DNA from: Pseudobutyrivibrio ruminis CF1b
GTDB taxonomy: Bacteria; Bacillota; Clostridia; Lachnospirales; Lachnospiraceae
NCBI RefSeq assembly: GCF_000424005.1
Contig: NZ_AUJB01000001.1
Coordinates: 1 to 64,000 of the forward strand
DNA length: 64,000 nucleotides
Reading direction: 5' to 3'
Shown here piece by piece: positions 1-64,000 of the stretch. Both the position numbers and the translations under genes were made by a program. The notes beneath the pieces were generated by a model. It had not been told where the DNA came from, ran no database searches, and saw nothing but the letters and a program-made list of their open reading frames with translations. Position 1 is the first letter of the stretch. Every line of letters begins with the position of its first letter.

Positions 1-23
1 AAAAAACTTTAATAATAGTCATT

Positions 24-148
24 TTTTGTCAGGAAGCGTTCTGTAAGTCGCATACCTTCGTTGTCCAGTGACAAAATAAGAAACTTGCAGGCAAATTTTT
101 GTCAGAGCCATTCTTATAAATTGCATATTCTCGTTATCTTTTGACAAA
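24..148. repeat. Two tandem ~52-bp units with terminal inverted repeats
   Basis: Unit 1 (24-76) and unit 2 (97-148) each begin with TTTTGTCA and end with TGACAAA(A), so each has its own terminal inverted repeat. Their interiors align in direct orientation: TTCT, GCATA, TCGTT and TGACAAA recur at matching offsets. No credible gene lies here. Each unit could fold as a hairpin or be a relic of a small non-autonomous element. The family is not recognised. Confidence 0.6.
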
Positions 149-175
149 GGGCTTCGCCACAGTCCTATTTTTTTT

Positions 176-287
176 GAGCTTGTTTGCCTAGTATCTGCCA
201 AAAGAGTCGCTGTCAAGAGGCGGCGAAGCCGAGCCGCCAGGCCTTGCACTTGACTGGGGCTCTTGGCAGATAGAATGGACAAAGCTC
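176..287. repeat. Long imperfect inverted repeat with inner GC-rich hairpin
   Basis: The arms 176-217 and 249-287 are imperfectly complementary. Shared blocks include GAGCTT, TATCTGCCAA and GTCAAG. The centre carries a second hairpin, GGCGGC (219-224) with GCCGCC (233-238). It lies beyond the terminator of the OPT/PqqD operon and contains no supportable gene. It could be a structured RNA or a miniature repeat element. Confidence 0.6.
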
Positions 288-295
288 AAATAAAA

Positions 296-322
296 AGAGG
301 TTTAGCCATAGACTAAACCTCT
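296..322 (-). terminator. Rho-independent terminator of the OPT-PqqD operon
   Basis: A perfect 10-bp stem, AGAGGTTTAG (296-305) with CTAAACCTCT (313-322), closes a 7-nt loop. On the minus strand it is followed by TTTTATTT. It lies 16 bp past the PqqD-like stop codon. Confidence 0.85.
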
Positions 323-337
323 GAGATAAACTCATCT

Positions 338-676
338 TTATTTTACTCTTTTCACAAACCCAAACTGCTCAAGGTGCTTCATATAAACACTGAGGCGCTC
401 GTAGAGGGGCTCGGCTTCATCACCATATTTGTCATGTACAAGCCCACCGATATCAAAGACGCTACGCTTTCCATCGATGCAGGTCCAGATAAAGGAACCC
501 ATGCCCTCCAGGGTAATTTTGCTGACTGCAGGTTTCTTAAAAAACTTCTGAGCCACGCGGTTTGTAAATCCTTTATTTTCCATTTCAACAATGACCTCTC
601 CGGACTCGGAAAGAGTCCAGATGAGGTCAGAATTTATCGCATATACGAAATCTAAATAGTTTTCTTTATTTGTCAT
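338..676 (-). CDS. PqqD-family small protein (orphan RRE-like fold)
   Basis: This is a 112-residue protein of the PqqD type. Typical features are the central stretch around ITLEGMGSFIW, followed by an acidic helix and the C-terminal YMKHLEQFGFVKR segment. Family knowledge: PqqD domains are small winged-helix peptide-binding modules that present precursor peptides to radical SAM enzymes. No radical SAM peptide-modifying enzyme or precursor peptide is encoded nearby. The gene starts 11 bp inside the end of the upstream OPT transporter, so the two are translationally coupled. Inference: the protein may serve the transporter or a peptide substrate rather than cofactor synthesis. The family call is good; the function is unknown. 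Confidence 0.7.
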   Translation of the reverse strand: MTNKENYLDFVYAINSDLIWTLSESGEVIVEMENKGFTNRVAQKFFKKPAVSKITLEGMGSFIWTCIDGKRSVFDIGGLVHDKYGDEAEPLYERLSVYMKHLEQFGFVKRVK

Positions 677-2546
677 TCTTCTTTCCCATGGCTGCCTTAT
701 ATACTGCAGCTGCGATTAACACGATAAGAATAAGTGCTGGTGCATTACCTGTTGGAATTACTGAGCTAAGATCCATCTTATCAGTAATACCAGCTACTTT
801 AAGAATAGCAAGAAGTACACCTATGATACCTTCACCAGCGATAAGTCCTGAGCAGAAGAGGATACCCTTTCCTGACTCGTCTTCCTTGTTGCCGAATTTT
901 GCATCTGCAAACTTTCTAATAAGGCCACCAATCATAATTGTAGCAGAAAGCTCAAGTGGAAGGTAAAGACCAATAGAAACTGGAAGCGCTGCAATGCCAA
1001 GGATCTCGATTGTGATAGAGATGAAAGCACCGATGAAAATAAGTGTCCAAGGAAGATTTCCATCCATAACACCTTCGATAACCATCTTCATCATTGTAGC
1101 CTGTGGAGCTGCAAGCTTGTCTGAACCAAATCCGTATGCTGAATCAAGAAGTACCATAACGCCACCAATTGCAAGTGCTGCTGCAACAGTACCGATAATT
1201 TCACCAATCTGCTGCTTAACTGGTGTAGCACCAAGGATATAACCTGTCTTTAAATCCTGTGAAGTATCACCAGCCATACAAGCTGCGATACAAATAACTG
1301 AACCGATTGCGATAGCACCTGTCATTCCGTGTACGCCTGTATCACCCATAGCCTTAAGACAGATTGTTGCGATAAGGATAGTAGCGATTGTCATACCTGA
1401 AACAGGGTTGTTTGAGCTACCTACAAGACCAACCATACGTGAAGAAACGGCACTAAAGAAGAAACCGAATACAACGATGATGATTGCGCCAAGAAGTGTA
1501 ACAGGTACTGCTGGTACAAGCCAAATTGCAAGAATAAGAACTACGATAGAGCCAAGTACAAAACGAATGTCCATATCACGTGCTGTACGCTCTGTAGATG
1601 TAGAACCTGCAGTCTTGATGCTCTTGATTGAATCCACAAATGTTCTAACGATAAGTGGAAGTGTCTTTATAAGTGAAATGATACCAGCTGAAGCTACGGC
1701 ACCTGCACCAATATACTTGATGTAGTTTGACCAGATAGCTGATGCACCATGTGCTGCATAAAGCTCTGCAACAGAAGCGCTAGCTGGGTACATAACCATG
1801 TCGCCACCAAAAGCAACAATAGCTGGAATAAGTACGAACCATCCAAGTACACCACCTGCAAACATATATGCAGAGATACGTGGGCCACAGATGTAACCAA
1901 CAGAAACAAGTGCTGGATATACCTGAGCAGAAAACTCTGTCTTAAGAGACTGAAGCTTAATTGTGAATACGCCCTGGATTGCGCAAAGACCATCAACGAT
2001 GAACTTTACAGCTGCACCAATACCCATACCAACAAATACAGACTTAGCAGATGAACCACCTTCCTCACCTGCAAGAAGAACCTCTGCGCAAGCTGTTCCC
2101 TCTGGATATGGAAGCACACCGTGCTCCTGAACGATAAGTGCACTACGAAGTGGAACCATGAAGAATACACCAAGGAGACCACCAAAAAGTGCGATTACTG
2201 TAATTGTAATAAGTGAAGGCTTGTCCATAACACCTTCCTTAGCCCAGATGAAAAGTGCTGGCATTGTAAAGATAGCACCTGCTGCAAGGCTTTCACCTGC
2301 AGAACCGATTGTCTGAACCATATTGCTTTCAAGGATTGAATCCTTTTTCATGATAACGCGGATAACAGCCATTGAAATAACTGCGGCTGGAATAGATGCA
2401 GATACTGTCATACCAACTCTAAGACCAAGATATGCGTTAGCAGCGCCAAAGATTACCGCAAGAAGAAGACCCATAATAATAGATGTAGGAGTCATCTCTG
2501 GAGTAACCTTATCCGCTGGAATGTAAGGTTTAAATTGTTCTTTCAT
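666..2546 (-). CDS. OPT-family oligopeptide transporter
   Basis: A 626-residue integral membrane protein with about 14-16 hydrophobic segments. Diagnostic OPT motifs are AYLGLRVGMTVSAS (about residues 38-51), GSAGESLAAGAIFTMPAL (about 81-98) and PYPEGTACAEVLLAG (about 146-160). The length fits the bacterial branch of the family. Family knowledge: OPT proteins are secondary transporters for peptides or metal chelates; the substrate cannot be read from sequence. The ATG at 2544-2546 is preceded by AAGGAGAG at a normal distance. It is the first gene of a two-gene operon with the PqqD-like ORF and has its own sigma-A promoter at 2586-2614. Confidence 0.93.
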   Translation of the reverse strand: MKEQFKPYIPADKVTPEMTPTSIIMGLLLAVIFGAANAYLGLRVGMTVSASIPAAVISMAVIRVIMKKDSILESNMVQTIGSAGESLAAGAIFTMPALFIWAKEGVMDKPSLITITVIALFGGLLGVFFMVPLRSALIVQEHGVLPYPEGTACAEVLLAGEEGGSSAKSVFVGMGIGAAVKFIVDGLCAIQGVFTIKLQSLKTEFSAQVYPALVSVGYICGPRISAYMFAGGVLGWFVLIPAIVAFGGDMVMYPASASVAELYAAHGASAIWSNYIKYIGAGAVASAGIISLIKTLPLIVRTFVDSIKSIKTAGSTSTERTARDMDIRFVLGSIVVLILAIWLVPAVPVTLLGAIIIVVFGFFFSAVSSRMVGLVGSSNNPVSGMTIATILIATICLKAMGDTGVHGMTGAIAIGSVICIAACMAGDTSQDLKTGYILGATPVKQQIGEIIGTVAAALAIGGVMVLLDSAYGFGSDKLAAPQATMMKMVIEGVMDGNLPWTLIFIGAFISITIEILGIAALPVSIGLYLPLELSATIMIGGLIRKFADAKFGNKEDESGKGILFCSGLIAGEGIIGVLLAILKVAGITDKMDLSSVIPTGNAPALILIVLIAAAVYKAAMGKKNDK

Positions 2547-2585
2547 AATAAATATATCTCTCCTTCTATTGAACCAAGTTTTTTT

Positions 2586-2614
2586 ATTATATACACACTT
2601 TAAAGTGGATGCAA
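2586..2614 (-). promoter_or_regulatory. Sigma-A promoter of the OPT operon with palindromic spacer
   Basis: On the minus strand, TTGCAT (2609-2614) and TATAAT (2586-2591) are separated by exactly 17 bp. The spacer contains the perfect 12-bp palindrome CACTTTAAAGTG (2596-2607), which is well placed for a repressor. The regulator is unknown. Confidence 0.65.
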
Positions 2615-2681
2615 ATCGAAGTACTAAAGTGATAAAGAATTAAAGTATAATCTACATTAAATTAGCATCTGTTACACTTAC

Positions 2682-2772
2682 TAGCCAGTTACGGCTACAA
2701 GCCAAATTATTTCTACGCTCAGCCACAAAAGGCTTCGCTTAAGAAATATTAGAGCTTGATGCCTACTGGCTA
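2682..2772 (-). repeat. Intergenic hairpin repeat, copy A
   Basis: Outer arms TAGCCAGT (2682-2689) and ACTGGCTA (2765-2772) are perfectly complementary. Inside, CAAGC pairs with GCTTG, ATTTCT with AGAAAT, and GCC with GGC, giving a long interrupted stem. It shares ATTTCT..GCTCA and TTCGCTTAAGAAAT with copy C. It lies just past the rubrerythrin terminator and upstream of the OPT promoter. Confidence 0.7.
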
Positions 2773-2780
2773 AATATAAA

Positions 2781-2809
2781 TAGGACACCTACATTATGCA
2801 GGTGTCCTA
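2781..2809 (-). terminator. Terminator of the rubrerythrin gene
   Basis: A perfect 10-bp stem, TAGGACACCT (2781-2790) with AGGTGTCCTA (2800-2809), followed on the minus strand by an AT-rich tract with several T residues. It lies 20 bp past the rubrerythrin stop codon. Confidence 0.75.
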
Positions 2810-2828
2810 AATAAAAATACATTTATCA

Positions 2829-3416
2829 CTATTTAAAGTAACGGTTGAGGAAGCCTTCCAACGCCTTTCCGTGGCGGGCTTCGTCGCGAGCCATCTCATG
2901 AACTGTGTCGTGGATGGCATCCAGATTATTCTTCTTTGCGCAGGTTGCCAAATCAACCTTACCCTGTGTAGCTCCGAACTCGCAGTCAACACGCCAAGCA
3001 AGATTCTTCTTTGTAGAATCAGTCATGTTTGACTCTAAGTCAGAGCCAAGGAGCTCTGCAAACTTGCAAGCATGCTCAGCCTCTTCCCAAGCTGCCTTTT
3101 CCCAATAGAGACCAATCTCTGGGTAGCCCTCTCTGTGCGCCACGCGAGCCATACAAAGATACATTCCAACTTCTGAGCACTCACCTTCAAAATTAGCCTT
3201 GAGCTGCTCGAAGATGTACTTTTTATCTTCGTCAGTAATATCAGGATTGTTCTTTACTGTAGCGCCATAAACGCCAAATACATGCTCAGCCGCAAGGGTA
3301 ATCTCACCCTCAACCTTTTTGAACTTATCACCACTCACATGACATACTGGACACTCATCAGGTGGATTGTCACCTTCATGAATGTAACCACAAACAGGAC
3401 ATACATACTTTGCCAT
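2829..3416 (-). CDS. Reverse-type rubrerythrin
   Basis: Peroxide-scavenging non-haem iron protein of the anaerobe cytoplasm. Domain order is reversed relative to classical rubrerythrin: an N-terminal rubredoxin-like site (CPVCGY and CPVC, residues about 6-26) precedes a ferritin-like di-iron domain with EGE, EEAEH and DEARH iron ligands. I chose the ATG at 3414-3416 (MAKYVC...), giving 195 residues, because AAGGAGT lies six bases upstream; an in-frame ATG eight codons earlier has no better signal. It appears monocistronic, with its own terminator. Family knowledge: it takes electrons from NADH via rubredoxin-type partners and reduces hydrogen peroxide to water. Confidence 0.93.
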   Translation of the reverse strand: MAKYVCPVCGYIHEGDNPPDECPVCHVSGDKFKKVEGEITLAAEHVFGVYGATVKNNPDITDEDKKYIFEQLKANFEGECSEVGMYLCMARVAHREGYPEIGLYWEKAAWEEAEHACKFAELLGSDLESNMTDSTKKNLAWRVDCEFGATQGKVDLATCAKKNNLDAIHDTVHEMARDEARHGKALEGFLNRYFK

Positions 3417-3525
3417 AACTAGACTCCTTTCTATATTCACCTAATTTACAGGTGTATAAGGTCATCTTAACATACATATGTCGTCCCCTGTGTAAATACA
3501 CTAATTGTTCTCAATTAATTCACAG

Positions 3526-5049
3526 TTATGATAAATTCAAGTTTTCAAGGAAAAGCTTTTCGAATTTTGGGTCCGTTGCAAGTATTACAATTTGCGAATT
3601 TTCCTTTATTTCTTTCAACGCATCTTCATCTGGATTCATGATAAATGCGATATCACCATGAAGAGAAGCATTGCCTACTGATTCAAATTTCGGAATCAGT
3701 TCCTTTGGAAAAAGACCTATTCCCGCTGCCGCCCAAATACTTACTGATGAGCCAAGTCCTCCTGCCACATAAAGATGATCGATATGCTCCAAACTAAGCT
3801 TGGCAGCATCAAGAAGCATTTCAATACCAGCTCGTATAGCTGCCTTTGCAAGAATCACCTGTTGGATATCCTCTCCAGAAATCACTATATCTTCTGCCAC
3901 AGGAAATCCTGTCTCAGAATATTCATCAATTAAAAGACCGCCATCATCAATAATATTGTTACGGCGCAGCTCGTGAATCAAATCGATAATACCACTTCCA
4001 CAAAGACCGATTGCCTTCTCTCCGCCGATAGTTGTATATTTTACTTCTCTTCCATGGATTGAAAGATGATTGATGGCACCGCGGACAGATGCCACTCCAC
4101 ATTTCAGACTGGCGCCCTCTAAGGCAGGCCCTGCTGATGCAGATGAGCACCAGTATTTTTCTCCATCAAACAAAACAAGCTCCGCATTTGTTCCCATATC
4201 TACCATCAGGAAAGTATCGTCTTCCTCTTTTCGAGCCTTTGCCTGTTCTTTTATATAAAACAGACCTGATACTATATCGCCTCCAACAAAGGCACTGATA
4301 GAAGGCATGAAAAAGATATCTCTTCGCTCTTCCCTAAATTTAACTGCATCCAAAGTGTATGGAACAAATGGATACTTTGCCATTCCATCCACAGGATAAT
4401 TTAAAAGCAAATGCGTCATTACCGTATTTCCGGACATAACCACTTTATGGGTAAGAAAATCTTCACCAATGATTTTTACACCCATTTTCATTAAATCACC
4501 AATAACTAACTGCTGAAGCTCCTCACCATGACCATCTATAGCAGCCTTAATTCGGCTCATAACATCCATTCCATATTTAGTCTGGCCGTTTGTCCAAGTA
4601 TGCTGCCGTAAAACTTTTCCAGTATTAAGATCTATTGCCGTAGCGGCAAGTGTAGTGGTGCCAACATCCACAGCGATAGCTATGTTGGTCTTATCAAGAG
4701 GAAGCTCCTCCGTAGTTTGAGGAACTCCTATAGAATTTATTTCAGATACAAGTCTCTTTGGCACCTGAATTTTACAGTCTTTAGTGATGACGCATTTACA
4801 TCCCAGTCTCCAACCATTTCGCATTTCCCAAAATTCAAGTGCTCGTTCATCGTCGGCGGTCATTTCTGGCGCGCCATACACAAACCTTACAGCACAGCTA
4901 AGGCACTTACCAAAGCCTCCGCAAGGTCTGTAATATTTGAAACCCAAACGGTCCATCGCCTCTACAAAGGTAATGGACTCATTTGGCTTAGTCATCAATA
5001 TATATTCCTTCTCAGGAACAACATCTTCAATTACAACTTTAATTTCCAT
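3526..5049 (-). CDS. RACo-like protein: 2Fe-2S ferredoxin plus ASKHA ATPase domain (DUF4445)
   Basis: A 507-residue two-part protein. Residues about 1-100 form a plant-type 2Fe-2S ferredoxin with C43, C49, C52 and a further Cys near 83-85. Residues about 120-500 carry the RACo/DUF4445 ASKHA domain, with nucleotide-binding motifs VDVGTTTLAAT, MSGNTVMTHL, DMGTNAELV, GLCGSGIID and VAGGLGSS. Family knowledge: characterised members reactivate corrinoid proteins by ATP-driven reduction. Here no corrinoid protein or methyltransferase is adjacent, so the partner is unknown. It overlaps the upstream phosphodiesterase gene by 11 bp and ends the rdgB run. The architecture is clear; the function is inferred. 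Confidence 0.85.
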   Translation of the reverse strand: MEIKVVIEDVVPEKEYILMTKPNESITFVEAMDRLGFKYYRPCGGFGKCLSCAVRFVYGAPEMTADDERALEFWEMRNGWRLGCKCVITKDCKIQVPKRLVSEINSIGVPQTTEELPLDKTNIAIAVDVGTTTLAATAIDLNTGKVLRQHTWTNGQTKYGMDVMSRIKAAIDGHGEELQQLVIGDLMKMGVKIIGEDFLTHKVVMSGNTVMTHLLLNYPVDGMAKYPFVPYTLDAVKFREERRDIFFMPSISAFVGGDIVSGLFYIKEQAKARKEEDDTFLMVDMGTNAELVLFDGEKYWCSSASAGPALEGASLKCGVASVRGAINHLSIHGREVKYTTIGGEKAIGLCGSGIIDLIHELRRNNIIDDGGLLIDEYSETGFPVAEDIVISGEDIQQVILAKAAIRAGIEMLLDAAKLSLEHIDHLYVAGGLGSSVSIWAAAGIGLFPKELIPKFESVGNASLHGDIAFIMNPDEDALKEIKENSQIVILATDPKFEKLFLENLNLS

Positions 5050-5542
5050 GTGTTCTATCGTATTCCTCGAGTGAATGCAGTTCCATTGTCAGCTCACCAC
5101 TATTATCTACTAAAATTGTCATATAAGTGTGTTCACGTGATTCCTGTCTTGGAAATGCTATACTTCCAGGGTTTGCGATAATTAAATCCTGATAGTGATC
5201 GATAGTTGGAACGTGGGTATGACCATATAAAGCTATGTCACAGCCCTTTGCCTTTGCAGCCTCAGCAATCTTATCATATCCATAGCTAACACCATAATAA
5301 TGGCCATGAGTAATGAGGATATGATGATTGCCTGCTTCAAGAACAAGCTCATTTGGTAAACTACCGCCCCAGTCACAGTTTCCGCAGACACATTCTGCAG
5401 GTGCCTCGGACATCATCCAGAGATTGTCCTCTACCCCCTGACCATCCCCCAGGTGGTAAATCATATCAGGTTTTTCTATATGAATGGCATCCCTCAAATT
5501 TTCTGATCTGCCATGTGTATCACTAACAACTAATATTTTCAT
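5039..5542 (-). CDS. YfcE/MJ0936-type metallophosphoesterase
   Basis: A 167-residue calcineurin-like phosphoesterase. The metal-binding motifs appear in order: SDTHG (residues 7-11), HLGDG, GNCDWGG, ITHGHYYG and YGHTHVP. The compact size and lack of extra domains match the YfcE/MJ0936 family, whose members hydrolyse small phosphodiesters in vitro; the natural substrate is unknown. It overlaps rdgB by 20 bp upstream and the RACo-like gene by 11 bp downstream, so the three are translationally coupled. Confidence 0.9.
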   Translation of the reverse strand: MKILVVSDTHGRSENLRDAIHIEKPDMIYHLGDGQGVEDNLWMMSEAPAECVCGNCDWGGSLPNELVLEAGNHHILITHGHYYGVSYGYDKIAEAAKAKGCDIALYGHTHVPTIDHYQDLIIANPGSIAFPRQESREHTYMTILVDNSGELTMELHSLEEYDRTHGN

Positions 5543-6134
5543 GCTTAATAATTTCTTCCTTTATCATTCTAAGAGCCTGGCCTCTGTGGCTGATTGCATT
5601 CTTCTCCTCAGGGCTGATGCTTGCTGTGCTCACATCCTTATCCCAAAGATAGAAGATTGGGTCGTAGCCAAAGCCGTTTGTTCCCATTGGCTCCCAGCCG
5701 ATATAGCCCTCGATTGTTCCGCGGACTACTGCCTCTTTACCATCTGGGAAAACTGCTGAAACGGCACATACAAATCGTGCGCTTCTATCCTGCTTTTCAA
5801 CTCCCTCAAGTCTCTCAATAAGATTTGCATTCTTAATATCGTAAGAAGTATCCTCACCCATATATCTGGCTGAATAGATACCTGGCTCTTTATTTAAAGC
5901 ATCAATCTCCAGTCCGCTGTCATCGGCAAGAACAATTGCATCTTTAGCGTGTTCTGCTATAGAGCGGGACTTAATCAAAGAATTCTCTTCGAATGTTTTA
6001 CCATCCTCAACAATATCAATGTCGATTCCTGCTTCCTTCATGGTAAGAATCTCATATTTTTCTTCACCAAGAATTTCTTTGATTTCGCGAAGCTTGTTTT
6101 TGTTTCCTGTTGCAAAAATAATTCTAGTTTTCAT
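5523..6134 (-). CDS. rdgB: RdgB/HAM1 non-canonical purine NTP pyrophosphatase
   Basis: A 203-residue house-cleaning enzyme that hydrolyses ITP, dITP and XTP to monophosphates. Conserved family blocks are FATGNKNKLREI (N-terminus), LADDSGLEIDAL, GIYSARYMGED, GTNGFGYDPIFY and the C-terminal SHRGQAL. The start ATG has a strong GGAGGG site, which sits directly against the edge of hairpin repeat copy B. It overlaps yfcE by 20 bp and follows the amidase gene, so it is probably internal to a longer operon. Confidence 0.95.
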   Translation of the reverse strand: MKTRIIFATGNKNKLREIKEILGEEKYEILTMKEAGIDIDIVEDGKTFEENSLIKSRSIAEHAKDAIVLADDSGLEIDALNKEPGIYSARYMGEDTSYDIKNANLIERLEGVEKQDRSARFVCAVSAVFPDGKEAVVRGTIEGYIGWEPMGTNGFGYDPIFYLWDKDVSTASISPEEKNAISHRGQALRMIKEEIIKHENISC

Positions 6135-6148
6135 AAATAATTCCCTCC

Positions 6149-6233
6149 GCCAGTTACTCTCTCAATCCTGAGATATTGCTTTCAGTCACTAGATGTTCCT
6201 TTCAGCAACACTCAGAGATTGATAGCTACTGGC
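6149..6233 (-). repeat. Intergenic hairpin repeat, copy B
   Basis: Outer arms GCCAGT (6149-6154) and ACTGGC (6228-6233) match copy A's arms. Inside, CAATC pairs with GATTG, CTGAG with CTCAG, and TTGCT with AGCAA, giving a long interrupted stem. It fills the gap between the amidase stop and the rdgB ribosome binding site (6141-6148), so in the mRNA it would sit directly 5' of that site. Confidence 0.65.
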
Positions 6234-6237
6234 TCAC

Positions 6238-7305
6238 TTATTTTTCATAAAGATACGCTACGATGGCATCATACAGCGCCCCCGCAGTCTTCTTCTGATA
6301 CTCATTGTCCTGAAGCTTTTCAAGCTCTTTTGTGTTGGTCATAAAGCCTACCTCTACCAGCGCCACCGGAGCCTGAGACATTCTGATAATGTATACCTCG
6401 TCTCCCACTACTGTGCCCTTTGACTTTGAGCCTAAAGCATTAAGCAGGTTATCAAGGCATAATGAAGCAAAGCGCTTTGAATTGCCTGTGGTATCGGCGC
6501 CCTTGTACATAACCTCTGTTCCATTGATGGAAGACATTCTACCAGAAGCGGTAGAATTGTTGTGTATTGATAGGAATAGATCCGCATCAGAATCATTTGC
6601 CAAACCAACTCTGGATTCAAAGGATGGATTGCTATCGTCAGTTCTAGTGTAGTAAACACCAATATTCTTTCCACTCTGATCGAACAGTCTCTTCAGCTGG
6701 AGAACAAACTGTAAATCCAAATCCTTTTCGTTAACACCCATCTTTGTGGCACCTGGCACATTTCCTCCATGGCCAGCATCCACAACCACAACATAATCAT
6801 ATACGTCGTGTGGGTCAAGAAAATCCAGATAAATGTATTCGCCCTCAGAGGTCATCTGTACCTCTTTAACATCATCGAGGGCAATCTCTATAACGCCAAT
6901 CAAATTCTCGCTGTCGTAGATAACATCCACGATATTATCTGCATTTCCACGCATAGGATATTTGGAAAAGTAATCCTTTCCAATTCCATTTATCGTAATT
7001 GCGATATTTCGATTTACATAATCATTAATAATTGAAACCCCTGCGCTGGTAACATTCTGAGGCAATGTTAATCGTATCTGATGTCCCTTTAAAACATCCT
7101 GTACAATCTCCTCAGAGTCTTCCTGCAATTCTTCATCAGAAGCACGAAGCATATCCATTACGGATACACGTCCCCCTGACACCTTGCTGTCCTGTACCTT
7201 CAGTGCAATGATATGCATGTTTGGTACATAAATAAGCAGACAGCTCATGGCAATTACCACCGCCAGGATGATAGCCGTGAAGGCCCCCAAAACCTTATTT
7301 TCCAT
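6238..7305 (-). CDS. N-acetylmuramoyl-L-alanine amidase (Amidase_3), membrane anchored
   Basis: A 355-residue peptidoglycan hydrolase. A hydrophobic anchor spans about residues 7-29, followed by an AMIN-like region (about 55-165) and the Amidase_3 domain (about 170-352). Zinc ligands and catalytic residues are visible: His in DAGHGG, Glu in NEKDLDL, His in SIHNNS and Glu in VEVGFMTN. Family knowledge: it cleaves the bond between MurNAc and L-Ala and commonly acts in daughter-cell separation. It lies 32 bp past the C1 peptidase, in a run of envelope-related genes. The start has a GGAGAG site eight bases upstream. Confidence 0.92.
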   Translation of the reverse strand: MENKVLGAFTAIILAVVIAMSCLLIYVPNMHIIALKVQDSKVSGGRVSVMDMLRASDEELQEDSEEIVQDVLKGHQIRLTLPQNVTSAGVSIINDYVNRNIAITINGIGKDYFSKYPMRGNADNIVDVIYDSENLIGVIEIALDDVKEVQMTSEGEYIYLDFLDPHDVYDYVVVVDAGHGGNVPGATKMGVNEKDLDLQFVLQLKRLFDQSGKNIGVYYTRTDDSNPSFESRVGLANDSDADLFLSIHNNSTASGRMSSINGTEVMYKGADTTGNSKRFASLCLDNLLNALGSKSKGTVVGDEVYIIRMSQAPVALVEVGFMTNTKELEKLQDNEYQKKTAGALYDAIVAYLYEK

Positions 7306-7337
7306 TACATTATCTCTCCGCTCCCTTACGGGAAAAA

Positions 7338-9071
7338 TTATTTGTCGTCCTCGAATACCTCAACGACATCGTTTGCATAGGCTTTGATACAAAGATTTGC
7401 CTTTGCAACATCCTCTACATTTTCCCAGTCCAATCCATTGTTGCTGATAAAACCTTTGCCGTCTGTGATGTCAACATTAGCTGTCATTGAATCACTGACG
7501 TACTCTACTGCAAGTGGACGCTTGGTGTCTGGTGTGTTTATGTAGAGAATAATAGCGAAGTTTTCTCCCTTTTCCACTGTTTTCGCCTGATTAAATTTTA
7601 CAGTATAATACCCCGCCTGGTCTACTGTTCCTGAAGCAACAATTTCCTTTGAAGAAAGTGTGCTGGTGTTTTTATAATCTGGCACAAAATATATCTGATA
7701 ACTTGTATCTTTTCCCAATGCATAGAAGCCTGCTGCCTCTATCTGCTGATTTGCCTCAGCTGTAAATGTGTTGCAGCCGTATGCCCATTCCTTACTGTAA
7801 CCAATCTGACCAACCCAGCCGCATAAATCACTTTGGTAAATGTAGTTATATGTATTGTTGGTATCTACCTTTACGTAAGAAACCGCCTGATTTCCAATAT
7901 TTGAATCATAATAGGAAATGTAAAATACACCGTCATCTCCAAAACCACTTCCCCAACTGTTTTGGCAAATGAAAGCTCCGCTGCGAGGCACTTCAGTGCT
8001 AAAATTCTCCGCTGGATAGTTGTCGTCCCAGCCGATGATTACCACGTCATGATTTGGCTTTGCATTTCCTGTATAACAATATGAGTTAGTGCTGCGGTTG
8101 TAGCAGCTTGACCCATTCAAATTAGCTGTATTAACACTTGCATAAATAGATGTGGAAACACCACCATATTTGTAAACTGCCCACTTTATGTCATCCAGAT
8201 TTTCCGAGTCATAGAAATGAGCTTCCTGCAAATGTATTGAAGGTGGTGTGGTCTCACCTGTAAGCTCCTGAATAAGACCGCCTTCATTTTCATCTTCAAC
8301 CGGACCCTGCCATGAAAGCAGATAGGCCAACGCCATGGTGTACTCTCCACCGGCAGACTCATCCAAATTAAAGCTGTTGTTATTAATCATTGAATCAACA
8401 GAGAATTTGTACTGTGATGCAGGCAACAGAGATGACTCCAGTGCCTCTAAAGATGCACACGCCCAGCAAGTGGCGTTAGAGCCCTGGTTTCTAATGAAGC
8501 TTACTCTGTCCATATCTCTCAAATCATAGGTGAGAGGAAGCTTTGGAATCTTGCTGATTTTAATGTGTGCAGTATATGTTGAGCGGTCATAAGAATATTC
8601 ATAACCGAAAATATCACATAAATCCTTTAGTCCCACATACAATCTGCCCATATGCATAGATGGCTTGATGGCCAAATCCATATCCTCACCATTTGCAGTG
8701 GCAGTCTTATTATCTACAAGAAATTCATAGATGTTATTGGAAATCTGAACTACCGCACAGCCGTCATCTTCCATAAAAGCTGACCCTCTTAAAACGCTGC
8801 GGATAAACTCCAAAGATCCTACAGGATTAAGCCTGTCATCTAAAATGGCATCCTGCTCGTAACTGGTATAAAGAATATTATTTATGTAAAGCCTCAGTTT
8901 TCCTGAGTCATTTAAATTTTTAGACATTAAAGGATACAGCACGTCCTCATTTAAAGCTGCTCCTCTAAATGATTCGACGGCTGCATACCTGTCGTTCCAA
9001 TTATTTAATTTTCCAAATACGGTGATTGCTATTATTAAGAAAAACACCGTAAATCTTTTGGAAAGTCTCAT
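7338..9071 (-). CDS. Secreted C1 (papain-like) cysteine peptidase
   Basis: A 577-residue exported protease. It begins with a hydrophobic signal or anchor (about residues 8-20) and a copper-amine-oxidase-N-like stalk (about 60-170). The papain-fold domain follows, with catalytic Cys202 in GSNATCWACAS, His341 in KPNHDVVIIGW and Asn371 in QNSWGSGFG. The C-terminal 170 residues resemble the lectin-like beta domain common behind secreted C1 peptidases in clostridia. Substrate is unknown; a cell-surface role is inferred from the signal sequence and the amidase neighbour. It starts 3 bp after the methyltransferase stop. Confidence 0.88.
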   Translation of the reverse strand: MRLSKRFTVFFLIIAITVFGKLNNWNDRYAAVESFRGAALNEDVLYPLMSKNLNDSGKLRLYINNILYTSYEQDAILDDRLNPVGSLEFIRSVLRGSAFMEDDGCAVVQISNNIYEFLVDNKTATANGEDMDLAIKPSMHMGRLYVGLKDLCDIFGYEYSYDRSTYTAHIKISKIPKLPLTYDLRDMDRVSFIRNQGSNATCWACASLEALESSLLPASQYKFSVDSMINNNSFNLDESAGGEYTMALAYLLSWQGPVEDENEGGLIQELTGETTPPSIHLQEAHFYDSENLDDIKWAVYKYGGVSTSIYASVNTANLNGSSCYNRSTNSYCYTGNAKPNHDVVIIGWDDNYPAENFSTEVPRSGAFICQNSWGSGFGDDGVFYISYYDSNIGNQAVSYVKVDTNNTYNYIYQSDLCGWVGQIGYSKEWAYGCNTFTAEANQQIEAAGFYALGKDTSYQIYFVPDYKNTSTLSSKEIVASGTVDQAGYYTVKFNQAKTVEKGENFAIILYINTPDTKRPLAVEYVSDSMTANVDITDGKGFISNNGLDWENVEDVAKANLCIKAYANDVVEVFEDDK

Positions 9072-9074
9072 CTT

Positions 9075-10223
9075 CTAGTCCTTTTTCTTAGGCTTTGGTC
9101 CTAGGAACTGATAAAAATAAGTCTTTATCATTCCGTTATATATCTTGCGGTTTTTATCTGCTTTTCTTCCAATTGACTTTGGTGCATCTTCGTAGCTGGT
9201 GATTACATACATAGACCAGCTATCAAGCGCTGCATAGGCTTTTCCAAGCTTACCATAAATCTCTGGTAAATCTTTCTTATCTTCAAGACGCTCTCCGTAT
9301 GGAGGATTTGTCAGGATAAATCCATATTTCTTTGGATGGCTAAGGGCACCAACATCTCTCACCTGGAAATGAATCATATGGTCAACGCCTGCCTGCTTTG
9401 CATTAAGGCGGGCAATCTTTACCATATCAGGATCAATATCAAATCCCTGAAGGTCGCAATCAACTGATGTATCAACCTCTTCTCTTGCCTCATCCAAAAG
9501 CTCATTCCAAAGCTTTGGCGAGATAAGGTTTGTCCAGTCCATAGAAGTGAAATCTCTATTGAGGCCTGGTGCGATATTTGCGGCAATCATGGCTGCCTCA
9601 ATCAAAAATGTACCTGAACCGCAGAATGGATCCACCAAAATTCTGTCAGCACGCCATGGTGTCAGCTGAATAAGTGCTGCAGCCATAGTCTCTGAAAGTG
9701 GAGCCTTGCTGGTGTAAGTACGGTAACCTCTCTTGTGAAGTGGTGTACCTGTAGAATCAAGTGTAACTACCACATCATCCTTTAATAAGAAGATACGAAC
9801 AGGATAGTCTGCTCCGTCCTCTTTAAACCACTGAACGTCATAATATGTCTTCATGCGCTCAACCATTGCTTTTTTCGCAATGGACTGAATATCTGTAAGG
9901 GAAAAAAGCTTACTCTTTACAGATGTAGCCTTTGTAACCCAGAATTTACCATTCTCTGGAATGTACTCTTCCCATGGGAGAGCCTTGATTCCCTGGAAAA
10001 GCTCCTCGAATGTGGTAGCGTGAAAACGGCCCACTTCTACAAGGACTCTTTCCGCTGTGCGCAGATGGATATTTGCGCGACAAACAGCCTCGGCATCACC
10101 TGTGAAAGTCACTCTTCCATCAGTAACTTCTGTAATGTCGTAGCCTAAATCATAAATTTCTCTTTTTAATGGTGCCTCAAGTCCAAAGTGACATGGGCAG
10201 CTAATGGTAAATGTTTTTGGCAA
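9075..10223 (-). CDS. THUMP-domain class I rRNA methyltransferase (RlmL N-half/YpsC-like)
   Basis: A 382-residue SAM-dependent methyltransferase. An N-terminal THUMP RNA-binding region (about 50-160) precedes the UPF0020 catalytic domain with DPFCGSGTFLIEAA and the N6/N2-type motif TNPPYGERL. Family knowledge: members methylate 23S rRNA guanosine (m2G2445 in the E. coli RlmL homologue). The start codon is TTG at 10221-10223, chosen because AGGAG lies eight bases upstream and the family N-terminus fits. It is the first gene of the run leading into the C1 peptidase and amidase. Confidence 0.88.
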   Translation of the reverse strand: MPKTFTISCPCHFGLEAPLKREIYDLGYDITEVTDGRVTFTGDAEAVCRANIHLRTAERVLVEVGRFHATTFEELFQGIKALPWEEYIPENGKFWVTKATSVKSKLFSLTDIQSIAKKAMVERMKTYYDVQWFKEDGADYPVRIFLLKDDVVVTLDSTGTPLHKRGYRTYTSKAPLSETMAAALIQLTPWRADRILVDPFCGSGTFLIEAAMIAANIAPGLNRDFTSMDWTNLISPKLWNELLDEAREEVDTSVDCDLQGFDIDPDMVKIARLNAKQAGVDHMIHFQVRDVGALSHPKKYGFILTNPPYGERLEDKKDLPEIYGKLGKAYAALDSWSMYVITSYEDAPKSIGRKADKNRKIYNGMIKTYFYQFLGPKPKKKD

Positions 10224-10329
10224 TTCTAAATCTCCTATTACTTAACTAACTAAAAATATCTTAGACTAGATGTTATCTTTTTTCAACTTTTCCTTGCATT
10301 AGTCGATTAACTATATTATAATCACAACC

Positions 10330-10352
10330 ATGATAAGGAGTTTCCTTATCAT
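10330..10352. other. Perfect 10-bp hairpin without U-tract in the upstream region of the methyltransferase
   Basis: ATGATAAGGA (10330-10339) and TCCTTATCAT (10343-10352) form a perfect stem around a 3-nt loop. There is no T-run on either side, so it is not a terminator. It lies between the CheY terminators and the methyltransferase start and could be an operator or leader hairpin. Confidence 0.5.
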
Positions 10353-10380
10353 ACCCTTATTAATTATTTATACTCCCCTC

Positions 10381-10405
10381 AAAAAGACCGAAAACTCGGT
10401 CTTTT
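10381..10405. terminator. Bidirectional terminator hairpin
   Basis: AAAGACCGA (10383-10391) and TCGGTCTTT (10396-10404) form a perfect 9-bp stem flanked by A-runs on one side and T-runs on the other. It backs up the first terminator after the CheY-like gene. Confidence 0.8.
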
Positions 10406-10481
10406 TCTTTTGGATCATCTAGTTTATACACAGGTGTCTTTTACGCACCAAAAACCCGAGTTTCCGTTGCATCCAATTAAA

Positions 10482-10504
10482 AAGGGCTACAAAACGTAAC
10501 CCTT
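10482..10504 (-). terminator. Terminator of the CheY-like gene
   Basis: AAGGGCTAC (10482-10490) pairs with GTAACCCTT (10496-10504) with one G-U pair. On the minus strand it is followed by TTTTTAATT. It begins 20 bp past the CheY-like stop codon. Confidence 0.8.
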
Positions 10505-10523
10505 AGAAATCAATATTAAATAT

Positions 10524-10907
10524 TTACATGAAATGAGATAATGCCTCTGCAAATCTAGTCTCGTCAAAAGGCTTAATAACAAAATCTTTGGCCCCAGCTT
10601 CGATGGCTTCAATAACGTAACATTTCTGGCCCATAGCACTTACTACAAGAATCTTGGCTTCAGGATCATATTCCTTAATCTGCTTAATAGCATCGATTCC
10701 ATTAGAACTACGACCTACAGTGTGTCCATCGACAGTCATCGTGATGTCCATAGTTACTATGTCAGGCTTGAACTCTTTGTATTTTTCCACTGCTCCGTCA
10801 CTACAGTCAGCTTCGGCTACAACAGTACAGCCATTTCTTTCGCATTCATTTCTGACTACCGCACGCATAAATCGGGAGTCATCAACTATCAAAACTGTTT
10901 TGCCCAC
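10524..10907 (-). CDS. CheY-like single-domain response regulator
   Basis: A stand-alone receiver domain with the acidic pair in IVDDSRF, the phospho-acceptor Asp in VTMDITM, Ser in VVSAMG and Lys in VIKPF. An insertion of about eight residues (TVDGHTVGRSSNG region) follows the phosphorylation loop, unlike classical CheY. AAGGAGG directly abuts the in-frame ATG at 10914-10916, too close to act on it. The GTG at 10905-10907 lies nine bases downstream of AAGGAGG, so I place the start there (127 residues, MGKTVLIVDD). A chemotaxis role is likely but no other che gene is in the window. Confidence 0.85.
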   Translation of the reverse strand: MGKTVLIVDDSRFMRAVVRNECERNGCTVVAEADCSDGAVEKYKEFKPDIVTMDITMTVDGHTVGRSSNGIDAIKQIKEYDPEAKILVVSAMGQKCYVIEAIEAGAKDFVIKPFDETRFAEALSHFM

Positions 10908-10954
10908 AGCAAGCATCCTCCTTATTATGGTTGTTAATTAGGATGTGTAGTTAT

Positions 10955-10963
10955 ATTATAGCA
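10955..10963 (-). promoter_or_regulatory. Extended -10 promoter of the CheY-like gene
   Basis: The minus strand reads TGCTATAAT, a TGn extended -10 element, about 50 bp upstream of the GTG start. A weak -35 is expected. Just upstream, AACCCC and GGGGTT arms (about 10967-11020) form an inverted repeat after hypE that lacks a T-run, so read-through from hypE cannot be excluded. Confidence 0.5.
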
Positions 10964-11038
10964 TACTAACCCCCAAACTAGTTATGAACTTTATGTTAAC
11001 TATTGGTGACGTTGGGGTTTATCTTCTATTGGTATTAC

Positions 11039-12040
11039 TTAACAGATGCGAGGCAAACCCTCCCCCTGAAGGATGTCGAGGAAGCGTCTTCCGCCTATTT
11101 CTGTCTTCATTATAAGGGCACCCCTTTCTGATTCATCAGATGGCTCGTTCACAGAACCTATCATGCAGGCATTCTCTCCATACTGGCATCCCTTTATGAT
11201 TTCTACAGCATCTACGCCGTATTCCTTTGGGACAATGGCCACAAGCTTACCTTCATTTCCCATATATAATGGATCAAGTCCAAGAAGGCCGCAGAATGAT
11301 TTTACCTGTGGGTCCACTGGAAGTTTTTCCTGTAAAATATCAAATCTCAGGCCACTAGCCAGGGCTAATTCTTTTAAAACTGTGGCAAGGCCGCCTCTTG
11401 TCACATCTCTAAGGACATGAACAGGAATCTTATTTTCGATTAATTTCCCAACCATCTCCTGAAGAGGTGCGTTGTCACTTACGATAGTATTTTTGATGCC
11501 CATGCGCTGGCTAAGGACTGTGGCATGGTGATCTCCCACATTTCCCGAAACGATGATAACGTCATCTTGACTGGCATTCTTTGCCTTAATGTCGATGCCC
11601 TTTGGGACAAATCCCACTCCGGCAGTGTTAATGTAAATTCCACCATCACCCTCTATAACCTTCGTATCTCCAGCAACGATTTTTACACCAGCTTCCTCAG
11701 CAGTCTCTGCCATGGATTTTACAATTCTTCTGAGAGTAGCAACATCGGCACCTTCCTCTAAGATAAATCCGCAGGTGATGTATTTTGGAACGGCACCTCT
11801 CATACATAGGTCATTTACCGTACCGCAAATGCACAGGCGACCTATATCTCCTCCTGGAAATTCAAGCGGTGTTACCACAAAGCTGTCAGTGGTCATGGCA
11901 ATAGTGCCATCACCTGGAACGACTGCCGCATCCTCCATCTCTGAAAGTACATCGCTGTTAAACTGGGATTCAAAAATCTCTCTTATAAGTTCACCGGTGG
12001 CACGGCCCCCTGAGCCATGCTCCATAATTATCTTCTCCAT
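11039..12040 (-). CDS. hypE: Hydrogenase maturation protein HypE
   Basis: A 333-residue PurM/selenophosphate-synthetase-like protein. It opens with the family signature MEHGSGGRATGELI and ends in the diagnostic PRIC, whose C-terminal Cys receives the carbamoyl group from HypF. ATP-dependent dehydration converts this to thiocyanate, the source of the CN ligands of the [NiFe] site. It follows hypC-hypD on the same strand, separated from hypD by hairpin repeat copy D. Together with HypD and HypC it builds the Fe(CN)2CO unit, presumably for EchE. Confidence 0.97.
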   Translation of the reverse strand: MEKIIMEHGSGGRATGELIREIFESQFNSDVLSEMEDAAVVPGDGTIAMTTDSFVVTPLEFPGGDIGRLCICGTVNDLCMRGAVPKYITCGFILEEGADVATLRRIVKSMAETAEEAGVKIVAGDTKVIEGDGGIYINTAGVGFVPKGIDIKAKNASQDDVIIVSGNVGDHHATVLSQRMGIKNTIVSDNAPLQEMVGKLIENKIPVHVLRDVTRGGLATVLKELALASGLRFDILQEKLPVDPQVKSFCGLLGLDPLYMGNEGKLVAIVPKEYGVDAVEIIKGCQYGENACMIGSVNEPSDESERGALIMKTEIGGRRFLDILQGEGLPRIC

Positions 12041-12068
12041 AATTTAATCCTAATCCACAAATCCCTAC

Positions 12069-12136
12069 ATTAACAATCATTAGTAACTTCTCACCCGACT
12101 AACATGTCTCGTTCAAAGTTCTAATAGATTGTTAAT
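12069..12136 (-). repeat. Intergenic hairpin repeat, copy D
   Basis: ATTAACAATC (12069-12078) and GATTGTTAAT (12127-12136) form a perfect 10-bp outer stem; inside, TTAG pairs with CTAA and AACTT with AAGTT. The interior aligns with copy C (TTAGTA..TTCTC, CTAACA, TCG, TCTAA, TTGTTA). It lies between hypD and hypE, ending 28 bp before the hypE start. Confidence 0.65.
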
Positions 12137-12170
12137 TGGAATTTGTTCATTTATATTTTTAATCGTTCTA

Positions 12171-13214
12171 TTAATTCTTGTTCAGATAGTCGTTAAAACA
12201 ACTTCCTTCCTCTGACACCATACATGCCCCCTGTGGTGACATAGGCGTGCAGACTTTTCCGAATAATGGGCAGTCGGTAGGTTTTGCCTTGCCCATAAGA
12301 ATTTCTCCACATTTGCAGGCTTTATTCTTCTTGTTATCCACATCAAGGCCCTTACTACCTGCATCAAACTGTTTATATTCTTCCCTGAGTAGTAAGCCTG
12401 ATCTTGGGATGATACCCATACCGCGCCAAGCCACATCAGCAGGCTCAAAATATTTATCCAGTTGATTTTCAATGATAGGATTTTTATCCTGAGCCACTAC
12501 TGAGGTGTAGAAATTCTTAACTGTATTTTCTTTATTTAACACCATCTGAACAAGTCCATAGATGGCAATTACAAGCTCTTTTGCCCCAAAACCAGATACA
12601 CCAAATGGTATCTGATATTTTTCAGCTAAATCATTAAAATAATCAGCACCTGTTACAGCGCATACATGGCCTGGTGCGATGAATCCGTCAATCTCTGCTC
12701 CATTGTCACAAAGATATGAGATGGCTCCCGGCATGGTTTTAAGTGCTGTAAGAAGCTGGATGTTGTTTAGCCCCTGAGCTATGGCATTATCCAAAAGCAA
12801 AGTGTAAACCGGTGCAGTAGTCTCAAATCCCACGGCGGCAAATACGTATTTACGATATGGATTAGCTGTCGCAAGGGCAAGCACATCCATTGGAGAATAC
12901 ACCATCTCCACGCTTCCGCCACGACCCTTTGCCTCGTTCAGGCTTTCTTTTGAACCTGGCACTCTTAACAAATCACCAAAGGTAACCACTGTAGTGTCCG
13001 GCTGCAGACAAAGCTCAATCAGCTTATCTATGTAGGCTGTAGGTGTAACACAAACAGGGCAGCCTGGCCCTGACAATAACTCTATCTTAGGTGAGAGAAT
13101 ATCCCTGATTCCATTGGTGGCGATGGCATGTGTATGACTGCCACACACCTCCATTAAACGGATTCTCTCACCGTCATAATCTCTCAAAAAATCAACAAGC
13201 TGCTGAATCTCCAT
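12171..13214 (-). CDS. hypD: Hydrogenase maturation protein HypD
   Basis: A 347-residue Fe-S scaffold protein for assembly of the Fe(CN)2CO group. Family motifs are MEVCGSHTHA (N-terminal), GPGCPVCVTP, VGFETTAP and the Cys-rich C-terminal region (CKCGEILMGKAKPTDCPLF then PQGACMVSEEGSC) that binds a [4Fe-4S] cluster. Its ATG overlaps the hypC stop by one base (TAATG), so the two are translationally coupled, matching their known physical complex. Confidence 0.97.
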   Translation of the reverse strand: MEIQQLVDFLRDYDGERIRLMEVCGSHTHAIATNGIRDILSPKIELLSGPGCPVCVTPTAYIDKLIELCLQPDTTVVTFGDLLRVPGSKESLNEAKGRGGSVEMVYSPMDVLALATANPYRKYVFAAVGFETTAPVYTLLLDNAIAQGLNNIQLLTALKTMPGAISYLCDNGAEIDGFIAPGHVCAVTGADYFNDLAEKYQIPFGVSGFGAKELVIAIYGLVQMVLNKENTVKNFYTSVVAQDKNPIIENQLDKYFEPADVAWRGMGIIPRSGLLLREEYKQFDAGSKGLDVDNKKNKACKCGEILMGKAKPTDCPLFGKVCTPMSPQGACMVSEEGSCFNDYLNKN

Positions 13215-13423
13215 TACGCCTCAAGGCCTCCCATCAGCTCCATGATTTCTTCTGCTTCATCTTTCTTCAATGTTTGAATCACGCACCCCGCGTGAACTAA
13301 AGCGTAATCCCCCTCTTTTACATTCACAAGTCCGGCGTAGGCTTCCACTTCATTTCCGTTGAAATCTACAGTGACCTTACCGTCCTTTAATTTCTTAACT
13401 AAACCTGGTATTGCAACACACAT
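13214..13423 (-). CDS. hypC: Hydrogenase maturation chaperone HypC
   Basis: A 69-residue chaperone that starts with the invariant MCVAIPG; Cys2 is used for iron and partner binding. It carries the Fe(CN)2CO precursor from HypD to the hydrogenase large subunit. The start has AGGAG nine bases upstream. It is the first gene of the hypC-hypD-hypE run and is transcribed divergently from hypA. Confidence 0.96.
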   Translation of the reverse strand: MCVAIPGLVKKLKDGKVTVDFNGNEVEAYAGLVNVKEGDYALVHAGCVIQTLKKDEAEEIMELMGGLEA

Positions 13424-13441
13424 TACATTATTCTCCTAACC

Positions 13442-13460
13442 TTATAACATATGGTATAAT
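13442..13460. promoter_or_regulatory. Overlapping divergent promoters for hypA and hypC
   Basis: The 70-bp gap between hypC and hypA holds TGGTATAAT (-10 TATAAT at 13455-13460, extended -10) facing hypA, and TGTTATAAG on the opposite strand facing hypC (13442-13447). Both lack a good -35. The -10 elements nearly abut, so the two directions probably compete or share a regulator. Confidence 0.5.
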
Positions 13461-13493
13461 TGTACTACTTTTTGGATGTTTTGGGAGGATAAA

Positions 13494-13835
13494 ATGCACG
13501 AATTAGCGGTAACAGAATACGTTTTTAACCTGGTAAAAAAACAGGCTGATGCAGCAGGCGTCAGCCATGTAGATAAAATCCATTTACTACTTGGTGATCA
13601 GTGCGACTATGTACCTGAGATAATCGAAGAATATCTTCAGGTAATGAGTGAGGGCACATCCCTTGAAGGTGTGAAAGTGGATGCCACTGTAAAGGAATCC
13701 ATGGTCAAATGTCTTGACTGCGGTAGTGAATTCACCCGTCACGAGTTTAAGGATGTCTGCCCTAAATGTGGCAGTGAAAATTTAAAGCTGAATAGGTGCA
13801 CTGATTTTATTGTAAAAAATATCGAAGTATCCTAG
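13494..13835 (+). CDS. hypA: Hydrogenase nickel-incorporation protein HypA
   Basis: A 113-residue nickel and zinc protein. It begins MHELAVTEY; His2 is the known nickel ligand of the family. A zinc site is formed by CLDCGSEF and CPKCGSE. I start at the ATG at 13494, which has GGGAGG six bases upstream, rather than an earlier in-frame ATG without a site. It is the only hyp gene on the plus strand and ends 3 bp from the end of convergent hypF. Its usual partner HypB is not encoded in the window. Confidence 0.95.
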   Translation: MHELAVTEYVFNLVKKQADAAGVSHVDKIHLLLGDQCDYVPEIIEEYLQVMSEGTSLEGVKVDATVKESMVKCLDCGSEFTRHEFKDVCPKCGSENLKLNRCTDFIVKNIEVS

Positions 13836-13838
13836 GCT

Positions 13839-16172
13839 TTAGCATCTCTCCAATAGGCGGGATGCCATAGCCTGACCTAAGCATATTCCACCATCTCCTG
13901 GTGGAAGCTGCTCTGAGATATATACTTTAAAACCATCAGCTTCAAGCAACTCTATTGTACGTTCTAACAGTATCCTGTTCAGGAAGGTACCTCCTGACAA
14001 GACTATCTTTTTTTCTTTTCCAAGTCTTTCGGAATAAATTGTCGCTATCTCCAAAATGTAATCTGCTACAGCGTAGATAAATCCTCTTGCTATGGATTCT
14101 TTTGGCACGTCATGAGTGATTGCATTTGCTATCTCTAAGAAGATTTCTTCTGTTGAGCCATTTTCGCCAAAGCACAATGGATAAACTTCCTCTGTTCGGG
14201 CTGCCATGTTTTCTAATTCTATAGGGGCCTGGCCCTCGTATGTATTGTAATGGCATATATCAAGCATGGCAGAGACCGCATCAAAGAGACGTCCCATTGA
14301 TGTAGATGTCACCACATTTATATCGCTATCGATAGCAGTTCTGATAATCTTTGCATTTTCATTTTCAATCAGTTCATCATGACCATTTTCATGAAGAATT
14401 CCCACTAAAATAGTGTCGCAGTTCTTTGCTCCCTCGTCTCCTCCGATTAATCTGGATGGGCGCAAATCCGCAACTCTTCCTATACCAGACTTCCCATCCC
14501 ATAGAAATACTTCGCTACCCCAGACGGTTCCATCCTCGCCATATCCTGTCCCGTCAAATGCAAATCCGAGAACTGGACCTTTTAGTTTATGTTCTGCGAT
14601 TACAGATAAAACATGGGCTTTGTGATGCTGTACTTTGTGAATTGGCAGGTTCTTTTTCTGGGCATACTCATGGCCCACCTGACCGCTAAAGTATCCAGGG
14701 TGTAAATCAGTCACTACTTCCTTCGGTTTAAAACCAAAGATTTTTTCCATAGCAGCCATTTCATTTCTATAAAACTTCTGGCAGCTTACAGATTCCAAAT
14801 CTCCTAAATACTGGCTTACATATGCCAGTCCATTTTTTACATAACAGAAGCTGGATTTAAGATCTCCACCTGCTGCAAATATTTCTCCATCAATATCCAC
14901 AGGGATAGGATTTGGAACATGTCCTCTTCCACGGCGTATAAACTGCTGACGCCCTTTCACCACCTTCATAACAGAATCATCCATAGGACGGAGAATTTTC
15001 CTGTCATGGCTTAACATGGCAATAGGTGTACCATCTATTTCGCCTGAGGCAACTCGCTCCTTAAGCCACTGGAGCATCTTCTTATTATCTATCTCAAGCA
15101 CATCGCCGCTGGCATTTCCACTGGTCATAATAAGTGGGCCGCATTCTTTCACCAGCATCATCTGCACTGGATTACATGGAAGCATTGCTCCAATATCAGG
15201 GCTGGTGAGGTAAACATTTTCAGCTATGTGCTTTTTGCCTGCACTAATATGTTTCTTTCTTCTTACTAGCACTATTGGTCTTGCGGGATCCTCAAGCAAC
15301 TTTGCCTCCTGCTGATTTACCTTGCAGAACTCTTTTACCTGTTCCACATCTTCAAACATTACAGCAAAAGCTTTTGCCTCTCGGTGTTTTAAATTTCTCA
15401 GGGCCGAAACTGCCTTTTCGTTAAATGGACTACATGCTAAATGATATCCGCCAATATCTTTGATTGCCAAAATTCCACCATGATTTATCAACGATAAAGA
15501 TGCCGTAATTTCGCCATCTACATCGTTTTCGTTATAGTTTTCCACATAGTTATCAACAGTGTTTTCATCCGTAATATTGTCAGCATTTTTATACTTTAAA
15601 TAGGTAAATTTCAGACGAGGCCCACATGACTTGCAAGCAATGGTCTGGGCATGTCTTCTTCTGTCTTTTTTACCTGTGTATTCTGCCTGGCAATCAGGGC
15701 ACATTTCAAAATCTTTCATAGTGATAGTGTCCCTGTCATATGGAAGCTTCTCTATAATAGAATACCTTGGCCCGCAGACTGTACAGCTGATAAAAGGATG
15801 TCTGTATCTTCGATTCTTAGGATCAAACAGCTCCCGCTTACACTCGTCGCATGTTGCAATGTCTGCTGGAATCAAAGGAAGATTCTTCTCGGCATCTTTA
15901 TCTGATTTTATGATTTTAAAACCTGGCTCAATCTTCTGGCCCTCCAGGTCTTCCTCTTCTATTGAAGTAATAAAGCCACCAGTTGGCACATCTGAAGAAA
16001 GCCTGTTGCAAAACTGAGTCAATCGCTCACTTTCGCCAGACGCAACCACAGTCACTATGCCACCTGTGTTTCTCACATACCCATCTATATTTAGTTCATC
16101 TGCAAGTTTAGCAACCCAAGGTCTATAGCCTATCCCTTGTACCAAACCTTTAATAATATATTTTCTTGTCAT
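13839..16172 (-). CDS. hypF: Carbamoyltransferase HypF
   Basis: A 777-residue protein that makes carbamoyl-adenylate from carbamoyl phosphate and ATP and transfers the carbamoyl group to HypE. Domains in order are acylphosphatase-like (GLVQGIGYRPWV, about 1-90), two zinc-finger blocks (CDECKRELF..CTVCGPR and CPDCQAEY..CKSCGPR, about 105-190), YrdC-like (about 225-400) and a Kae1/TobZ-like C-terminal domain with HHKAH and VLSGGTFLN. It lies downstream of ech on the same strand, behind the ech terminator, and has only a weak ribosome binding site. Confidence 0.97.
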   Translation of the reverse strand: MTRKYIIKGLVQGIGYRPWVAKLADELNIDGYVRNTGGIVTVVASGESERLTQFCNRLSSDVPTGGFITSIEEEDLEGQKIEPGFKIIKSDKDAEKNLPLIPADIATCDECKRELFDPKNRRYRHPFISCTVCGPRYSIIEKLPYDRDTITMKDFEMCPDCQAEYTGKKDRRRHAQTIACKSCGPRLKFTYLKYKNADNITDENTVDNYVENYNENDVDGEITASLSLINHGGILAIKDIGGYHLACSPFNEKAVSALRNLKHREAKAFAVMFEDVEQVKEFCKVNQQEAKLLEDPARPIVLVRRKKHISAGKKHIAENVYLTSPDIGAMLPCNPVQMMLVKECGPLIMTSGNASGDVLEIDNKKMLQWLKERVASGEIDGTPIAMLSHDRKILRPMDDSVMKVVKGRQQFIRRGRGHVPNPIPVDIDGEIFAAGGDLKSSFCYVKNGLAYVSQYLGDLESVSCQKFYRNEMAAMEKIFGFKPKEVVTDLHPGYFSGQVGHEYAQKKNLPIHKVQHHKAHVLSVIAEHKLKGPVLGFAFDGTGYGEDGTVWGSEVFLWDGKSGIGRVADLRPSRLIGGDEGAKNCDTILVGILHENGHDELIENENAKIIRTAIDSDINVVTSTSMGRLFDAVSAMLDICHYNTYEGQAPIELENMAARTEEVYPLCFGENGSTEEIFLEIANAITHDVPKESIARGFIYAVADYILEIATIYSERLGKEKKIVLSGGTFLNRILLERTIELLEADGFKVYISEQLPPGDGGICLGQAMASRLLERC

Positions 16173-16207
16173 TTCTCAATATGTGTTCCAGTATTACTAA
16201 TCGAAAA

Positions 16208-16250
16208 TCTTAGTATATTATCATTATCGGTATTCCCTCAAATACTAAGA
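16208..16250. other. Hairpin in the hypF leader
   Basis: TCTTAGTAT (16208-16216) and ATACTAAGA (16242-16250) form a perfect 9-bp stem, extendable with mismatches, around a 25-nt loop. It lies 36 bp upstream of the hypF start. It could be a leader hairpin or a weak terminator (minus strand continues TTTTCG). The 351-bp gap between hypF and echF otherwise contains only the repeats at 16368-16490. Confidence 0.5.
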
Positions 16251-16367
16251 ATTTCCTTCTATAAAAAATTCTATTATCGCAAAATAGCGGTTCAATGCCA
16301 TTTAAGATCTGCCTTGCGATATAATTTCAGCTAATTTTACACAATTATTCTCCTACTGTGCATTATG

Positions 16368-16490
16368 TTTATCACATCAAAACGAATACATGCCGTTTAA
16401 AAAGCCTCATGTGATAAATCAGATAAAAAATCCAGATAAATTTATCACAAGAGGCTCCACAGCGCCCGTCTTATCATTAATTTGTGATAA
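16368..16490 (-). promoter_or_regulatory. Four alternating copies of a TTATCACA repeat forming competing hairpins
   Basis: Four 9-10 bp copies alternate in orientation: TTTATCACAT (16368-16377), ATGTGATAAA (16409-16418), TTTATCACAA (16441-16450) and TTTGTGATAA (16481-16490). Outer neighbours 1/2 and 3/4 are each perfect inverted repeats with a 31-bp gap. The middle pair 2/3 extends to a 17-bp stem that forms the ech terminator. Each copy can pair with either neighbour, so the hairpins are mutually exclusive, as in an attenuator. Confidence 0.55.
16398..16456 (-). terminator. Terminator of the ech operon
   Basis: AGCCTCATGTGATAAAT (16403-16419) pairs with ATTTATCACAAGAGGCT (16440-16456) over 17 positions with one mismatch, around a 20-nt loop. 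On the minus strand the stem is followed by TTTTT. It lies 68 bp past the echF stop codon and upstream of hypF. Confidence 0.75.
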
Positions 16491-16523
16491 TCATACTCCT
16501 TGGCTAACCCAAAACGCCTCTTT

Positions 16524-16916
16524 TTATTTAGCCATAGCAGGTGTTGCAGGCTTGGCAGCAGGTTTCGGTGGCTCATAAGGCACCTCTACCGTATATGCGA
16601 ATTTTTCTGGACCTGGTTCCTGGTAGCCTGGTGTGATAGAAAGGCACTTCTTAGGGCACTTTTCTACACAGTAGCCACACTGTACGCAGTCGAAGCGGTT
16701 GATGCTCCAGGTCTTGCCAACTCTGTCAACTGTAATTGCTCCTGGTGGGCAGCTGCGCATGCACATTCCACAAAGGATGCAATTATCTTTATTGATATCC
16801 ACATGACCTCTTGTGCGCTCTGGATACTCTCGTGGTACAAAAGGGTACTGAGTTGTAGCAGGCTCAGAAAAGAGGTTCTTGATTACTTGTTTTGTAAATG
16901 GTAAAAACTGTCCCAA
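16524..16916 (-). CDS. echF: Ech hydrogenase ferredoxin-like subunit EchF
   Basis: A 130-residue two-cluster [4Fe-4S] protein with motifs at C46-C49-C52-C56 and C77-C80-C83-C87. It relays electrons from reduced ferredoxin towards the EchC proximal cluster. The C-terminal 20 residues are rich in Pro, Ala and Lys, an unstructured tail. It is the last gene of the echABCDEF operon. The start is fixed by GGAGG nine bases upstream, which lies only 6 bp from the edge of hairpin repeat copy C. Confidence 0.92.
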   Translation of the reverse strand: MGQFLPFTKQVIKNLFSEPATTQYPFVPREYPERTRGHVDINKDNCILCGMCMRSCPPGAITVDRVGKTWSINRFDCVQCGYCVEKCPKKCLSITPGYQEPGPEKFAYTVEVPYEPPKPAAKPATPAMAK

Positions 16917-16935
16917 TTTATAATTCCTCCAATCC

Positions 16936-17020
16936 GCTAGTTACAGTAACAAGCCTTAGTATTTCTCCGCTCATCTAACACGATTCGCTTAAGAAATCTA
17001 AGAGCTTGTTACCTACTAGC
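16936..17020 (-). repeat. Intergenic hairpin repeat, copy C (between echE and echF)
   Basis: Outer arms GCTAGT (16936-16941) and ACTAGC (17015-17020) pair perfectly. Inside, TAACAAGC pairs with GCTTGTTA (8 bp), TTAG with CTAA and ATTTCT with AGAAAT. It is the best conserved copy of the family and lies inside an operon, so it must be transcribed. Confidence 0.7.
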
Positions 17021-17028
17021 TCATTAAA

Positions 17029-18117
17029 TTACCTCTCAGTACAACTGATACAAGGGTCGATAGTTAATATCAAAAGTGGTACGTCGCCGTACTGGCATCC
17101 CTGAAGAGTCTGTGTCAATGCTGGGATGTTGGCGAAGGTAGGAGTGCGAACTCTGAATCGGTCAAGGAACTTGGTTCCGTTGGCACGAACATGATAGAAT
17201 GCCTCTCCTCTAGGCTGCTCCACGCGGATGAAAGCTTCTCCGTTTGGCATGCCTGTAACCTTTGTATTTATTTCTGTGTCAGGAATCTTTTCCACACACT
17301 GTCTGATGATATCGATTGACTGGAAGATTTCTCCAATACGCACCTCGCAGCGGGCATATGAATCGCACTTGTTGCTAGTGATTACCTCGAAATCAATATC
17401 ATTGTAAGCTGCATATCCATTCTTTCTCATATCAACATTGATACCAGATGCACGCATCATTGGTCCAACGGCACCACGACGAATTGCATCCTCACCAGTG
17501 ATAATTCCAATATCTACAAGACGGCTCTTTACTGTATAGTCATCCATGAAAATACTTGTTGTCTCACGGATTTCCTTTTCCATCTCATTAAGCTGACGAA
17601 CAAAATCCTTAAGCATATCAGCCGGCATGTCCTTGAGAACGCCACCGATAGTATTTACAGAAAAGATAACGCGTCCACCTGTTGATTCCTCAAACATATC
17701 AAGAATTTTCTCGCGAAGTCTCCATGAGTGCATGAAAAGTGACTCGAATCCAAAGCCATCAGCAAGAAGTCCAAGCCATAATAAGTGGCTGTGGAGACGG
17801 CTCATTTCACACCAGATTGTACGTAGGTAATCGGCACGGCGTGGAACCTCTACTCCCATAATCTCTTCGAGAGCCATACAGTATCCCATACCATGCATGT
17901 ATGAGCAAATACCGCAAATACGCTCTGCAACATATACCATCTCGTTGAAATCTTTCTTGCTTGTGAGGCTCTCAAGTCCTCTGTGGATAAATCCGATAGA
18001 AGGAATTGCTGCCAAAACCTTCTCATCTTCAAGAACCAGATCAAGATGAATCGGCTCAGGAAGTACCGGATGCTGAGGGCCGTAAGGTACTATACTTCTG
18101 TTTCCCATCTTACTCAC
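17029..18117 (-). CDS. echE: Ech [NiFe] hydrogenase large subunit EchE
   Basis: A 362-residue catalytic subunit of the NuoD/group 4 type. The four Ni-Fe ligands are C68 and C71 (RICGICSYMHG) and C356 and C359 (DPCISCTER). The protein ends three residues after C359, so there is no C-terminal extension for a maturation endopeptidase to remove. That trait is known from Ech and CooH-type enzymes and fits the absence of a hycI/hupD-like gene here. It overlaps echD by 8 bp. It catalyses proton reduction or H2 oxidation coupled to the membrane arm. Confidence 0.96.
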   Translation of the reverse strand: MSKMGNRSIVPYGPQHPVLPEPIHLDLVLEDEKVLAAIPSIGFIHRGLESLTSKKDFNEMVYVAERICGICSYMHGMGYCMALEEIMGVEVPRRADYLRTIWCEMSRLHSHLLWLGLLADGFGFESLFMHSWRLREKILDMFEESTGGRVIFSVNTIGGVLKDMPADMLKDFVRQLNEMEKEIRETTSIFMDDYTVKSRLVDIGIITGEDAIRRGAVGPMMRASGINVDMRKNGYAAYNDIDFEVITSNKCDSYARCEVRIGEIFQSIDIIRQCVEKIPDTEINTKVTGMPNGEAFIRVEQPRGEAFYHVRANGTKFLDRFRVRTPTFANIPALTQTLQGCQYGDVPLLILTIDPCISCTER

Positions 18118-18472
18118 CCTCCTTCTCTAAAAATGGTGTCTCTACGTCTATACGATATAATTTGTCGTGCATGTCCACCTTGATGTTGTCTACATTAAGT
18201 CCCCAGAGCTCGTGCATTTCATTCTCATAATAGATAGCTGATTTATATACACGGGAAATGGATGGAACCTCTTCCTCACGCTCCACAACTAATCTGTAAT
18301 TTGCAAATTCATAGCCATTGGCAAATGAATATGTTATCTCGTAATGTTTTTCTGCCTTTGGATAAGAGCAGCAAATCTGGCAAAGTCTCCAGAGAGCATT
18401 CTTCTTCTCCATGATTACCTGAAGGAGCTCTGCCTTATCTATTAAATATAAGTCTTTCTTTAACTCTTGCAT
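18110..18472 (-). CDS. echD: Ech hydrogenase subunit EchD (NuoC-like)
   Basis: A 120-residue soluble subunit resembling the 30-kDa (NuoC) subunit of complex I. The family block NEMHELWGLNVDN is clear (about residues 83-95). It has no cofactor motif and acts structurally between large subunit and membrane arm. Its end overlaps echE by 8 bp, and it starts 13 bp after echC. Confidence 0.9.
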   Translation of the reverse strand: MQELKKDLYLIDKAELLQVIMEKKNALWRLCQICCSYPKAEKHYEITYSFANGYEFANYRLVVEREEEVPSISRVYKSAIYYENEMHELWGLNVDNIKVDMHDKLYRIDVETPFLEKEGE

Positions 18473-18485
18473 AATTTCCTCCTAC

Positions 18486-18926
18486 TTAAGCCTTCTGCGA
18501 TGCTGCAAGAGCCTCTGCCTTTTCCTTGAAAAGTCCTATGCCCTTTACTACACCATCAATAATTGACTCTGGGCGAGCCGCGCAGCCAGGCACGTAAATA
18601 TCCACAGGAATAACTGTGTCTGCACCGCCCTTAATGTTGTAGCATTCCTTGAAAATGCCACCTGTGCAGGCGCAGGTACCTACTGCTATAACAACCTTTG
18701 GCTGTGGCATCTGGTCATAAATCTGCTTAACTACAGCTTCATTCTGAGAGTTGATACCACCAGTAATGAGGAAAATATCTGCATGCATTGGGTTACCTGT
18801 GTTGATGACTCCAAAACGCTCTACATCATAAACAGGTGTGGTGCATGCCAAAACCTCTATATCACAGCCATTGCAGCTGCTGCCATCATAGTGGAGCAGC
18901 CATGGCGATTTATGTATTGTACTCAT
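18486..18926 (-). CDS. echC: Ech hydrogenase small subunit EchC (NuoB-like)
   Basis: A 146-residue small subunit carrying the proximal [4Fe-4S] cluster next to the Ni-Fe site. Ligand Cys residues match the NuoB pattern: C18 and C21 (SSCNGCDIE), C85 (GTCACTGG) and C114 (PGCAARPE). It hands electrons from EchF clusters to the active site in EchE. It overlaps echB by 4 bp (ATGA). Confidence 0.95.
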   Translation of the reverse strand: MSTIHKSPWLLHYDGSSCNGCDIEVLACTTPVYDVERFGVINTGNPMHADIFLITGGINSQNEAVVKQIYDQMPQPKVVIAVGTCACTGGIFKECYNIKGGADTVIPVDIYVPGCAARPESIIDGVVKGIGLFKEKAEALAASQKA

Positions 18927-19810
18927 CTTAAGTTCCCCCTAATAATCTCAAGTAAGAATAAATTCATTCCTGCTGCAATAATTGTTACGCCCCAGGCAAG
19001 CTTTAACATCAGCTGCCATTTAACTCTTGCAGATGTGTTGTCGATGAGAATTTCAAGGAACCATACTGCTAATATTGCAACAATTGCCCATATTACTGAC
19101 AATGGATTACTGTTCAGGAAGAACAATGCAACTATTCCATAAAGGATTGCATTTTCATACCACTCAGCCAGTGTTACCATTCCATATTCCTTACCTACCA
19201 TCTCTGATGTAACACCCTTTACTACTTCCTGGTGTGCATGGTGAGATGTAGAAATATCAAATGGTGATTTTCTGAATTTGATTGTAAGGATAAATACAAA
19301 TCCCACGAAAAATCCTGGCAACATGATTACTCTTGCAAAATCACTATTCATTACAATGTCTGATACATTAAATGTTGCTGTGGCAAGGTAAAAACCAACT
19401 GCCACCAAAAGCTCCATTGGCTCGCATGCCATAATCTGTACAAGCTCTCTGTGTGTACCCTGTGAGCTGAATGGAGAATGTGTTGTAGTAGATGCCAGAA
19501 TCAAAAACATTGCTGATGTTGAAAGGGCAAATACTACAAGAAGTAAATCAAAGCCTCCGAAGAAAAGGATTCCTGACAGGATGATGAAGCAAAGATATGA
19601 ACGTATCATAAAAAGCTGCATCTTGTTTGCTGTTAAAAATTCCTTTTCAAATAATTTCTTTAAATCATAAAATGGCTGAAGCACTGAAGGACCTCTACGT
19701 CCCTGCATACGTGCTGAAATTTTTCTGTCGCAGCCTTCAAGCAAACCGATAATAAAAGGTGCAAAGATAATATAACATCCAGCCAAAATCATACGTGTAC
19801 TTACATCCAT
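18923..19810 (-). CDS. echB: Ech hydrogenase membrane subunit EchB (NuoH-like)
   Basis: A 295-residue membrane protein with about eight hydrophobic helices. The conserved cytoplasmic loop CDRKISARMQGRRGP (about residues 27-41) and a second polar loop with KSPFDIS identify the NuoH/HyfC family. It links the peripheral hydrogenase to ion translocation. It overlaps echC by 4 bp and echA by 1 bp. Confidence 0.95.
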   Translation of the reverse strand: MDVSTRMILAGCYIIFAPFIIGLLEGCDRKISARMQGRRGPSVLQPFYDLKKLFEKEFLTANKMQLFMIRSYLCFIILSGILFFGGFDLLLVVFALSTSAMFLILASTTTHSPFSSQGTHRELVQIMACEPMELLVAVGFYLATATFNVSDIVMNSDFARVIMLPGFFVGFVFILTIKFRKSPFDISTSHHAHQEVVKGVTSEMVGKEYGMVTLAEWYENAILYGIVALFFLNSNPLSVIWAIVAILAVWFLEILIDNTSARVKWQLMLKLAWGVTIIAAGMNLFLLEIIRGNLR

Positions 19811-21747
19811 TAGAACGCACCTCCTATTACAATAATCTGATAAACAATTATTATGAAGGTAGAGATCATAATGGCTGGAGTAAAGAGTCTCTTCTCTCCC
19901 ATAAGCTCTTCCATATAGAAGTTAGCCACATGCATTTCCTTAGCTTCACCTGTTGATGAAATAAAGTTCATATTGTCGCCGGCATTTGCACCACCCATGT
20001 ATGTGATTACCTGCTTAGCCTTTGTATTTTTTGTCATCAGGTAATTTACATATGGAATTACAAATACACCTACCAGAAGAACAATCATGATGATGATATT
20101 CTGATATGAAATAACCTGCTTAACCACACCAAACATATCATTTGAAAGTGGCTTAAGCACATGCTCTGATAACCATGGGAATCCAAGTATAAGTGCAACA
20201 AGCAAAACTGCATGGAAGAACATTGATGTGTACTCGTTCCACTTTGTAAGGTCTCTTGATTTCTCACGCGTTGCTGCGCCAAGAATCTTTGACATCCACT
20301 TTGTCCAGTAAAACATTGTTGTAGCTGAACCAAAGCAAATGAAGAGAACCATAAGTGATGATACATATACTGAACGAGTATCAATAAATGCCTTCAGTGC
20401 TGCCCACTTTGAAATAAGCATTCCAAATGGAGCAAGGAACATTCCAGCAATACCAATCATGAGAATGAATGCAAGCTTAGGGAAGATTGACATCAGTCCC
20501 TGCATATCCTCTACATCACGGCTTCCGATTGTGTTTTCAATAGCACCTACGCACTGGAAAAGCATAGACTTTGAAACAGCATGGAAGATTACAAGGAATA
20601 CTGCTGCCCAAATTGTTTCTTCGTAACCACAGCCTGTACATGCAACAATAAGTCCAAGGTTTGAAATAGTAGAATATGCCAAAACCTTCTTGCCATCTGA
20701 AACTGAGATTGCAAGACAAGAAGCTGCAAGGAATGTGAATCCACCGATAAGAGCTACCATGTTTCCTACATAGTTGTCTGCCATAGCTGTTGTTAATCTA
20801 ATAAGAAGATATACTCCAGCCTTTACCATTGTGGCACTGTGAAGAAGTGCTGACGATGGTGTAGGTGCAACCATGGCACCAAGAAGCCATCCCGAAAATG
20901 GGAACTGTGCAGACTTAGTAAGCGCTGCAAAAGCAAGCATTGCTATTGGAAGCAAATACCTCATGTTATCTGGTGAAGCTTTAGCTAAATCGATGAAATC
21001 GAAAAGATTTACTGTGTTGAACCACAAATATCCAACTGAAATAGCCACTGCCATACCGCAGCCACCTAAAAGGTTCATCCACAGTGCCTTGAAGGAATTA
21101 TTTATTGCCTCATCTGTGTGAGTGTATCCTATTAGAAGGAAAGATGTAACAGATGTAATCTCCCAGAAGAAATACAAGCTTAAGAGATTAGCAGAAAATA
21201 CAAGTCCAAACATAGCACCGAAAAATACAAATATCATTGCCAAAAAGAAGCTTCGTCTGTCTGGTAGCTCCTTATGGTGATGAATGTGATATCCATGCAT
21301 ATAACCTACTGCATAGACACCAATCAGTGAACCAATCACACCAATGATTAAAATCATTATGAATGTGAGCCAGTCAAAACGCATTGTGTAGTTGTTTGGA
21401 AGCTTTGGACCAACCAACTCAAATGCTGATGGGATCACTGTAGATACTATAGTAAGTACAGATATTATTAATTTTTTATACTTATATGCGAGATATGTGA
21501 TAAAACACATCAGGAATACGTCGCCTACCAAAAAGATGTGCCCAAACATCTCCTGATAAGGCAATCTGAAATTCAGTGTCTGACCCCCATCAAGATACCA
21601 CCGAACCGCAGTGAAGACTGACAGAACCATAACTATTCCGCAGCCCAGATAGACGAAGAATGCTCTGCGTTTTGAATTATGAATCACCGCAGGCAAAATC
21701 GCCCAGAGAAATGGAAAGCAAATCAATGCTGTCACTAATGTTTCCAT
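19810..21747 (-). CDS. echA: Ech hydrogenase antiporter-like subunit EchA (NuoL-like)
   Basis: A 645-residue membrane protein with about 16 helices, of the NuoL/MrpA type. The conserved proton-channel region includes FFWEITSVTSFLLIGY with its key Glu (about residue 195), and KSAQFPFSGWL and APTPSSALLHSATMVKAG with conserved Lys and His. It is the ion-pumping subunit, coupling ferredoxin-dependent H2 formation to H+ or Na+ export; which ion is not decidable here. It is the first ech gene, with AAGGAGGGGG before the ATG and a regulated-looking promoter upstream. Confidence 0.95.
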   Translation of the reverse strand: METLVTALICFPFLWAILPAVIHNSKRRAFFVYLGCGIVMVLSVFTAVRWYLDGGQTLNFRLPYQEMFGHIFLVGDVFLMCFITYLAYKYKKLIISVLTIVSTVIPSAFELVGPKLPNNYTMRFDWLTFIMILIIGVIGSLIGVYAVGYMHGYHIHHHKELPDRRSFFLAMIFVFFGAMFGLVFSANLLSLYFFWEITSVTSFLLIGYTHTDEAINNSFKALWMNLLGGCGMAVAISVGYLWFNTVNLFDFIDLAKASPDNMRYLLPIAMLAFAALTKSAQFPFSGWLLGAMVAPTPSSALLHSATMVKAGVYLLIRLTTAMADNYVGNMVALIGGFTFLAASCLAISVSDGKKVLAYSTISNLGLIVACTGCGYEETIWAAVFLVIFHAVSKSMLFQCVGAIENTIGSRDVEDMQGLMSIFPKLAFILMIGIAGMFLAPFGMLISKWAALKAFIDTRSVYVSSLMVLFICFGSATTMFYWTKWMSKILGAATREKSRDLTKWNEYTSMFFHAVLLVALILGFPWLSEHVLKPLSNDMFGVVKQVISYQNIIIMIVLLVGVFVIPYVNYLMTKNTKAKQVITYMGGANAGDNMNFISSTGEAKEMHVANFYMEELMGEKRLFTPAIMISTFIIIVYQIIVIGGAF

Positions 21748-21819
21748 TATTTCCCCCTCCTTATTAAGTTAAATACATTATTAAATACTGAATGTTTTTC
21801 CTATCCCCAATAGCATTCA

Positions 21820-21880
21820 GCTATACTAGTATAGCATATATTCCACAAAATAGTTGCTAATTATTGCTATTTTTTGGCAA
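21820..21880 (-). promoter_or_regulatory. Ech operon promoter with 16-bp palindrome and upstream direct repeat
   Basis: GCTATACTAGTATAGC (21820-21835) is a perfect palindrome that contains the minus-strand -10 hexamer TATACT (21828-21833). The -35 position is poor. Directly upstream are TTGCTAA (21854-21860) and TTGGCAA (21874-21880), spaced 20 bp, as in the two repeat pairs around the coiled-coil gene at 27.8 and 29.9 kb. A weak -35 with a repeat over it suggests activator dependence. Confidence 0.5.
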
Positions 21881-21900
21881 TTTTGAATAAAGCGGGAAAG

Positions 21901-21943
21901 CAGCGCCCATTAAAGATTGCCTCCGGCAATGGGGGCGCGCTGT
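21901..21943. other. GC-rich hairpin between hydA terminator and ech promoter
   Basis: CAGCGCCCATT pairs with a right arm containing ATGGG and GCGCTG after a 3-nt bulge; inside, ATTGCC and GGCAAT are also complementary. It has no T-run and is much more GC-rich than its surroundings. Its role is unknown. Confidence 0.4.
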
Positions 21944-21950
21944 GGCAAAC

Positions 21951-21985
21951 AAAAAAGACCCACCTCATTGAGGTAGGCCTTTTTA
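21951..21985. terminator. Bidirectional terminator after the [FeFe] hydrogenase gene
   Basis: An ACCTCA/TGAGGT core with flanking GG and CC pairs forms an interrupted stem with an A-run on the left and a T-run on the right. On the minus strand it ends in TTTTTT, 6 bp past the hydrogenase stop. It separates hydEGF-hydA from ech. Confidence 0.8.
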
Positions 21986-21991
21986 ATTTGC

Positions 21992-23470
21992 TTATTCCAT
22001 ATGACCATCACGGTACATAGAGAACTTATCCATTGGGTAGTTCTCAAGGTTTGCAAGAATCTTACGTCCATCAGCCTTTCCGATAAGGCTTGTTCTAGCC
22101 TTAAGGATTTCTCTCTCAGCTCTATGCTTAGATGGGCCACCAACGCAACCGCCCTCGCAAATCATACCTTCTACGAAGTCTGCATCAAGCTTTCCGCTCT
22201 TAAGGAGCATAAGTGCCTTCTTACACTCAGCACCACCAGCACACTGCATAAGCTTAATATCATCTGTATTCTGTCCACGCTCCTGCATGCACTCGATAAC
22301 AGCCTTAGCAACACCGCCTGAAGAAGCGAAGTGCTTACCAAATGTAGATGACTCCTGGTAATCCTCAGCAACTGGTTCGAACTCAACGCCCTTAGAACGC
22401 ATCATTGCACGAAGCTCACCAAATGTGATAACGTAATCTGCATTTCCTGGTACTGTCTCGTCAGCAGCCTCAGACTTCTTAGCGATACATGGTCCAACGA
22501 ATACTGTTACAACGTCATCACCCTCTGTAGCCTTAAGGAAACGAGAGATAGCGCACATTGGAGATACAGTTGAAGACATGTTGTTCTCGAACTGCTCTGG
22601 GAAGTGCTTTCTAAGCATGTTGATGAAAGCTGGGCAGCAAGATGTTGTCATCTGACGTCCCTCTTCCTTAGCTTCGAACCACTCAGCAGACTCGTAAGCT
22701 GCTGTCATATCTCCACCGAGACCAACCTCGATCATATCTGTGAAACCAAGCTTCTTGCAAGCTGCCTTAACTGCTGCCATTGAGATGTCCTCACCGAACT
22801 GTCCCTCTGTAGCAGGTGCGCACATAGCGTAAACCTTCTTACCCTCAAGGATAGCCTTGATGATATGTACAAGATATGTCTTAGAACCGATAGCACCGAA
22901 TGGACAGCTGTGGATACAGTGACCGCATGAGATACACTTCTCATCGTCAATTACACAGTGACCGTACTCATCGTAAGAAATAGCGCCAACTGGGCAAGCC
23001 TTCTTACATGGTCTCTCAAGGTGAACGATAGCCTGGTAAGGACACTCCTTAGCACACATACCGCACTCCTTACACTTTGTAGGATCGATGTGCATTCTTC
23101 TCTCACCTGGAGTGATAGCACCGAACTTACAAGAGTTAAGACATGCCTTTCCAAGACAGAAACGGCAGTTATCTGTTACTGAATATGAAGCGATTGAACA
23201 GTCATCACATGCTGGCTGGATAACCTGTACAACGTTCTTTGAATCCGGGTTAGTAGGAAGGTTCTCTGCGCAAGAAAGAATAATTCTCTGTCTTACGATT
23301 TCTCTCTCCTTGTAAACACAACAACGATATGTTGGTCTTGGACCAGGGATGATTTCGTAGCAAACAGCCTCTTTGTGCTCTGCATCAAGCTCACCATTCC
23401 AAGCAAGCTTACAAACCTGCTCCATAATGTCATGCTTCAAACGTACAATACTTTGATCTGAAGTTACCAT
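21992..23470 (-). CDS. [FeFe] hydrogenase, group B-like, with several 4Fe-4S clusters
   Basis: A 492-residue monomeric hydrogenase. The N-terminal 200 residues carry Cys groups for several [4Fe-4S] clusters, including CKECGMCAKECP (133-144) and CISCGHCIHSCP (179-190). H-cluster motifs are TSCCPAF (276-282), GPCIAKK (326-332) and CEGGCVGGP (438-446). By comparison with CpI, C279, C328, C438 and C442 should be ligands and C278 the proton-relay Cys. TSCCPAF in place of TSCCPGW, and the CEGGCVGGP form, point to the poorly characterised group B enzymes. It ends the hydEGF run and has a strong AGGAG site. Direction of catalysis and electron partner are unknown. Confidence 0.92.
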   Translation of the reverse strand: MVTSDQSIVRLKHDIMEQVCKLAWNGELDAEHKEAVCYEIIPGPRPTYRCCVYKEREIVRQRIILSCAENLPTNPDSKNVVQVIQPACDDCSIASYSVTDNCRFCLGKACLNSCKFGAITPGERRMHIDPTKCKECGMCAKECPYQAIVHLERPCKKACPVGAISYDEYGHCVIDDEKCISCGHCIHSCPFGAIGSKTYLVHIIKAILEGKKVYAMCAPATEGQFGEDISMAAVKAACKKLGFTDMIEVGLGGDMTAAYESAEWFEAKEEGRQMTTSCCPAFINMLRKHFPEQFENNMSSTVSPMCAISRFLKATEGDDVVTVFVGPCIAKKSEAADETVPGNADYVITFGELRAMMRSKGVEFEPVAEDYQESSTFGKHFASSGGVAKAVIECMQERGQNTDDIKLMQCAGGAECKKALMLLKSGKLDADFVEGMICEGGCVGGPSKHRAEREILKARTSLIGKADGRKILANLENYPMDKFSMYRDGHME

Positions 23471-23509
23471 ATTTGTCTCCTTTTACTTTTTTTATTTGCC
23501 AGTTTGTTG

Positions 23510-24694
23510 TTAATTAATAACTCTTAGACTTCTGTCTAAAATGCCATTGAATTCCGCTATGGCCATTCCGTAGTTAACTACTGGAACCCCCTGGGATTTG
23601 CAATGTTTAACGCGATTCTGCATTTCAGCCCCATTTATCATGCAACCACCGCAATGAATCACAAGTTTATATTTTGATAAATCTTCAGGAAAATCATTTC
23701 CAGAAGAAAATTCAAAATCAATTTCTTTGCCAGTGTATTTTTTAACCCATCCTGGCATCTTTACGGTGCCGATGTCGTTACACTGTCTGTGATGAGTGCA
23801 GGCCTCTGAAATAAGAACCTTATCCCCATCCTCTAATTTCTTAAGAGCTGCAACACCCTCAAGCTGAGTATTCAGGCTGCCCTTGTAGCGAGCCATAAGA
23901 ATACTGAATGATGTAAGTGCTGTATCCTCAGGAACAATCTTTGAAACTTCTTCAAATGCCTGTGAATCAGTAATTACCAATGATATATTTTTATCTTCTT
24001 CAAGTGCCTCTGCCAGCTCTTCTACCTGGCAGCAAAGAATCTTGCAATTGTTATCAAGAAGGTCTCTGAGAACCATCTGCTGTGGAAGAATTACTCTTCC
24101 CTTTGGTGCCGACTCATCAATTGGGATAACCAAAACCACTGTGCTCTTTGGCTCAACCAAATCAGCAACAAGCGCTGGCTCCTTGATATCAGGAAGAAGC
24201 TTTATCAAGGCTTCCTTTACCTTTGACATATCATCGGATGTGGCATCCACATATATAAGGCTTTCTTCCTCTAGACCTGGATAGCCATGGGCCTCGGCCT
24301 CATCTGTGTGATTCTCAATTATTATGTAAGGAACTTTGCGCTCCTTAACATTTTTAAGGAAATCAGCTTCCTCTTCAGAAAGCTCTTTCTCTCTGGCATC
24401 AAGTACCATCACCACAATATCAATCTCATCCAGGATTCGATATGTACGATTCTTTCTAAGCTCGCCAAGCTCTCCCTCATCATCGAAACCTGCTGTATCG
24501 ATGATAACCACCGGACCGATTGGCAAAATCTCCATTGCCTTTTTTACAGGGTCAGTAGTGGTGCCTTTGTGAGCTGAAACCAGAGAAATCTCCTGATTTG
24601 TAAGTTTATTTACGATGCTGGATTTTCCAGCATTTCTGATTCCAAAAAAGCCGATGTGGACACGCTGGCCACTGGCTGTATTGTTAAGGGACAT
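23510..24694 (-). CDS. hydF: [FeFe] hydrogenase maturation GTPase HydF
   Basis: A 394-residue scaffold for the [2Fe] subcluster. The GTPase domain has a Walker A motif GIRNAGKSS (about 18-26) and DTAGFDDEG as G3. The C-terminal domain has the conserved Fe-S ligand set CTHHRQCNDIG and HCGGCM. HydF accepts the [2Fe] precursor made by HydG and HydE and transfers it to apo-hydrogenase. It lies 39 bp before the hydrogenase gene and has an AGGAGG site before its ATG. Confidence 0.97.
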   Translation of the reverse strand: MSLNNTASGQRVHIGFFGIRNAGKSSIVNKLTNQEISLVSAHKGTTTDPVKKAMEILPIGPVVIIDTAGFDDEGELGELRKNRTYRILDEIDIVVMVLDAREKELSEEEADFLKNVKERKVPYIIIENHTDEAEAHGYPGLEEESLIYVDATSDDMSKVKEALIKLLPDIKEPALVADLVEPKSTVVLVIPIDESAPKGRVILPQQMVLRDLLDNNCKILCCQVEELAEALEEDKNISLVITDSQAFEEVSKIVPEDTALTSFSILMARYKGSLNTQLEGVAALKKLEDGDKVLISEACTHHRQCNDIGTVKMPGWVKKYTGKEIDFEFSSGNDFPEDLSKYKLVIHCGGCMINGAEMQNRVKHCKSQGVPVVNYGMAIAEFNGILDRSLRVIN

Positions 24695-24751
24695 ACTCGC
24701 CTCCTATAAGAATACAATAAAATTTTGTTTATTTTATTAAAAAACTAAGAA

Positions 24752-26194
24752 CTAGAAGCGGAAATCTCTTCTGTTAGAGTTCTTGATAGCCTCTATATTT
24801 TCCTCGGCAGTCTTTCTAACATTTTCCTTTGGAATCTTCTTTAATTCTTCCTCAATCATCTTGTAGCCAACCTTCTTTGTCTCCTCAGAAGCATAATCTA
24901 CAAGGTACTCTGTAAGAGTCATGAGAGCATTTGGATGACAGCAGTTAATAATCTGACCTGTCTTGCAAAGTGACATGAATCTGTCACCTGTACGTCCTGC
25001 GCGGTAGCAAGCTGTACAGAATGAAGGGATGTGACCTGTCTCCATAAGCCACTTAACTACCTCATCGAGAGTACGCTGATCAGAAACATCAAACTGCTCT
25101 GTATCGTGTGGTCTCTCCTCTTCTGTGTAGCCACCTACTGATGTACGGCTGGCACCAGAAACCTGTGAAATACCAACCTGAAGCATCTTACGTCTAACTT
25201 CCTCAGACTCACGAGTAGAGATAATCATACCTGTGTAAGGAACTGCAATTCTGATGCAGGCTGCAATCTTTGTGAACATCTCGTCTGGAATAGAGTTGTC
25301 GAATACATCTGGGTCGATGTCATCAGCGTGCTTTACACGTGGAACTGAAATAGTGTGTGGGCCAACGCCGTGAACTGCCTCAAGATGCTCTGCATGCATG
25401 AGAAGTCCTGTGAACTCATACTTGTAGCTCTCAAGTCCGAAAAGAACACCAAGACCTACATCATCGATTCCACCTTCCATGGCACGGTCCATAGCCTCTG
25501 TATGGTATGCATAATCGTGCTTTGGTCCTGTTGGGTGAAGCTCCTCATAGCTCTTTTTATTGTATGTCTCCTGGAAGAGGATGTATGTACCGATTCCTGC
25601 TTCCTTGAGCTTGCGATAATTCTCAACTGTTGTAGCTGCGATATTAACATTTACACGTCTGATATCGCCGTTCTTATGGTGAATGCTGTAAATTGTATCG
25701 ATACACTCGAGGATGTATTCGATTGGGTTGTTAACTGGATCCTCACCTGCTTCGATGGCAAGTCTCTTGTGACCCATATCCTGAAGTGCGATAACCTCAG
25801 CCTTAACCTCTTCCTGTGTAAGCTTCTTACGTGCGATGTGCTTATTCTTAATGTGATATGGACAGTAAACACAACCGTTTACACAGTAATTTGAAAGATA
25901 AAGTGGAGCAAAGAGAACGATACGGTTACCGTAGAAAGCATCCTTAATCTCCTGTGCTACGCTGTACATCTTCTCGATATATTTTGAATCATCGCAGGCA
26001 AGAAGAACTGCTGCCTCACGATGTGAAAGACCGCTGCATACACAGCCTTCTGCTGTCTTTACTGGTCTTGCTTTTTCAAGGAGCTGATCAATAAGCTCAA
26101 AATTGTTTTTGTTTGCTTCGGCATATTCTATTGTGTCGAGGATTTCCTGATGGTCAATGAACTCATCAGCTTTCATAGATTTTACGTTGTACAT
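24752..26194 (-). CDS. hydG: [FeFe] hydrogenase maturation radical SAM enzyme HydG
   Basis: A 480-residue ThiH-like tyrosine lyase that produces the CO and CN ligands of the H-cluster. The radical SAM CX3CX2C motif is C104-C108-C111. The C-terminal auxiliary cluster motif is present in CTACYRAGRTGDRF and the following Cys near INCCHPN. It starts 4 bp after hydE, with an AGAGG site overlapping the hydE end, so the two are likely co-translated. Confidence 0.97.
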   Translation of the reverse strand: MYNVKSMKADEFIDHQEILDTIEYAEANKNNFELIDQLLEKARPVKTAEGCVCSGLSHREAAVLLACDDSKYIEKMYSVAQEIKDAFYGNRIVLFAPLYLSNYCVNGCVYCPYHIKNKHIARKKLTQEEVKAEVIALQDMGHKRLAIEAGEDPVNNPIEYILECIDTIYSIHHKNGDIRRVNVNIAATTVENYRKLKEAGIGTYILFQETYNKKSYEELHPTGPKHDYAYHTEAMDRAMEGGIDDVGLGVLFGLESYKYEFTGLLMHAEHLEAVHGVGPHTISVPRVKHADDIDPDVFDNSIPDEMFTKIAACIRIAVPYTGMIISTRESEEVRRKMLQVGISQVSGASRTSVGGYTEEERPHDTEQFDVSDQRTLDEVVKWLMETGHIPSFCTACYRAGRTGDRFMSLCKTGQIINCCHPNALMTLTEYLVDYASEETKKVGYKMIEEELKKIPKENVRKTAEENIEAIKNSNRRDFRF

Positions 26195-26198
26195 TTCT

Positions 26199-27263
26199 TT
26201 ACCTCTTTTCTATAAAACCCGCCCTGTTACCAGCGTCTGTAACGACCTCATAACCGATGGACGAGACACGCCCTTTAAGGCATGCAATGCACTCAGCGGC
26301 TTCTTCGCCAGTGCAGATTTTGTTGTCATATAATGTGTACATCTTTCGCACTGATGTAGGAGAAAGGTTAGGCATGAGAACATTGGCTCCTGCCAGGATG
26401 CCTTTCTCTCTTCCCTTTGGATCAATTGTACCAAGAGCTGTTGTAGCTGGAATAAGCATCTGTGGATAAATGATTCTAAGCAATGACAACAAGAAAAGAG
26501 TCATCTCCATAGTGCCGCTTTCTTCCTTTGCAAAAGGTGTATCCTTATGGCTAATAAATGGCCCGATGCCACACATGTCTGGCTTGAATTCTTCGATGAA
26601 CTTCAAATCCTTTGCCAAATCAGCGGCAGTCTGCCCAGGGGACTGAACCATAAATCCAGCGCCTACCTGATAACCGATATCTTTTAATTCACGAAGGCAG
26701 TTCATTCTGTGCTCAAAGCTCATCTCCTCAGGATGAAGCTTGTCATAAAGCTCTGAACTGGCAGTCTCATGTCTAAGCAGGAATCTTCTGGCCCCTGCCT
26801 CATAGTATGCCTCGTAGCTAGAGCGCTCTCTTTCACCAATGGAAAGAGTAATAACCATATCTGGATGAGACTGCTTGATTCCTTTGATAATCTCACAAAT
26901 ATCCTCATCACTATATGTATAATCTTCTCCGCCCTGAAGAACTACTGTCCTAAATCCAAGCTGGTAGCCTTCATTAGCACAGGCAATGATATCATCCTTT
27001 CTGAGACGATATCTTTCGCACTCCCTGTTACCTCTTCTGATGCCACAATAATAGCAGTCATTCTTACAATAATTTGTAAATTCTACCAGACCTCTTACGA
27101 ATACCTTTTTTCCATAAAACTGTTCCTGATACTTCACAGCATACTCTGCTGCACGTTTCATTAAATCAGGATTAATATTCTCTATAAGAAGCTGATATTC
27201 CTCCAGCTCAAGGGAATGTTCTCTATTTAATTTGTCTAGTGTTTCTATTAACTTTGAATCCAT
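26199..27263 (-). CDS. hydE: [FeFe] hydrogenase maturation radical SAM enzyme HydE
   Basis: A 354-residue radical SAM enzyme of the BioB/HydE type. The CX3CX2C motif is C66-C70-C73 (NYCKNDCYYCG), and downstream GGEDYTY and barrel motifs match the family. HydE processes the HydG-derived iron complex on the way to the [2Fe] subcluster. It is the first gene of the hydEGF-hydrogenase run. The only ribosome binding site candidate, AAGG, sits too close to the ATG, so the start or a leader effect is less certain than for its neighbours. Confidence 0.95.
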   Translation of the reverse strand: MDSKLIETLDKLNREHSLELEEYQLLIENINPDLMKRAAEYAVKYQEQFYGKKVFVRGLVEFTNYCKNDCYYCGIRRGNRECERYRLRKDDIIACANEGYQLGFRTVVLQGGEDYTYSDEDICEIIKGIKQSHPDMVITLSIGERERSSYEAYYEAGARRFLLRHETASSELYDKLHPEEMSFEHRMNCLRELKDIGYQVGAGFMVQSPGQTAADLAKDLKFIEEFKPDMCGIGPFISHKDTPFAKEESGTMEMTLFLLSLLRIIYPQMLIPATTALGTIDPKGREKGILAGANVLMPNLSPTSVRKMYTLYDNKICTGEEAAECIACLKGRVSSIGYEVVTDAGNRAGFIEKR

Positions 27264-27371
27264 ACCTTATTGATAAAAAATTATCGTTTAATTTTTCACA
27301 AAGTATACTATATCACAATTATTTGTAGGAATTCTGTTTTCTTTTAGGAACAATATTAATGTTTTGCCCAC

Positions 27372-27400
27372 AAAAAAAGGAACCCTCTCGGATTCCTCTT
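27372..27400 (-). terminator. Terminator downstream of the 32-codon ORF
   Basis: A GGAA/TTCC stem with inner CC/GG pairs (about 27379-27396) is followed on the minus strand by seven T residues. It lies 21 bp past the stop of the small ORF at 27421 and closes whatever is transcribed from the 27.5-27.8 kb region. Confidence 0.7.
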
Positions 27401-27420
27401 TCTCGTGTCGTCGTGGATGA

Positions 27421-27519
27421 TTAGCTCTTTTTCATTTCCAGCCTTTTGAGCATACGTCTAGTCCTGTGATTCTCAACCATAGTCCTAAACATTTTCATCT
27501 TAAGGATAAACACTTTCAT
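27421..27519 (-). CDS. Candidate 32-residue basic peptide
   Basis: A short ORF reading MKVFILKMKMFRTMVENH and then an Arg/Lys-rich tail ending EMKKS. About a third of its residues are Lys or Arg. The ATG (27517-27519) is preceded by GAGAGG at a ten-base spacing, and a strong terminator follows the stop. It is not recognised. Upstream is about 240 bp without a convincing gene, with a possible promoter at 27759-27764 beneath a TTGGCAA direct repeat. It could be a signalling peptide, an antimicrobial peptide, a leader ORF or chance. Nothing further about function can be supported. Confidence 0.4.
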   Translation of the reverse strand: MKVFILKMKMFRTMVENHRTRRMLKRLEMKKS

Positions 27520-27757
27520 AACCACAATACCTCTCACCATTCTCTTTCATTCTCAGCGACCAATGTAATCTCGATTTGAGTAGCTGTGGCCTCCCCTGCC
27601 ACGAGCCGCTCTGGCTGTGAATATTTCTCAACACCTCGACACCATTTTTATCCCTATAACTGCCGTTCTCAATAATTCATCAATTATCTCAATTGCGTCT
27701 ATTCTGTGTCATATCTGTGATGGTTATGTGAACGTCATCTAACAATATGTACTTTAC
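27520..27757 (-). other. Gene-poor 240-bp stretch, possible leader or small RNA
   Basis: No gene with start, ribosome binding site and normal length was found. The minus strand has GC-rich patches that can fold, such as AGCC with GGCT and GTGG with CCAC near 27580-27620. One open frame without a usable start crosses this stretch. If the proposed promoter is real, this would be a long 5' leader of the 32-codon ORF. Confidence 0.35.
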
Positions 27758-27758
27758 C

Positions 27759-27810
27759 ATTCTAAAGAGCTTTGAACAATAGATTGGCAAAATCGTCGAT
27801 TTTTTGGCAA
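27759..27810 (-). promoter_or_regulatory. TTGGCAA direct-repeat pair (site 2) with a possible -10
   Basis: TTGGCAA occurs at 27784-27790 and 27804-27810, a 20-bp period. In the minus-strand direction a -10-like TAGAAT (27759-27764) lies about 20 bp downstream. The pair closely matches site 1 at 29910-29936. Two direct repeats two helical turns apart are typical of LytTR-family binding sites, and a LytTR regulator is encoded 2 kb away. An overlapping palindrome AAAATCGTCGATTTT means a weak hairpin is an alternative reading. Confidence 0.45.
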
Positions 27811-27815
27811 CAACA

Positions 27816-29798
27816 CTATTGATTAAGCTTATCTATTACCTTTGTTGCAGCTCTACGCTTCACTTCAATCAAACCAACAAGTCCTCCTGCAAGTGAAACT
27901 CCACCGAGAGCGATAAACCACTTTGCATGCTGAATCATACCCGCAAGTGTGATTGCAAGTGGAATATTCTCTTCGTCGATTGTGACGATTTCATCTGGAA
28001 CAGGCAAAATATCCTGTGGCTGAACAACCTTATCTTTAGAAGCAGATTTTTCAGCACCTGCCATTTCAGATTTACCTGTATTACCAGCTACTTCTGCTTC
28101 ATTTATAACTGAAACTTCAGCACCACTACCTGCAGTGGTAGGAGTCACTTCATCCTGAATCTCCTCCAGCTCCACCAATTCCTGATCGATTCTTGCTTCC
28201 AGTCTGGCAATATTAGAGGCAAGAGTGCCTGATGACTGGGCACTGCCTGAGGAACTATTCTGTGAAACAGGAGTTGCCTTGACGAATTTTTCATTAAACA
28301 ACATCTTTGCATCAGAAAGTGTAGCCTTGGCACTTTCAAGGTTTTCTTTTGCATCAGTATACTCAAGCTGTGCGCTTTCAAGTAAACCTTCCAAACGTGC
28401 CATCTCTGCGGCTGAATTTAAATCTGTAGCCTTATTCAGCTCTTCTATCTGCAATTTTATAGAAGTCACTTTATCCCTTGCATCCTGAAAATCTGCCTTT
28501 GCAATTTCCACTGATGCCAATAAACTGTTGTATGCGTCAATTTTTGCTCTAACGCCTGAAATGTAGGTAGTATAATCAGTAACAAACTGCATCCACATTT
28601 CATCTCCAACGTTAATATATCTTTCTTCGAAGCTATTGTTGGCTTTCTTGGCACTACCCATCAAAAGAGGTTTCTTTGATTCCTTTTTTGGGGAAACAGG
28701 CACCTGGATTTCCATGTATTTTTTGCTATAAATCTGCACCTGCCAGGTCTCTTTGTCTATTATGCATCCATAAATAGCATATACTTCACGGACAACTTTT
28801 TTATCCTCGTTGGCAATGCTGTAAATAACACTGACGCGACTACCGTCATCCTCCATAGGTTCGATTCTTAAGTTTTCGATTGTCTGACCGACTAAAAGCC
28901 CCTCAACCTTTGGCAGATAATAATACTGGAGTATTGCAGCAACATATGTATTTGCATATGTCATTCGATCTTCATCTGAAGCATTAACTGCTGCATTCTC
29001 AGCAGCTACCAATGCATCTGCTCCAGCATCGGCAATTTCCTTCTGTGCAGATTCAAGTTGCTTTTGGAGGTCATCCAAATGTGCCTGAGCAGACTCCAAT
29101 GCTGACTCTGCACCAGCTAAATTACCAGTGGCCTCTTCTTTATTGAGGTTGTATGCAACAAGTGCTGTTTCGTAGTCATCCTTGGCAATATTATATGCCA
29201 ACAATGCATCATTATATTTATTCTCAGCTTCGTCAAAAGCTGTCTGTGCCTCTTCTACAGTCTTATCTGTGTCCGCAATAATAGTGGCAGCATCAGCTTC
29301 GGAAACGTTTTCATCTTTAATAATAGAAACTGCATCCTGAGCCTGTTCATTTGCTGCAGATGTAGCTTCTCCAACATTCTTAATGGCGCTATCTGCCTGT
29401 GAAACCGCATCCTGCACCTGAGTCTGGGCTTCGCCGATAGCCTCCCCTGCTTTTACAATATTATCTAAAGACGCACTAACAGAACCTACCGCGTCCTTTG
29501 CAGTAGCTTCGTTTTCTAATACCGCTGAAACCTCCTGGTCAAACTGCCCCTCTGCCGCTGGTGCAGAAGCAGCCTCACTAAGCTGGCTTGTAGTGTTCGT
29601 ATTGAGTTGTTCCGATAAATTTGAAACCTCTTCAGCTATAGCCTTCTCTCCAGAATCGCTAAATAACTGCTGTTCTGTGGTGGTATCTGCATCGTTTACT
29701 GCTTCAGCTGCCTGGGCATACATTGTCATGCCAGTCGGGGCAACTAAAGAAAGAGCAGACAAGCCAATGGTTATAGCTTGCACCGAACGATTTTTCAT
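27816..29798 (-). CDS. Secreted, membrane-anchored coiled-coil protein
   Basis: A 660-residue exported protein. A signal peptide (about 1-31, ending near AQA) is followed by a long Ala/Glu/Asp-rich segment with coiled-coil character (about 60-270). A compact region follows (about 275-415, with YYLPKVEGLLVGQTIENLRI), then a second coiled coil (about 420-520). A C-terminal transmembrane helix (about 622-645) is followed by a basic tail. No catalytic motif or known family is recognised. It is preceded by repeat site 1 and lies next to a LytTR regulator, which suggests it is a regulated surface protein. Start: AGAAGGA is 13 bases upstream of the ATG. Confidence 0.8.
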   Translation of the reverse strand: MKNRSVQAITIGLSALSLVAPTGMTMYAQAAEAVNDADTTTEQQLFSDSGEKAIAEEVSNLSEQLNTNTTSQLSEAASAPAAEGQFDQEVSAVLENEATAKDAVGSVSASLDNIVKAGEAIGEAQTQVQDAVSQADSAIKNVGEATSAANEQAQDAVSIIKDENVSEADAATIIADTDKTVEEAQTAFDEAENKYNDALLAYNIAKDDYETALVAYNLNKEEATGNLAGAESALESAQAHLDDLQKQLESAQKEIADAGADALVAAENAAVNASDEDRMTYANTYVAAILQYYYLPKVEGLLVGQTIENLRIEPMEDDGSRVSVIYSIANEDKKVVREVYAIYGCIIDKETWQVQIYSKKYMEIQVPVSPKKESKKPLLMGSAKKANNSFEERYINVGDEMWMQFVTDYTTYISGVRAKIDAYNSLLASVEIAKADFQDARDKVTSIKLQIEELNKATDLNSAAEMARLEGLLESAQLEYTDAKENLESAKATLSDAKMLFNEKFVKATPVSQNSSSGSAQSSGTLASNIARLEARIDQELVELEEIQDEVTPTTAGSGAEVSVINEAEVAGNTGKSEMAGAEKSASKDKVVQPQDILPVPDEIVTIDEENIPLAITLAGMIQHAKWFIALGGVSLAGGLVGLIEVKRRAATKVIDKLNQ

Positions 29799-29894
29799 AA
29801 ACTTTTCTAGTCCTTCTTATTTTTTCTTTATACTCTCCCGAGAAAAACGTTATAGGATATAATTCCCGTTAATACCACCTTACCAAATAAATAA

Positions 29895-29950
29895 AGAGAC
29901 GCAAGTGCTTTGGCAAAATCGCATTGATTTTGGCAAAAACCTACGTCTCT
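29895..29950 (-). promoter_or_regulatory. TTGGCAA direct-repeat pair (site 1) inside an AGAGACG/CGTCTCT hairpin
   Basis: TTGGCAA occurs at 29910-29916 and 29930-29936, the same 20-bp period as site 2. It lies about 112 bp upstream of the coiled-coil gene start, a promoter position. The pair is enclosed by AGAGACG (29895-29901) and CGTCTCT (29944-29950), with CAAAATC/GATTTTG inside. On the minus strand TTTATTTATTT follows, so the hairpin may also terminate the response regulator transcript. Both roles are possible. Confidence 0.5.
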
Positions 29951-29978
29951 AATTGGTTATTTGTTATTAAATTTACTT

Positions 29979-30692
29979 TTAATTGCTACTGAACTGGTAA
30001 TCTCTAATTTTTTGAGTGATGTCTGCAATCTTCTTTGCTGACATTGGGAAAATGGATCTGTCATCTAAATAAACATCTCCACCTTCAATTCTGTCAATGT
30101 AATCCATATTGATTATAATACCTCGGTTAATCATAATGAATCTTCTGTCAGAACCAGTCATGCTAAGAAATTCTCCCGATGTCAGACGCACTCTTGATGA
30201 GCCTCCGTCATCCTTATGAATCTCCAGATAATGTCCATCTGTAGTCACGGAAACAATATTCTTAAGATAAATTCTCTCGTCTACAGAACCAACTGTGATT
30301 TTAATAAAGATTGCATCTATTGGTGTATGATCAACAATTTCTGCAATTACGTTATCTATTCTTTCCAAAGTGAAAGGCTTTGTCACATAATCAAAAGCAT
30401 GAAGAGAAAATGCATCAGGATAATGTCCCTCTGAAGCAGTCATGAAAATAAGGAATGTTTTTTCAGTGAGCTCTCTCAGCTTCTTTGCTGTTTCTATGCC
30501 ATCCATGTCCGGCATAAAAATATCCATAAAAACAATGTCAAAACGACGTTCTGTCAATGCCTCAACAAAGGACTGACCTGTCTCGAATTCTTCTACCTCC
30601 AGGTTTAATGCCCTTTTGCTGGCCACCTTCTCCACCATCATTTTGAGCTGCATTCTGAAAATGCTTTCATCATCAATAACTGCTACTCTCAT
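29979..30692 (-). CDS. LytTR-family response regulator
   Basis: A 237-residue transcription factor of the AgrA/LytR type. The receiver domain (about 1-122) has the acidic pair D7-D8, phospho-acceptor D57 (VFMDIFMPDMDG), Thr in MTASEG and Lys in VTKPF. The LytTR DNA-binding domain spans about 132-235. Family knowledge: LytTR regulators bind pairs of short direct repeats about two helical turns apart and often control surface or peptide genes. It is divergent from a hybrid histidine kinase and upstream of the coiled-coil gene. The start is fixed by GGGGAGGG. Confidence 0.93.
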   Translation of the reverse strand: MRVAVIDDESIFRMQLKMMVEKVASKRALNLEVEEFETGQSFVEALTERRFDIVFMDIFMPDMDGIETAKKLRELTEKTFLIFMTASEGHYPDAFSLHAFDYVTKPFTLERIDNVIAEIVDHTPIDAIFIKITVGSVDERIYLKNIVSVTTDGHYLEIHKDDGGSSRVRLTSGEFLSMTGSDRRFIMINRGIIINMDYIDRIEGGDVYLDDRSIFPMSAKKIADITQKIRDYQFSSN

Positions 30693-30746
30693 CTTCCCTC
30701 CCCAAGTGATTGTGCTAAAAATACACGCAACACATTACTTTAATTC

Positions 30747-30775
30747 ATAATACCACATATTTGTGTAGTTGATAA
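30747..30775 (-). promoter_or_regulatory. Promoter of the LytTR regulator
   Basis: On the minus strand, TTATCA (30770-30775) and TATTAT (30747-30752) are 17 bp apart, with TGTGG before the -10. The spacer holds a CACA..TGTG inverted repeat. The kinase promoter must lie on the opposite strand in the same 162-bp gap, where AT-rich -10-like sequences near 30797 are visible. Confidence 0.45.
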
Positions 30776-30854
30776 TGAAAATTGTTTGTATTTTATATAT
30801 AATAGTCTTGAATATTCATATTTTATTTCTTCTATATATTAAAAGGAAAAAACC

Positions 30855-33488
30855 ATGACATTTATTCAAGAAAATATGCTCTATGTCAATATTATTATTC
30901 TGATCGTTGGCACCACCTCTGTTCATCTGGGTGTCAGCTTCTTACGAAGAGAGCGCCATACCAAGGGCTTTTTTAAATACTCAGTTTTCCTGCTTGCCCT
31001 GGGAAGTGGTCTTTGTTCCTTAGGCTATTCTCTCATGTCCTTAAGTCCAAACCTGACTCTCGCCTATGTTTTCAGAGTTATAGGTTTACTTGGTATAGAC
31101 ATTTATATAATTGCCGAAATCATCCTTATCACCAGCTGTCTGAACATCAGTAAAACCGCTGAGATTTTCATTATATGGGTGACATCTCTGGCTGCCCTTT
31201 TGGATCTGGTTATTTATGGAAATCCTGGTTCAAACAAATTTTACAGACTGGACAACTATACTATCTACGTTAGAGATGACCCTTACAGACATCTTTTCCA
31301 TTATTCATATCAGCTTTTGATAGCAATCTGCCTTTTAACAGTAGGTTTTGTCTGGGCATTCAACGTAAAGTACAGACGTGATAAACAGCTGGTATTATTC
31401 GCATTTTTATCAAACTTTATTTTTGCGTCATCTTCTATTCCAGATTTATTCCTTACCATGCACGAAGTGCCTTTCCTTCATGCTTTCTATTGTATTGGTG
31501 TTTCCATAGCTTTTGCGGTGTTCTTTATATCCGCCAATGACTACATGGTTTTCTATATCACCATCAATAGTATCAGTAAGGATATCTTTTCAACCTTAGG
31601 AACAGGACTTTTGGTATTTGATACCAACTATCATCTGAATCTTTCAAATGATTATGCTAACAAACTACTGGGTCTGGACAAGGAACCTCAGCGTATTCGT
31701 CTTCGAGAAATTTTTGATTTGAGAAGTGGCGAACCTATGAGAATGTTTGATAAAGCTCAGGATGGTATTGCCATCGATTATCGTCTCACCGCCAACGTAA
31801 CCGGCAAAGTTACACTGGTAAATTTCTCCTGCAAGATGGATAGAAACAACCAGCCTATGTGTTACATTTTGGTAGCGACTGATCTGACTGAAGAAAACAG
31901 ACTTATCCAGGAAGCTCAGTCTGCAAACGCTGCAAAGAGTACATTCCTGAGCAACATTTCCCATGAGATTCGTACTCCTATCAATGTAATCACTGGTATG
32001 AACGAACTTATCCTGAGAGAATGCCACGAAGCTAATATTTTGAAATATGCTGATAATATAAATGTTGCCTCGCGAAATCTTACATCTCTGGTTAACGACG
32101 TATTAGATTTCTCAAAGATTGAGTCCGGAAAGATTGAGATTGTTTCTACTGATTTCGACATTGGTATGGCGTTAAGTGACAGTTACAATATGTTCCTCAG
32201 TATGGCCCAAACCAAGAGGCAGAATTTCTCTTTGGAATGTGATCCTGATACGCCTAACATTTTACATGGTGATGAAGTACGTCTGAAGCAGATTCTTTCA
32301 AACCTCATCTCCAACGCAGTAAAATATACACCAGATGGTGGAACTATCGATGTAATAGTAAATTATGAAGAATTTGATGAACAGCAAATACTTCTTTCTA
32401 TAAAAGTTAGAGATAATGGTATCGGTATCAAATCGGAAGATCTCCCAAATCTGTTCGAGAACTTCCAGCGATTCGAGCTTAGTAAAAACAGGACTGTTCA
32501 GGGTACCGGACTTGGTTTGGCCATCACCAAAAACCTTGTTTCACTTTTACATGGAACAATTTCAGTTGAAAGTGTGTACGGCCGAGGATCAACATTTACA
32601 GTCAAATTGCCATTTATTGTCTCTGACCACTCGCCTCTGGGCAAGACCAAAGAACAGTTTGCTGCCGGTTCAAGCGCAAAATACAAGGTAAGCTTCAAAG
32701 CAAAAGACGCTCGAATACTTGCAGTTGACGATGTTCAGATGAACCAGGATGTATTTGTTGGACTTCTTAAGGAGACAGGAATACAGATAGACTGTGCACA
32801 GAATGGTTATCAGGCTTTGGATCTTCTTCACAAAAAGCATTACGATATCGTATTCCTTGACCATATGATGCCGGAAATGGATGGTATTCAGGTTCTTAGA
32901 TTGTTACGTGCTGACAGAGATTGTATCAACCAGTACATTCCAGCTATCATGCTTACAGCAAACGCACTTATGGGCGCTGACAGAAAGTATTTGGAAGACG
33001 GATTTGATGATTACCTTTCAAAGCCAATCAATCCTTCTGCCCTTGAAAACATGGTACTTAAACATCTTCCAGACAGGCTGATAACAAGTATTACCGAAGA
33101 CAATAACGTGGAACCTTCTCCTGATATCACTTCTGATACAGGTGATTTTACCTCGAAGCTTGATTTCCTCGATACTAAATCAGGACTGGAATTTGCTGCC
33201 GGAGATTTAGATTTTTATCATCAGATTTTGACTACCTACATGAATGACGACAAACGTGAGCAGCTCGATAAACACTACCAGGATAAGGACTGGGCAAACT
33301 ACAGAATTGTAGCTCACTCCATCAAAGGAACTTCGCTTACCATTGGAGCAACTGAAGTTTCTGAAGCTGCAAAAGGACTTGAGTTTGCTGTTAAAGAGGA
33401 GCGATATGAATATATCGAGGAGCATCATGAGGAAGTTATGAAGATGTATGGGGAATTGTTGGAGAAAATGAAAAAAGCGTTGCATTAA
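30855..33488 (+). CDS. Hybrid histidine kinase: 7TM sensor, PAS, kinase, receiver, Hpt
   Basis: An 877-residue multi-step phosphorelay protein. The N-terminal 235 residues form about seven membrane helices, like the histidine-kinase 7TM sensor module. A PAS-like region spans about 242-345, and HisKA has phospho-acceptor H370 in SNISHEIRTP. HATPase_c (about 470-590) has N-box NLISNAVKY, DNGIGI and GTGLGL. The receiver (about 620-740) has D669, and a C-terminal Hpt domain has H821 in VAHSIKGTS. The final Hpt can donate phosphate to a separate regulator; the divergent LytTR protein is the obvious candidate. The signal is unknown. Confidence 0.93.
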   Translation: MTFIQENMLYVNIIILIVGTTSVHLGVSFLRRERHTKGFFKYSVFLLALGSGLCSLGYSLMSLSPNLTLAYVFRVIGLLGIDIYIIAEIILITSCLNISKTAEIFIIWVTSLAALLDLVIYGNPGSNKFYRLDNYTIYVRDDPYRHLFHYSYQLLIAICLLTVGFVWAFNVKYRRDKQLVLFAFLSNFIFASSSIPDLFLTMHEVPFLHAFYCIGVSIAFAVFFISANDYMVFYITINSISKDIFSTLGTGLLVFDTNYHLNLSNDYANKLLGLDKEPQRIRLREIFDLRSGEPMRMFDKAQDGIAIDYRLTANVTGKVTLVNFSCKMDRNNQPMCYILVATDLTEENRLIQEAQSANAAKSTFLSNISHEIRTPINVITGMNELILRECHEANILKYADNINVASRNLTSLVNDVLDFSKIESGKIEIVSTDFDIGMALSDSYNMFLSMAQTKRQNFSLECDPDTPNILHGDEVRLKQILSNLISNAVKYTPDGGTIDVIVNYEEFDEQQILLSIKVRDNGIGIKSEDLPNLFENFQRFELSKNRTVQGTGLGLAITKNLVSLLHGTISVESVYGRGSTFTVKLPFIVSDHSPLGKTKEQFAAGSSAKYKVSFKAKDARILAVDDVQMNQDVFVGLLKETGIQIDCAQNGYQALDLLHKKHYDIVFLDHMMPEMDGIQVLRLLRADRDCINQYIPAIMLTANALMGADRKYLEDGFDDYLSKPINPSALENMVLKHLPDRLITSITEDNNVEPSPDITSDTGDFTSKLDFLDTKSGLEFAAGDLDFYHQILTTYMNDDKREQLDKHYQDKDWANYRIVAHSIKGTSLTIGATEVSEAAKGLEFAVKEERYEYIEEHHEEVMKMYGELLEKMKKALH

Positions 33489-33508
33489 AATATCTAATTT
33501 AGTATACT
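33480..33508 (+). promoter_or_regulatory. Promoter of tRNA-Leu
   Basis: TTGCAT (33480-33485) and TATACT (33503-33508) are exactly 17 bp apart. The start point would fall about 4 bp before the tRNA. The -35 overlaps the last codons of the kinase gene. Confidence 0.7.
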
Positions 33509-33519
33509 AATTTGCGGAC

Positions 33520-33603
33520 GCCGGCTTGTCGGAATTGGCAGACGAGGCAGACTCAAAATCTGTTGATGGCAACATCGTGCGGGTTCAAGTCCCGCAGCCG
33601 GCA
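33520..33603 (+). tRNA. tRNA-Leu (anticodon CAA)
   Basis: An 84-nt class II tRNA. The acceptor stem GCCGGCT (33520-33526) pairs with AGCCGGC (33596-33602), with discriminator A. The anticodon loop CTCAAAA gives CAA, reading UUG. A long variable arm and GGTTCAAGT T-loop are present. The CCA end is not encoded. Confidence 0.96.
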
Positions 33604-33608
33604 TAAGC

Positions 33609-33644
33609 AAAAAAGTGGTCTAGCAAAGCTAGGCCACTTTTTTT
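33609..33644. terminator. Bidirectional terminator between tRNA-Leu and lysA
   Basis: AAAGTGGTCTAGC (33612-33624) pairs with GCTAGGCCACTTT (33628-33640) with one G-U pair or mismatch. T-runs follow on both strands, so it serves the tRNA on the plus strand and lysA on the minus strand. Confidence 0.9.
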
Positions 33645-33656
33645 ATTTGTCATATT

Positions 33657-34922
33657 TTAAAGTAAATTGTCAACCACTCCAAGGCCATCAAATGTAGCCA
33701 AATAATCCTTAATTGTCTCAGGTCGACGGATTAATTTGAAGCTTCCGTCCTCCTTCAAAAGTACCTCTGCACTCTTGAGTTTTCCGTTGTAATTGTAGCC
33801 CATAGAATAGCCGTGAGCTCCTGTGTCGTGAATGAAAAGGATGTCTCCCTTATCAATCTTTGGAAGCTGTCTGTCCACTGCGAACTTATCACAGTTTTCG
33901 CAAAGGGAACCTGTTACATCATATACGTGATCCTCAGGTGCATTTTCCTTTCCAAGAACAGTCACGTGATGATATGAACCATAAACTGCTGGACGCATCA
34001 AATCTACTGCACAAGCATCCACACCGATGTACTCCTTGTATATGTGCTTCTCATGGATAGCTGTAGTCACAAGTCCACCGTAAGGTCCCATCATAAAACG
34101 TCCCATCTCTGTAAGGATGGCCACATCACCAAGTCCTGCTGGAACAAGGATTTCATCAAATGCCTTGTGAACTCCCTCTCCGATTGCAAGAATATCGTTT
34201 GGTGTCTGGTCTGGTCTGTATGCAATTCCAACACCGCCTGAAAGGTTTACGAATGAAATAGAAATTCCAGTCTTTTCCTTAAGCTCAACAATGAGCTCAA
34301 ATAAAGTCTTTGCAAGTGCTGGGTAGTATTCGTTAGTAACTGTGTTTGAAACAAGGAATGCGTGGATACCGAACTCCTCAACACCCTTGTCACGAAGAAT
34401 CTGGTATGCCTCAAAAATCTGGTCCTTAGTCATACCATACTTGCTGTCACCAGGGTTATCCATGATACCGTTTGAAAGCTCGTAAACTCCACCTGGGTTA
34501 TAACGGCAGCACATCTTCTTTGGAAAATGTCCCACTACTTTTTCATAAAAATCAATGTGTGTGAAATCATCAAGATTAACGATTACTCCCAAATCGTCAG
34601 CATACTTGAACTCGCTGGCTGGAGTGTCGTTAGAAGAAAACATAATTTCATCGCCCTTAAATCCGATTTCATCAGAAAGAGCGAGCTCAACATAAGAAGC
34701 GCAGTCTACACCGCAGCCTTCTTCCTGTAAGATTTTTAAAATAAATGGATTTGGATTTGCTTTTACAGCAAAATATTCTTTGAAGCCCTTGTTCCAGCTG
34801 AATGCCTGGTTTACTTTGCGGGCGTTTTCGCGTATTCCCTTCTCATCATAAATGTTAAATGGTGTAGGAATCTCCTTTGTAATCTCTTGAATCTTTTCTT
34901 TTGTGACAAATGGGGTTTTCAT
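33657..34922 (-). CDS. lysA: Diaminopimelate decarboxylase
   Basis: A 421-residue PLP enzyme of the alanine-racemase-fold decarboxylase family; it makes L-lysine from meso-diaminopimelate. The PLP lysine is K54 in FAVKANPNP. Other motifs are the Gly-rich NLSGGVGIAYRP and the C-terminal active-site pair GSLCENCDKF and HDTGAHGYSMGYNYNG. The related carboxynorspermidine decarboxylase is less likely given the CENCD motif. Its start overlaps the upstream lytic transglycosylase by 4 bp (ATGA). Confidence 0.9.
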   Translation of the reverse strand: MKTPFVTKEKIQEITKEIPTPFNIYDEKGIRENARKVNQAFSWNKGFKEYFAVKANPNPFILKILQEEGCGVDCASYVELALSDEIGFKGDEIMFSSNDTPASEFKYADDLGVIVNLDDFTHIDFYEKVVGHFPKKMCCRYNPGGVYELSNGIMDNPGDSKYGMTKDQIFEAYQILRDKGVEEFGIHAFLVSNTVTNEYYPALAKTLFELIVELKEKTGISISFVNLSGGVGIAYRPDQTPNDILAIGEGVHKAFDEILVPAGLGDVAILTEMGRFMMGPYGGLVTTAIHEKHIYKEYIGVDACAVDLMRPAVYGSYHHVTVLGKENAPEDHVYDVTGSLCENCDKFAVDRQLPKIDKGDILFIHDTGAHGYSMGYNYNGKLKSAEVLLKEDGSFKLIRRPETIKDYLATFDGLGVVDNLL

Positions 34923-35605
34923 AAATAATTAATCTCCGCTAATGTTTGCTTAAGTACTGCATATTCCTCTGTGTCTGGTAGTTCGCGTAAAAGCTTTTTC
35001 AAATCTTCCTCCAGCTGATTTTTGGAAGCTGTACGTGAAATATAATTTGTATAAGGCACATCTGCTCCGCGCTTCATAATAGCCTTAATATTCTTCACGT
35101 AACTCTGTGTCTCTCCATAAGGTGGCACTCCACCATATTGCTTAACAACGCTGCTGCCTGCATTATAGGCTGCAAGAGCCTTTTCTACACTGCCACCAAA
35201 TTCCTGCAATTTCTGAGCAATATACTTGGCACCTGCCATAATATTCTCATATGCATCAAATGGATGCTCCAGCCCTAATTCCCTGGCTGTTTCAGGCATA
35301 ATCTGCATAATTCCCATAGCTCCGCTACGACTGACTGCATCTGGGTCAAATCCCGACTCCTGCTGAGCCATTGCTGTAAGTAAATCGTAGCTTACTCCAT
35401 ACTTTCTGCTGGCCTCGATAAAAATGTCTTTGTAGGAAGTTGCACTGGAAATACTGTCTGCCACCGTGGTGGTATTCAGTGCTTTTGCAAAAGCTTTGCT
35501 AATGTTTGAGGCACTGTTTCTGCCCTGAGATGAGCTTTGATTGATGGCCTGCATGAACTCTTCATAGACCACTTGTGCCCCTGTTGAGACTACCGAAATT
35601 TTCAT
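34919..35605 (-). CDS. SLT-domain lytic transglycosylase without a signal peptide
   Basis: A 228-residue protein whose C-terminal half is a Slt70-type goose-lysozyme-like domain. The catalytic Glu is in MAQQESGFDPDAVS, followed by GAMGIMQIMPETA and the AAYNAG block. The N-terminal 70 residues are polar and Ser-rich, with no signal sequence or membrane helix, as in flagellum-associated peptidoglycan hydrolases. It may be exported by another route. It is translationally coupled to lysA, an unusual pairing. Confidence 0.85.
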   Translation of the reverse strand: MKISVVSTGAQVVYEEFMQAINQSSSQGRNSASNISKAFAKALNTTTVADSISSATSYKDIFIEASRKYGVSYDLLTAMAQQESGFDPDAVSRSGAMGIMQIMPETARELGLEHPFDAYENIMAGAKYIAQKLQEFGGSVEKALAAYNAGSSVVKQYGGVPPYGETQSYVKNIKAIMKRGADVPYTNYISRTASKNQLEEDLKKLLRELPDTEEYAVLKQTLAEINYL

Positions 35606-35657
35606 ACTCTTTTTCCCCTAAACCCCTGATTACAACAACAAAAATAGCGCTACAGTA

Positions 35658-35686
35658 TTGACTTCACCACCTACTTTTGATATCCT
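35658..35686 (+). promoter_or_regulatory. Promoter of tRNA-Thr
   Basis: TTGACT (35658-35663) and TATCCT (35681-35686) are exactly 17 bp apart, 20 bp before the tRNA. Confidence 0.7.
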
Positions 35687-35706
35687 TTTTCTTGCTGAAT
35701 AAGCAA

Positions 35707-35778
35707 GCTGGTGTGGCTCAGAGGTAGAGCACTTCCTTGGTAAGGAAGGGGTCACGGGTTCAATTCCCGTCACCAGCT
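35707..35778 (+). tRNA. tRNA-Thr (anticodon GGU)
   Basis: A 72-nt tRNA. The acceptor stem GCTGGTG pairs with CACCAGC (35771-35777), with discriminator T. The anticodon stem CTTCC/GGAAG encloses loop TTGGTAA, giving anticodon GGT, which reads ACC and ACU. The T-loop GGTTCAATT is present. CCA is not encoded. Confidence 0.96.
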
Positions 35779-35789
35779 CTTTTCTTTTT

Positions 35790-35818
35790 CCCAGGGCTGA
35801 TTTGCCTTGGGATTTTTA
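35790..35818 (+). terminator. Terminator of tRNA-Thr
   Basis: CCCAGGGC (35790-35797) pairs with GCCTTGGG (35804-35811) with one G-U pair, followed by ATTTTTATT. Confidence 0.75.
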
Positions 35819-35865
35819 TTTGCTCTACACTTTACCATAATAAAGTAGTGATGTAAACCCCATTT

Positions 35866-36549
35866 CTATGACTCTGAATATAGCTCTCCGTAAAGGCTCT
35901 TTAGATAGAAATAATAGCATGCCAGCATACATACTTCTCCAAACATAGAAATTAAGAATAATAAATCCATATTTCCTGTAGCTGGTCCAAGAGCTGCAAA
36001 AACAAACATCAATATTCCACCTGTAAACATATATGAAATCTTAAATTTCTTCCAAACAATTGCCCCTGAAATAATCAGTGGAATGATTGTTCCAAAGGAA
36101 AGTATACGGCTAATTACCCTGGCCCATACAGGAGTACCAGGACCTGTAGCCATTCTGACGTTTGCTCCAACTACTGTTTCCACCAGTTCCACATGTAAAG
36201 ACTGCACTAGTCCAAGTATCATCAGTATTACAGTTATAATCCAAACAAGACACATGCCTTTTTTCTTTAGCTTCAGACTATATCCGCATATAGGCAGCAC
36301 AAGTGGAACCATAGTTCCGTGCATAATGTATCTTAACTGGGAAAATATAATTGGAAATTCATCTATTATTCCCCCTAATGCCACAACAAATGCATCAAAA
36401 GTCAAACCTACTGCCACAGCCAGCATACATACCACCATAAGGTTTCTCTTCTGCTTCAATTCATTGGCAAACACATAGACAAGCCCCAGCTCAGCTACAG
36501 ATACAACCCACAATATAATATTAATATTTGAAACAATTACATCGTGCAT
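35866..36549 (-). CDS. Multi-pass membrane protein of unknown function
   Basis: A 227-residue protein with about six or seven hydrophobic helices and short loops. No catalytic or transport motif is recognised. The topology, with the N-terminus outside and a short polar C-terminal tail, resembles 7TM sensor modules but no output domain is attached. It stands alone between tRNA-Thr and RNase HI, transcribed towards the tRNA. Function unknown. Confidence 0.75.
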   Translation of the reverse strand: MHDVIVSNINIILWVVSVAELGLVYVFANELKQKRNLMVVCMLAVAVGLTFDAFVVALGGIIDEFPIIFSQLRYIMHGTMVPLVLPICGYSLKLKKKGMCLVWIITVILMILGLVQSLHVELVETVVGANVRMATGPGTPVWARVISRILSFGTIIPLIISGAIVWKKFKISYMFTGGILMFVFAALGPATGNMDLLFLISMFGEVCMLACYYFYLKSLYGELYSES

Positions 36550-36615
36550 CCTCTATCCCCCATAAATTTGCAAACACTATGATAGTCTATAATAACAATA
36601 GACTGTGATTAATAT

Positions 36616-36644
36616 TTGAAAAATCTGTCCATTATCTTTACTAT
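36616..36644 (+). promoter_or_regulatory. Promoter of the rnhA-M42-ABC gene run
   Basis: TTGAAA (36616-36621) and TACTAT (36639-36644) are exactly 17 bp apart. It lies 30 bp before the RNase HI start. A short inverted repeat AGTCTAT/ATAGACT (36584-36604) lies just upstream. Confidence 0.6.
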
Positions 36645-36673
36645 ATTAAATAGAAAAAAGTTAGGAGAATAAT

Positions 36674-37315
36674 ATGGCAAAGAAAAACTTTTATGCTGTG
36701 AAGGTTGGAAAAGCTCCTGGCATATATAAATCCTGGCCTGAATGCCAATCCAATGTGTCAGGATATCCAGGTGCTGTCTTTAAGGGATTTGAGACCCTTG
36801 CAGAGGCAGAAGCATTTATGTCCGGCACAGCGACCATAGCTTCCCCAAGCAATGAATCCGCTACTTCAGAAGCTGATGGCGTAACCAATCTTCCTGATAT
36901 ATACGCATTTACGGATGGTTCATTTAATGTGGCCACTGGTGTGTATGGTTTCGGAGGCTTTCTTCACTACAGCGATACAGAAGATGATATTGAAATCCGC
37001 GGCAATGGAAATGATCCTGAGGAAGCAGTTTCACGAAACGTAGCTGGCGAGGTTCACGGGGCGGTGGCAGCCATGCGAAAGGCAGTGGAACTTGGCCTTA
37101 CAGAAATGACACTCTTCTATGATTATGAGGGAATCGAAAAATGGCCTCTCAGATACTGGAAGACAAATAAGAAGATTTCAATGTTTTATGTTGAAGAATA
37201 TGACCAGCTTAAGGATAAACTGAGGGTGAATTTTGTTCATGTCAAGGCTCACACAGGTATCCCCGGCAATGAGGCAGCAGATAGAATGGCCAAAGCCGAA
37301 GTTGGAATAGAATAG
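36674..37315 (+). CDS. rnhA: Ribonuclease HI with N-terminal viroplasmin-like domain
   Basis: A 213-residue nuclease that cuts the RNA strand of RNA-DNA hybrids. Residues about 3-50 form the caulimovirus viroplasmin-like hybrid-binding domain (FYAVKVGKAPGIYKSW, GYPGAVFKGF). The catalytic RNase H domain (about 75-212) shows the acidic residues in FTDGSFN, AGEVHGA, YDYEGIEKW and GNEAADRMAK. Start supported by TTAGGAG eight bases upstream. The M42 peptidase gene follows after a short gap. Confidence 0.93.
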   Translation: MAKKNFYAVKVGKAPGIYKSWPECQSNVSGYPGAVFKGFETLAEAEAFMSGTATIASPSNESATSEADGVTNLPDIYAFTDGSFNVATGVYGFGGFLHYSDTEDDIEIRGNGNDPEEAVSRNVAGEVHGAVAAMRKAVELGLTEMTLFYDYEGIEKWPLRYWKTNKKISMFYVEEYDQLKDKLRVNFVHVKAHTGIPGNEAADRMAKAEVGIE

Positions 37316-37330
37316 ATTTTGGAGGAATTT

Positions 37331-38368
37331 ATGCAGACAAAAAAATACGTAGACTACATGGTACAGCAGACAGTGGATATTCTCGGAATCGACAGCCCTA
37401 CAGGCTTCACAAACAACGCTGCAAAACATCTTATTAAGGAATATGAAAAGCTTGGCTACAAGCCAGTCATGACTACAAAGGGCGGTGTCCTTGTAGATCT
37501 TGGTGGTAAGAATGAAGATGATGCCATTCTTATCGAGGCTCATATGGATACCCTTGGCGGAATGGTTTGCCAGATAAAGGGTAATGGTAATCTTGCTCTT
37601 ACTCCACTTGGCGGATTTTCTCCTAACAATGGTGAGGCTGAAAACTGCCGCATTTACACTCGTGAAGGAAAGATATATGAGGGTACATTCCAGCTTAACG
37701 ATGCCTCAGTTCACGTAAATGATGATTATAAGACAACAGCTCGAGAGTTCAAGAGTATGGAAGTTGTTATTGATGAGGAAGTTTCAAGTGCAGAGGATAC
37801 AAAAAAGCTTGGTATCATGATTGGTGACATCGTAGCTTTCGAGCCACGTACTCGTGTTACAGAATCTGGCTACATCAAGAGCCGTTTCCTTGATGACAAG
37901 CTTTCAGTTGGTATTCTCCTTGGCCAGGCTAAATATCTTGCAGACAACAAGATTACTCCTGAGCGCAAGGTTTACCACCACATCACAGTTTACGAAGAGG
38001 TTGGTCACGGTGCCTGCGGTACTGTTCCTGAGGGAGTTACTGAGATTCTTTCTGTAGATATGGGTTGTATCGGTGAGGGACTTGATTGTAAGGAGACACA
38101 GGTAAGTATCTGTGCCAAGGATTCAGCTGGCCCTTACAACTATGATGTTGTTTCTAATCTTGTAAAGGTTGCTAAAGAAAATAAAATTGATTTTGCCATC
38201 GACGTATACCCACACTATGGTTCAGATGCAGATGCAGCTCTTGCTGCTGGTTACGATGTAAAGCATGGTCTTATCGGTGCCGGTGTATACGCTAGTCACG
38301 GTTATGAGCGCTCACACAAAAAGGGCGTTGAAAATACATTTAAGTTAATTGTGAACTACGTAAAGTAG
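37331..38368 (+). CDS. M42-family metallo-aminopeptidase
   Basis: A 345-residue di-metal aminopeptidase (FrvX/PepA-like, often forming tetrahedral particles). Metal ligands and catalytic residues are in EAHMDTLGG, the DDKLSVG block, YEEVGHGACG, VDMG and the late HYGSDADAA. I start at ATG 37331 because GGAGG lies five bases before it; a TTG four codons upstream is embedded in that ribosome binding site. Substrate unknown; glutamyl or neutral aminopeptidase activity is typical. The ABC-importer genes follow 18 bp downstream. Confidence 0.93.
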   Translation: MQTKKYVDYMVQQTVDILGIDSPTGFTNNAAKHLIKEYEKLGYKPVMTTKGGVLVDLGGKNEDDAILIEAHMDTLGGMVCQIKGNGNLALTPLGGFSPNNGEAENCRIYTREGKIYEGTFQLNDASVHVNDDYKTTAREFKSMEVVIDEEVSSAEDTKKLGIMIGDIVAFEPRTRVTESGYIKSRFLDDKLSVGILLGQAKYLADNKITPERKVYHHITVYEEVGHGACGTVPEGVTEILSVDMGCIGEGLDCKETQVSICAKDSAGPYNYDVVSNLVKVAKENKIDFAIDVYPHYGSDADAALAAGYDVKHGLIGAGVYASHGYERSHKKGVENTFKLIVNYVK

Positions 38369-38386
38369 CAAAGAAAGAAGGCAAAT

Positions 38387-39454
38387 ATGAAAAAGAAAAT
38401 CATTTCACTGTTAATGGCAACAGCCTTAATGGCAACATGCCTCGTAGGTTGCGGAAGTGCAGCCTCAAGCGAGGATGGTCCTACCGCTGAATTTGAGGCT
38501 TCAAAGGAAAACGAACCAGTAGCTGAAGAGGCACACGCTGCTGAGGACGTTGATATTAACGTGGCAGCATTAAAGGGACCTACTGCTATGGGTATGGTCA
38601 AGCTGATGGCTGAAAGCGACAATGGCGAAACAGCTACAAACCATTACACATTTACAATCGCTGCTGCACCTGATGAAATCACTCCAAACCTCATTCAGGG
38701 CAACTACGATATCGCAGCTGTTCCAGCCAATCTCGCTTCTGTTCTTTTTAACAAAACAGACGGCCAGATGCAGGTGCTTGCAATTAATACGCTTGGCGTT
38801 TTATACATTGTAGAAAACGGTGAGACAATCAACAGTGTAGAAGACCTTAAGGGCAAGACAATTTATGCCAGCGGTAAGGGGTCTACTCCTGAATATGCTC
38901 TCAACTACATGCTTTCTTCAAATGGTATTGATCCACAAAAGGATGTTACTATTGAATACAAATCTGAGCATGCTGAATGTGTAAGCGCACTTGTAAATGA
39001 CGAAGATGGTGTAGCAATGCTTCCACAGCCATTTGCAACGACAGCACTTATGCAGAACGAGAACATGAGAATCGCTCTTGATATGACTAAAGAGTGGGAA
39101 TCAGCTGCAAAGGCAAATGGTTCATCAGCTTCACTTGTGACTGGAGTTATTGTAGCAAGAAAAGTCTTTGTTGACGCTCATCCAGAAGCTGTTGAGATTT
39201 TCTTGAATCAGTATGAGAATTCAATCAAATACACAAATGACAATGTAGAGGATGCTTCTGCATTAATTGAGAAATATGATATTATAAAGGCAGCAGTAGC
39301 ACAGAAGGCTATTCCTTACTGCAACATCACTTTTATTGCAGGCTCAGATATGAAGGAAAAGCTTGGTGGCTACTTGGAAGAACTTTACAACCAGAACCCT
39401 GAAGCTGTAGGTGGACAGGTACCAGCAGATGAATTCTACTACATCGAAAAATAA
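38387..39454 (+). CDS. ABC importer substrate-binding lipoprotein (NMT1/SsuA-like)
   Basis: A 355-residue solute-binding protein. The signal peptide ends in the lipobox LVGC (Cys near 21), so it is lipid-anchored outside the membrane. The mature part is a type II periplasmic-binding fold, with the family-typical segment GNYDIAAVPANLASVLFNKT and a hinge near EHAECVSALVNDEDGVAMLPQP. Members bind sulfonates, nitrate, thiamine precursors or similar; the ligand cannot be assigned. The 3' end overlaps the permease gene. Confidence 0.88.
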   Translation: MKKKIISLLMATALMATCLVGCGSAASSEDGPTAEFEASKENEPVAEEAHAAEDVDINVAALKGPTAMGMVKLMAESDNGETATNHYTFTIAAAPDEITPNLIQGNYDIAAVPANLASVLFNKTDGQMQVLAINTLGVLYIVENGETINSVEDLKGKTIYASGKGSTPEYALNYMLSSNGIDPQKDVTIEYKSEHAECVSALVNDEDGVAMLPQPFATTALMQNENMRIALDMTKEWESAAKANGSSASLVTGVIVARKVFVDAHPEAVEIFLNQYENSIKYTNDNVEDASALIEKYDIIKAAVAQKAIPYCNITFIAGSDMKEKLGGYLEELYNQNPEAVGGQVPADEFYYIEK

Positions 39455-40193
39455 GAAAAACTTAAGACTTTGGGCTGTCATCTTTTGGATAATTGTATGG
39501 CAGCTCCTGTCTATTTATTTAGATTCTGATATTCTCCTTGCATCTCCTATCAAGGTTTTAAAGAGCCTTGTAGGGATGTTGGGGGTAATTTCCTTTTGGC
39601 AATCCATTTTATTTACGTTTATACGAATTTTCACAGGTTTGATTATCGCCAATGTACTTGGTGTTATTTTTGCTGCCATATCTTATGTTTACACTCCATT
39701 CAAAGAGTTGATATCCGTACCTGTTGCAGTAATAAAATCAACTCCGGTAGCATCCTTTATTATCCTGGTGCTGATTTGGATTCCATCCAGGAATCTTTCT
39801 GTATTTATAGCATTCCTCATGGCTTTTCCTGTAATCTACACCAATATCTTACAGGGTCTTACTGAGATGGATGGAAAAATGCTTGAGATGGCTCAGGTAT
39901 TTAAGATTCCTTTTAAACGAAAACTACGATTCATCTATGTGCCAGAAGTGATTCCTTATTACAGGGCTGCTGCCAATCTTTCCAACGGACTAAGCTTTAA
40001 GGCTGGCATAGCCGCAGAAATCATTGGCTTGCCTCGTGGTTCTATTGGAGAACGTCTTTACGAAGCAAAGATTTATCTAAACACTCCAGAGTTATTTGCC
40101 TGGACAATCGTAATCATTGTTTTAAGTATCGTTTTTAACCGTGCTTTTTCAGCAGTCATTAATCTTTTAATGAATAAATTGGAAGGTAGATAG
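39411..40193 (+). CDS. ABC importer permease (SsuC/TauC-like)
   Basis: A 260-residue permease with about six helices. The EAA-type coupling loop is visible near EVIPYYRAAANLSNGLSFKA. It may start at GTG 39411 or ATG 39429; neither has a clear ribosome binding site and both overlap the binding-protein gene, which implies translational coupling. It pairs with the lipoprotein and the ATPase to form one importer. Confidence 0.88.
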   Translation: MDRYQQMNSTTSKNKKNLRLWAVIFWIIVWQLLSIYLDSDILLASPIKVLKSLVGMLGVISFWQSILFTFIRIFTGLIIANVLGVIFAAISYVYTPFKELISVPVAVIKSTPVASFIILVLIWIPSRNLSVFIAFLMAFPVIYTNILQGLTEMDGKMLEMAQVFKIPFKRKLRFIYVPEVIPYYRAAANLSNGLSFKAGIAAEIIGLPRGSIGERLYEAKIYLNTPELFAWTIVIIVLSIVFNRAFSAVINLLMNKLEGR

Positions 40194-40194
40194 A

Positions 40195-40773
40195 ATGGAT
40201 ATTGTAATTAAAAATCTTTCAAAAGCATACGACGGCCAGAAGGTTCTAGATAATCTTTCTGTCACTTTCCCTGAGAAGTCATTTACCTGCCTCATGGGTA
40301 AATCAGGCGTAGGCAAGACTACTCTTCTATCTATCCTTATGGGATTAGAACAGGCTGATGAAGGTACTATTTTGGGTGTTGACGATAAAAATCTAAGCGT
40401 TGTTTTTCAGGAAAACAGACTGTGCAATAATCTTACAGCGCTGCTTAATATCAAAATGGTGATTGAGGATTCCGCCAGAATATCAGATACGCAAATACGA
40501 ACTTATCTAGATAGAATTGGTCTTGGAAATGAAACAAAAAAGCCAGTCTCTGAGTTCAGCGGTGGCATGAAACGCCGTGTAGCTATCCTTCGGGCACTCC
40601 TTGCCGACTTTGATTTACTAATCATGGATGAACCACTTAAAGGGCTTGACGAAGACACCAAACAGCAGGTCATCGACATAATAAAAGAATTAACCCAAAA
40701 TAAAACTGTCATCATGACAACTCACGACGACAGCGAACCTCAGGCATTTAATGCCAATATTATTAATCTTTAA
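40195..40773 (+). CDS. ABC importer ATPase, short form
   Basis: A 192-residue ATPase. Motifs are Walker A GKSGVGKTT (about 36-44), Q-loop VFQENRL, signature FSGGMKRR, Walker B LLIMDEPLKGLD and the switch His in TTHDD. It is about 50 residues shorter than usual SsuB/TauB proteins, because it ends soon after the switch motif, yet all catalytic motifs are present. It starts 1 bp after the permease stop. A strong bidirectional terminator follows. Confidence 0.9.
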   Translation: MDIVIKNLSKAYDGQKVLDNLSVTFPEKSFTCLMGKSGVGKTTLLSILMGLEQADEGTILGVDDKNLSVVFQENRLCNNLTALLNIKMVIEDSARISDTQIRTYLDRIGLGNETKKPVSEFSGGMKRRVAILRALLADFDLLIMDEPLKGLDEDTKQQVIDIIKELTQNKTVIMTTHDDSEPQAFNANIINL

Positions 40774-40777
40774 TAAC

Positions 40778-40810
40778 AAAAGGTGGCTAGCACACAGCTA
40801 GCCACCTTTT
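40778..40810. terminator. Bidirectional terminator between ABC operon and GtrII-like gene
   Basis: A perfect 14-bp stem, AAAAGGTGGCTAGC (40778-40791) with GCTAGCCACCTTTT (40797-40810), with T residues at both ends. Its right edge touches the stop codon of the convergent gene. Confidence 0.92.
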
Positions 40811-42330
40811 TAGTATTCTTCTGATATCTTGACTATCACAATATTGTCTTTCTGAATGATTGATCCAGCATATGGATAAGTCGGCATATTTTTTAACTCT
40901 TCACTGGCAAGTATCTCATTGTATGTATCTAAATCCACCAGATTTAAAGTAATCCCTATATCCTCAAGAGTACCATTATAGCAATCCAATACACAGTGTG
41001 ACAGATTTCCAAAATCACCTGCCTTTGCATAGTTACTGGCTCTATCCCAGTTTTCATTTTTTCTGAACAGATTGCTATAACATATATTCCCTACGAATGC
41101 ATACTGTGTGTCTTCTGCGCATTTTTCTTCATGCATTAAATTTGAAACCATATCGTTCATTATGACATCTTTAGATATATTTCCCTGAGACAAGGCATCG
41201 ATATCTACCCCTACAGCATAAATATTTCCATAAAGAATCAAGGCTGCAAGAACTATAAATACCTTGTCATATTTTAAATCTAGACTATCAACCAGCAGAA
41301 ATAAGAGAGCTAATGTAAATGGATGCGGACCTGTCATCTGCTCCCATAAAACCCAATCAGCTCCAGGCGCCAATAGTAATGCAATATTTGCTCCCATTGG
41401 TATACATATAAAGGCAATTATATACATAACCATTTTAGCTGGTGCTTTTCTTAATCTCTTAATTCCCACAGCCAAAACAAAAACAAATAAAATCGCTATA
41501 ATTAAAAGACGAATAATTTTAAATACATAATTACCGTTTTCAAATGAAAAATAAGATATCCACAAAAAATATGCTTTAACAATATCAATTGGCATATTCA
41601 TAATCAGACTTAGGATATTAGTAGAACCTGCACCATTGTAATCTGAAGCACTAACACCTCTAGCCCAAAGGCAAACATCCCATGATATCTTATACAATAC
41701 ACAACTTATAATAGTTATAACTATGCTACTCTTAAGTAACAAATAAGCTTTTTGAGATTCATCACATAGAAGTAATTTCATGAATAAAATTATGATTATA
41801 ACGATAAAACATCCTAGATTGGACTGATATAATCCCAATGTCAAGACAAGACATATCACCGAAAGTACGTAATTAGTTCGCTTGACTTTTTCGGTGTATA
41901 TACTTTTAACCATCAACCAACCTGCTATTACTGGTAACAAAGTAGCAACACCAAATGAAGGCGATTGAAATCTATATGATAGATAACAACATACAGTTGT
42001 ATTTATAACTAGTCCTAATGATAATACATAATGTCTTGCTGAAATCGTGGTGAAAATATTAACCAAAACAAAAGCAGCACCTGCTATGCATAAAAGTGCC
42101 AAGATAGAATTCAGCGGATCACCTGCATACCCATATCTAATTTTATCCAGGAATAACCATGCCCATCTACCTGATTCAAGTTCCAAATTACCTGCCTGAT
42201 GGATAGTACTCTTCCATAAACCATCCCTTGAGTTAGTGTATCCATTTGAAATTAACGGAATATAGCATAGCACTGCAATAATACAATTTATAAAAATAAA
42301 TTTAATACCCTGACTCTGTTTTATATTCAT
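40810..42330 (-). CDS. GtrII-like membrane glucosyltransferase
   Basis: A 506-residue protein with about ten or more hydrophobic helices. The N-terminal region with NGYTNSRDGLW and ESGRWAWLFLD fits the GtrII glucosyltransferase domain family, which uses a lipid-linked sugar to decorate surface glycans. The C-terminal 120 residues are soluble. No flippase or gtrB homologue is adjacent, so the substrate is open. The ribosome binding site is weak. Family assignment is moderate. Confidence 0.7.
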   Translation of the reverse strand: MNIKQSQGIKFIFINCIIAVLCYIPLISNGYTNSRDGLWKSTIHQAGNLELESGRWAWLFLDKIRYGYAGDPLNSILALLCIAGAAFVLVNIFTTISARHYVLSLGLVINTTVCCYLSYRFQSPSFGVATLLPVIAGWLMVKSIYTEKVKRTNYVLSVICLVLTLGLYQSNLGCFIVIIIILFMKLLLCDESQKAYLLLKSSIVITIISCVLYKISWDVCLWARGVSASDYNGAGSTNILSLIMNMPIDIVKAYFLWISYFSFENGNYVFKIIRLLIIAILFVFVLAVGIKRLRKAPAKMVMYIIAFICIPMGANIALLLAPGADWVLWEQMTGPHPFTLALLFLLVDSLDLKYDKVFIVLAALILYGNIYAVGVDIDALSQGNISKDVIMNDMVSNLMHEEKCAEDTQYAFVGNICYSNLFRKNENWDRASNYAKAGDFGNLSHCVLDCYNGTLEDIGITLNLVDLDTYNEILASEELKNMPTYPYAGSIIQKDNIVIVKISEEY

Positions 42331-42398
42331 AATTCTCTATCCCCATAAATATTTCTGTTACTTTTATAAACAAAAGCTTTAATCTAAAGAAATATAAA

Positions 42399-43253
42399 TT
42401 AAATCAATCCTACAAATCCGCAAACAAGTACGATGATACCAAGCACGATTCTGTACCATCCGAATACCTTGAAGTCGTGCTTTTTGATGTAATCCATAAG
42501 GAACTTGATTACAAACATAGATACAACAAAAGCTACAACCATACCTACAACAAGGATAACTGCTTCCATTGCTGTGAAGCTAAGACCAAACTTTACAATC
42601 TTGAGAAGACTTGCTCCAAGCATAACTGGAATAGCAAGGTAGAATGTGTACTCTGCTGCAACTGTACGCGCTACACCAATGATAAGGGCACCAACAATAG
42701 TAGCTCCAGAACGTGATGTACCTGGGAAGATAGCTGCAATAAGCTGGAACATACCAATTATAAATGCTGTAGTGTATGTGATATCTGCAACGGAATTAAT
42801 CTTTGCATTATGACCATGTTTCTTTGTCTCAACGATGATGAAAGCCACACCAAATACGATAAGTGCAAGGGCTACACAAGTAGGATTGTAGAAAAGCTCT
42901 TCGAATAAATCATCCCAAAGAACACCTACGATCGCAGCTGGCACACAAGAAACTAAAATATGGAACCAGAGAACAAAGATATCTCCCTTGATCCATGCGC
43001 CAATACCGTTTTCGCTAAGAGGAGCTCTGTTGCCCTTCTTACCAAATGGCCAAATCTTATTCCAGAAAATGATCACTACGGCAAGGATGGCACCAAGCTG
43101 AATAACCACCTGGAACATACTGTAAAAGTCTTCTGAAACATTGAGCTTTACAATCTCATCCAAAAGAATCATATGACCTGTACTACTGATTGGGAGCCAC
43201 TCTGTGATTCCCTCAACTATACCAAATAAAATCGCTTTTAAAATCTCTAACAT
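42399..43253 (-). CDS. uppP: Undecaprenyl-diphosphatase UppP/BacA
   Basis: A 284-residue membrane phosphatase that recycles undecaprenyl pyrophosphate for cell-wall synthesis. The two signature motifs are GIVEGITEWLPISSTGH (about 11-27) and PGTSRSGATI (about 175-184), with about eight helices. Length fits the family. AGGAGG lies six bases before the ATG, directly after the terminator of the upstream alarmone synthetase gene. Confidence 0.95.
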   Translation of the reverse strand: MLEILKAILFGIVEGITEWLPISSTGHMILLDEIVKLNVSEDFYSMFQVVIQLGAILAVVIIFWNKIWPFGKKGNRAPLSENGIGAWIKGDIFVLWFHILVSCVPAAIVGVLWDDLFEELFYNPTCVALALIVFGVAFIIVETKKHGHNAKINSVADITYTTAFIIGMFQLIAAIFPGTSRSGATIVGALIIGVARTVAAEYTFYLAIPVMLGASLLKIVKFGLSFTAMEAVILVVGMVVAFVVSMFVIKFLMDYIKKHDFKVFGWYRIVLGIIVLVCGFVGLI

Positions 43254-43263
43254 GATTTTCCTC

Positions 43264-43298
43264 CTAAAAAAAGCTGCCGGATTTTTCCGACAGCTTTT
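43264..43298 (-). terminator. Terminator of the alarmone synthetase gene
   Basis: AAAAGCTGCCGGA (43269-43281) and TCCGACAGCTTTT (43286-43298) pair with one mismatch. On the minus strand it is followed by a T-run and then at once by the uppP ribosome binding site. Confidence 0.85.
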
Positions 43299-43304
43299 AT
43301 CATA

Positions 43305-44003
43305 CTACAAGGTATTTCCTTCCACAACCTTTTCTTGCCATCCATTGGCGTGGCGTTCACGTTCTTCCTCTTCTTTCTTTGTCTGCATAATAGCTGTGTT
43401 AAGCTGAAGCATCTTGGTATCCATCATGGATACGATTTCAGAACATTCACGAAGATCGCGGCTGATATAATCTGGTGCATTACCTTCGAACTTATAGTAA
43501 ATCTTGTGCTCAAGGCTGGCCCAGAAATCCATTCCGATTGTACGAATCTGGATTTCTACTTTTGTATCTACTGTCTTATCTGACAGATAGATAGGAATAG
43601 TTACAAGCATGTGGTAGCTCTTATAACCTGACTCCTTAGGATTTTTAATATAATCCTTGATTGAAACTACAGTAACATCTGTCTGGCGTCCAATCATCTC
43701 GGCTATCTGATAAATATCCGAAGTGAATGAACAAACGATTCGCACACCAGCAATATCATTACAATGCTCAATCATACTTGGTATAGAAACTTCATAACCA
43801 TTTTTCTTAAGCTTCTTAACAATACTCTCCGGTGTCTTAACCCTAGTCTTGATGTACTCAATTGGATTATATTGATGTACCTGCTGGAACTCATCATTTA
43901 AGATTTCCACCTTGGTACGAACTTTTTTTATAGCTGATTCATAAAGTAACATGACGGTGTTCCATGAGTTCACACCATCATCTGGAAACATACTCAAATC
44001 CAA
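43305..44003 (-). CDS. relQ: Small alarmone synthetase (RelQ/YwaC-type GTP pyrophosphokinase)
   Basis: A 232-residue single-domain (p)ppGpp synthetase without the hydrolase, TGS or ACT domains of RelA/SpoT. Synthetase motifs are DIAGVRIVCSFTSDIY, KESGYKSYHMLV and VEIQIRTIGMDFWASLEHKIYYK. The start is a TTG at 44001-44003; GGAGG lies nine bases upstream, while the next ATG four codons later has no site. It probably adjusts growth during envelope or nutrient stress. Confidence 0.9.
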   Translation of the reverse strand: MDLSMFPDDGVNSWNTVMLLYESAIKKVRTKVEILNDEFQQVHQYNPIEYIKTRVKTPESIVKKLKKNGYEVSIPSMIEHCNDIAGVRIVCSFTSDIYQIAEMIGRQTDVTVVSIKDYIKNPKESGYKSYHMLVTIPIYLSDKTVDTKVEIQIRTIGMDFWASLEHKIYYKFEGNAPDYISRDLRECSEIVSMMDTKMLQLNTAIMQTKKEEEERERHANGWQEKVVEGNTL

Positions 44004-44088
44004 ACTGAATCACCTCCCCGTATTTCTTCGAATATATTATACCACATTTTTCCGCAAGTATTTATTAAGTCTTTCTTAAAACTTGTTA

Positions 44089-45453
44089 TTAATTCCAAAC
44101 GTGCTGGGTATCATAGGCGTGTGGCCAGTCGGATATAAGAAGCCATATGGTAAATACGATAGACGAACATGCCCAGGTAAGTGGGTAGCACCAGCTGATG
44201 GTGGTGAACTTCGGTATGAAGCGAATGGCTGTAGTCACGTAGATGATGCGGACTCCACACCAGAAGGTAAGCATAGTCACCATAGGCACAATGGACTTTC
44301 CAGCGCCTCGCATAATACCGGCTGCACAGTGTGAGTATGCCAACAGGCAATAGAAGAATGCGCACACTGCTACCTGCATGTGACCGTAAGAGATATCCTC
44401 TGGATTCTTAATGAACCAGCCAAGGGCTGTATCAGCGAAGATATAGTAAATAAGTCCAATAGTCTCCGCAAGAACCACTCCAGCTATTACACTCATGCGG
44501 GCACCCTTAACTGCTCTGTCATATTTTCTGGCACCAAGATTCTGGCTAATAAATGTTGGAATAGCCATGGAGATACTTGTGATTGGAAGGAATACAAATC
44601 CTTCAATCTTTGAATATGCTCCCATTCCGTTCATGGCATGAGGACCAAAAGCATTGATGTTCTTCTGAACCACAATGTTTCCTATAGAGATAACTGAATT
44701 CTGAAGTCCCATAGGAAGTCCCTGCACCAGAATCTCTCGCATCATTCTAGGATGCCATTTAAAAATATCTTTAATTACAATTCCAGTATTATCGTTTATA
44801 CGAATCAATCTGATGAAGCATAACAATGCTGAAATACCCTGAGATACTACAGTGGCAACTGCTGCACCTACAACTCCCTTGTGGAAGCCGGCAACTAAAA
44901 TCACATCAAGTACAACATTGAGAACCGATGAGAATAAAAGGTACAACAATGGGTGATAACTATCTCCCACCGAGCGCATAATGTTCATAAATACGTTGTA
45001 TAAAACAATGGTAGAGATTCCACCAAAATAAATATTGAAGTAGGTCAGTGAATATGGAAGTACCTCAGCTGGTGTATCAATTATTCTGAGCATGGCAGGT
45101 ACAAAAGTGACACCAATCAATGTGGCCACCACACAGCAAATCAAAGCAAATAAAACATTGCTGTGAATAGACTTGCGTATGTTCTCATCATCACCAGCGC
45201 CATAGTATCGGCTGATGATAATACCGCCTCCGGCACCCATTCCCCCAAAGAAACCTACAATAAAAAAGCTCAAAGCTCCGCCCGAGCTAATAGCTGCAAA
45301 GGCATTACTTTCAGCGAAATTACCAACAACCCATGCATCAGCTATGTTGTAGAGCTGCTGCAAAAGCTGTCCCATAAATAAAGGAATGCAAAACTGAAAC
45401 ATTCCCTTACCTATAGACCCATTTAATAAATCAATTGATTTACTGTTGTTCAT
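44089..45453 (-). CDS. MATE-family efflux transporter
   Basis: A 454-residue secondary transporter with twelve helices in two MatE repeats. The opening segment GSIGKGMFQFCIPLFMGQLLQQLYNIADAWVVG is typical. Family members export cationic drugs or metabolites with Na+ or H+. It follows a small conserved gene by 6 bp and so may be part of the pfkA-trmH run. Start ATG has GAGG about eleven bases upstream. Confidence 0.92.
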   Translation of the reverse strand: MNNSKSIDLLNGSIGKGMFQFCIPLFMGQLLQQLYNIADAWVVGNFAESNAFAAISSGGALSFFIVGFFGGMGAGGGIIISRYYGAGDDENIRKSIHSNVLFALICCVVATLIGVTFVPAMLRIIDTPAEVLPYSLTYFNIYFGGISTIVLYNVFMNIMRSVGDSYHPLLYLLFSSVLNVVLDVILVAGFHKGVVGAAVATVVSQGISALLCFIRLIRINDNTGIVIKDIFKWHPRMMREILVQGLPMGLQNSVISIGNIVVQKNINAFGPHAMNGMGAYSKIEGFVFLPITSISMAIPTFISQNLGARKYDRAVKGARMSVIAGVVLAETIGLIYYIFADTALGWFIKNPEDISYGHMQVAVCAFFYCLLAYSHCAAGIMRGAGKSIVPMVTMLTFWCGVRIIYVTTAIRFIPKFTTISWCYPLTWACSSIVFTIWLLISDWPHAYDTQHVWN

Positions 45454-45459
45454 ATAAAT

Positions 45460-45723
45460 TTAATCCTCATCAAGTACGTGTATCTCAAGATAGTCAAACG
45501 GAACCTCGTCCACAAAGTTATCCTGAGTGAATCTGGCCTTTCCATGACGCTTAAACTCACGGATGGTGGATTCCAGCCAGACTGGCTTGCTGGTATCGAA
45601 CTCATAGCAAGCTTTATCCACCGCATTGAAAATCTTATGTGTGCGAGTCTCCTCTGAATTGTCTTCTATAACAAGGTCGTGAAGCAGATGATTATCCTGC
45701 CACGATTTAAACCATATTCTCAT
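45460..45723 (-). CDS. Small conserved-looking protein of unknown function
   Basis: An 87-residue soluble protein rich in charged and aromatic residues (starts MRIWFKSWQDNHLLHD). No family is recognised. It starts 3 bp after the TrmH-like gene and ends 6 bp before the MATE gene, with a GAGG site eight bases before the ATG, so it is a genuine member of this operon. Its position suggests a housekeeping role but nothing more can be said. Confidence 0.75.
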   Translation of the reverse strand: MRIWFKSWQDNHLLHDLVIEDNSEETRTHKIFNAVDKACYEFDTSKPVWLESTIREFKRHGKARFTQDNFVDEVPFDYLEIHVLDED

Positions 45724-45726
45724 CTT

Positions 45727-46554
45727 TTACACCTCTGTTTTTAACGGGAAAGCACATCTTCTCTGGCGTGATGCTTCATACATCAAAATACTTGCAGCCA
45801 CTGATGCATTTAATGACTCCAGCTGACCTTCCATAGGAATCTTTAGATAGCTGGTAGCTAAAGCTGCTGTCTCATCTGTAAGTCCATTGCCTTCGTTTCC
45901 AATCATAAAGGCAGTAGGGCCTGAGTAATCAAACTCGTCGTAGAATTTCTCTCCCTTAAGATGTGCAGCATAAACTGAAACGCCATGCTTCTCCTTCAGC
46001 TCAGTCAAAGTAGCTCCTAAATCAGAAACCACAAGATGAGGCACTCTGAAAATGCTACCCATTGTAGAACGAACTACCTTTGGTGAATAAAGATCCACAG
46101 TGGTAGTGTTCATGATAATACCTGTGGCACCTGCACCTTCTGCTGTGCGGATAATAGTGCCCATATTTCCAGGATCCTGAAGCGACTCCAAAATGACTAT
46201 ATGAGCTGGACGACCATTGCCTAACACATCCTCCATGGTAAAATCCTGCATCTTCACAAGAGCAAGGACTCCCTGAGGTGTAACTGTGTCACTCATGGAA
46301 TCGAAAACCTTCTTTGCCACCTCTTCCATAGGCACGGATGGTGCCTTAGCTGAAATCTCTGAAATAAATGCAGCCCCATCTGCAGAAGAACTAAAGCCTT
46401 CCACATAATAGATGGCATGCAAAAGAGACGCTGGTACTTCCGCCACCGCCCTAATTCCCTCAACCACAAAAAGCCTTTGAGCTTTACGCTCTCTGGCTTT
46501 TTTGTTAAGTGTCATTATGTTTTTGATTTGATTATTACTCGTACTTGTAATCAT
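45727..46554 (-). CDS. TrmH/SpoU-family RNA 2'-O-methyltransferase
   Basis: A 275-residue knotted methyltransferase. An N-terminal substrate-binding region precedes the SPOUT domain with motif 1 ESLQDPGNMGTIIRTAEG, motif 2 MIGNEGNGL and motif 3 IPMEGQLESLNASVAA. The target is probably rRNA or tRNA ribose. Its start overlaps pfkA by 20 bp and has no ribosome binding site, so it relies on coupling to pfkA translation. Confidence 0.9.
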   Translation of the reverse strand: MITSTSNNQIKNIMTLNKKARERKAQRLFVVEGIRAVAEVPASLLHAIYYVEGFSSSADGAAFISEISAKAPSVPMEEVAKKVFDSMSDTVTPQGVLALVKMQDFTMEDVLGNGRPAHIVILESLQDPGNMGTIIRTAEGAGATGIIMNTTTVDLYSPKVVRSTMGSIFRVPHLVVSDLGATLTELKEKHGVSVYAAHLKGEKFYDEFDYSGPTAFMIGNEGNGLTDETAALATSYLKIPMEGQLESLNASVAASILMYEASRQRRCAFPLKTEV

Positions 46555-47524
46555 TGTTCAAAGAATTGCAAATCTTGTACTGATACTCATCAACATCCTT
46601 GTGCATTGCAAGTGCCTCGTCGATATCGAAATCAACGAACTCACCGTGACGGTAACCAACTACACGGTTTGTCTTGCCTGCGCAAAGAAGATCAACTGCC
46701 ATAGCACCCATTGTAGATGCGTAAACACGGTCCTTACATGTAGGTGAACCACCACGCTGCATGTGACCAAGGATAGTAGCACGTGTCTCGATACCTGTAG
46801 CAGCCTCGATACGCTTTGCCATAGATGTAGAATGACCAACACCCTCAGCATTGATAATGATGTGGTGCTGCTTACCCTTCTTACGTCCCTCGATGATGTG
46901 ATTTACAAGCTTCTGCTCGTCGTAATCATATCTCTCTGGAAGAAGAACATCCTCAGCGCCGTTTGCGATACCGCACCAAAGAGCGATGTAACCTGCTCCA
47001 CGACCCATAACCTCGATGATAGAGCAACGCTCGTGTGATGTAGAAGTATCACGAACCTTGTCGATAGCTTCCATAGCTGTGTTTACAGCTGTATCAAAAC
47101 CGATTGTATATTCTGTACAAGCGATATCAAGATCGATTGTACCTGGAAGTCCAATTGTGTTGATGCCGAAGTGAGAAATCTTCTGTGCACCCTTAAATGA
47201 ACCGTCACCACCGATAACTACGAGACCATCAATACCATGCTCGCGGCACATCTGTGCTGCCTTCTCCTGGTACTCAGGCTGAAGCATCTCAAGACATCTA
47301 GCTGTCTGAAGAATAGTACCACCGCGCTGAATAGTCTCAGAAACACTGTGTGCGTTCATATCTATAATTTCGCCGGAAAGAAGACCAGCGTATCCTCGTC
47401 TGATTCCTTTAACTGTCTTACCATGAGCAATAGCCTGACGAACAACGGCACGGATAGCCGCATTCATACCAGGTGCATCACCACCGGAGGTAAGAACACC
47501 AATAGTCTTAATCTTGTCTGCCAT
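46535..47524 (-). CDS. pfkA: ATP-dependent 6-phosphofructokinase
   Basis: A 329-residue glycolytic enzyme converting fructose 6-phosphate to the 1,6-bisphosphate. Motifs are GVLTSGGDAPGMNAAIR, GGDGSFKGA, the catalytic PGTIDLDI (with Leu where many enzymes have Asn) and EVMGRGAGY. I start at ATG 47522-47524 because AGGAGG lies ten bases upstream; a longer reading frame begins 25 codons earlier without a site. The promoter at 47571-47599 overlaps a cre-like site. The TrmH gene overlaps its 3' end. Confidence 0.95.
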   Translation of the reverse strand: MADKIKTIGVLTSGGDAPGMNAAIRAVVRQAIAHGKTVKGIRRGYAGLLSGEIIDMNAHSVSETIQRGGTILQTARCLEMLQPEYQEKAAQMCREHGIDGLVVIGGDGSFKGAQKISHFGINTIGLPGTIDLDIACTEYTIGFDTAVNTAMEAIDKVRDTSTSHERCSIIEVMGRGAGYIALWCGIANGAEDVLLPERYDYDEQKLVNHIIEGRKKGKQHHIIINAEGVGHSTSMAKRIEAATGIETRATILGHMQRGGSPTCKDRVYASTMGAMAVDLLCAGKTNRVVGYRHGEFVDFDIDEALAMHKDVDEYQYKICNSLNNDYKYE

Positions 47525-47570
47525 TTGATTATTCCTCCTAAATGTATCCCTTTTCAAACAATCCCAATCT

Positions 47571-47599
47571 ATTTTAGCCTCTTTTGCAAACGTTTTCAA
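47571..47599 (-). promoter_or_regulatory. pfkA promoter overlapping a CcpA cre-like site
   Basis: On the minus strand, TTGAAA (47594-47599) and TAAAAT (47571-47576) are exactly 17 bp apart. The sequence TTGAAAACGTTTGCAA (47584-47599) fits the cre consensus WTGNAANCGNWNNCW at every fixed position. The site covers the -35 and part of the spacer, so CcpA binding there would be expected to affect transcription. Confidence 0.7.
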
Positions 47600-47706
47600 T
47601 AGTTATTTTTTTAACGTTCTTCCCCCGATATCACCATCATGATTTTATCATCCAATTATTCTTTTTCTGTGATTATTTAAGGATTTTTCTTTGACCTCCT
47701 ATCGTT

Positions 47707-47811
47707 TCAAAAATGCTGTAATCTGTCGTTGTAGAATTCTGCACCATCACCAGATGTTGGCTGACCAGAATATAGTCTTGATGCAACAACAACTCCGGCG
47801 ATACCTGCCAT
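47707..47811 (-). CDS. Doubtful 34-codon ORF between dnaE and pfkA
   Basis: The frame reads MAGIAGVVVASRLYSGQP and ends YNDRLQHF. The region upstream in the same frame is hydrophobic, so this could be the remnant of a longer membrane gene. There is no good ribosome binding site before its ATG, while AGGAGGT occurs just after its stop without a usable start. The rest of 47600-47878 holds nothing else recognisable. Confidence 0.2.
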   Translation of the reverse strand: MAGIAGVVVASRLYSGQPTSGDGAEFYNDRLQHF

Positions 47812-47878
47812 CAATCTAAAGGAAAAGATGAATATGAAAATAGTGTGTATTGTAATAGAAATTTTATGACATTTGTAA

Positions 47879-50800
47879 CTAGTATTTTGCGTTCCTTGCA
47901 AACTCAAGCTTTTTTTCCACAACCCTGACGTTGTCTGCACCGAATTTTCCACTAAGTGCTTTGATGTTATCATCAGTTACGGAAATACCCCAGCTTGGAG
48001 GCATAACTTTCTTAGCTTTTTCAGCCTTCAGATAGATGACGATGTTGTCATTTCCATCCATGGCACGAATGGAATCAGCCAGTGTTGATTCTGATGCCTC
48101 GTACTGATTCTTGTCTTCAAACTGAATCCAAACCTCACGCTTGCAGTCGTCAAAGGCTTTTACATCCTCGCAGATAAGAATAGCCTCACGCTCACCATCG
48201 TTCTGAACACGTCCCTTGATAAAGACCTTGTTTCCTTCCACAAGTAATGAGCGAACTCTGTCGTAGGTCTTGGCAAATGCAAGAACCTTCACTGTTCCTG
48301 ACAAATCTTCCAGGGTTATGTTGCAGTAGGCATTGCCCTTTGCAGAATATCTCAAAGCAGCTTCCATAATGATTCCACCAAGGATTACCTCAGAACCATC
48401 TTTGATTGAAGCTCCTCCACTTTCTTCTGTATCACCAAATGATACTTCTTCCCCTTCGTCTTTTGCTGTGTCAAACTCGCTTGCATGAGCTGTGACATTT
48501 TTGCTGAGAAGTGGAAGGAAATCATCAAGTGGGTGACCACTAACATAAATTCCCATAAGCTCCTTCTCAAAGCTAAGAAGAATCTCTCTTGGGAACTCAT
48601 CCAAATCAGGAAGGTTAACCTTCAATGACTCTTTCTGCTCCTCGTCGGCAAAATCGAAAAGTGACATCTGACCTTCGATATCATTCTTTCGGGTCTTGTT
48701 TACTGAATCCATGATAACCTCATAGATACAGCACTTCTGGCGGCGATTGCCCTCCAATGAATCAAGAGCGCCTGCTTTAATCAGGTTTTCTACTGTACGT
48801 TTATTGGCATCGTACTTTAAGACTCTCTTTATGAAATCTTCCAGGTCGCGATAGAGCCCGTTTATTTTTCTGTCCTCAATAATAGCTGCGATAGTGTTGC
48901 TTCCTACTGATTTGATAGCAGACAATCCGTATCGAATCTTGCCATTATCAACGGCGAAATCTGCCTCTCCGTAATTAACATCTGGAGGGAGCAATTCGAT
49001 ACCTGACTCACGACATACTGCAATGTACTCAGCAATCTTTGTACTGCTGTTGAGCACTGATGTCATAAGAGCTGCCATAAATTCAAGTGGATAATATTTC
49101 TTTAAATATGCTGTCTGAACTGCAACATAAGAATATGCTGCTGCATGTGATTTATTAAATCCGTACTCAGCGAAAGGCATAAGCTGATCAAAGAGCCAGT
49201 CTGCCTCCTCCGCTGAAATGCCGTTCTTGTCAAAGCATCCCTTTACGAATGTAGGACGCTCTGCTGCCAGCTTATCTCTCTTTTTCTTGCTCATCATTCG
49301 TCTGACATTGTCAGCTCGTCCCAGTGTGTATCCAGCACAGGTAGTCATAATCTGCATAACCTGCTCCTGATAAACTGGGAATCCATATGTATCCGCAAGC
49401 ACATCGTTAAGAAGTGGGAATCGTTTGATAAATGGTGATTCCTTACCAGTATTTTTACACTCGATAATGTTTGGAATGAAATCCATTGGACCCGGACGAT
49501 ATACTGCATTGGCCAAGATTAAATCGCCAATCTGGGTAGGGTTCAGTTGCTTAAGCAAGCTCTTCATTCCTGCCGACTCGAACTGGAAAACACCATCCGT
49601 CTTTCCAGCTGCGAAAAGCTCCATTGCACCCTTATCGTTGTAATCAATGTCATGTAAATCAAGCTTGATACCGTAATTCTTCTCCACCTGCTTAAGTGTG
49701 TCATTGATTACAGTAAGGTTTCGAAGGCCAAGGAAATCCATTTTCAAAAGACCGATTTCCTCGATAACTTCCTTCTCGTACTGAGTGATAATAACATCAC
49801 CTTTTCCAAGGGCAAGTGGCATATATTCATCAGTAGGCTTTCCAGAAATAACTACACCTGCTGCATGTACACCGGTGTTTCTAGGAAGGCCTTCCAAGCT
49901 CTTACAAATATCAAGAAGCTTATGTACCTCATCATCAGATTCATACATAGCCTTAAGCTCAGATCCGTACTGTATCGCATTTGCGATAGTAACTTTTTTA
50001 CCATCAGGCAGCACATCCGGAATAAGCTTTTTAATGCTGTTTGTAAATGGAATAGGAAGTCCCATCACTCGGCCAACATCCTGAACAACACTCTTTGGCT
50101 TAAGAGTACCGAAGGTAACAATCTGAGTAACACAATCGTCACCATACTTTTTACGAACGTAATCGATAACCTCCTCACGGCCCTCTGGGTCAAAGTCGGT
50201 ATCAATATCAGGCATGGAAACACGCTCTGGATTGAGGAATCGCTCGAAAACCAGATTGTATTTCATTGGGTCAATATCAGTAATTCCTGTAGTGTAACTG
50301 ATAAGTGAACCGGCAGCGGAACCACGGCCTGGGCCTACAGGAATATCATGGGTACGCGCATAATTAATGAAATCCCAAACAATAAGGAAGTACTCAATAT
50401 AACCCATTTCCCTGATGGTGTTAAGCTCGTAGGTAAGACGCTCTTCATAAAGATGAGCATCATCTCCATAACGCTCCTTCAAACCATCAAAACAGATTTT
50501 GTTAAGATAAGTCCATGCATCATAGCCTTCTGGCACTGCAAATGGTGGAAGGCCGGCAATGTGATATTCGATCTCCACATTACATCTGTCAGCGATTTCC
50601 TGTGTACGGAAAACTGCTTCCTTTGCATATGGGAAAAGATCTAACATCTCCTCCTCTGTCTTAACATAAAATTCTTCTGTTTCAAAACGCAGACGATCCA
50701 CATCATCCATCTTTGCTCCTGTCTGAATACAAAGCAAAACATCGTGACTGTAGGCATCCTCTTTATCTGTGTAGTGGCAGTCATTTGTAGCCACAAGTGG

Positions 50801-51397
50801 AATACCTATCTCCTTTGATAGACGCATAAGTCCCTGATTTACATTTTTCTGTAAATCGATACCATGATCCTGCATCTCAAGGAAATAATTTTCAGCGCCA
50901 AATAAATCTCTGTATTTAAGGGCAATAGCCTTTGCCTCTTCGTACTGCTCTCGGGCAAGAGCTCTGGCCACCTCTCCTGCCAGACAGGCAGACAGACAAA
51001 TAAGACCTTCGTGATATTTCTCTAAAATCTCGAAATCTACACGAGGCTTATAGTAAAAGCCATCCACATAACCTGCTGAAACAATCTTGATAAGGTTGTG
51101 ATAGCCAACATTATTTTCTGCAAGCAAAATAAGGTGATAATATCTGTCATCACCTTTTACCATTTCACGGTCAAAACGAGAACCTGGAGCAACATACACC
51201 TCACAACCGATAACAGGCTTGACCCCCTGTGCCATGCACTCGTCGTAGAACTTGGTGACGCCGTACATATTGCCATGGTCGGTAATAGCTGCTGCAGTCA
51301 TGCCGTTTTCTTTGCACTTTGCAACATATGATTTTATTTTATTGGAACCATCAAGGAGTGAATACTCCGTATGGGTGTGAAGATGGACAAAACTCAT
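47879..51397 (-). CDS. dnaE: DNA polymerase III alpha subunit (DnaE type)
   Basis: A 1172-residue replicative polymerase. An N-terminal PHP domain (SFVHLHTHTEYSLLDG) is followed by the polymerase core with GPGRGSAAGSL and catalytic acids in MPDIDTDFD, helix-hairpin-helix segments (about 820-900) and an OB-fold (about 1000-1090). There is no internal exonuclease, so it is DnaE rather than PolC. The start is ATG 51395-51397, with GAGAG upstream and the conserved PHP N-terminus; a frame eight codons longer is not supported. Confidence 0.96.
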   Translation of the reverse strand: MSFVHLHTHTEYSLLDGSNKIKSYVAKCKENGMTAAAITDHGNMYGVTKFYDECMAQGVKPVIGCEVYVAPGSRFDREMVKGDDRYYHLILLAENNVGYHNLIKIVSAGYVDGFYYKPRVDFEILEKYHEGLICLSACLAGEVARALAREQYEEAKAIALKYRDLFGAENYFLEMQDHGIDLQKNVNQGLMRLSKEIGIPLVATNDCHYTDKEDAYSHDVLLCIQTGAKMDDVDRLRFETEEFYVKTEEEMLDLFPYAKEAVFRTQEIADRCNVEIEYHIAGLPPFAVPEGYDAWTYLNKICFDGLKERYGDDAHLYEERLTYELNTIREMGYIEYFLIVWDFINYARTHDIPVGPGRGSAAGSLISYTTGITDIDPMKYNLVFERFLNPERVSMPDIDTDFDPEGREEVIDYVRKKYGDDCVTQIVTFGTLKPKSVVQDVGRVMGLPIPFTNSIKKLIPDVLPDGKKVTIANAIQYGSELKAMYESDDEVHKLLDICKSLEGLPRNTGVHAAGVVISGKPTDEYMPLALGKGDVIITQYEKEVIEEIGLLKMDFLGLRNLTVINDTLKQVEKNYGIKLDLHDIDYNDKGAMELFAAGKTDGVFQFESAGMKSLLKQLNPTQIGDLILANAVYRPGPMDFIPNIIECKNTGKESPFIKRFPLLNDVLADTYGFPVYQEQVMQIMTTCAGYTLGRADNVRRMMSKKKRDKLAAERPTFVKGCFDKNGISAEEADWLFDQLMPFAEYGFNKSHAAAYSYVAVQTAYLKKYYPLEFMAALMTSVLNSSTKIAEYIAVCRESGIELLPPDVNYGEADFAVDNGKIRYGLSAIKSVGSNTIAAIIEDRKINGLYRDLEDFIKRVLKYDANKRTVENLIKAGALDSLEGNRRQKCCIYEVIMDSVNKTRKNDIEGQMSLFDFADEEQKESLKVNLPDLDEFPREILLSFEKELMGIYVSGHPLDDFLPLLSKNVTAHASEFDTAKDEGEEVSFGDTEESGGASIKDGSEVILGGIIMEAALRYSAKGNAYCNITLEDLSGTVKVLAFAKTYDRVRSLLVEGNKVFIKGRVQNDGEREAILICEDVKAFDDCKREVWIQFEDKNQYEASESTLADSIRAMDGNDNIVIYLKAEKAKKVMPPSWGISVTDDNIKALSGKFGADNVRVVEKKLEFARNAKY

Positions 51398-51422
51398 AAC
51401 ATTTCTCTCTTTCAAAAACAAA

Positions 51423-51455
51423 AAAGTCTACCACTATTTTATAGTGATAGACTTT
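51423..51455 (-). terminator. Terminator of the lipoprotein gene
   Basis: AAAGTCTACCACTAT (51423-51437) pairs with ATAGTGATAGACTTT (51441-51455) with one G-U pair or mismatch. A T-run follows on the minus strand, just before dnaE. Confidence 0.85.
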
Positions 51456-51480
51456 AAAAAGCAAACAAGTTTTCTATATG

Positions 51481-52185
51481 TTACTCAGCAACTGTATCAA
51501 AGTTGATAATCTCTGCGTTGCTCATTTCTTCGAAAAGCTGATCCATGATTTCCTGAAGATATTCCTGATCCATCTGGCTGTAATCTCCACCATCCTCTGA
51601 ATCATAGAAGTATGTTCCATCTCCATTCTCATCATAAACTACTGATGCCTTCTCCATAATCTTAAGTGAATTATCATCACCGATTACATACTTGCAAACC
51701 CAGTGATTTGAAGCTGTGTAAATATATCCATCTTTTGTCGCGATTGGGTAAGCTGTTCCACCTGAGCAAATCTTTCCAAGCTCTACGATATTACCATCGT
51801 CATATGTGAAAAGTGTGGCATCGATACCAGCCATGTTACCATCCATATTGTCATATGTTCCGCTTGTAACTGCAAAAACATCTACATCACCAACAGTGAT
51901 ATTTGCATATCCCATGCCTGCTGTAATCTTCTTTTTGTTTAGCATATCTGTGAATGTATCACAATCGCTAAAATCAATTTCTGGAGCGCACTCATTAGAA
52001 ACCTGCTTTATAAAGTCTATTGAGTTTTCATCCAAATCCTGTGCTGCTTCATTAGAAGCTGTTGGCACTGCCTCGTCCTCTACCTGTGCTGACTCTGTTT
52101 CGGTGTTAGCTGCTGCACTACCGCAAGCAACCATTGAAAGTGTCATAACTCCTGCCAAAGCTAATACCAAAATCTTATTCTTCAT
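51481..52185 (-). CDS. Lipoprotein of unknown function
   Basis: A 234-residue lipoprotein. The signal peptide ends in lipobox MVAC (Cys near 21), followed by a Ser/Ala/Glu-rich linker. The mature domain is acidic, with short repeats of aromatic and Gly residues, and no catalytic motif. It starts at ATG 52183-52185, with AGAGG five bases upstream; an in-frame ATG six codons earlier would disturb the signal peptide. It stands alone, with its own terminator. Confidence 0.8.
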   Translation of the reverse strand: MKNKILVLALAGVMTLSMVACGSAAANTETESAQVEDEAVPTASNEAAQDLDENSIDFIKQVSNECAPEIDFSDCDTFTDMLNKKKITAGMGYANITVGDVDVFAVTSGTYDNMDGNMAGIDATLFTYDDGNIVELGKICSGGTAYPIATKDGYIYTASNHWVCKYVIGDDNSLKIMEKASVVYDENGDGTYFYDSEDGGDYSQMDQEYLQEIMDQLFEEMSNAEIINFDTVAE

Positions 52186-52306
52186 TATACCTCTGTCCTC
52201 CATTTGTGTATTTTATGTGAATTATTATAATCAACAGTTGTGTATTTTTTGTTTTCTTTAAGGTCTTTTTTCTAAGTTCTCTAATAATTTCTTCTAAGAA
52301 ATTCTT

Positions 52307-52525
52307 CTAGGCGATTCTTTTTCCAAGAGCAAATTCATCTGCGAACTTCATTAACTCTTTTTCTACTCGCTCATAATCAGATTCAACAAATCTGTAGAGA
52401 TAAGCATCACCAATTACATTCTCTACTGGTGGCTCATCATAAAACTCCTCATCAGTGTCTCTTGTATAAAGGAATACTGCGATACCTACGATTGCGAATG
52501 CTACATATGCGATAATTAAAATCAT
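52307..52525 (-). CDS. Small single-pass membrane protein
   Basis: A 72-residue protein with one N-terminal transmembrane helix (about residues 2-20) and an acidic cytoplasmic or external tail. GGAGG lies seven bases before the ATG, so it is probably real. No family is recognised. It is isolated between the lipoprotein and the Na/Pi symporter. Confidence 0.65.
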   Translation of the reverse strand: MILIIAYVAFAIVGIAVFLYTRDTDEEFYDEPPVENVIGDAYLYRFVESDYERVEKELMKFADEFALGKRIA

Positions 52526-52624
52526 TTCAATACCTCCTGCGTCCTCGCGCTCAACGTCTACTTTGTTCTCTGTTTCATTTTCTGAACACAGTATACGTCA
52601 CAAAGTATCACAGAAGTATCACAC

Positions 52625-52655
52625 AAAAAAATCCACCCCAATAGGGTGGATTTTA
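52625..52655 (-). terminator. Terminator of the Na/Pi symporter gene
   Basis: AAAATCCACCC and GGGTGGATTTT form a perfect 11-bp stem with a short loop. On the minus strand a seven-T run follows. It lies at the stop codon of the symporter gene. Confidence 0.92.
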
Positions 52656-52656
52656 C

Positions 52657-54279
52657 CTACTTATTTGTATCCTTAAGTGCATACGCGATATTAATAGCAT
52701 GGTCCGCACATCGCTCAATATCCGTAACCATATCGGAGAAGATGACGCCTGCGATAGGTTCGCATTTGTTCTCCATAAGACGCTCTACGTGATGATTGAT
52801 GAGCTGCTTCTCCTGCTTATCAACCTTTGCCTCGAGCTTCTCAATCTTTGAAAGATTATCATAATTTTCAGAAGTGAAGATATCAATGGCAAGTTCAACT
52901 TCTTCCATTGAGTTCTCTGCCATTTCCTTCAATTCCTTGGCAGCCTTCTTTGAAAGCTTTGTCTTTTTATTCTTCATGCGGGTAGCGTACTCAATGATGT
53001 TCTCTGCATGATCCGAGATACGCTCCATATCTGTAACTGCAATTGTAATAGCAGAAATACGACGAAGCATTGCAGGTGTAAGGTTCAAAGTCTGAAGCTT
53101 AACCATGGCATCCTGAATAGCATGATTAAGAATATTGACTGTCTCCTCACGCTCCTCAACATCCTCCACCTTTTCAGGTGAGTAATCGAAGAAGCAATCG
53201 ATAGCCTTCTCATAGTTCTCAGCTGCAATAGCGCCCATTCTGGCTGCCTCAAGCTGCGCCTGGTGAATAGCCATGTTTGGTGGTACATTGCCCATCTGAG
53301 TCATGAATACAAGCTTTCTGTCCTCTGCTGCTCTTGTCTCCTCTGGAAGCTCAGGGATAAACATATATGTGAGCTTAATAATCAAATCTGTAAATGGGAA
53401 GATGATACATACAGCAAGGATAGCAAAAATCGTATGTGTGTTAGCTATCTGACGGGCTGGATCTGATGATGTAGACTGAATCCAGCTGAGCAGTGGTGTT
53501 ACATTTATAATGATAACAATGATAGCTGCTCTAATTACATTAAACAAAAGGTTCAAAATAGCTGAACGCTTACCGTTTCTATTTGCTGTAAGTGATGCAA
53601 GCAAGTTTGGTGTAACAGAACCGATGGCTGCACCGATTACAAGATATACCGCAACATTGTAATCCAAAATACCCTGTACAACAAAGGCCTGGAAGATAAC
53701 TGTTGCAGATGATGAACTCTGTAAAAGAGCTGTAAATGCAATACCAAATACTAATGCTACGAATGGATTGGTAAGACCACTGAGGAAGTTCTTGAACATC
53801 TCAGAATGTGAAAGTGGTGCGATGGCAGCCTTCATAATAGTAATACCCTGGAAGAGCATACCAAAGCCCATGATAACTGTACCAATGTGCTTTACCAAAT
53901 CCTTCTTAATAAATAGGTACATTACCGCACCAGAGAAAAGGAACAATGGTGTGAATGTAGCAATATTAAAGGCTGTAATCTGTGCTGTGACAGTGGTACC
54001 GATATTGGCACCGAGGATAACTCCAATAGCCTGAGCCAGTGTCATCATGCCTGAGTTAACAAAGCCGATAACCATAACATCAGTAGCTGAAGAGCTCTGA
54101 ACGAGGACTGTCATTACAAGTCCGACAACGACAGCTACAAACTTATTAGTAGTAGCCTTCTCTAAGATAACCTGAAGATTATCACCGCAGCTATTTTTAA
54201 GACCAGTGGACATGATAGACATTCCAAACAGGAAAAGACCTACTCCACCTAACAGTGATATCATTTGTGCAATTGTCAT
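52657..54279 (-). CDS. Na+/phosphate symporter with C-terminal PhoU domain
   Basis: A 540-residue NptA/YjbB-type transporter. Two inverted Na/Pi repeats (about 1-150 and 170-310) each contain the signature QSSSA(T), in LVQSSSATDVM and LLQSSSSATV. A PhoU-like helical domain (about 340-535) follows and may sense or regulate phosphate uptake. Start ATG has AAGGAG upstream. Its promoter is at 54372-54400. Confidence 0.94.
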   Translation of the reverse strand: MTIAQMISLLGGVGLFLFGMSIMSTGLKNSCGDNLQVILEKATTNKFVAVVVGLVMTVLVQSSSATDVMVIGFVNSGMMTLAQAIGVILGANIGTTVTAQITAFNIATFTPLFLFSGAVMYLFIKKDLVKHIGTVIMGFGMLFQGITIMKAAIAPLSHSEMFKNFLSGLTNPFVALVFGIAFTALLQSSSSATVIFQAFVVQGILDYNVAVYLVIGAAIGSVTPNLLASLTANRNGKRSAILNLLFNVIRAAIIVIIINVTPLLSWIQSTSSDPARQIANTHTIFAILAVCIIFPFTDLIIKLTYMFIPELPEETRAAEDRKLVFMTQMGNVPPNMAIHQAQLEAARMGAIAAENYEKAIDCFFDYSPEKVEDVEEREETVNILNHAIQDAMVKLQTLNLTPAMLRRISAITIAVTDMERISDHAENIIEYATRMKNKKTKLSKKAAKELKEMAENSMEEVELAIDIFTSENYDNLSKIEKLEAKVDKQEKQLINHHVERLMENKCEPIAGVIFSDMVTDIERCADHAINIAYALKDTNK

Positions 54280-54371
54280 TTTATTCTCCTTCTACCCGGT
54301 TTACATTCTTAGTAACCGCACTTTTCCTTCATGAAAAGTAAATTTTTATCCTTCGCTTTTCTTCCGAAATT

Positions 54372-54400
54372 ATCATACCAAATTAGAAGATGAATGTCTA
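54372..54400 (-). promoter_or_regulatory. Promoter of the Na/Pi symporter gene
   Basis: On the minus strand, TAGACA (54395-54400) and TATGAT (54372-54377) are exactly 17 bp apart, with TGG before the -10. Confidence 0.6.
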
Positions 54401-54425
54401 AGAATTAAATCAATTTCAGCACATC

Positions 54426-55658
54426 CTACATATAAGCCTTGATAAAAATACCATCTTCTCGGTATTCTTCTGAAATCAGCTCACCATTTTCACGAATTTT
54501 GGCAATTGTTCCAGCCTCTGTATATGGAATCAGCTTTTCCACATATTCTTTTCCATCACGAAGAAGCTCCGCAAGAATCTCGCGAACTCTATCAAGTCCC
54601 TTGCCAGTTTTTATTGAAGTATGAACTGTGTAATCTGCTCTTAAATCGTGATAGTCATGCTCGTCTGCAACCTTATCAACCTTATTAAATATTGTAAGTA
54701 TAGGTTTGTCAGACACCCCAAGCTTATCAAGTGTCTGGTAAACAATCTCCATCTGTCTGTCCATCTGAGGATTGCTCACATCTACCACATGAATAATGTA
54801 GTCAGCGTACTTTGCCTCCTCAAGTGTACTCTTGAAGGCATCTACAAGATGATGAGGAAGCTTTCTTATAAATCCTACTGTGTCAGTAAGAAGAATCTTC
54901 TGGTCGTTATCAAGCAAGAGCTCCCTTGTAGTAGGGTCCAAAGTTGCAAATAAAGCATCCCACTCCAAGATGTTTGCATCTGTAAGCTTATTTAAAAGAG
55001 ATGATTTTCCTGCGTTTGTATATCCTACTATCGCAGCTACAGGCACGCCGTTTCTCTGGCGCTTAGCTCTTGTAATCTCACGGTGTGAAACAACATCTGC
55101 AAGTTCTTTCTTAAGCTGGCTTATACGACCTGCAATGAGACGCTTGTCCATTTCCAACTTCTTCTCACCTGGACCACGGGTACCAATAGCACCACCTCCG
55201 CCAGCAGCAGTACCACCTACTCGGGACATGTTCTTACCAAAACCTGTAAGTCTTGTCATCTCGTAGCGAAGCTGGGCCAGCTCTACCTGAATCTTTCCTT
55301 CTGCTGTTCCTGCACGGGCAGCAAAAATATCAAGGATAATCAAAGTTCTGTCCATTACCTTTGTATCCAGTGCATCTGCCAGATTTCTCATCTGTGCAGG
55401 GGTAAGCTCATCATCGCATACTATTCCTGTAGCACCAGTCTCCCAGATAAGGTCAGCTATCTCCTCTACCTTTCCAGTTCCAACGTAGGTTCCTGGATTT
55501 CTGCGGTCCAGATTCTGCATAATCTGACCTACCACTTCTGCTCCTGCTGTCTCGCAAAGATCTTCCAGCTCCTTGAGGGAATCCCAGGCTTCCGCCTCGT
55601 CTCCTTCATTTACTGCAACCAATATTACTTTTTCTATAATCTTTTCTGTATTTACCAT
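54426..55658 (-). CDS. hflX: GTPase HflX
   Basis: A 410-residue ribosome-associated GTPase. The N-terminal HflX domain (about 1-190) ends with GTRGPGEKKLEMDKR. The GTPase domain has G1 GYTNAGKSS, G3 DTVGFIRKLP and G4 NKVDKV, followed by a short C-terminal region. HflX splits stalled or hibernating 70S ribosomes. It is monocistronic. Start ATG has AGGA upstream. Confidence 0.95.
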   Translation of the reverse strand: MVNTEKIIEKVILVAVNEGDEAEAWDSLKELEDLCETAGAEVVGQIMQNLDRRNPGTYVGTGKVEEIADLIWETGATGIVCDDELTPAQMRNLADALDTKVMDRTLIILDIFAARAGTAEGKIQVELAQLRYEMTRLTGFGKNMSRVGGTAAGGGGAIGTRGPGEKKLEMDKRLIAGRISQLKKELADVVSHREITRAKRQRNGVPVAAIVGYTNAGKSSLLNKLTDANILEWDALFATLDPTTRELLLDNDQKILLTDTVGFIRKLPHHLVDAFKSTLEEAKYADYIIHVVDVSNPQMDRQMEIVYQTLDKLGVSDKPILTIFNKVDKVADEHDYHDLRADYTVHTSIKTGKGLDRVREILAELLRDGKEYVEKLIPYTEAGTIAKIRENGELISEEYREDGIFIKAYM

Positions 55659-55706
55659 TCTATTTCCTATCTGTTAATATTTTCACCTTGATTGTAACAT
55701 AAACTA

Positions 55707-55735
55707 TTGACGCACAGTATTAATTATGCTATTTT
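55707..55735 (+). promoter_or_regulatory. Promoter of the thiT riboswitch transcript
   Basis: TTGACG (55707-55712) and TATTTT (55730-55735) are exactly 17 bp apart, with TGC before the -10. It lies 22 bp before the TPP aptamer. Confidence 0.65.
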
Positions 55736-55756
55736 TCTATTGAATTAAATAAACTA

Positions 55757-55838
55757 TTTGCTAGGGGCGCATTTGTGCTGAGAGGTGTTTCACCGACCCT
55801 TATTACTTGAACTGGATAATACCAGCGTAAGGAAGCTA
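55757..55838 (+). ncRNA. TPP riboswitch (THI element)
   Basis: The conserved core is present in order: GGGG..GCTGAGA, then ACCGACCC, then ACTTGAACTGGATAATACC and AGCGTAAGGAAG. These are the pyrimidine-sensing and pyrophosphate-sensing helices of the TPP aptamer. GCTAGG at the 5' edge (55760-55765) is complementary to CCTAGC (55853-55858) in the terminator arm, which provides the antiterminator. Confidence 0.95.
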
Positions 55839-55848
55839 TTTTTAGACG

Positions 55849-55883
55849 ATCTCCTAGCATCATGTATGAAGGGAGATTTTTTT
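55849..55883 (+). terminator. Riboswitch-controlled terminator overlapping the thiT ribosome binding site
   Basis: ATCTCC (55849-55854) pairs with GGAGAT (55872-55877), followed by seven T residues. The right arm is also the thiT ribosome binding site (GGGAG), so when TPP is bound the stem can block both elongation and initiation. Confidence 0.85.
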
Positions 55884-55886
55884 ATT

Positions 55887-56456
55887 ATGATTAACCACGT
55901 TTCTTCAAATGAAAACAGCAAAATCAGTTTTACAGCAAAGCAGCTTGCATTCTGCGCTGTTGCAATGGCAATTGCATTCGTTCTTTCAAACATTAAGCTC
56001 CTTAAGCTTCCTATGGGAGGTTCTATCACACCACTTTCAATGTTGGTAGCATGCCTTCCTGGATTCTTCTTTGGACCAGTTATTGGCATCGTAACAGGAG
56101 TAGCTTACGGACTTTTAAATCTTATTGTAGATCCATATATTCTTTTTCCAGCCCAGGTTATTGTAGATTACATTTTGGCTTTCGGAGCCCTTGGTTTTTC
56201 AGGATTTTTTGCAAAGTCAAAAAATGGTCTCATTAAAGGATATATTGTAGCAGTTCTTGGCCGCTACGCTTTTGCGGTATTATCAGGCTGGCTCTTCTTT
56301 GGGGAGTATGCACCTGAAGGATGGAGTGCATTACCATACTCCCTTGCATACAATGGAATCTATATCTTCACAGAGGCAGCAGTTACTATTGTAGTATTAC
56401 TTCTTCCTCCTGTAAGAGACCTTATGATTAGACTTAAAAACATGTCAAATAACTAA
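55887..56456 (+). CDS. thiT: Thiamine ECF transporter substrate-binding subunit ThiT
   Basis: A 189-residue membrane protein with about six helices. Typical ThiT features are MGGSITPLSMLVACLPGFFFGP in the middle and GRYAFAVLSGWLFFGEYAPEGWSALPYSLAYNG near the end. It binds thiamine with high affinity and works with the shared ECF ATPase module encoded elsewhere. I use ATG 55887, after the riboswitch; a longer frame that begins inside the aptamer is not credible. The riboswitch strongly supports the assignment. Confidence 0.95.
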   Translation: MINHVSSNENSKISFTAKQLAFCAVAMAIAFVLSNIKLLKLPMGGSITPLSMLVACLPGFFFGPVIGIVTGVAYGLLNLIVDPYILFPAQVIVDYILAFGALGFSGFFAKSKNGLIKGYIVAVLGRYAFAVLSGWLFFGEYAPEGWSALPYSLAYNGIYIFTEAAVTIVVLLLPPVRDLMIRLKNMSNN

Positions 56457-56463
56457 TTCCTCA

Positions 56464-56506
56464 TAAAAAAAGGAGCTCAGGTCTTATGACCCGAGCTTCT
56501 TTTCAT
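56464..56506. terminator. Bidirectional terminator between thiT and ligase 1
   Basis: AGCTC/GAGCT with GGTC/GACC forms a long stem with one mismatch. An A-run lies on the left and TTCTTTTC on the right. The stop codon of the minus-strand ligase (56484-56486) lies in its loop, so the terminator overlaps the gene end. Confidence 0.88.
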
Positions 56507-57938
56507 TTTGCTGTAATGCAACTGTATCAATTCTCTTTATCTTACCGCTTGCTGTTTTTTCAAGCTCTTTAGTGGTGAATTCGATTCCGTAAATTCTTTT
56601 ATATATAGGTAATGTCTTGTTAAGCTCTGTAATATACTCACGAATATTATCCTGAGCCTCTTCCTCTGCATAGATTTCAACAGCAATTCTGTCATTGGAT
56701 TCAAATGCCTTGCACTCCTTGACAGACTTGCATTCATACAGCAGTCTTTCCAACTCTTCAGGGCTGACATTTTCGCCGCTGGATAAGATGATAAGGTTCT
56801 TCTTTCTGCCTGTGATATATAAATATCCATCATCATCCATATAACCAAGGTCACCAGTATAGATAACCCCATCTCTTATAATCTTCTGAGTCTCTTCTTC
56901 ATTCTCATAGTAACCAAGCATATTGCCCCAATGCCTAATTACAATTTCATCATCCACAATTCTAACATCAGCATCATCATATGGACGACCAACAGATGAA
57001 ATATGATTTGCCATATCAAAATTGTATGTAACGTTACCACCAGTCTCAGTCATTCCGTAGTACTGGCCGAAGTCGATATTGTTAGCAGCAAGTTCTTTTA
57101 CATCATCAACACTTACTGGCGCACCAGCTGTAAGAGCAAGCTTCACTCCTCCAAGTCGCTCAATGTGACCTCTGTGAATTGTTTTAAGCCAAAGCTTTAT
57201 AGTAGCCGGTATAACAAATGCGATATCAATTTTTTCCTTTTCCAAATCACTTAAAATATTCTGTGGGTTCACGCTTTGAACCAGTGTACAGCCATGCTCT
57301 GACCATGAAAGCCATGTAAGCAGACCTCCAACATGATAAAGAGGGAAGTTGGTGTAAACCTTTACCCCTGGAACTGCCCTGTAACCATTTGTATATTTCT
57401 CAGGCAATGCAATTCGTTCTTCCTGAAACAGGTTTCCTGCTGACAGTGCAACTCCCTTTGAAAGGCTTGTAGTTCCTGATGTGTAAACAATCATCATAAG
57501 ATTATTTACTTCTTCTTCAGTAAAATCAGTTAAATCCTTTTCTTCTGCTTCTCCTTTGAGTGCCACGTCAAATCCAAGGTATTTAACATCTTTCCCAAGG
57601 GTATGATTTTCCGGATCATCAGTTACTATACAATCTAATTTTGAATTTCTTACTGCAAAATCAAGATTTTCATATGTTTCACGATAGTTAAGAGGAACGA
57701 AAACTGCACGACTAAAAATCAAAGCAGCCATAATTACCACATATTCATAACTGTTAAGTCCAATAAGACCAACATGTTTGCCCTTTAAATTACCAAGATT
57801 GTTTTCCAATCTTGAAGCACATGTTTTAATATCTTTTAAATACTGTTCATAACTTACTTCAAAAGTCTTTTCATCATCAAGAAATTTAAAAGCACATTCA
57901 CTGCTATATTTTTCTAAAGTTGCCAAATATGAAAACAT
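56484..57938 (-). CDS. Adenylate-forming (AMP-dependent) ligase, copy 1
   Basis: A 484-residue ANL-superfamily enzyme. ATP and acyl-adenylate motifs are MIVYTSGTTSLSKGVALS (P-loop-like), YGMTETGGN, the YTGDLGYMDDDG block and the C-terminal lysine in KTASGKIKR. Family knowledge: such enzymes activate a carboxylic acid as adenylate and pass it to CoA or to an acyl carrier protein. The acid is not predictable. It is paralogous along its whole length to copy 2, 100 bp away, so a tandem duplication is likely. Each copy has its own terminator and upstream region. Confidence 0.85.
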   Translation of the reverse strand: MFSYLATLEKYSSECAFKFLDDEKTFEVSYEQYLKDIKTCASRLENNLGNLKGKHVGLIGLNSYEYVVIMAALIFSRAVFVPLNYRETYENLDFAVRNSKLDCIVTDDPENHTLGKDVKYLGFDVALKGEAEEKDLTDFTEEEVNNLMMIVYTSGTTSLSKGVALSAGNLFQEERIALPEKYTNGYRAVPGVKVYTNFPLYHVGGLLTWLSWSEHGCTLVQSVNPQNILSDLEKEKIDIAFVIPATIKLWLKTIHRGHIERLGGVKLALTAGAPVSVDDVKELAANNIDFGQYYGMTETGGNVTYNFDMANHISSVGRPYDDADVRIVDDEIVIRHWGNMLGYYENEEETQKIIRDGVIYTGDLGYMDDDGYLYITGRKKNLIILSSGENVSPEELERLLYECKSVKECKAFESNDRIAVEIYAEEEAQDNIREYITELNKTLPIYKRIYGIEFTTKELEKTASGKIKRIDTVALQQNEKKLGS

Positions 57939-57973
57939 ATAACATTACCTCCTTTTTATAGACATATCCCTGT

Positions 57974-57984
57974 TATTGTATCAG
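57974..57984. promoter_or_regulatory. Shared TATTGTATCAG motif upstream of ligase 1
   Basis: The 11-mer TATTGTATCAG lies 36 bp before the ligase 1 start and recurs exactly at 59555-59565 before ligase 2. It could be a regulator site, possibly for the nearby GntR protein, or residual homology from duplication. Confidence 0.4.
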
Positions 57985-57991
57985 TTAAAAA

Positions 57992-58026
57992 TAAAAAAAG
58001 CTTTGGTCAAAATAACCAAAGCTTTT
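57992..58026 (-). terminator. Terminator of ligase 2
   Basis: AAAGCTTTGGT and ACCAAAGCTTT form an 11-bp stem around a short AT-rich loop. A T-run follows on the minus strand. It is nearly identical to the terminator at 59633-59663. Confidence 0.9.
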
Positions 58027-58037
58027 TATTTATGTAT

Positions 58038-59462
58038 TTATGCAACAGTTTCTCTTCTTTTGATCTTACCGTTTGCTGTCTTTTCAAGTTCCTCTGTCTG
58101 GAATTCTATTCCGTAGATTCTCTTGTATATAGGTAATGTCTTATTCAGTTCTGAAATGTACTCACGAATGTTATCCTGAGACTCTTCCTCTGCATAGATG
58201 GCTACGGCAATTCTGTCTTTCTTTTCGAATGCCTTGCACTCTTTAACATCTGCACATTTATAAAGAAGATTTTCCAACTCTTCCGGGCTGACATTTTCAC
58301 CGCTTGATAAAATAATCAGACTCTTCTTTCGTCCTGTAATATATAAGTATCCATCTTCATCGATGTATCCTAAATCACCTGTATAGATAATACCATCTTT
58401 TACAGCCTTTTTAGTCTCTTCTTCATTTTCGAAGTAACCAAGCATGTTACCCCAGTATGATATGCAAATTTCGCCGTCGATAATAGATATCTCAGCATCC
58501 TCATAAGTGCGTCCTACTGAACCGATATGATTTTCCATATCGTAGTTAACAGTAATGTTACCGCCTGTCTCAGTCATTCCGTAAAACTGACCAAAGGAAA
58601 TACCGTTATTCTGAAGATCCTGAATATCCGAAATACTCATTGGTGCACAACCTGTAATAATCAATTTTACACCGCCGAGACGCTCGATATGACCTCTCTT
58701 AATTGTTTTAAGCCATAATTTGATAGTAGCTGGATGAACACCTGCATAATCTATCTGCTCGTTCTCCAGGTCTGTCAAAACATTATGTGGATTTACACTC
58801 TGTACAAATGTAACACCGTGCTCTGTACATGTAAGCCAGGCAAGAAGACCCGCAATATGATAGAACGGGAAGTTTACATATGCCTTTATTCCTGGCACAG
58901 CCTTGTATCCCTTTGGATGATTGATAGGAAATGTTTCCTTCACGTCCTTAAAGATATTTCCAACTGAAAGGGCAACACCCTTTGATAAACCTGTAGTTCC
59001 AGATGTATAAACAATCATAAGTAGATCGTTTTCTTCCTCATCTGTGAAATCCTTTAAATCCTTTTCCTCTGCATCGCCTGCAAGGGCTATATCAAATCCA
59101 AAATACTTGAACTCATCTCCGAAATTATTCTCGTCCAGATTGTCTGTAATAATAATCTCTGTCTTTGAATTCTTTACAGCGAACTCGATATTCTGGGCAG
59201 ATTCCCTGTAATTAATTGGTATAAAAACTGCTCTGCTAAAAAGTAAAGCAGCCATGGTAACAATGTACTCATAGTTATTTAAACCAATGAGCGCAACATG
59301 TTTGCCCTTTAAATCTCCAATAACTTTTTCTAATCTAGTAGCACAAGTCCTGATGTCTTTTAAATATTGTTCATAACTTACCTCAAAAGTATTCTCCTCA
59401 TTCAAAAATCTGAATGCACACTCCCCGCAAAATTTCTCAAGTGTGGCTAAATACTTAAACAC
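58038..59462 (-). CDS. Adenylate-forming (AMP-dependent) ligase, copy 2
   Basis: A 474-residue paralogue of copy 1. The same motifs are present: MIVYTSGTTGLSKGVALS, YGMTETGGN, YTGDLGYIDEDG and KTANGKIKR. Its P-loop is the consensus TSGTTGLSKG, whereas copy 1 has Ser in place of Gly (TSGTTSLSKG). The start is a GTG at 59460-59462, with AGGAGG ten bases upstream and an N-terminus matching copy 1. A downstream ACP gene at 62.6 kb is a possible acceptor, but it is in a separate unit. Confidence 0.86.
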   Translation of the reverse strand: MFKYLATLEKFCGECAFRFLNEENTFEVSYEQYLKDIRTCATRLEKVIGDLKGKHVALIGLNNYEYIVTMAALLFSRAVFIPINYRESAQNIEFAVKNSKTEIIITDNLDENNFGDEFKYFGFDIALAGDAEEKDLKDFTDEEENDLLMIVYTSGTTGLSKGVALSVGNIFKDVKETFPINHPKGYKAVPGIKAYVNFPFYHIAGLLAWLTCTEHGVTFVQSVNPHNVLTDLENEQIDYAGVHPATIKLWLKTIKRGHIERLGGVKLIITGCAPMSISDIQDLQNNGISFGQFYGMTETGGNITVNYDMENHIGSVGRTYEDAEISIIDGEICISYWGNMLGYFENEEETKKAVKDGIIYTGDLGYIDEDGYLYITGRKKSLIILSSGENVSPEELENLLYKCADVKECKAFEKKDRIAVAIYAEEESQDNIREYISELNKTLPIYKRIYGIEFQTEELEKTANGKIKRRETVA

Positions 59463-59554
59463 CGGAATCTTTCCTCCTAATTCTCTCCTTGCGTTATATC
59501 GTGTATTAACTTTGAATATATTGTTAAATATATAACATTAAAAAGCAACTCGGC

Positions 59555-59565
59555 TATTGTATCAG
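59555..59565. promoter_or_regulatory. Shared TATTGTATCAG motif upstream of ligase 2
   Basis: Exact copy of the 11-mer upstream of ligase 1, here 93 bp before the GTG start. The distance from the start differs between the two genes. Confidence 0.4.
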
Positions 59566-59632
59566 CTTTTTTCCATGTTGTCAGCTATTTTTATCAATTC
59601 CTACGTATACGATATTAATGACATATAAAATA

Positions 59633-59663
59633 AAAAAGCTTTGGCCAAATTGACCAAAGCTTT
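59633..59663 (-). terminator. Terminator of the ispE-gntR-DUF1934 run
   Basis: AAAGCTTTGG and CCAAAGCTTT pair around a short loop, with T residues following on the minus strand. It starts 3 bp past the DUF1934 stop codon. Confidence 0.88.
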
Positions 59664-59665
59664 CT

Positions 59666-60076
59666 CTAAAATTCGATTTCAATATCCATGGAGGTTCTGA
59701 TTGGGTCCCCTCCTGTAATAATGTCGTAATCCAATACAAGCTTAATCTTGTTACCCAATTCCACAACCTGATAGTTTCTAGTGAAAATTGGAAGATTTAA
59801 ATCTCCCATTGGAGTGCTATAGATATTTTCTGTCTGTTTACCAGGAAACAGCTCTAATTTGGAGTTCAATGCTCCTTTCTGAGTCATTGAAAGGCTGCGT
59901 CTGTCAAAGGAAATAAGACAGCTGATATCTCCATCCTCGCTGCTCCTCTGATAAGAAAGATATCTGCGGTCATCTCTCTCCGCCATCTCTCCTATATATT
60001 CCTGGTTTGTAGTCTCATCATCTGCGCCCATTTTCTGTCTGGACTGAAGACGTATTTTACAATGATTTTTTTCCAT
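59666..60076 (-). CDS. DUF1934 (YwiB-like) protein
   Basis: A 136-residue protein of the DUF1934 family, a small calycin-like beta barrel. Family blocks are the repeated strand pattern around SYQRSSEDGD, FPGKQTENIYSTPMGDLNLPIFT and the C-terminal LVLDYDIITGGDPIRTSMDIEI. The function is unknown. It follows gntR by 3 bp and is the last gene of the ispE-gntR run. Confidence 0.82.
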   Translation of the reverse strand: MEKNHCKIRLQSRQKMGADDETTNQEYIGEMAERDDRRYLSYQRSSEDGDISCLISFDRRSLSMTQKGALNSKLELFPGKQTENIYSTPMGDLNLPIFTRNYQVVELGNKIKLVLDYDIITGGDPIRTSMDIEIEF

Positions 60077-60079
60077 ATA

Positions 60080-60754
60080 TTATTTCTGCTCTCTAATAAC
60101 TTCTCTTACAGCGTTAATCTGGTTAGATAAGTGTGTATGCATTATATCCTTAAGGAAATCCACATCTCTTCTGTCAAAACCGTTGATAATCTGCTTGTGC
60201 TCCTCAATAAGCTGTGAATAAACTGAAGGATTCTTAACGTATTCGTAGCGATAACGATACATCTGCTCTCTTGCTGAGTTGATAATTGTCTCAAGCTTTG
60301 GATTGGCTGCTGCCGCATAAATAACATCGTGGAATGCTTCATCAGCCTCAACAATGTTACGAACATCATCCTTTCTTGTGGCAGCCTCAAATGCCTTCAT
60401 TGCTTCCTTCAGCTCAACAAACTGTGCGTCTGTCATGCGCTCACAGGCACATACAACTGCAAGAGCATCAAGGGCATCTCTCACCTCAAGAACATCCTGA
60501 AGATCCTTTTCTGTCATCTTTGCAACCTGAGCACCTTTTCTAGGAATAGTAACTGCAAGTCCTTCCTGCTCAAGCATTCTAATTGCTTCTCTGATAGGAG
60601 TACGGCTAACCCCAAGCTTATTGGCAAGGTGCATCTCCATTAATCTCTCGCCTGGCTTAAGCTCCCCCTTTAAAATAGCCTCCCTCAATGTGTTGAATAC
60701 CACATCTCGAAGTGGTAAATAGTCATCCATTTGTAATGTAAGATTTTCTGTCAT
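60080..60754 (-). CDS. GntR-family regulator, FadR (FCD) subfamily
   Basis: A 224-residue regulator. The N-terminal winged helix (about 10-75) has the GntR signature LAnKLGVSRTPIREAIRMLEQEGL (given here in part as GVSRTPIREAIRML). The C-terminal FCD domain has metal-site His residues in DEAFHDV, EEHKQI and MHTHL. Such regulators sense small carboxylates or a bound metal. It lies between ispE and DUF1934. Target genes are not known; nearby TTGTAT-type motifs are candidates. Confidence 0.9.
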   Translation of the reverse strand: MTENLTLQMDDYLPLRDVVFNTLREAILKGELKPGERLMEMHLANKLGVSRTPIREAIRMLEQEGLAVTIPRKGAQVAKMTEKDLQDVLEVRDALDALAVVCACERMTDAQFVELKEAMKAFEAATRKDDVRNIVEADEAFHDVIYAAAANPKLETIINSAREQMYRYRYEYVKNPSVYSQLIEEHKQIINGFDRRDVDFLKDIMHTHLSNQINAVREVIREQK

Positions 60755-60790
60755 TGCTTTTTAGTAACCTCCCTCAATAACAAGTCTCCC

Positions 60791-61663
60791 CTACCTGTTG
60801 TTAAACAGTGTTGTAAGATATAACTGCTTAACCATTCCTGATTCTGTAAGAGCCTCCTTTGCTGCCTTGGCAGTCTTGTTGTCCTCAAAGAATCCGAATA
60901 CGGTAGGACCGCTTCCGCTCATCATGGAACCAATTGCACCATGGTCCATCATGTTTTGTTTTATATCAGAAATGATTGGGTGCATAGGTATTGTAACCTC
61001 CTCCAAAACATTTCCCATATGTGAACACAGAGCCTTAAGGTCCTGTGCTTCGATATCTGAAATAAGCTGATCAATATCAGGATGCTTTACTGTATCAAAA
61101 GTGGCATCCAGACTCTGATATACCTGCTTTGTTGAAACTGAGATGCCAGGCTTTGCTATAAGCACCGGGCACTTTATCATAGGAGGAAGCGGGCTAAGGA
61201 TTTCTCCTATTCCCTCAGCCAGAGCTGTGCCTCGCATTATACAATAAGGTACATCTGCTCCAAGCTTAACACCTCTATCCATTAAATCCTGTTTTGAAAG
61301 TCCCAAATTAAAGAGACGGTTTACTGCAAATAAAACTGCTGCACCATCTGTAGAACCTCCCGCCATACCTGCTGCTACCGGGATGTGCTTTTCCAAAGAG
61401 ATTTCCACACCCTCTTTAATTCCAAATTCATTTATCAACAGCTTGGCTGCCTTAATACATAAGTTATCATCATCTACCGGAAGAAACTTAAGATTAGTGG
61501 ACATGGAAACTGTTCCATCCTTAACCTTCTTCACTGTAAGCTTATCGAAAAGATTCACTGTCTGCATAATCATGCGAACCTCGTGATATCCATCTTCTCG
61601 AATTCCTGTAACATCAAGTCCGATGTTGATTTTAGCTAATGCTTTTACATCAATACTATCCAT
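60791..61663 (-). CDS. ispE: 4-diphosphocytidyl-2-C-methyl-D-erythritol kinase
   Basis: A 290-residue GHMP kinase of the non-mevalonate isoprenoid pathway. Motifs are ALAKINIGLDVTGIREDGYHEV (start), ATP-binding PVAAGMAGGSTDGAAV and the late GSMMSGSGPTVFGFF. Length is normal. Start ATG has GGAGG nine bases upstream. It is the first gene of ispE-gntR-DUF1934, an arrangement I would expect in this family of bacteria. Confidence 0.95.
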   Translation of the reverse strand: MDSIDVKALAKINIGLDVTGIREDGYHEVRMIMQTVNLFDKLTVKKVKDGTVSMSTNLKFLPVDDDNLCIKAAKLLINEFGIKEGVEISLEKHIPVAAGMAGGSTDGAAVLFAVNRLFNLGLSKQDLMDRGVKLGADVPYCIMRGTALAEGIGEILSPLPPMIKCPVLIAKPGISVSTKQVYQSLDATFDTVKHPDIDQLISDIEAQDLKALCSHMGNVLEEVTIPMHPIISDIKQNMMDHGAIGSMMSGSGPTVFGFFEDNKTAKAAKEALTESGMVKQLYLTTLFNNR

Positions 61664-61721
61664 CTATTAGAGCCTCCATGCAAAATTGTATTGCTATGTA
61701 TTTTGCACTTGTTTGTTTTTT

Positions 61722-61792
61722 GTATTCAATACTATTAAATTTTAACAAAGGTACCACACATTTACAAGGATTTTGTATTAAAATAAATACAA
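61722..61792. promoter_or_regulatory. TTGTATT inverted repeats between ispE and the sigma-28-type gene
   Basis: GTATTCAATAC (61722-61732) is a perfect palindrome, and TTGTATT (61773-61779) with AATACAA (61786-61792) is an inverted repeat with a 6-bp gap. They resemble the TTGTAT half-sites of GntR-type operators and could be read by the regulator encoded after ispE. This is weak evidence. Confidence 0.3.
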
Positions 61793-61801
61793 TCTATAGG
61801 T

Positions 61802-61828
61802 GAAAATTTATCATTAAGGTGCCGATAA
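61802..61828 (+). promoter_or_regulatory. Sigma-28 (SigD/FliA)-type promoter
   Basis: GCCGATAA (61821-61828) is an exact match to the flagellar sigma-factor -10 consensus. GAAAATTT (61802-61809) resembles the -35 and the spacing matches. It lies 65 bp before the ATG of the downstream gene. Confidence 0.7.
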
Positions 61829-61892
61829 AAAGAATAGGAAAAGGATTTCCATATGGTTCGTTATTTGGCCACGGTACAAGGAGGTTTTTATT

Positions 61893-62567
61893 ATGGATGC
61901 TAATATTCTAAATAGCGTTACTTCTAATGTTTCCACAACATACACCAAGCCTGCAGAGGCTAAAGAATCTACAAAAGATACCCAGGAAGTTGCAAAAAAT
62001 GAAGAGAAGGCTGGAAAGTTTTCTGAGGAAGCTGCTGTTTATGAGAAATCAAGTGATGATACTGCAGTTAAATCTGAAAAGTATTCAAAAGGCGACAGAA
62101 CAGCACTTGTACAGCAATTGAAAGCTGATCAGGAAAAGATGATGAATAATCTTTTAGAGATAGTACAAAAGACTATCGCCGGTCAGGGAAGTACATTCGC
62201 TATTGCTTCACAGGATGATATGTGGAAATTCCTGGCAGAGGGTAAGTTTACTGCAGACCCTGATACAATTGCCAAGGCAAAAGAAGATATTTCTGAAGAT
62301 GGCTATTGGGGTGTAGAGAAAACATCTGACAGAATCCTTGAATTTGCCAAAGCTCTTTCTGGTGACGATCCTGATAAGGCAGATGAACTATTATCAGCTT
62401 TCAAAAAAGGATACGAGCAGGCAACTGGCACATGGGGCAAAGATCTTCCAGATATTTCTTCTAAGACCTATGATGCAGTATTAAAGAAATTTGATGACTG
62501 GAAGAATTCAGGTAAAACTCAGAATACAACAGAAGCTGCAGAAAACGCAGCAAAGACTGAAGGATAA
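61893..62567 (+). CDS. Unknown protein under a sigma-28-type promoter
   Basis: A 224-residue soluble protein without signal peptide or membrane helix. The N-terminal 65 residues are polar, low-complexity and rich in Lys, Glu and Thr. The C-terminal region (about 70-205) looks folded, with the block EDISEDGYWGVEKTSDRILEF and PDISSKTYDAVLKKFDDW. No family name can be given with confidence. The promoter suggests co-expression with flagellar or chemotaxis genes. Start ATG has AAGGAGG eight bases upstream. Confidence 0.75.
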   Translation: MDANILNSVTSNVSTTYTKPAEAKESTKDTQEVAKNEEKAGKFSEEAAVYEKSSDDTAVKSEKYSKGDRTALVQQLKADQEKMMNNLLEIVQKTIAGQGSTFAIASQDDMWKFLAEGKFTADPDTIAKAKEDISEDGYWGVEKTSDRILEFAKALSGDDPDKADELLSAFKKGYEQATGTWGKDLPDISSKTYDAVLKKFDDWKNSGKTQNTTEAAENAAKTEG

Positions 62568-62569
62568 AA

Positions 62570-62609
62570 TAAAAGACTGTGGTCTACAAAAGGCCACAGT
62601 CTTTTTTTG
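62570..62609. terminator. Bidirectional terminator between the sigma-28-type gene and the ACP gene
   Basis: AAAGACTGTGG (62572-62582) and CCACAGTCTTT (62593-62603) form a perfect 11-bp stem with a T-run on the plus strand and A-rich flank opposite. Confidence 0.9.
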
Positions 62610-62610
62610 A

Positions 62611-62847
62611 TTACGCAACTTTTTCCATAATAAGTTTTACAGAATCTTCGATTGTAGAAAGACCTAATAACTCTTTCTCTGTAAACTTGATAGAAAACTG
62701 CTTCTCAATCTTTGCAACAATTGCCATGATTTCAAGAGAAGCTAAATCAAGGTCATCAATTAATGAACTATCCATGCTAATTTCATCCTTTGGGATATCA
62801 GCAACATCCTCGATGATATCAGCAATCTTCTCAAAAATTTCTTCCAT
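62611..62847 (-). CDS. Acyl carrier protein
   Basis: A 78-residue acidic four-helix carrier protein. The phosphopantetheine Ser is S37 in DLDLASLEIM; most fatty-acid ACPs have DSL at this place, so LASLE is a variant. I start at ATG 62845-62847, with GGAGG eight bases upstream, which gives the normal ACP length; a longer frame of five residues is unsupported. It follows the acyltransferase gene by 35 bp. It may serve the adenylate-forming ligases or the acyltransferase rather than general fatty acid synthesis. Confidence 0.85.
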   Translation of the reverse strand: MEEIFEKIADIIEDVADIPKDEISMDSSLIDDLDLASLEIMAIVAKIEKQFSIKFTEKELLGLSTIEDSVKLIMEKVA

Positions 62848-62882
62848 CTTATTTTCCTCCAAATCTATTTTATAATCTCTAA

Positions 62883-63962
62883 TTACTTTGTAAGAGAATT
62901 TTTAATACGTACAAAAATAAATGTAATGAATAAATCTACTACCAAACGGGTTGTAAGTACAATTGCAAATCCAAGCCATGGAGAGCCTTGCCATGATGAA
63001 GCGAAAACTTGCTGTATTCTTGTACCTATAGCCATATATAAAATCGAATGAATACAAAGTAAATAAAGTGAATATCTTCCTATTTTTCTGATGTTTGAAG
63101 ATATAACGCCATTAAGTGTATTCAGGTGCAGGAACCAATATATAAATAATAGTGCTGCAAGTCCGTTTACTACTATAGAAAAAGGTCCATATGTATATAC
63201 ATTATGAGCCATATAGAACTCACCTGCCATTGCCTTATGTGCAAGGATAACCGCAATTACCAAAACTATGCTTATATTTCTCTTGGCAACATTATCCTGG
63301 GATACAAAAAGCTTGTGCTTCTTTGCATAATACCCAAAACAAATATATAAAGGTGCAATGAATGATTGTGAAAGTGCACCTGGAAGAGGTCTGACGAAAG
63401 TCAATCCCCAGCCAACCAGTGAAACAACAAAAGCTGCCACAAGCAACTTCTGGCCTTCAAAATATCTAAGCAACTGGTTGGAAATAATATTTCCAAAGAA
63501 CAATGCTACCAAAAACCAAACAGGACCACAGGCTGTAAAATAAAAACCAAGATATCCAGTACCAGGGGTAATTCCAAAAAGACTTCCTAAGAACAGACTG
63601 GCAGTTTCCTTAACCACACGGATGATATCTCCATACTCGATTGCCATTGAAACGAAAGCTACGATTGAAGTCACAACAACGGTAATAAGATATGGTACTA
63701 TCAATATTTTAAATTGCTTCTTCACACATTTTGTAAATATTGTCTTTCTTAATCCATAACCACTGATTACGAACAAAGCAGGCATAGCCGCCTCTCCTAA
63801 TACAGTAATGATTCCAATTATCAAATATGTAACTACATTTAAATTGGAATACATTCCATTAAAAACTGTAGAATGCCCTAAAAGCATCATAAGCAACATA
63901 ATTCCCTTGATTAAATCAAACATTCCAAGGGTATTTTTTATTACTATTTTTTCCTTTTTCAT
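62883..63962 (-). CDS. Acyltransferase-3 family membrane acyltransferase
   Basis: A 359-residue integral membrane protein with about ten helices. The opening segment with DLIKGIMLLMMLLGHSTVF and the later FVISGYGLRK resemble the acyltransferase-3 (OafA/NodX) family, with the catalytic His in LLGHS. It transfers acyl, often acetyl, groups to surface glycans. It is upstream of the ACP gene on the same strand. Start ATG has AAGGA upstream. The gene is complete. Confidence 0.82.
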   Translation of the reverse strand: MKKEKIVIKNTLGMFDLIKGIMLLMMLLGHSTVFNGMYSNLNVVTYLIIGIITVLGEAAMPALFVISGYGLRKTIFTKCVKKQFKILIVPYLITVVVTSIVAFVSMAIEYGDIIRVVKETASLFLGSLFGITPGTGYLGFYFTACGPVWFLVALFFGNIISNQLLRYFEGQKLLVAAFVVSLVGWGLTFVRPLPGALSQSFIAPLYICFGYYAKKHKLFVSQDNVAKRNISIVLVIAVILAHKAMAGEFYMAHNVYTYGPFSIVVNGLAALLFIYWFLHLNTLNGVISSNIRKIGRYSLYLLCIHSILYMAIGTRIQQVFASSWQGSPWLGFAIVLTTRLVVDLFITFIFVRIKNSLTK

Positions 63963-64000
63963 TATATTTATTCCTTATATTTCAGCCTAATATTTATATT

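Follow-up and report, generated by a model that had tools for sequence, protein, structure and literature searches.

Two pairs of the heptamer TTGGCAA lie on either side of a gene for a secreted coiled-coil protein in Pseudobutyrivibrio ruminis CF1b, and a LytTR response regulator and a hybrid histidine kinase are encoded beside them. This raises the question of which protein recognises the pairs and which genes are controlled through them. The window analysed comprises 64,000 nucleotides (positions 1 to 64,000 of contig NZ_AUJB01000001.1). Coordinates of its features are given in Table 1.

Table 1. Features of the window, ordered by position
Feature	Position	Strand	Basis
HydE, HydG and HydF hydrogenase maturation genes, directly after the microprotein transcript	23510-27263	-	
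Intrinsic-terminator-like hairpin and U tract, end of the microprotein transcript	27371-27396	-	sequence, alignment
Probably structured, clade-specific RNA; microprotein ORF between two arms of a long helix	27405-27643	-	alignment folding
Conserved 32-aa microprotein ORF	27421-27519	-	relatives in 20 genomes
Microprotein promoter: -35-like TTGTTC (27779-27774), 17-bp spacer, -10-like TAAAGT (27756-27751)	27751-27779	-	sequence
Site 1: TTGCCAA-N13-TTGCCAA direct repeat, before the microprotein gene	27784-27810	-	sequence and genome alignment
Secreted coiled-coil surface protein, 660 aa, signal peptide, C-terminal TM 628-646	27816-29798	-	sequence
Coiled-coil gene promoter: -35-like TTGCGT (29904-29899), 16-bp spacer, -10-like TAAGGT (29882-29877)	29877-29904	-	sequence
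Hairpin around site 2, LytTR-gene terminator reading	29895-29950	-	dG -27.6, z -7.13, 0/200 shuffles
Site 2: TTGCCAA-N13-TTGCCAA direct repeat, before the coiled-coil gene	29910-29936	-	counterpart in 27/27 genus LytTR loci
LytTR response regulator, 237 aa, receiver and LytTR DNA-binding domain	29979-30692	-	Pfam
Divergent hybrid histidine kinase, 877 aa, membrane N-terminus, HisKA-HATPase-REC-Hpt	30855-33488	+	Pfam
Two tRNA genes	33520-33603, 35707-35778	+	
TPP riboswitch	55753-55850	+	

The repeat pair and its occurrence

A search of the window for TTGGCAA pairs with an exact 20-bp period returned both sites at precisely the coordinates given in the initial annotation, and exact TTGGCAA-N13-TTGGCAA occurs nowhere else in the window. 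Since the HydE, coiled-coil and LytTR genes all lie on the minus strand, the sites read TTGCCAA-N13-TTGCCAA in the direction of transcription; the pairs described initially are thus real and the strand on which they are to be read is corrected. Site 1 is located between the coiled-coil stop codon and the 32-codon ORF, with hydE further on, and site 2 between the LytTR stop codon and the coiled-coil start. Taken singly, the heptamer shows only slight enrichment in the window, with 26 copies against 16.05 expected (at least 26 in 2 of 100 shuffles).

The motif search across the genome, which had been proposed as a check, yielded five exact repeat pairs in the 3.27 Mb of the CF1b genome and none of the reversed pattern. 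Using TTGCCA-N14-TTGCCAA, 119 matches were obtained, distributed over 28 of the 29 Pseudobutyrivibrio genomes searched. Twelve other spacings between N8 and N20 gave 112 matches together in the same 29 genomes (231-119, totals being drawn from per-genome counts). At about nine matches for each of these spacings, a period of 20 is roughly 13-fold over their mean, and about nine of the 119 sites are perhaps due to chance. The reversed pattern had no match in the 29 genomes, a weak control because the reversed word holds CG and is hence rarer; spacing is the fairer one. Outside the genus, a match was present in 51 of 297 genomes sampled across the family, as a rule a single one, and some of these genomes also gave hits with the reversed pattern.

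Following removal of eight matches on contigs left out of the locus set, 111 sites were analysed, 12 of which lie inside ORFs. In six genomes (L133, L125, L094, L146, L150 and L090) the pattern falls within an ORF of about 700 aa with similar neighbours, where conserved coding sequence, not regulation, is presumably the cause. Elsewhere in the CF1b genome (contig C4, L279:2045-2087), an extended inverted repeat, built around GCCATATTGGCAA...TTGCCAATATGGC, resembles the motif, from which it differs in being palindromic. A repeat family was considered and rejected, the inner stem pattern occurring only twice in this genome.

LytTR operators, as far as they are described in PMC4847170, consist of repeats of 9-11 nt placed 11-13 nt apart and have no common consensus. 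The spacing that had been called LytTR-like agrees with this two-repeat geometry (9+11 = 20).

The adjacent regulator and its linkage to the sites

The regulator was assigned by Pfam (Response_reg, 79.8 bits; LytTR, PF04397, 30.2 bits with a cut-off of 22.6). Its receiver carries the phospho-acceptor Asp and the conserved Thr/Ser and Lys (D57, S87 and K105), which are invariant in 26 aligned sequences. The C-terminal LytTR domain was recovered by Pfam as well as by fold, the predicted structure (pLDDT 87) having full-length ComE as its best PDB match (E 1.2e-14, TM 0.52); searched on its own against PDB sequences, the C-terminal part gave nothing significant. The nearest named record is that of P. 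xylanivorans DSM 14809, with a 96% identical LytTR protein. The hybrid kinase contains five strong TM-like segments by hydropathy and scored below the cut-off for HisKA_7TM (19.7 vs 28.6 bits). It lies beside the LytTR gene in 27 of 27 LytTR loci and, as a guess from this position, is probably the partner of the regulator.

A clear orthologue of the regulator was detected in 27 of the 29 genus genomes. In each of them a site is found 5-98 nt past the LytTR stop codon (22 with the exact pattern, five one base off), and a coiled-coil relative is present in 26 of the 27 loci; a lack of conserved repeats upstream of orthologues, which the initial annotation had named as grounds for abandoning its reading, was therefore not encountered. 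Profile scores at the LytTR ends are partly circular, because 22 of these 27 sites belong to the training set of the profile. A second site in the same orientation lies within 6 kb in 21 of the 27 loci (profile score at least 15; some contigs end earlier). No comparable site flanks the other four LytTR genes of the CF1b genome (best score 2.7 vs 37.2). Upstream of the regulator's own start this motif was absent as well, all 27 upstream regions scoring -6.5 or lower, so its own control must differ.

Both repeats are likely to be bound by the adjacent LytTR regulator, probably paired with the kinase, which would activate a regulon of surface proteins together with the microprotein. The proposal of a LytTR regulon in the initial annotation is strengthened by the conservation of the site, its linkage to the regulator and the conservation of the microprotein; the LytTR identity of the binder, activation and the kinase partnership are what we infer from motif, spacing, promoter register, conservation and neighbours.

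That the operator, though real, serves some other transcription factor, perhaps a different one of the five LytTR proteins, with the adjacent one a mere neighbour, is unlikely. A broad ACnGTT-like consensus has been published for LytTR half-sites, and the half-site found here, TTYTTGCCARA with its TTGCCA core, does not match it. Such a mismatch is not disqualifying, as PMC4847170 gives no common consensus in its account of the operators: the published LytTR sites treated there have their architecture in common, not their sequence. The four further LytTR genes provide candidates for another binder, and one genus genome (G042; 81% complete, 460 contigs) has three sites with no LytTR orthologue detected; its site-bearing contig stops inside the coiled-coil gene. 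Against this stand the linkage in 27 of 27 loci and the joint absence of orthologue and site from G020, which kept other regulator-like matches, although this absence is weak evidence because the genome is only 83% complete.

The linkage also recurs in another genus, where genome G246 encodes a 38% identical LytTR protein beside a GHKL kinase. Two motif-like sites are present there, and their -10 elements lie at 27 nt and 28 nt; one of the sites is found 124 nt beyond the kinase gene. The LytTR-linked site (L275:8000-8027, minus strand) lies past the 3' end of the kinase gene and points antisense into it, so an antisense RNA could be made. Among the short ORFs after the G246 site no microprotein relative was evident. 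RUI004, with a 36% identical LytTR protein, has no such repeat past its regulator.

Co-variation between protein and DNA likewise argues against another factor. In the six genomes with Thr at LytTR residue 219, base 7 of the first half-site is G in 16 of 19 sites, compared with 9 of 75 in the remaining genomes, counting only sites with A or G at this base (those with T or C being left out) and excluding nine loci whose sites fall within ORFs or were suspected of being chance matches. This is suggestive only, because essentially one clade and thus about one event is involved. Residue 219, which lies in a loop, presumably adjoins a DNA-contacting residue, as we take it from the structure of AgrA.

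Promoter register, terminator and proposed mode of action

The profile of the 111 sites consists of TTYTTGCCARA half-sites in direct repeat, followed by a weak -35 and a -10 element. TAnnnT starts 27 nt past the repeat at 49 of the 111 sites, whereas other offsets have a mean of 4.1 and a maximum of 15. Both window sites share this 27-nt register between repeat and -10 element (TAAGGT and TAAAGT), and at both, 4-5 nt separate the end of the 7-bp core from the -35-like hexamer. Site 2 is placed at the promoter of the coiled-coil gene, and site 1 before an ORF of 32 codons on the minus strand, both as first described; the TAGAAT then put forward as -10 element of the small ORF had to be given up, being not conserved, while TAAAGT is identical in 7 of 7 aligned genomes.

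A second class comprises sites at which the repeat points the other way; the longest ORF starts 74-114 nt downstream of it, and -10 elements tend to lie at 41-42 nt, unlike the 27-nt register. The protein of this ORF has a MSRKKVESLLKGVAITG-like start in 17 of 22 examined cases, and several have serine-rich stretches. These opposite-orientation repeats (L130, L103, L107, L127, L129 and others), which lie before genes for secreted proteins, are often followed by GTTA.

With regulators of the YpdB, AgrA, ComE and VirR types, the system has in common a receiver with a LytTR domain and, ahead of the -35 element, a pair of direct repeats in helical register. It differs in the TTGCCA core, in a regulon of surface proteins and a microprotein, in an operator that lies on the regulator's own terminator, and in its hybrid kinase neighbour, those of the other types being of the LytS or AgrC kind. 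Direct repeats upstream of the -35 element are used by the LytTR proteins described in PMC6193735, PMC4227749 and PMC4847170. In the LytTR regulatory systems (LRS) HdrRM and BrsRM, as presented in PMC6193735, such repeats with 11-13 bp spacers lie 4-11 bp upstream of the -35 element; P. ruminis itself provides an LRS example there (CSX00_RS10965). This distance from the -35 element, as in the mutans LRS operons, was found at both window sites, and the reverse-oriented sites differ. A LytTR regulator and direct repeats upstream of the -35 element are common to LRS and the present locus. In LRS, as described in PMC6193735, however, the partner of the regulator is a membrane inhibitor protein, and repeats ahead of their own operon mediate autoregulation, whereas here the regulator is accompanied by a divergent hybrid kinase and a secreted coiled-coil protein, no co-operonic membrane inhibitor was found at the locus, and none of the 27 regions upstream of the regulator has a repeat of this motif. 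The regulator and operator belong to a known LytTR kind; the microprotein family and the overlay of terminator and promoter are the unusual parts. A search of the open-licence literature brought up no account of a surface regulon under a LytTR protein in Pseudobutyrivibrio.

In the favoured reading, in which the adjacent regulator binds and activates, the membrane-bound, divergently encoded hybrid kinase would probably phosphorylate the LytTR regulator, two molecules of which would occupy the tandem half-sites on the same side of the double helix, immediately before the -35 element, and bring in RNA polymerase. Through site 2 the coiled-coil surface protein would then be switched on, and through site 1 a short transcript with the 32-aa microprotein. 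Copies of the site elsewhere in the genome would do the same for other surface proteins: one rich in serine, those of SpaA type, which come with a secreted operon, and additional secreted proteins. If true, a regulon with its operator and regulator has been predicted from sequence alone for a rumen-bacterial genus, and large surface-protein families that are at present unannotated would be tied together. It would also provide a two-component handle on the building of the cell surface (adhesion or biofilm being a guess), a natural case of a regulator's terminator doubling as the promoter of its target, and a conserved microprotein that is new and has a well-defined genetic setting.

That LytTR binds and mainly represses, or acts as a roadblock, we regard as rather improbable. 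Terminator, site and -35 element do overlap at 29877-29950, and the reverse-oriented sites lie at other distances, both of which would suit such a role; the repeat, on the other hand, is wholly upstream of the -35 element in a fixed register, a position from which the LytTR proteins described in PMC6193735 and PMC4227749 activate.

The overlap with hairpins, noted as a caveat in the initial annotation, is real. At site 2 the 3' arm of the hairpin holds the -35 element of the next promoter, and its U-rich tail forms the spacer between -35 and -10. A strong hairpin (z below -2) was obtained at 23 of the 27 LytTR 3' ends (median z -4.26) and at 7 of the 89 other sites (median z -0.29; Fisher p 2e-14), so that a conserved hairpin does not accompany every repeat copy and the strong ones are best read as terminators of the regulator gene. 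The period of 20 bp, the half-sites and the 27-nt register are kept where the hairpin is weak or absent (e.g. L014 and L022), and Rfam gave no match at the sites at gathering thresholds. The arrangement is best read as a terminator of the regulator gene overlaid on the operator and promoter of the next gene, with the motif independent of the hairpin. That the repeats are mere arms of terminator hairpins, to which no protein binds and whose near-palindromic stem TTGSCAA only looks like a direct repeat, is very improbable and is rejected because strong hairpins occur mainly at LytTR 3' ends and period, half-sites and register survive without them, even though both window sites lie just past stop codons on the minus strand and can fold, site 2 strongly and site 1 weakly (z -2.47).

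Predicted surface-protein targets and the microprotein

From the 111 sites, 84 targets were retained after removal of those inside ORFs and of 15 without a gene start within 400 nt. Signal peptides were first scored as a mean hydropathy of at least 1.9 over 14 residues, a rule blind to signal cores rich in G, S or A, by which no enrichment was seen (31 of 84 targets, 100 of 320 background genes). By a second rule, written after this null outcome, 68 of the 84 targets were secreted-like, compared with 39 of 329 background genes from the same loci, the targets being orthologues and hence not independent. Represented among the targets are coiled-coil proteins with a membrane segment at the C-terminus, proteins rich in serine, and proteins of the Cna_B/fibro-slime or SpaA kind; a cytosolic-looking protein of 100 aa recurs in four genomes (G000, G008, G009 and G022).

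In the CF1b genome, one-mismatch sites (C4:11023 and C4:17671) precede genes for SpaA-domain surface proteins. In the region concerned (L278, C4:9001-20500), consecutive genes encode secreted proteins, among them two with SpaA domains and some small ones, and both large SpaA-type genes are preceded by a one-mismatch site. The small proteins are tentatively likened to TasA/camelysin; the one scanned had no Pfam hit. Second surface proteins in L135, L068 and L064 have a PLAG/PESG-like C-terminal motif, a tryptophan-rich membrane segment and terminal lysines, which together are possibly an anchoring signal.

The 32-codon ORF is a predicted gene for a conserved, previously unnamed microprotein. 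Its relatives measure 30-33 aa and are 47-97% identical across 20 genomes, and differences by codon position (1268/1001/2504 over 190 pairs) follow the pattern of a protein. One helix is predicted (pLDDT 92), and the net charge is +7 to +10. No family was found in NCBIfam, and Pfam, PHROGs and PDB gave weak hits only, the best in Pfam being a polyketide-synthase docking domain (E 0.00032; 7 of 20 members matching, E up to 10). A PSM-like amphipathic peptide was considered and discarded, as the most extreme of the 20 microproteins was still reached by 94 of 300 of its own shuffles.

The microprotein is tied to a site in all 20 genomes where it was found. In 11 it lies behind its own site-bearing promoter (in G043 with a weaker site), and in nine it follows a larger site-following gene at 5-59 nt (in G011 with an inexact site). 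Agr-type systems control small peptides, and they have in common with the present one a LytTR regulator over surface factors and a short peptide without evident signal sequence; compared by hydrophobic moment alone, the microprotein differs from theirs in being strongly basic and no more amphipathic than shuffles.

Tentatively, this new family of basic helical microproteins may be the invariant output of the system, keeping its association with the LytTR site through gain, loss and exchange of its neighbours, and may work together with the surface proteins, as an aid in export or assembly or in feedback on the kinase; in one clade its transcript might be a dual-function RNA. The RNA around the ORF is probably structured, with slight covariation support. 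A candidate structure was found at this position in five related genomes, and 5 of the 57 predicted pairs in their alignment show double-sided change, the covariation term being unfavourable. No Rfam family was detected at gathering thresholds, 27200-28000 giving sub-threshold hits only (E up to 10). In one genome (G009) no microprotein ORF is present, yet the RNA is still there together with its closing helix, and it is this persistence that makes a dual-function RNA possible in that clade.
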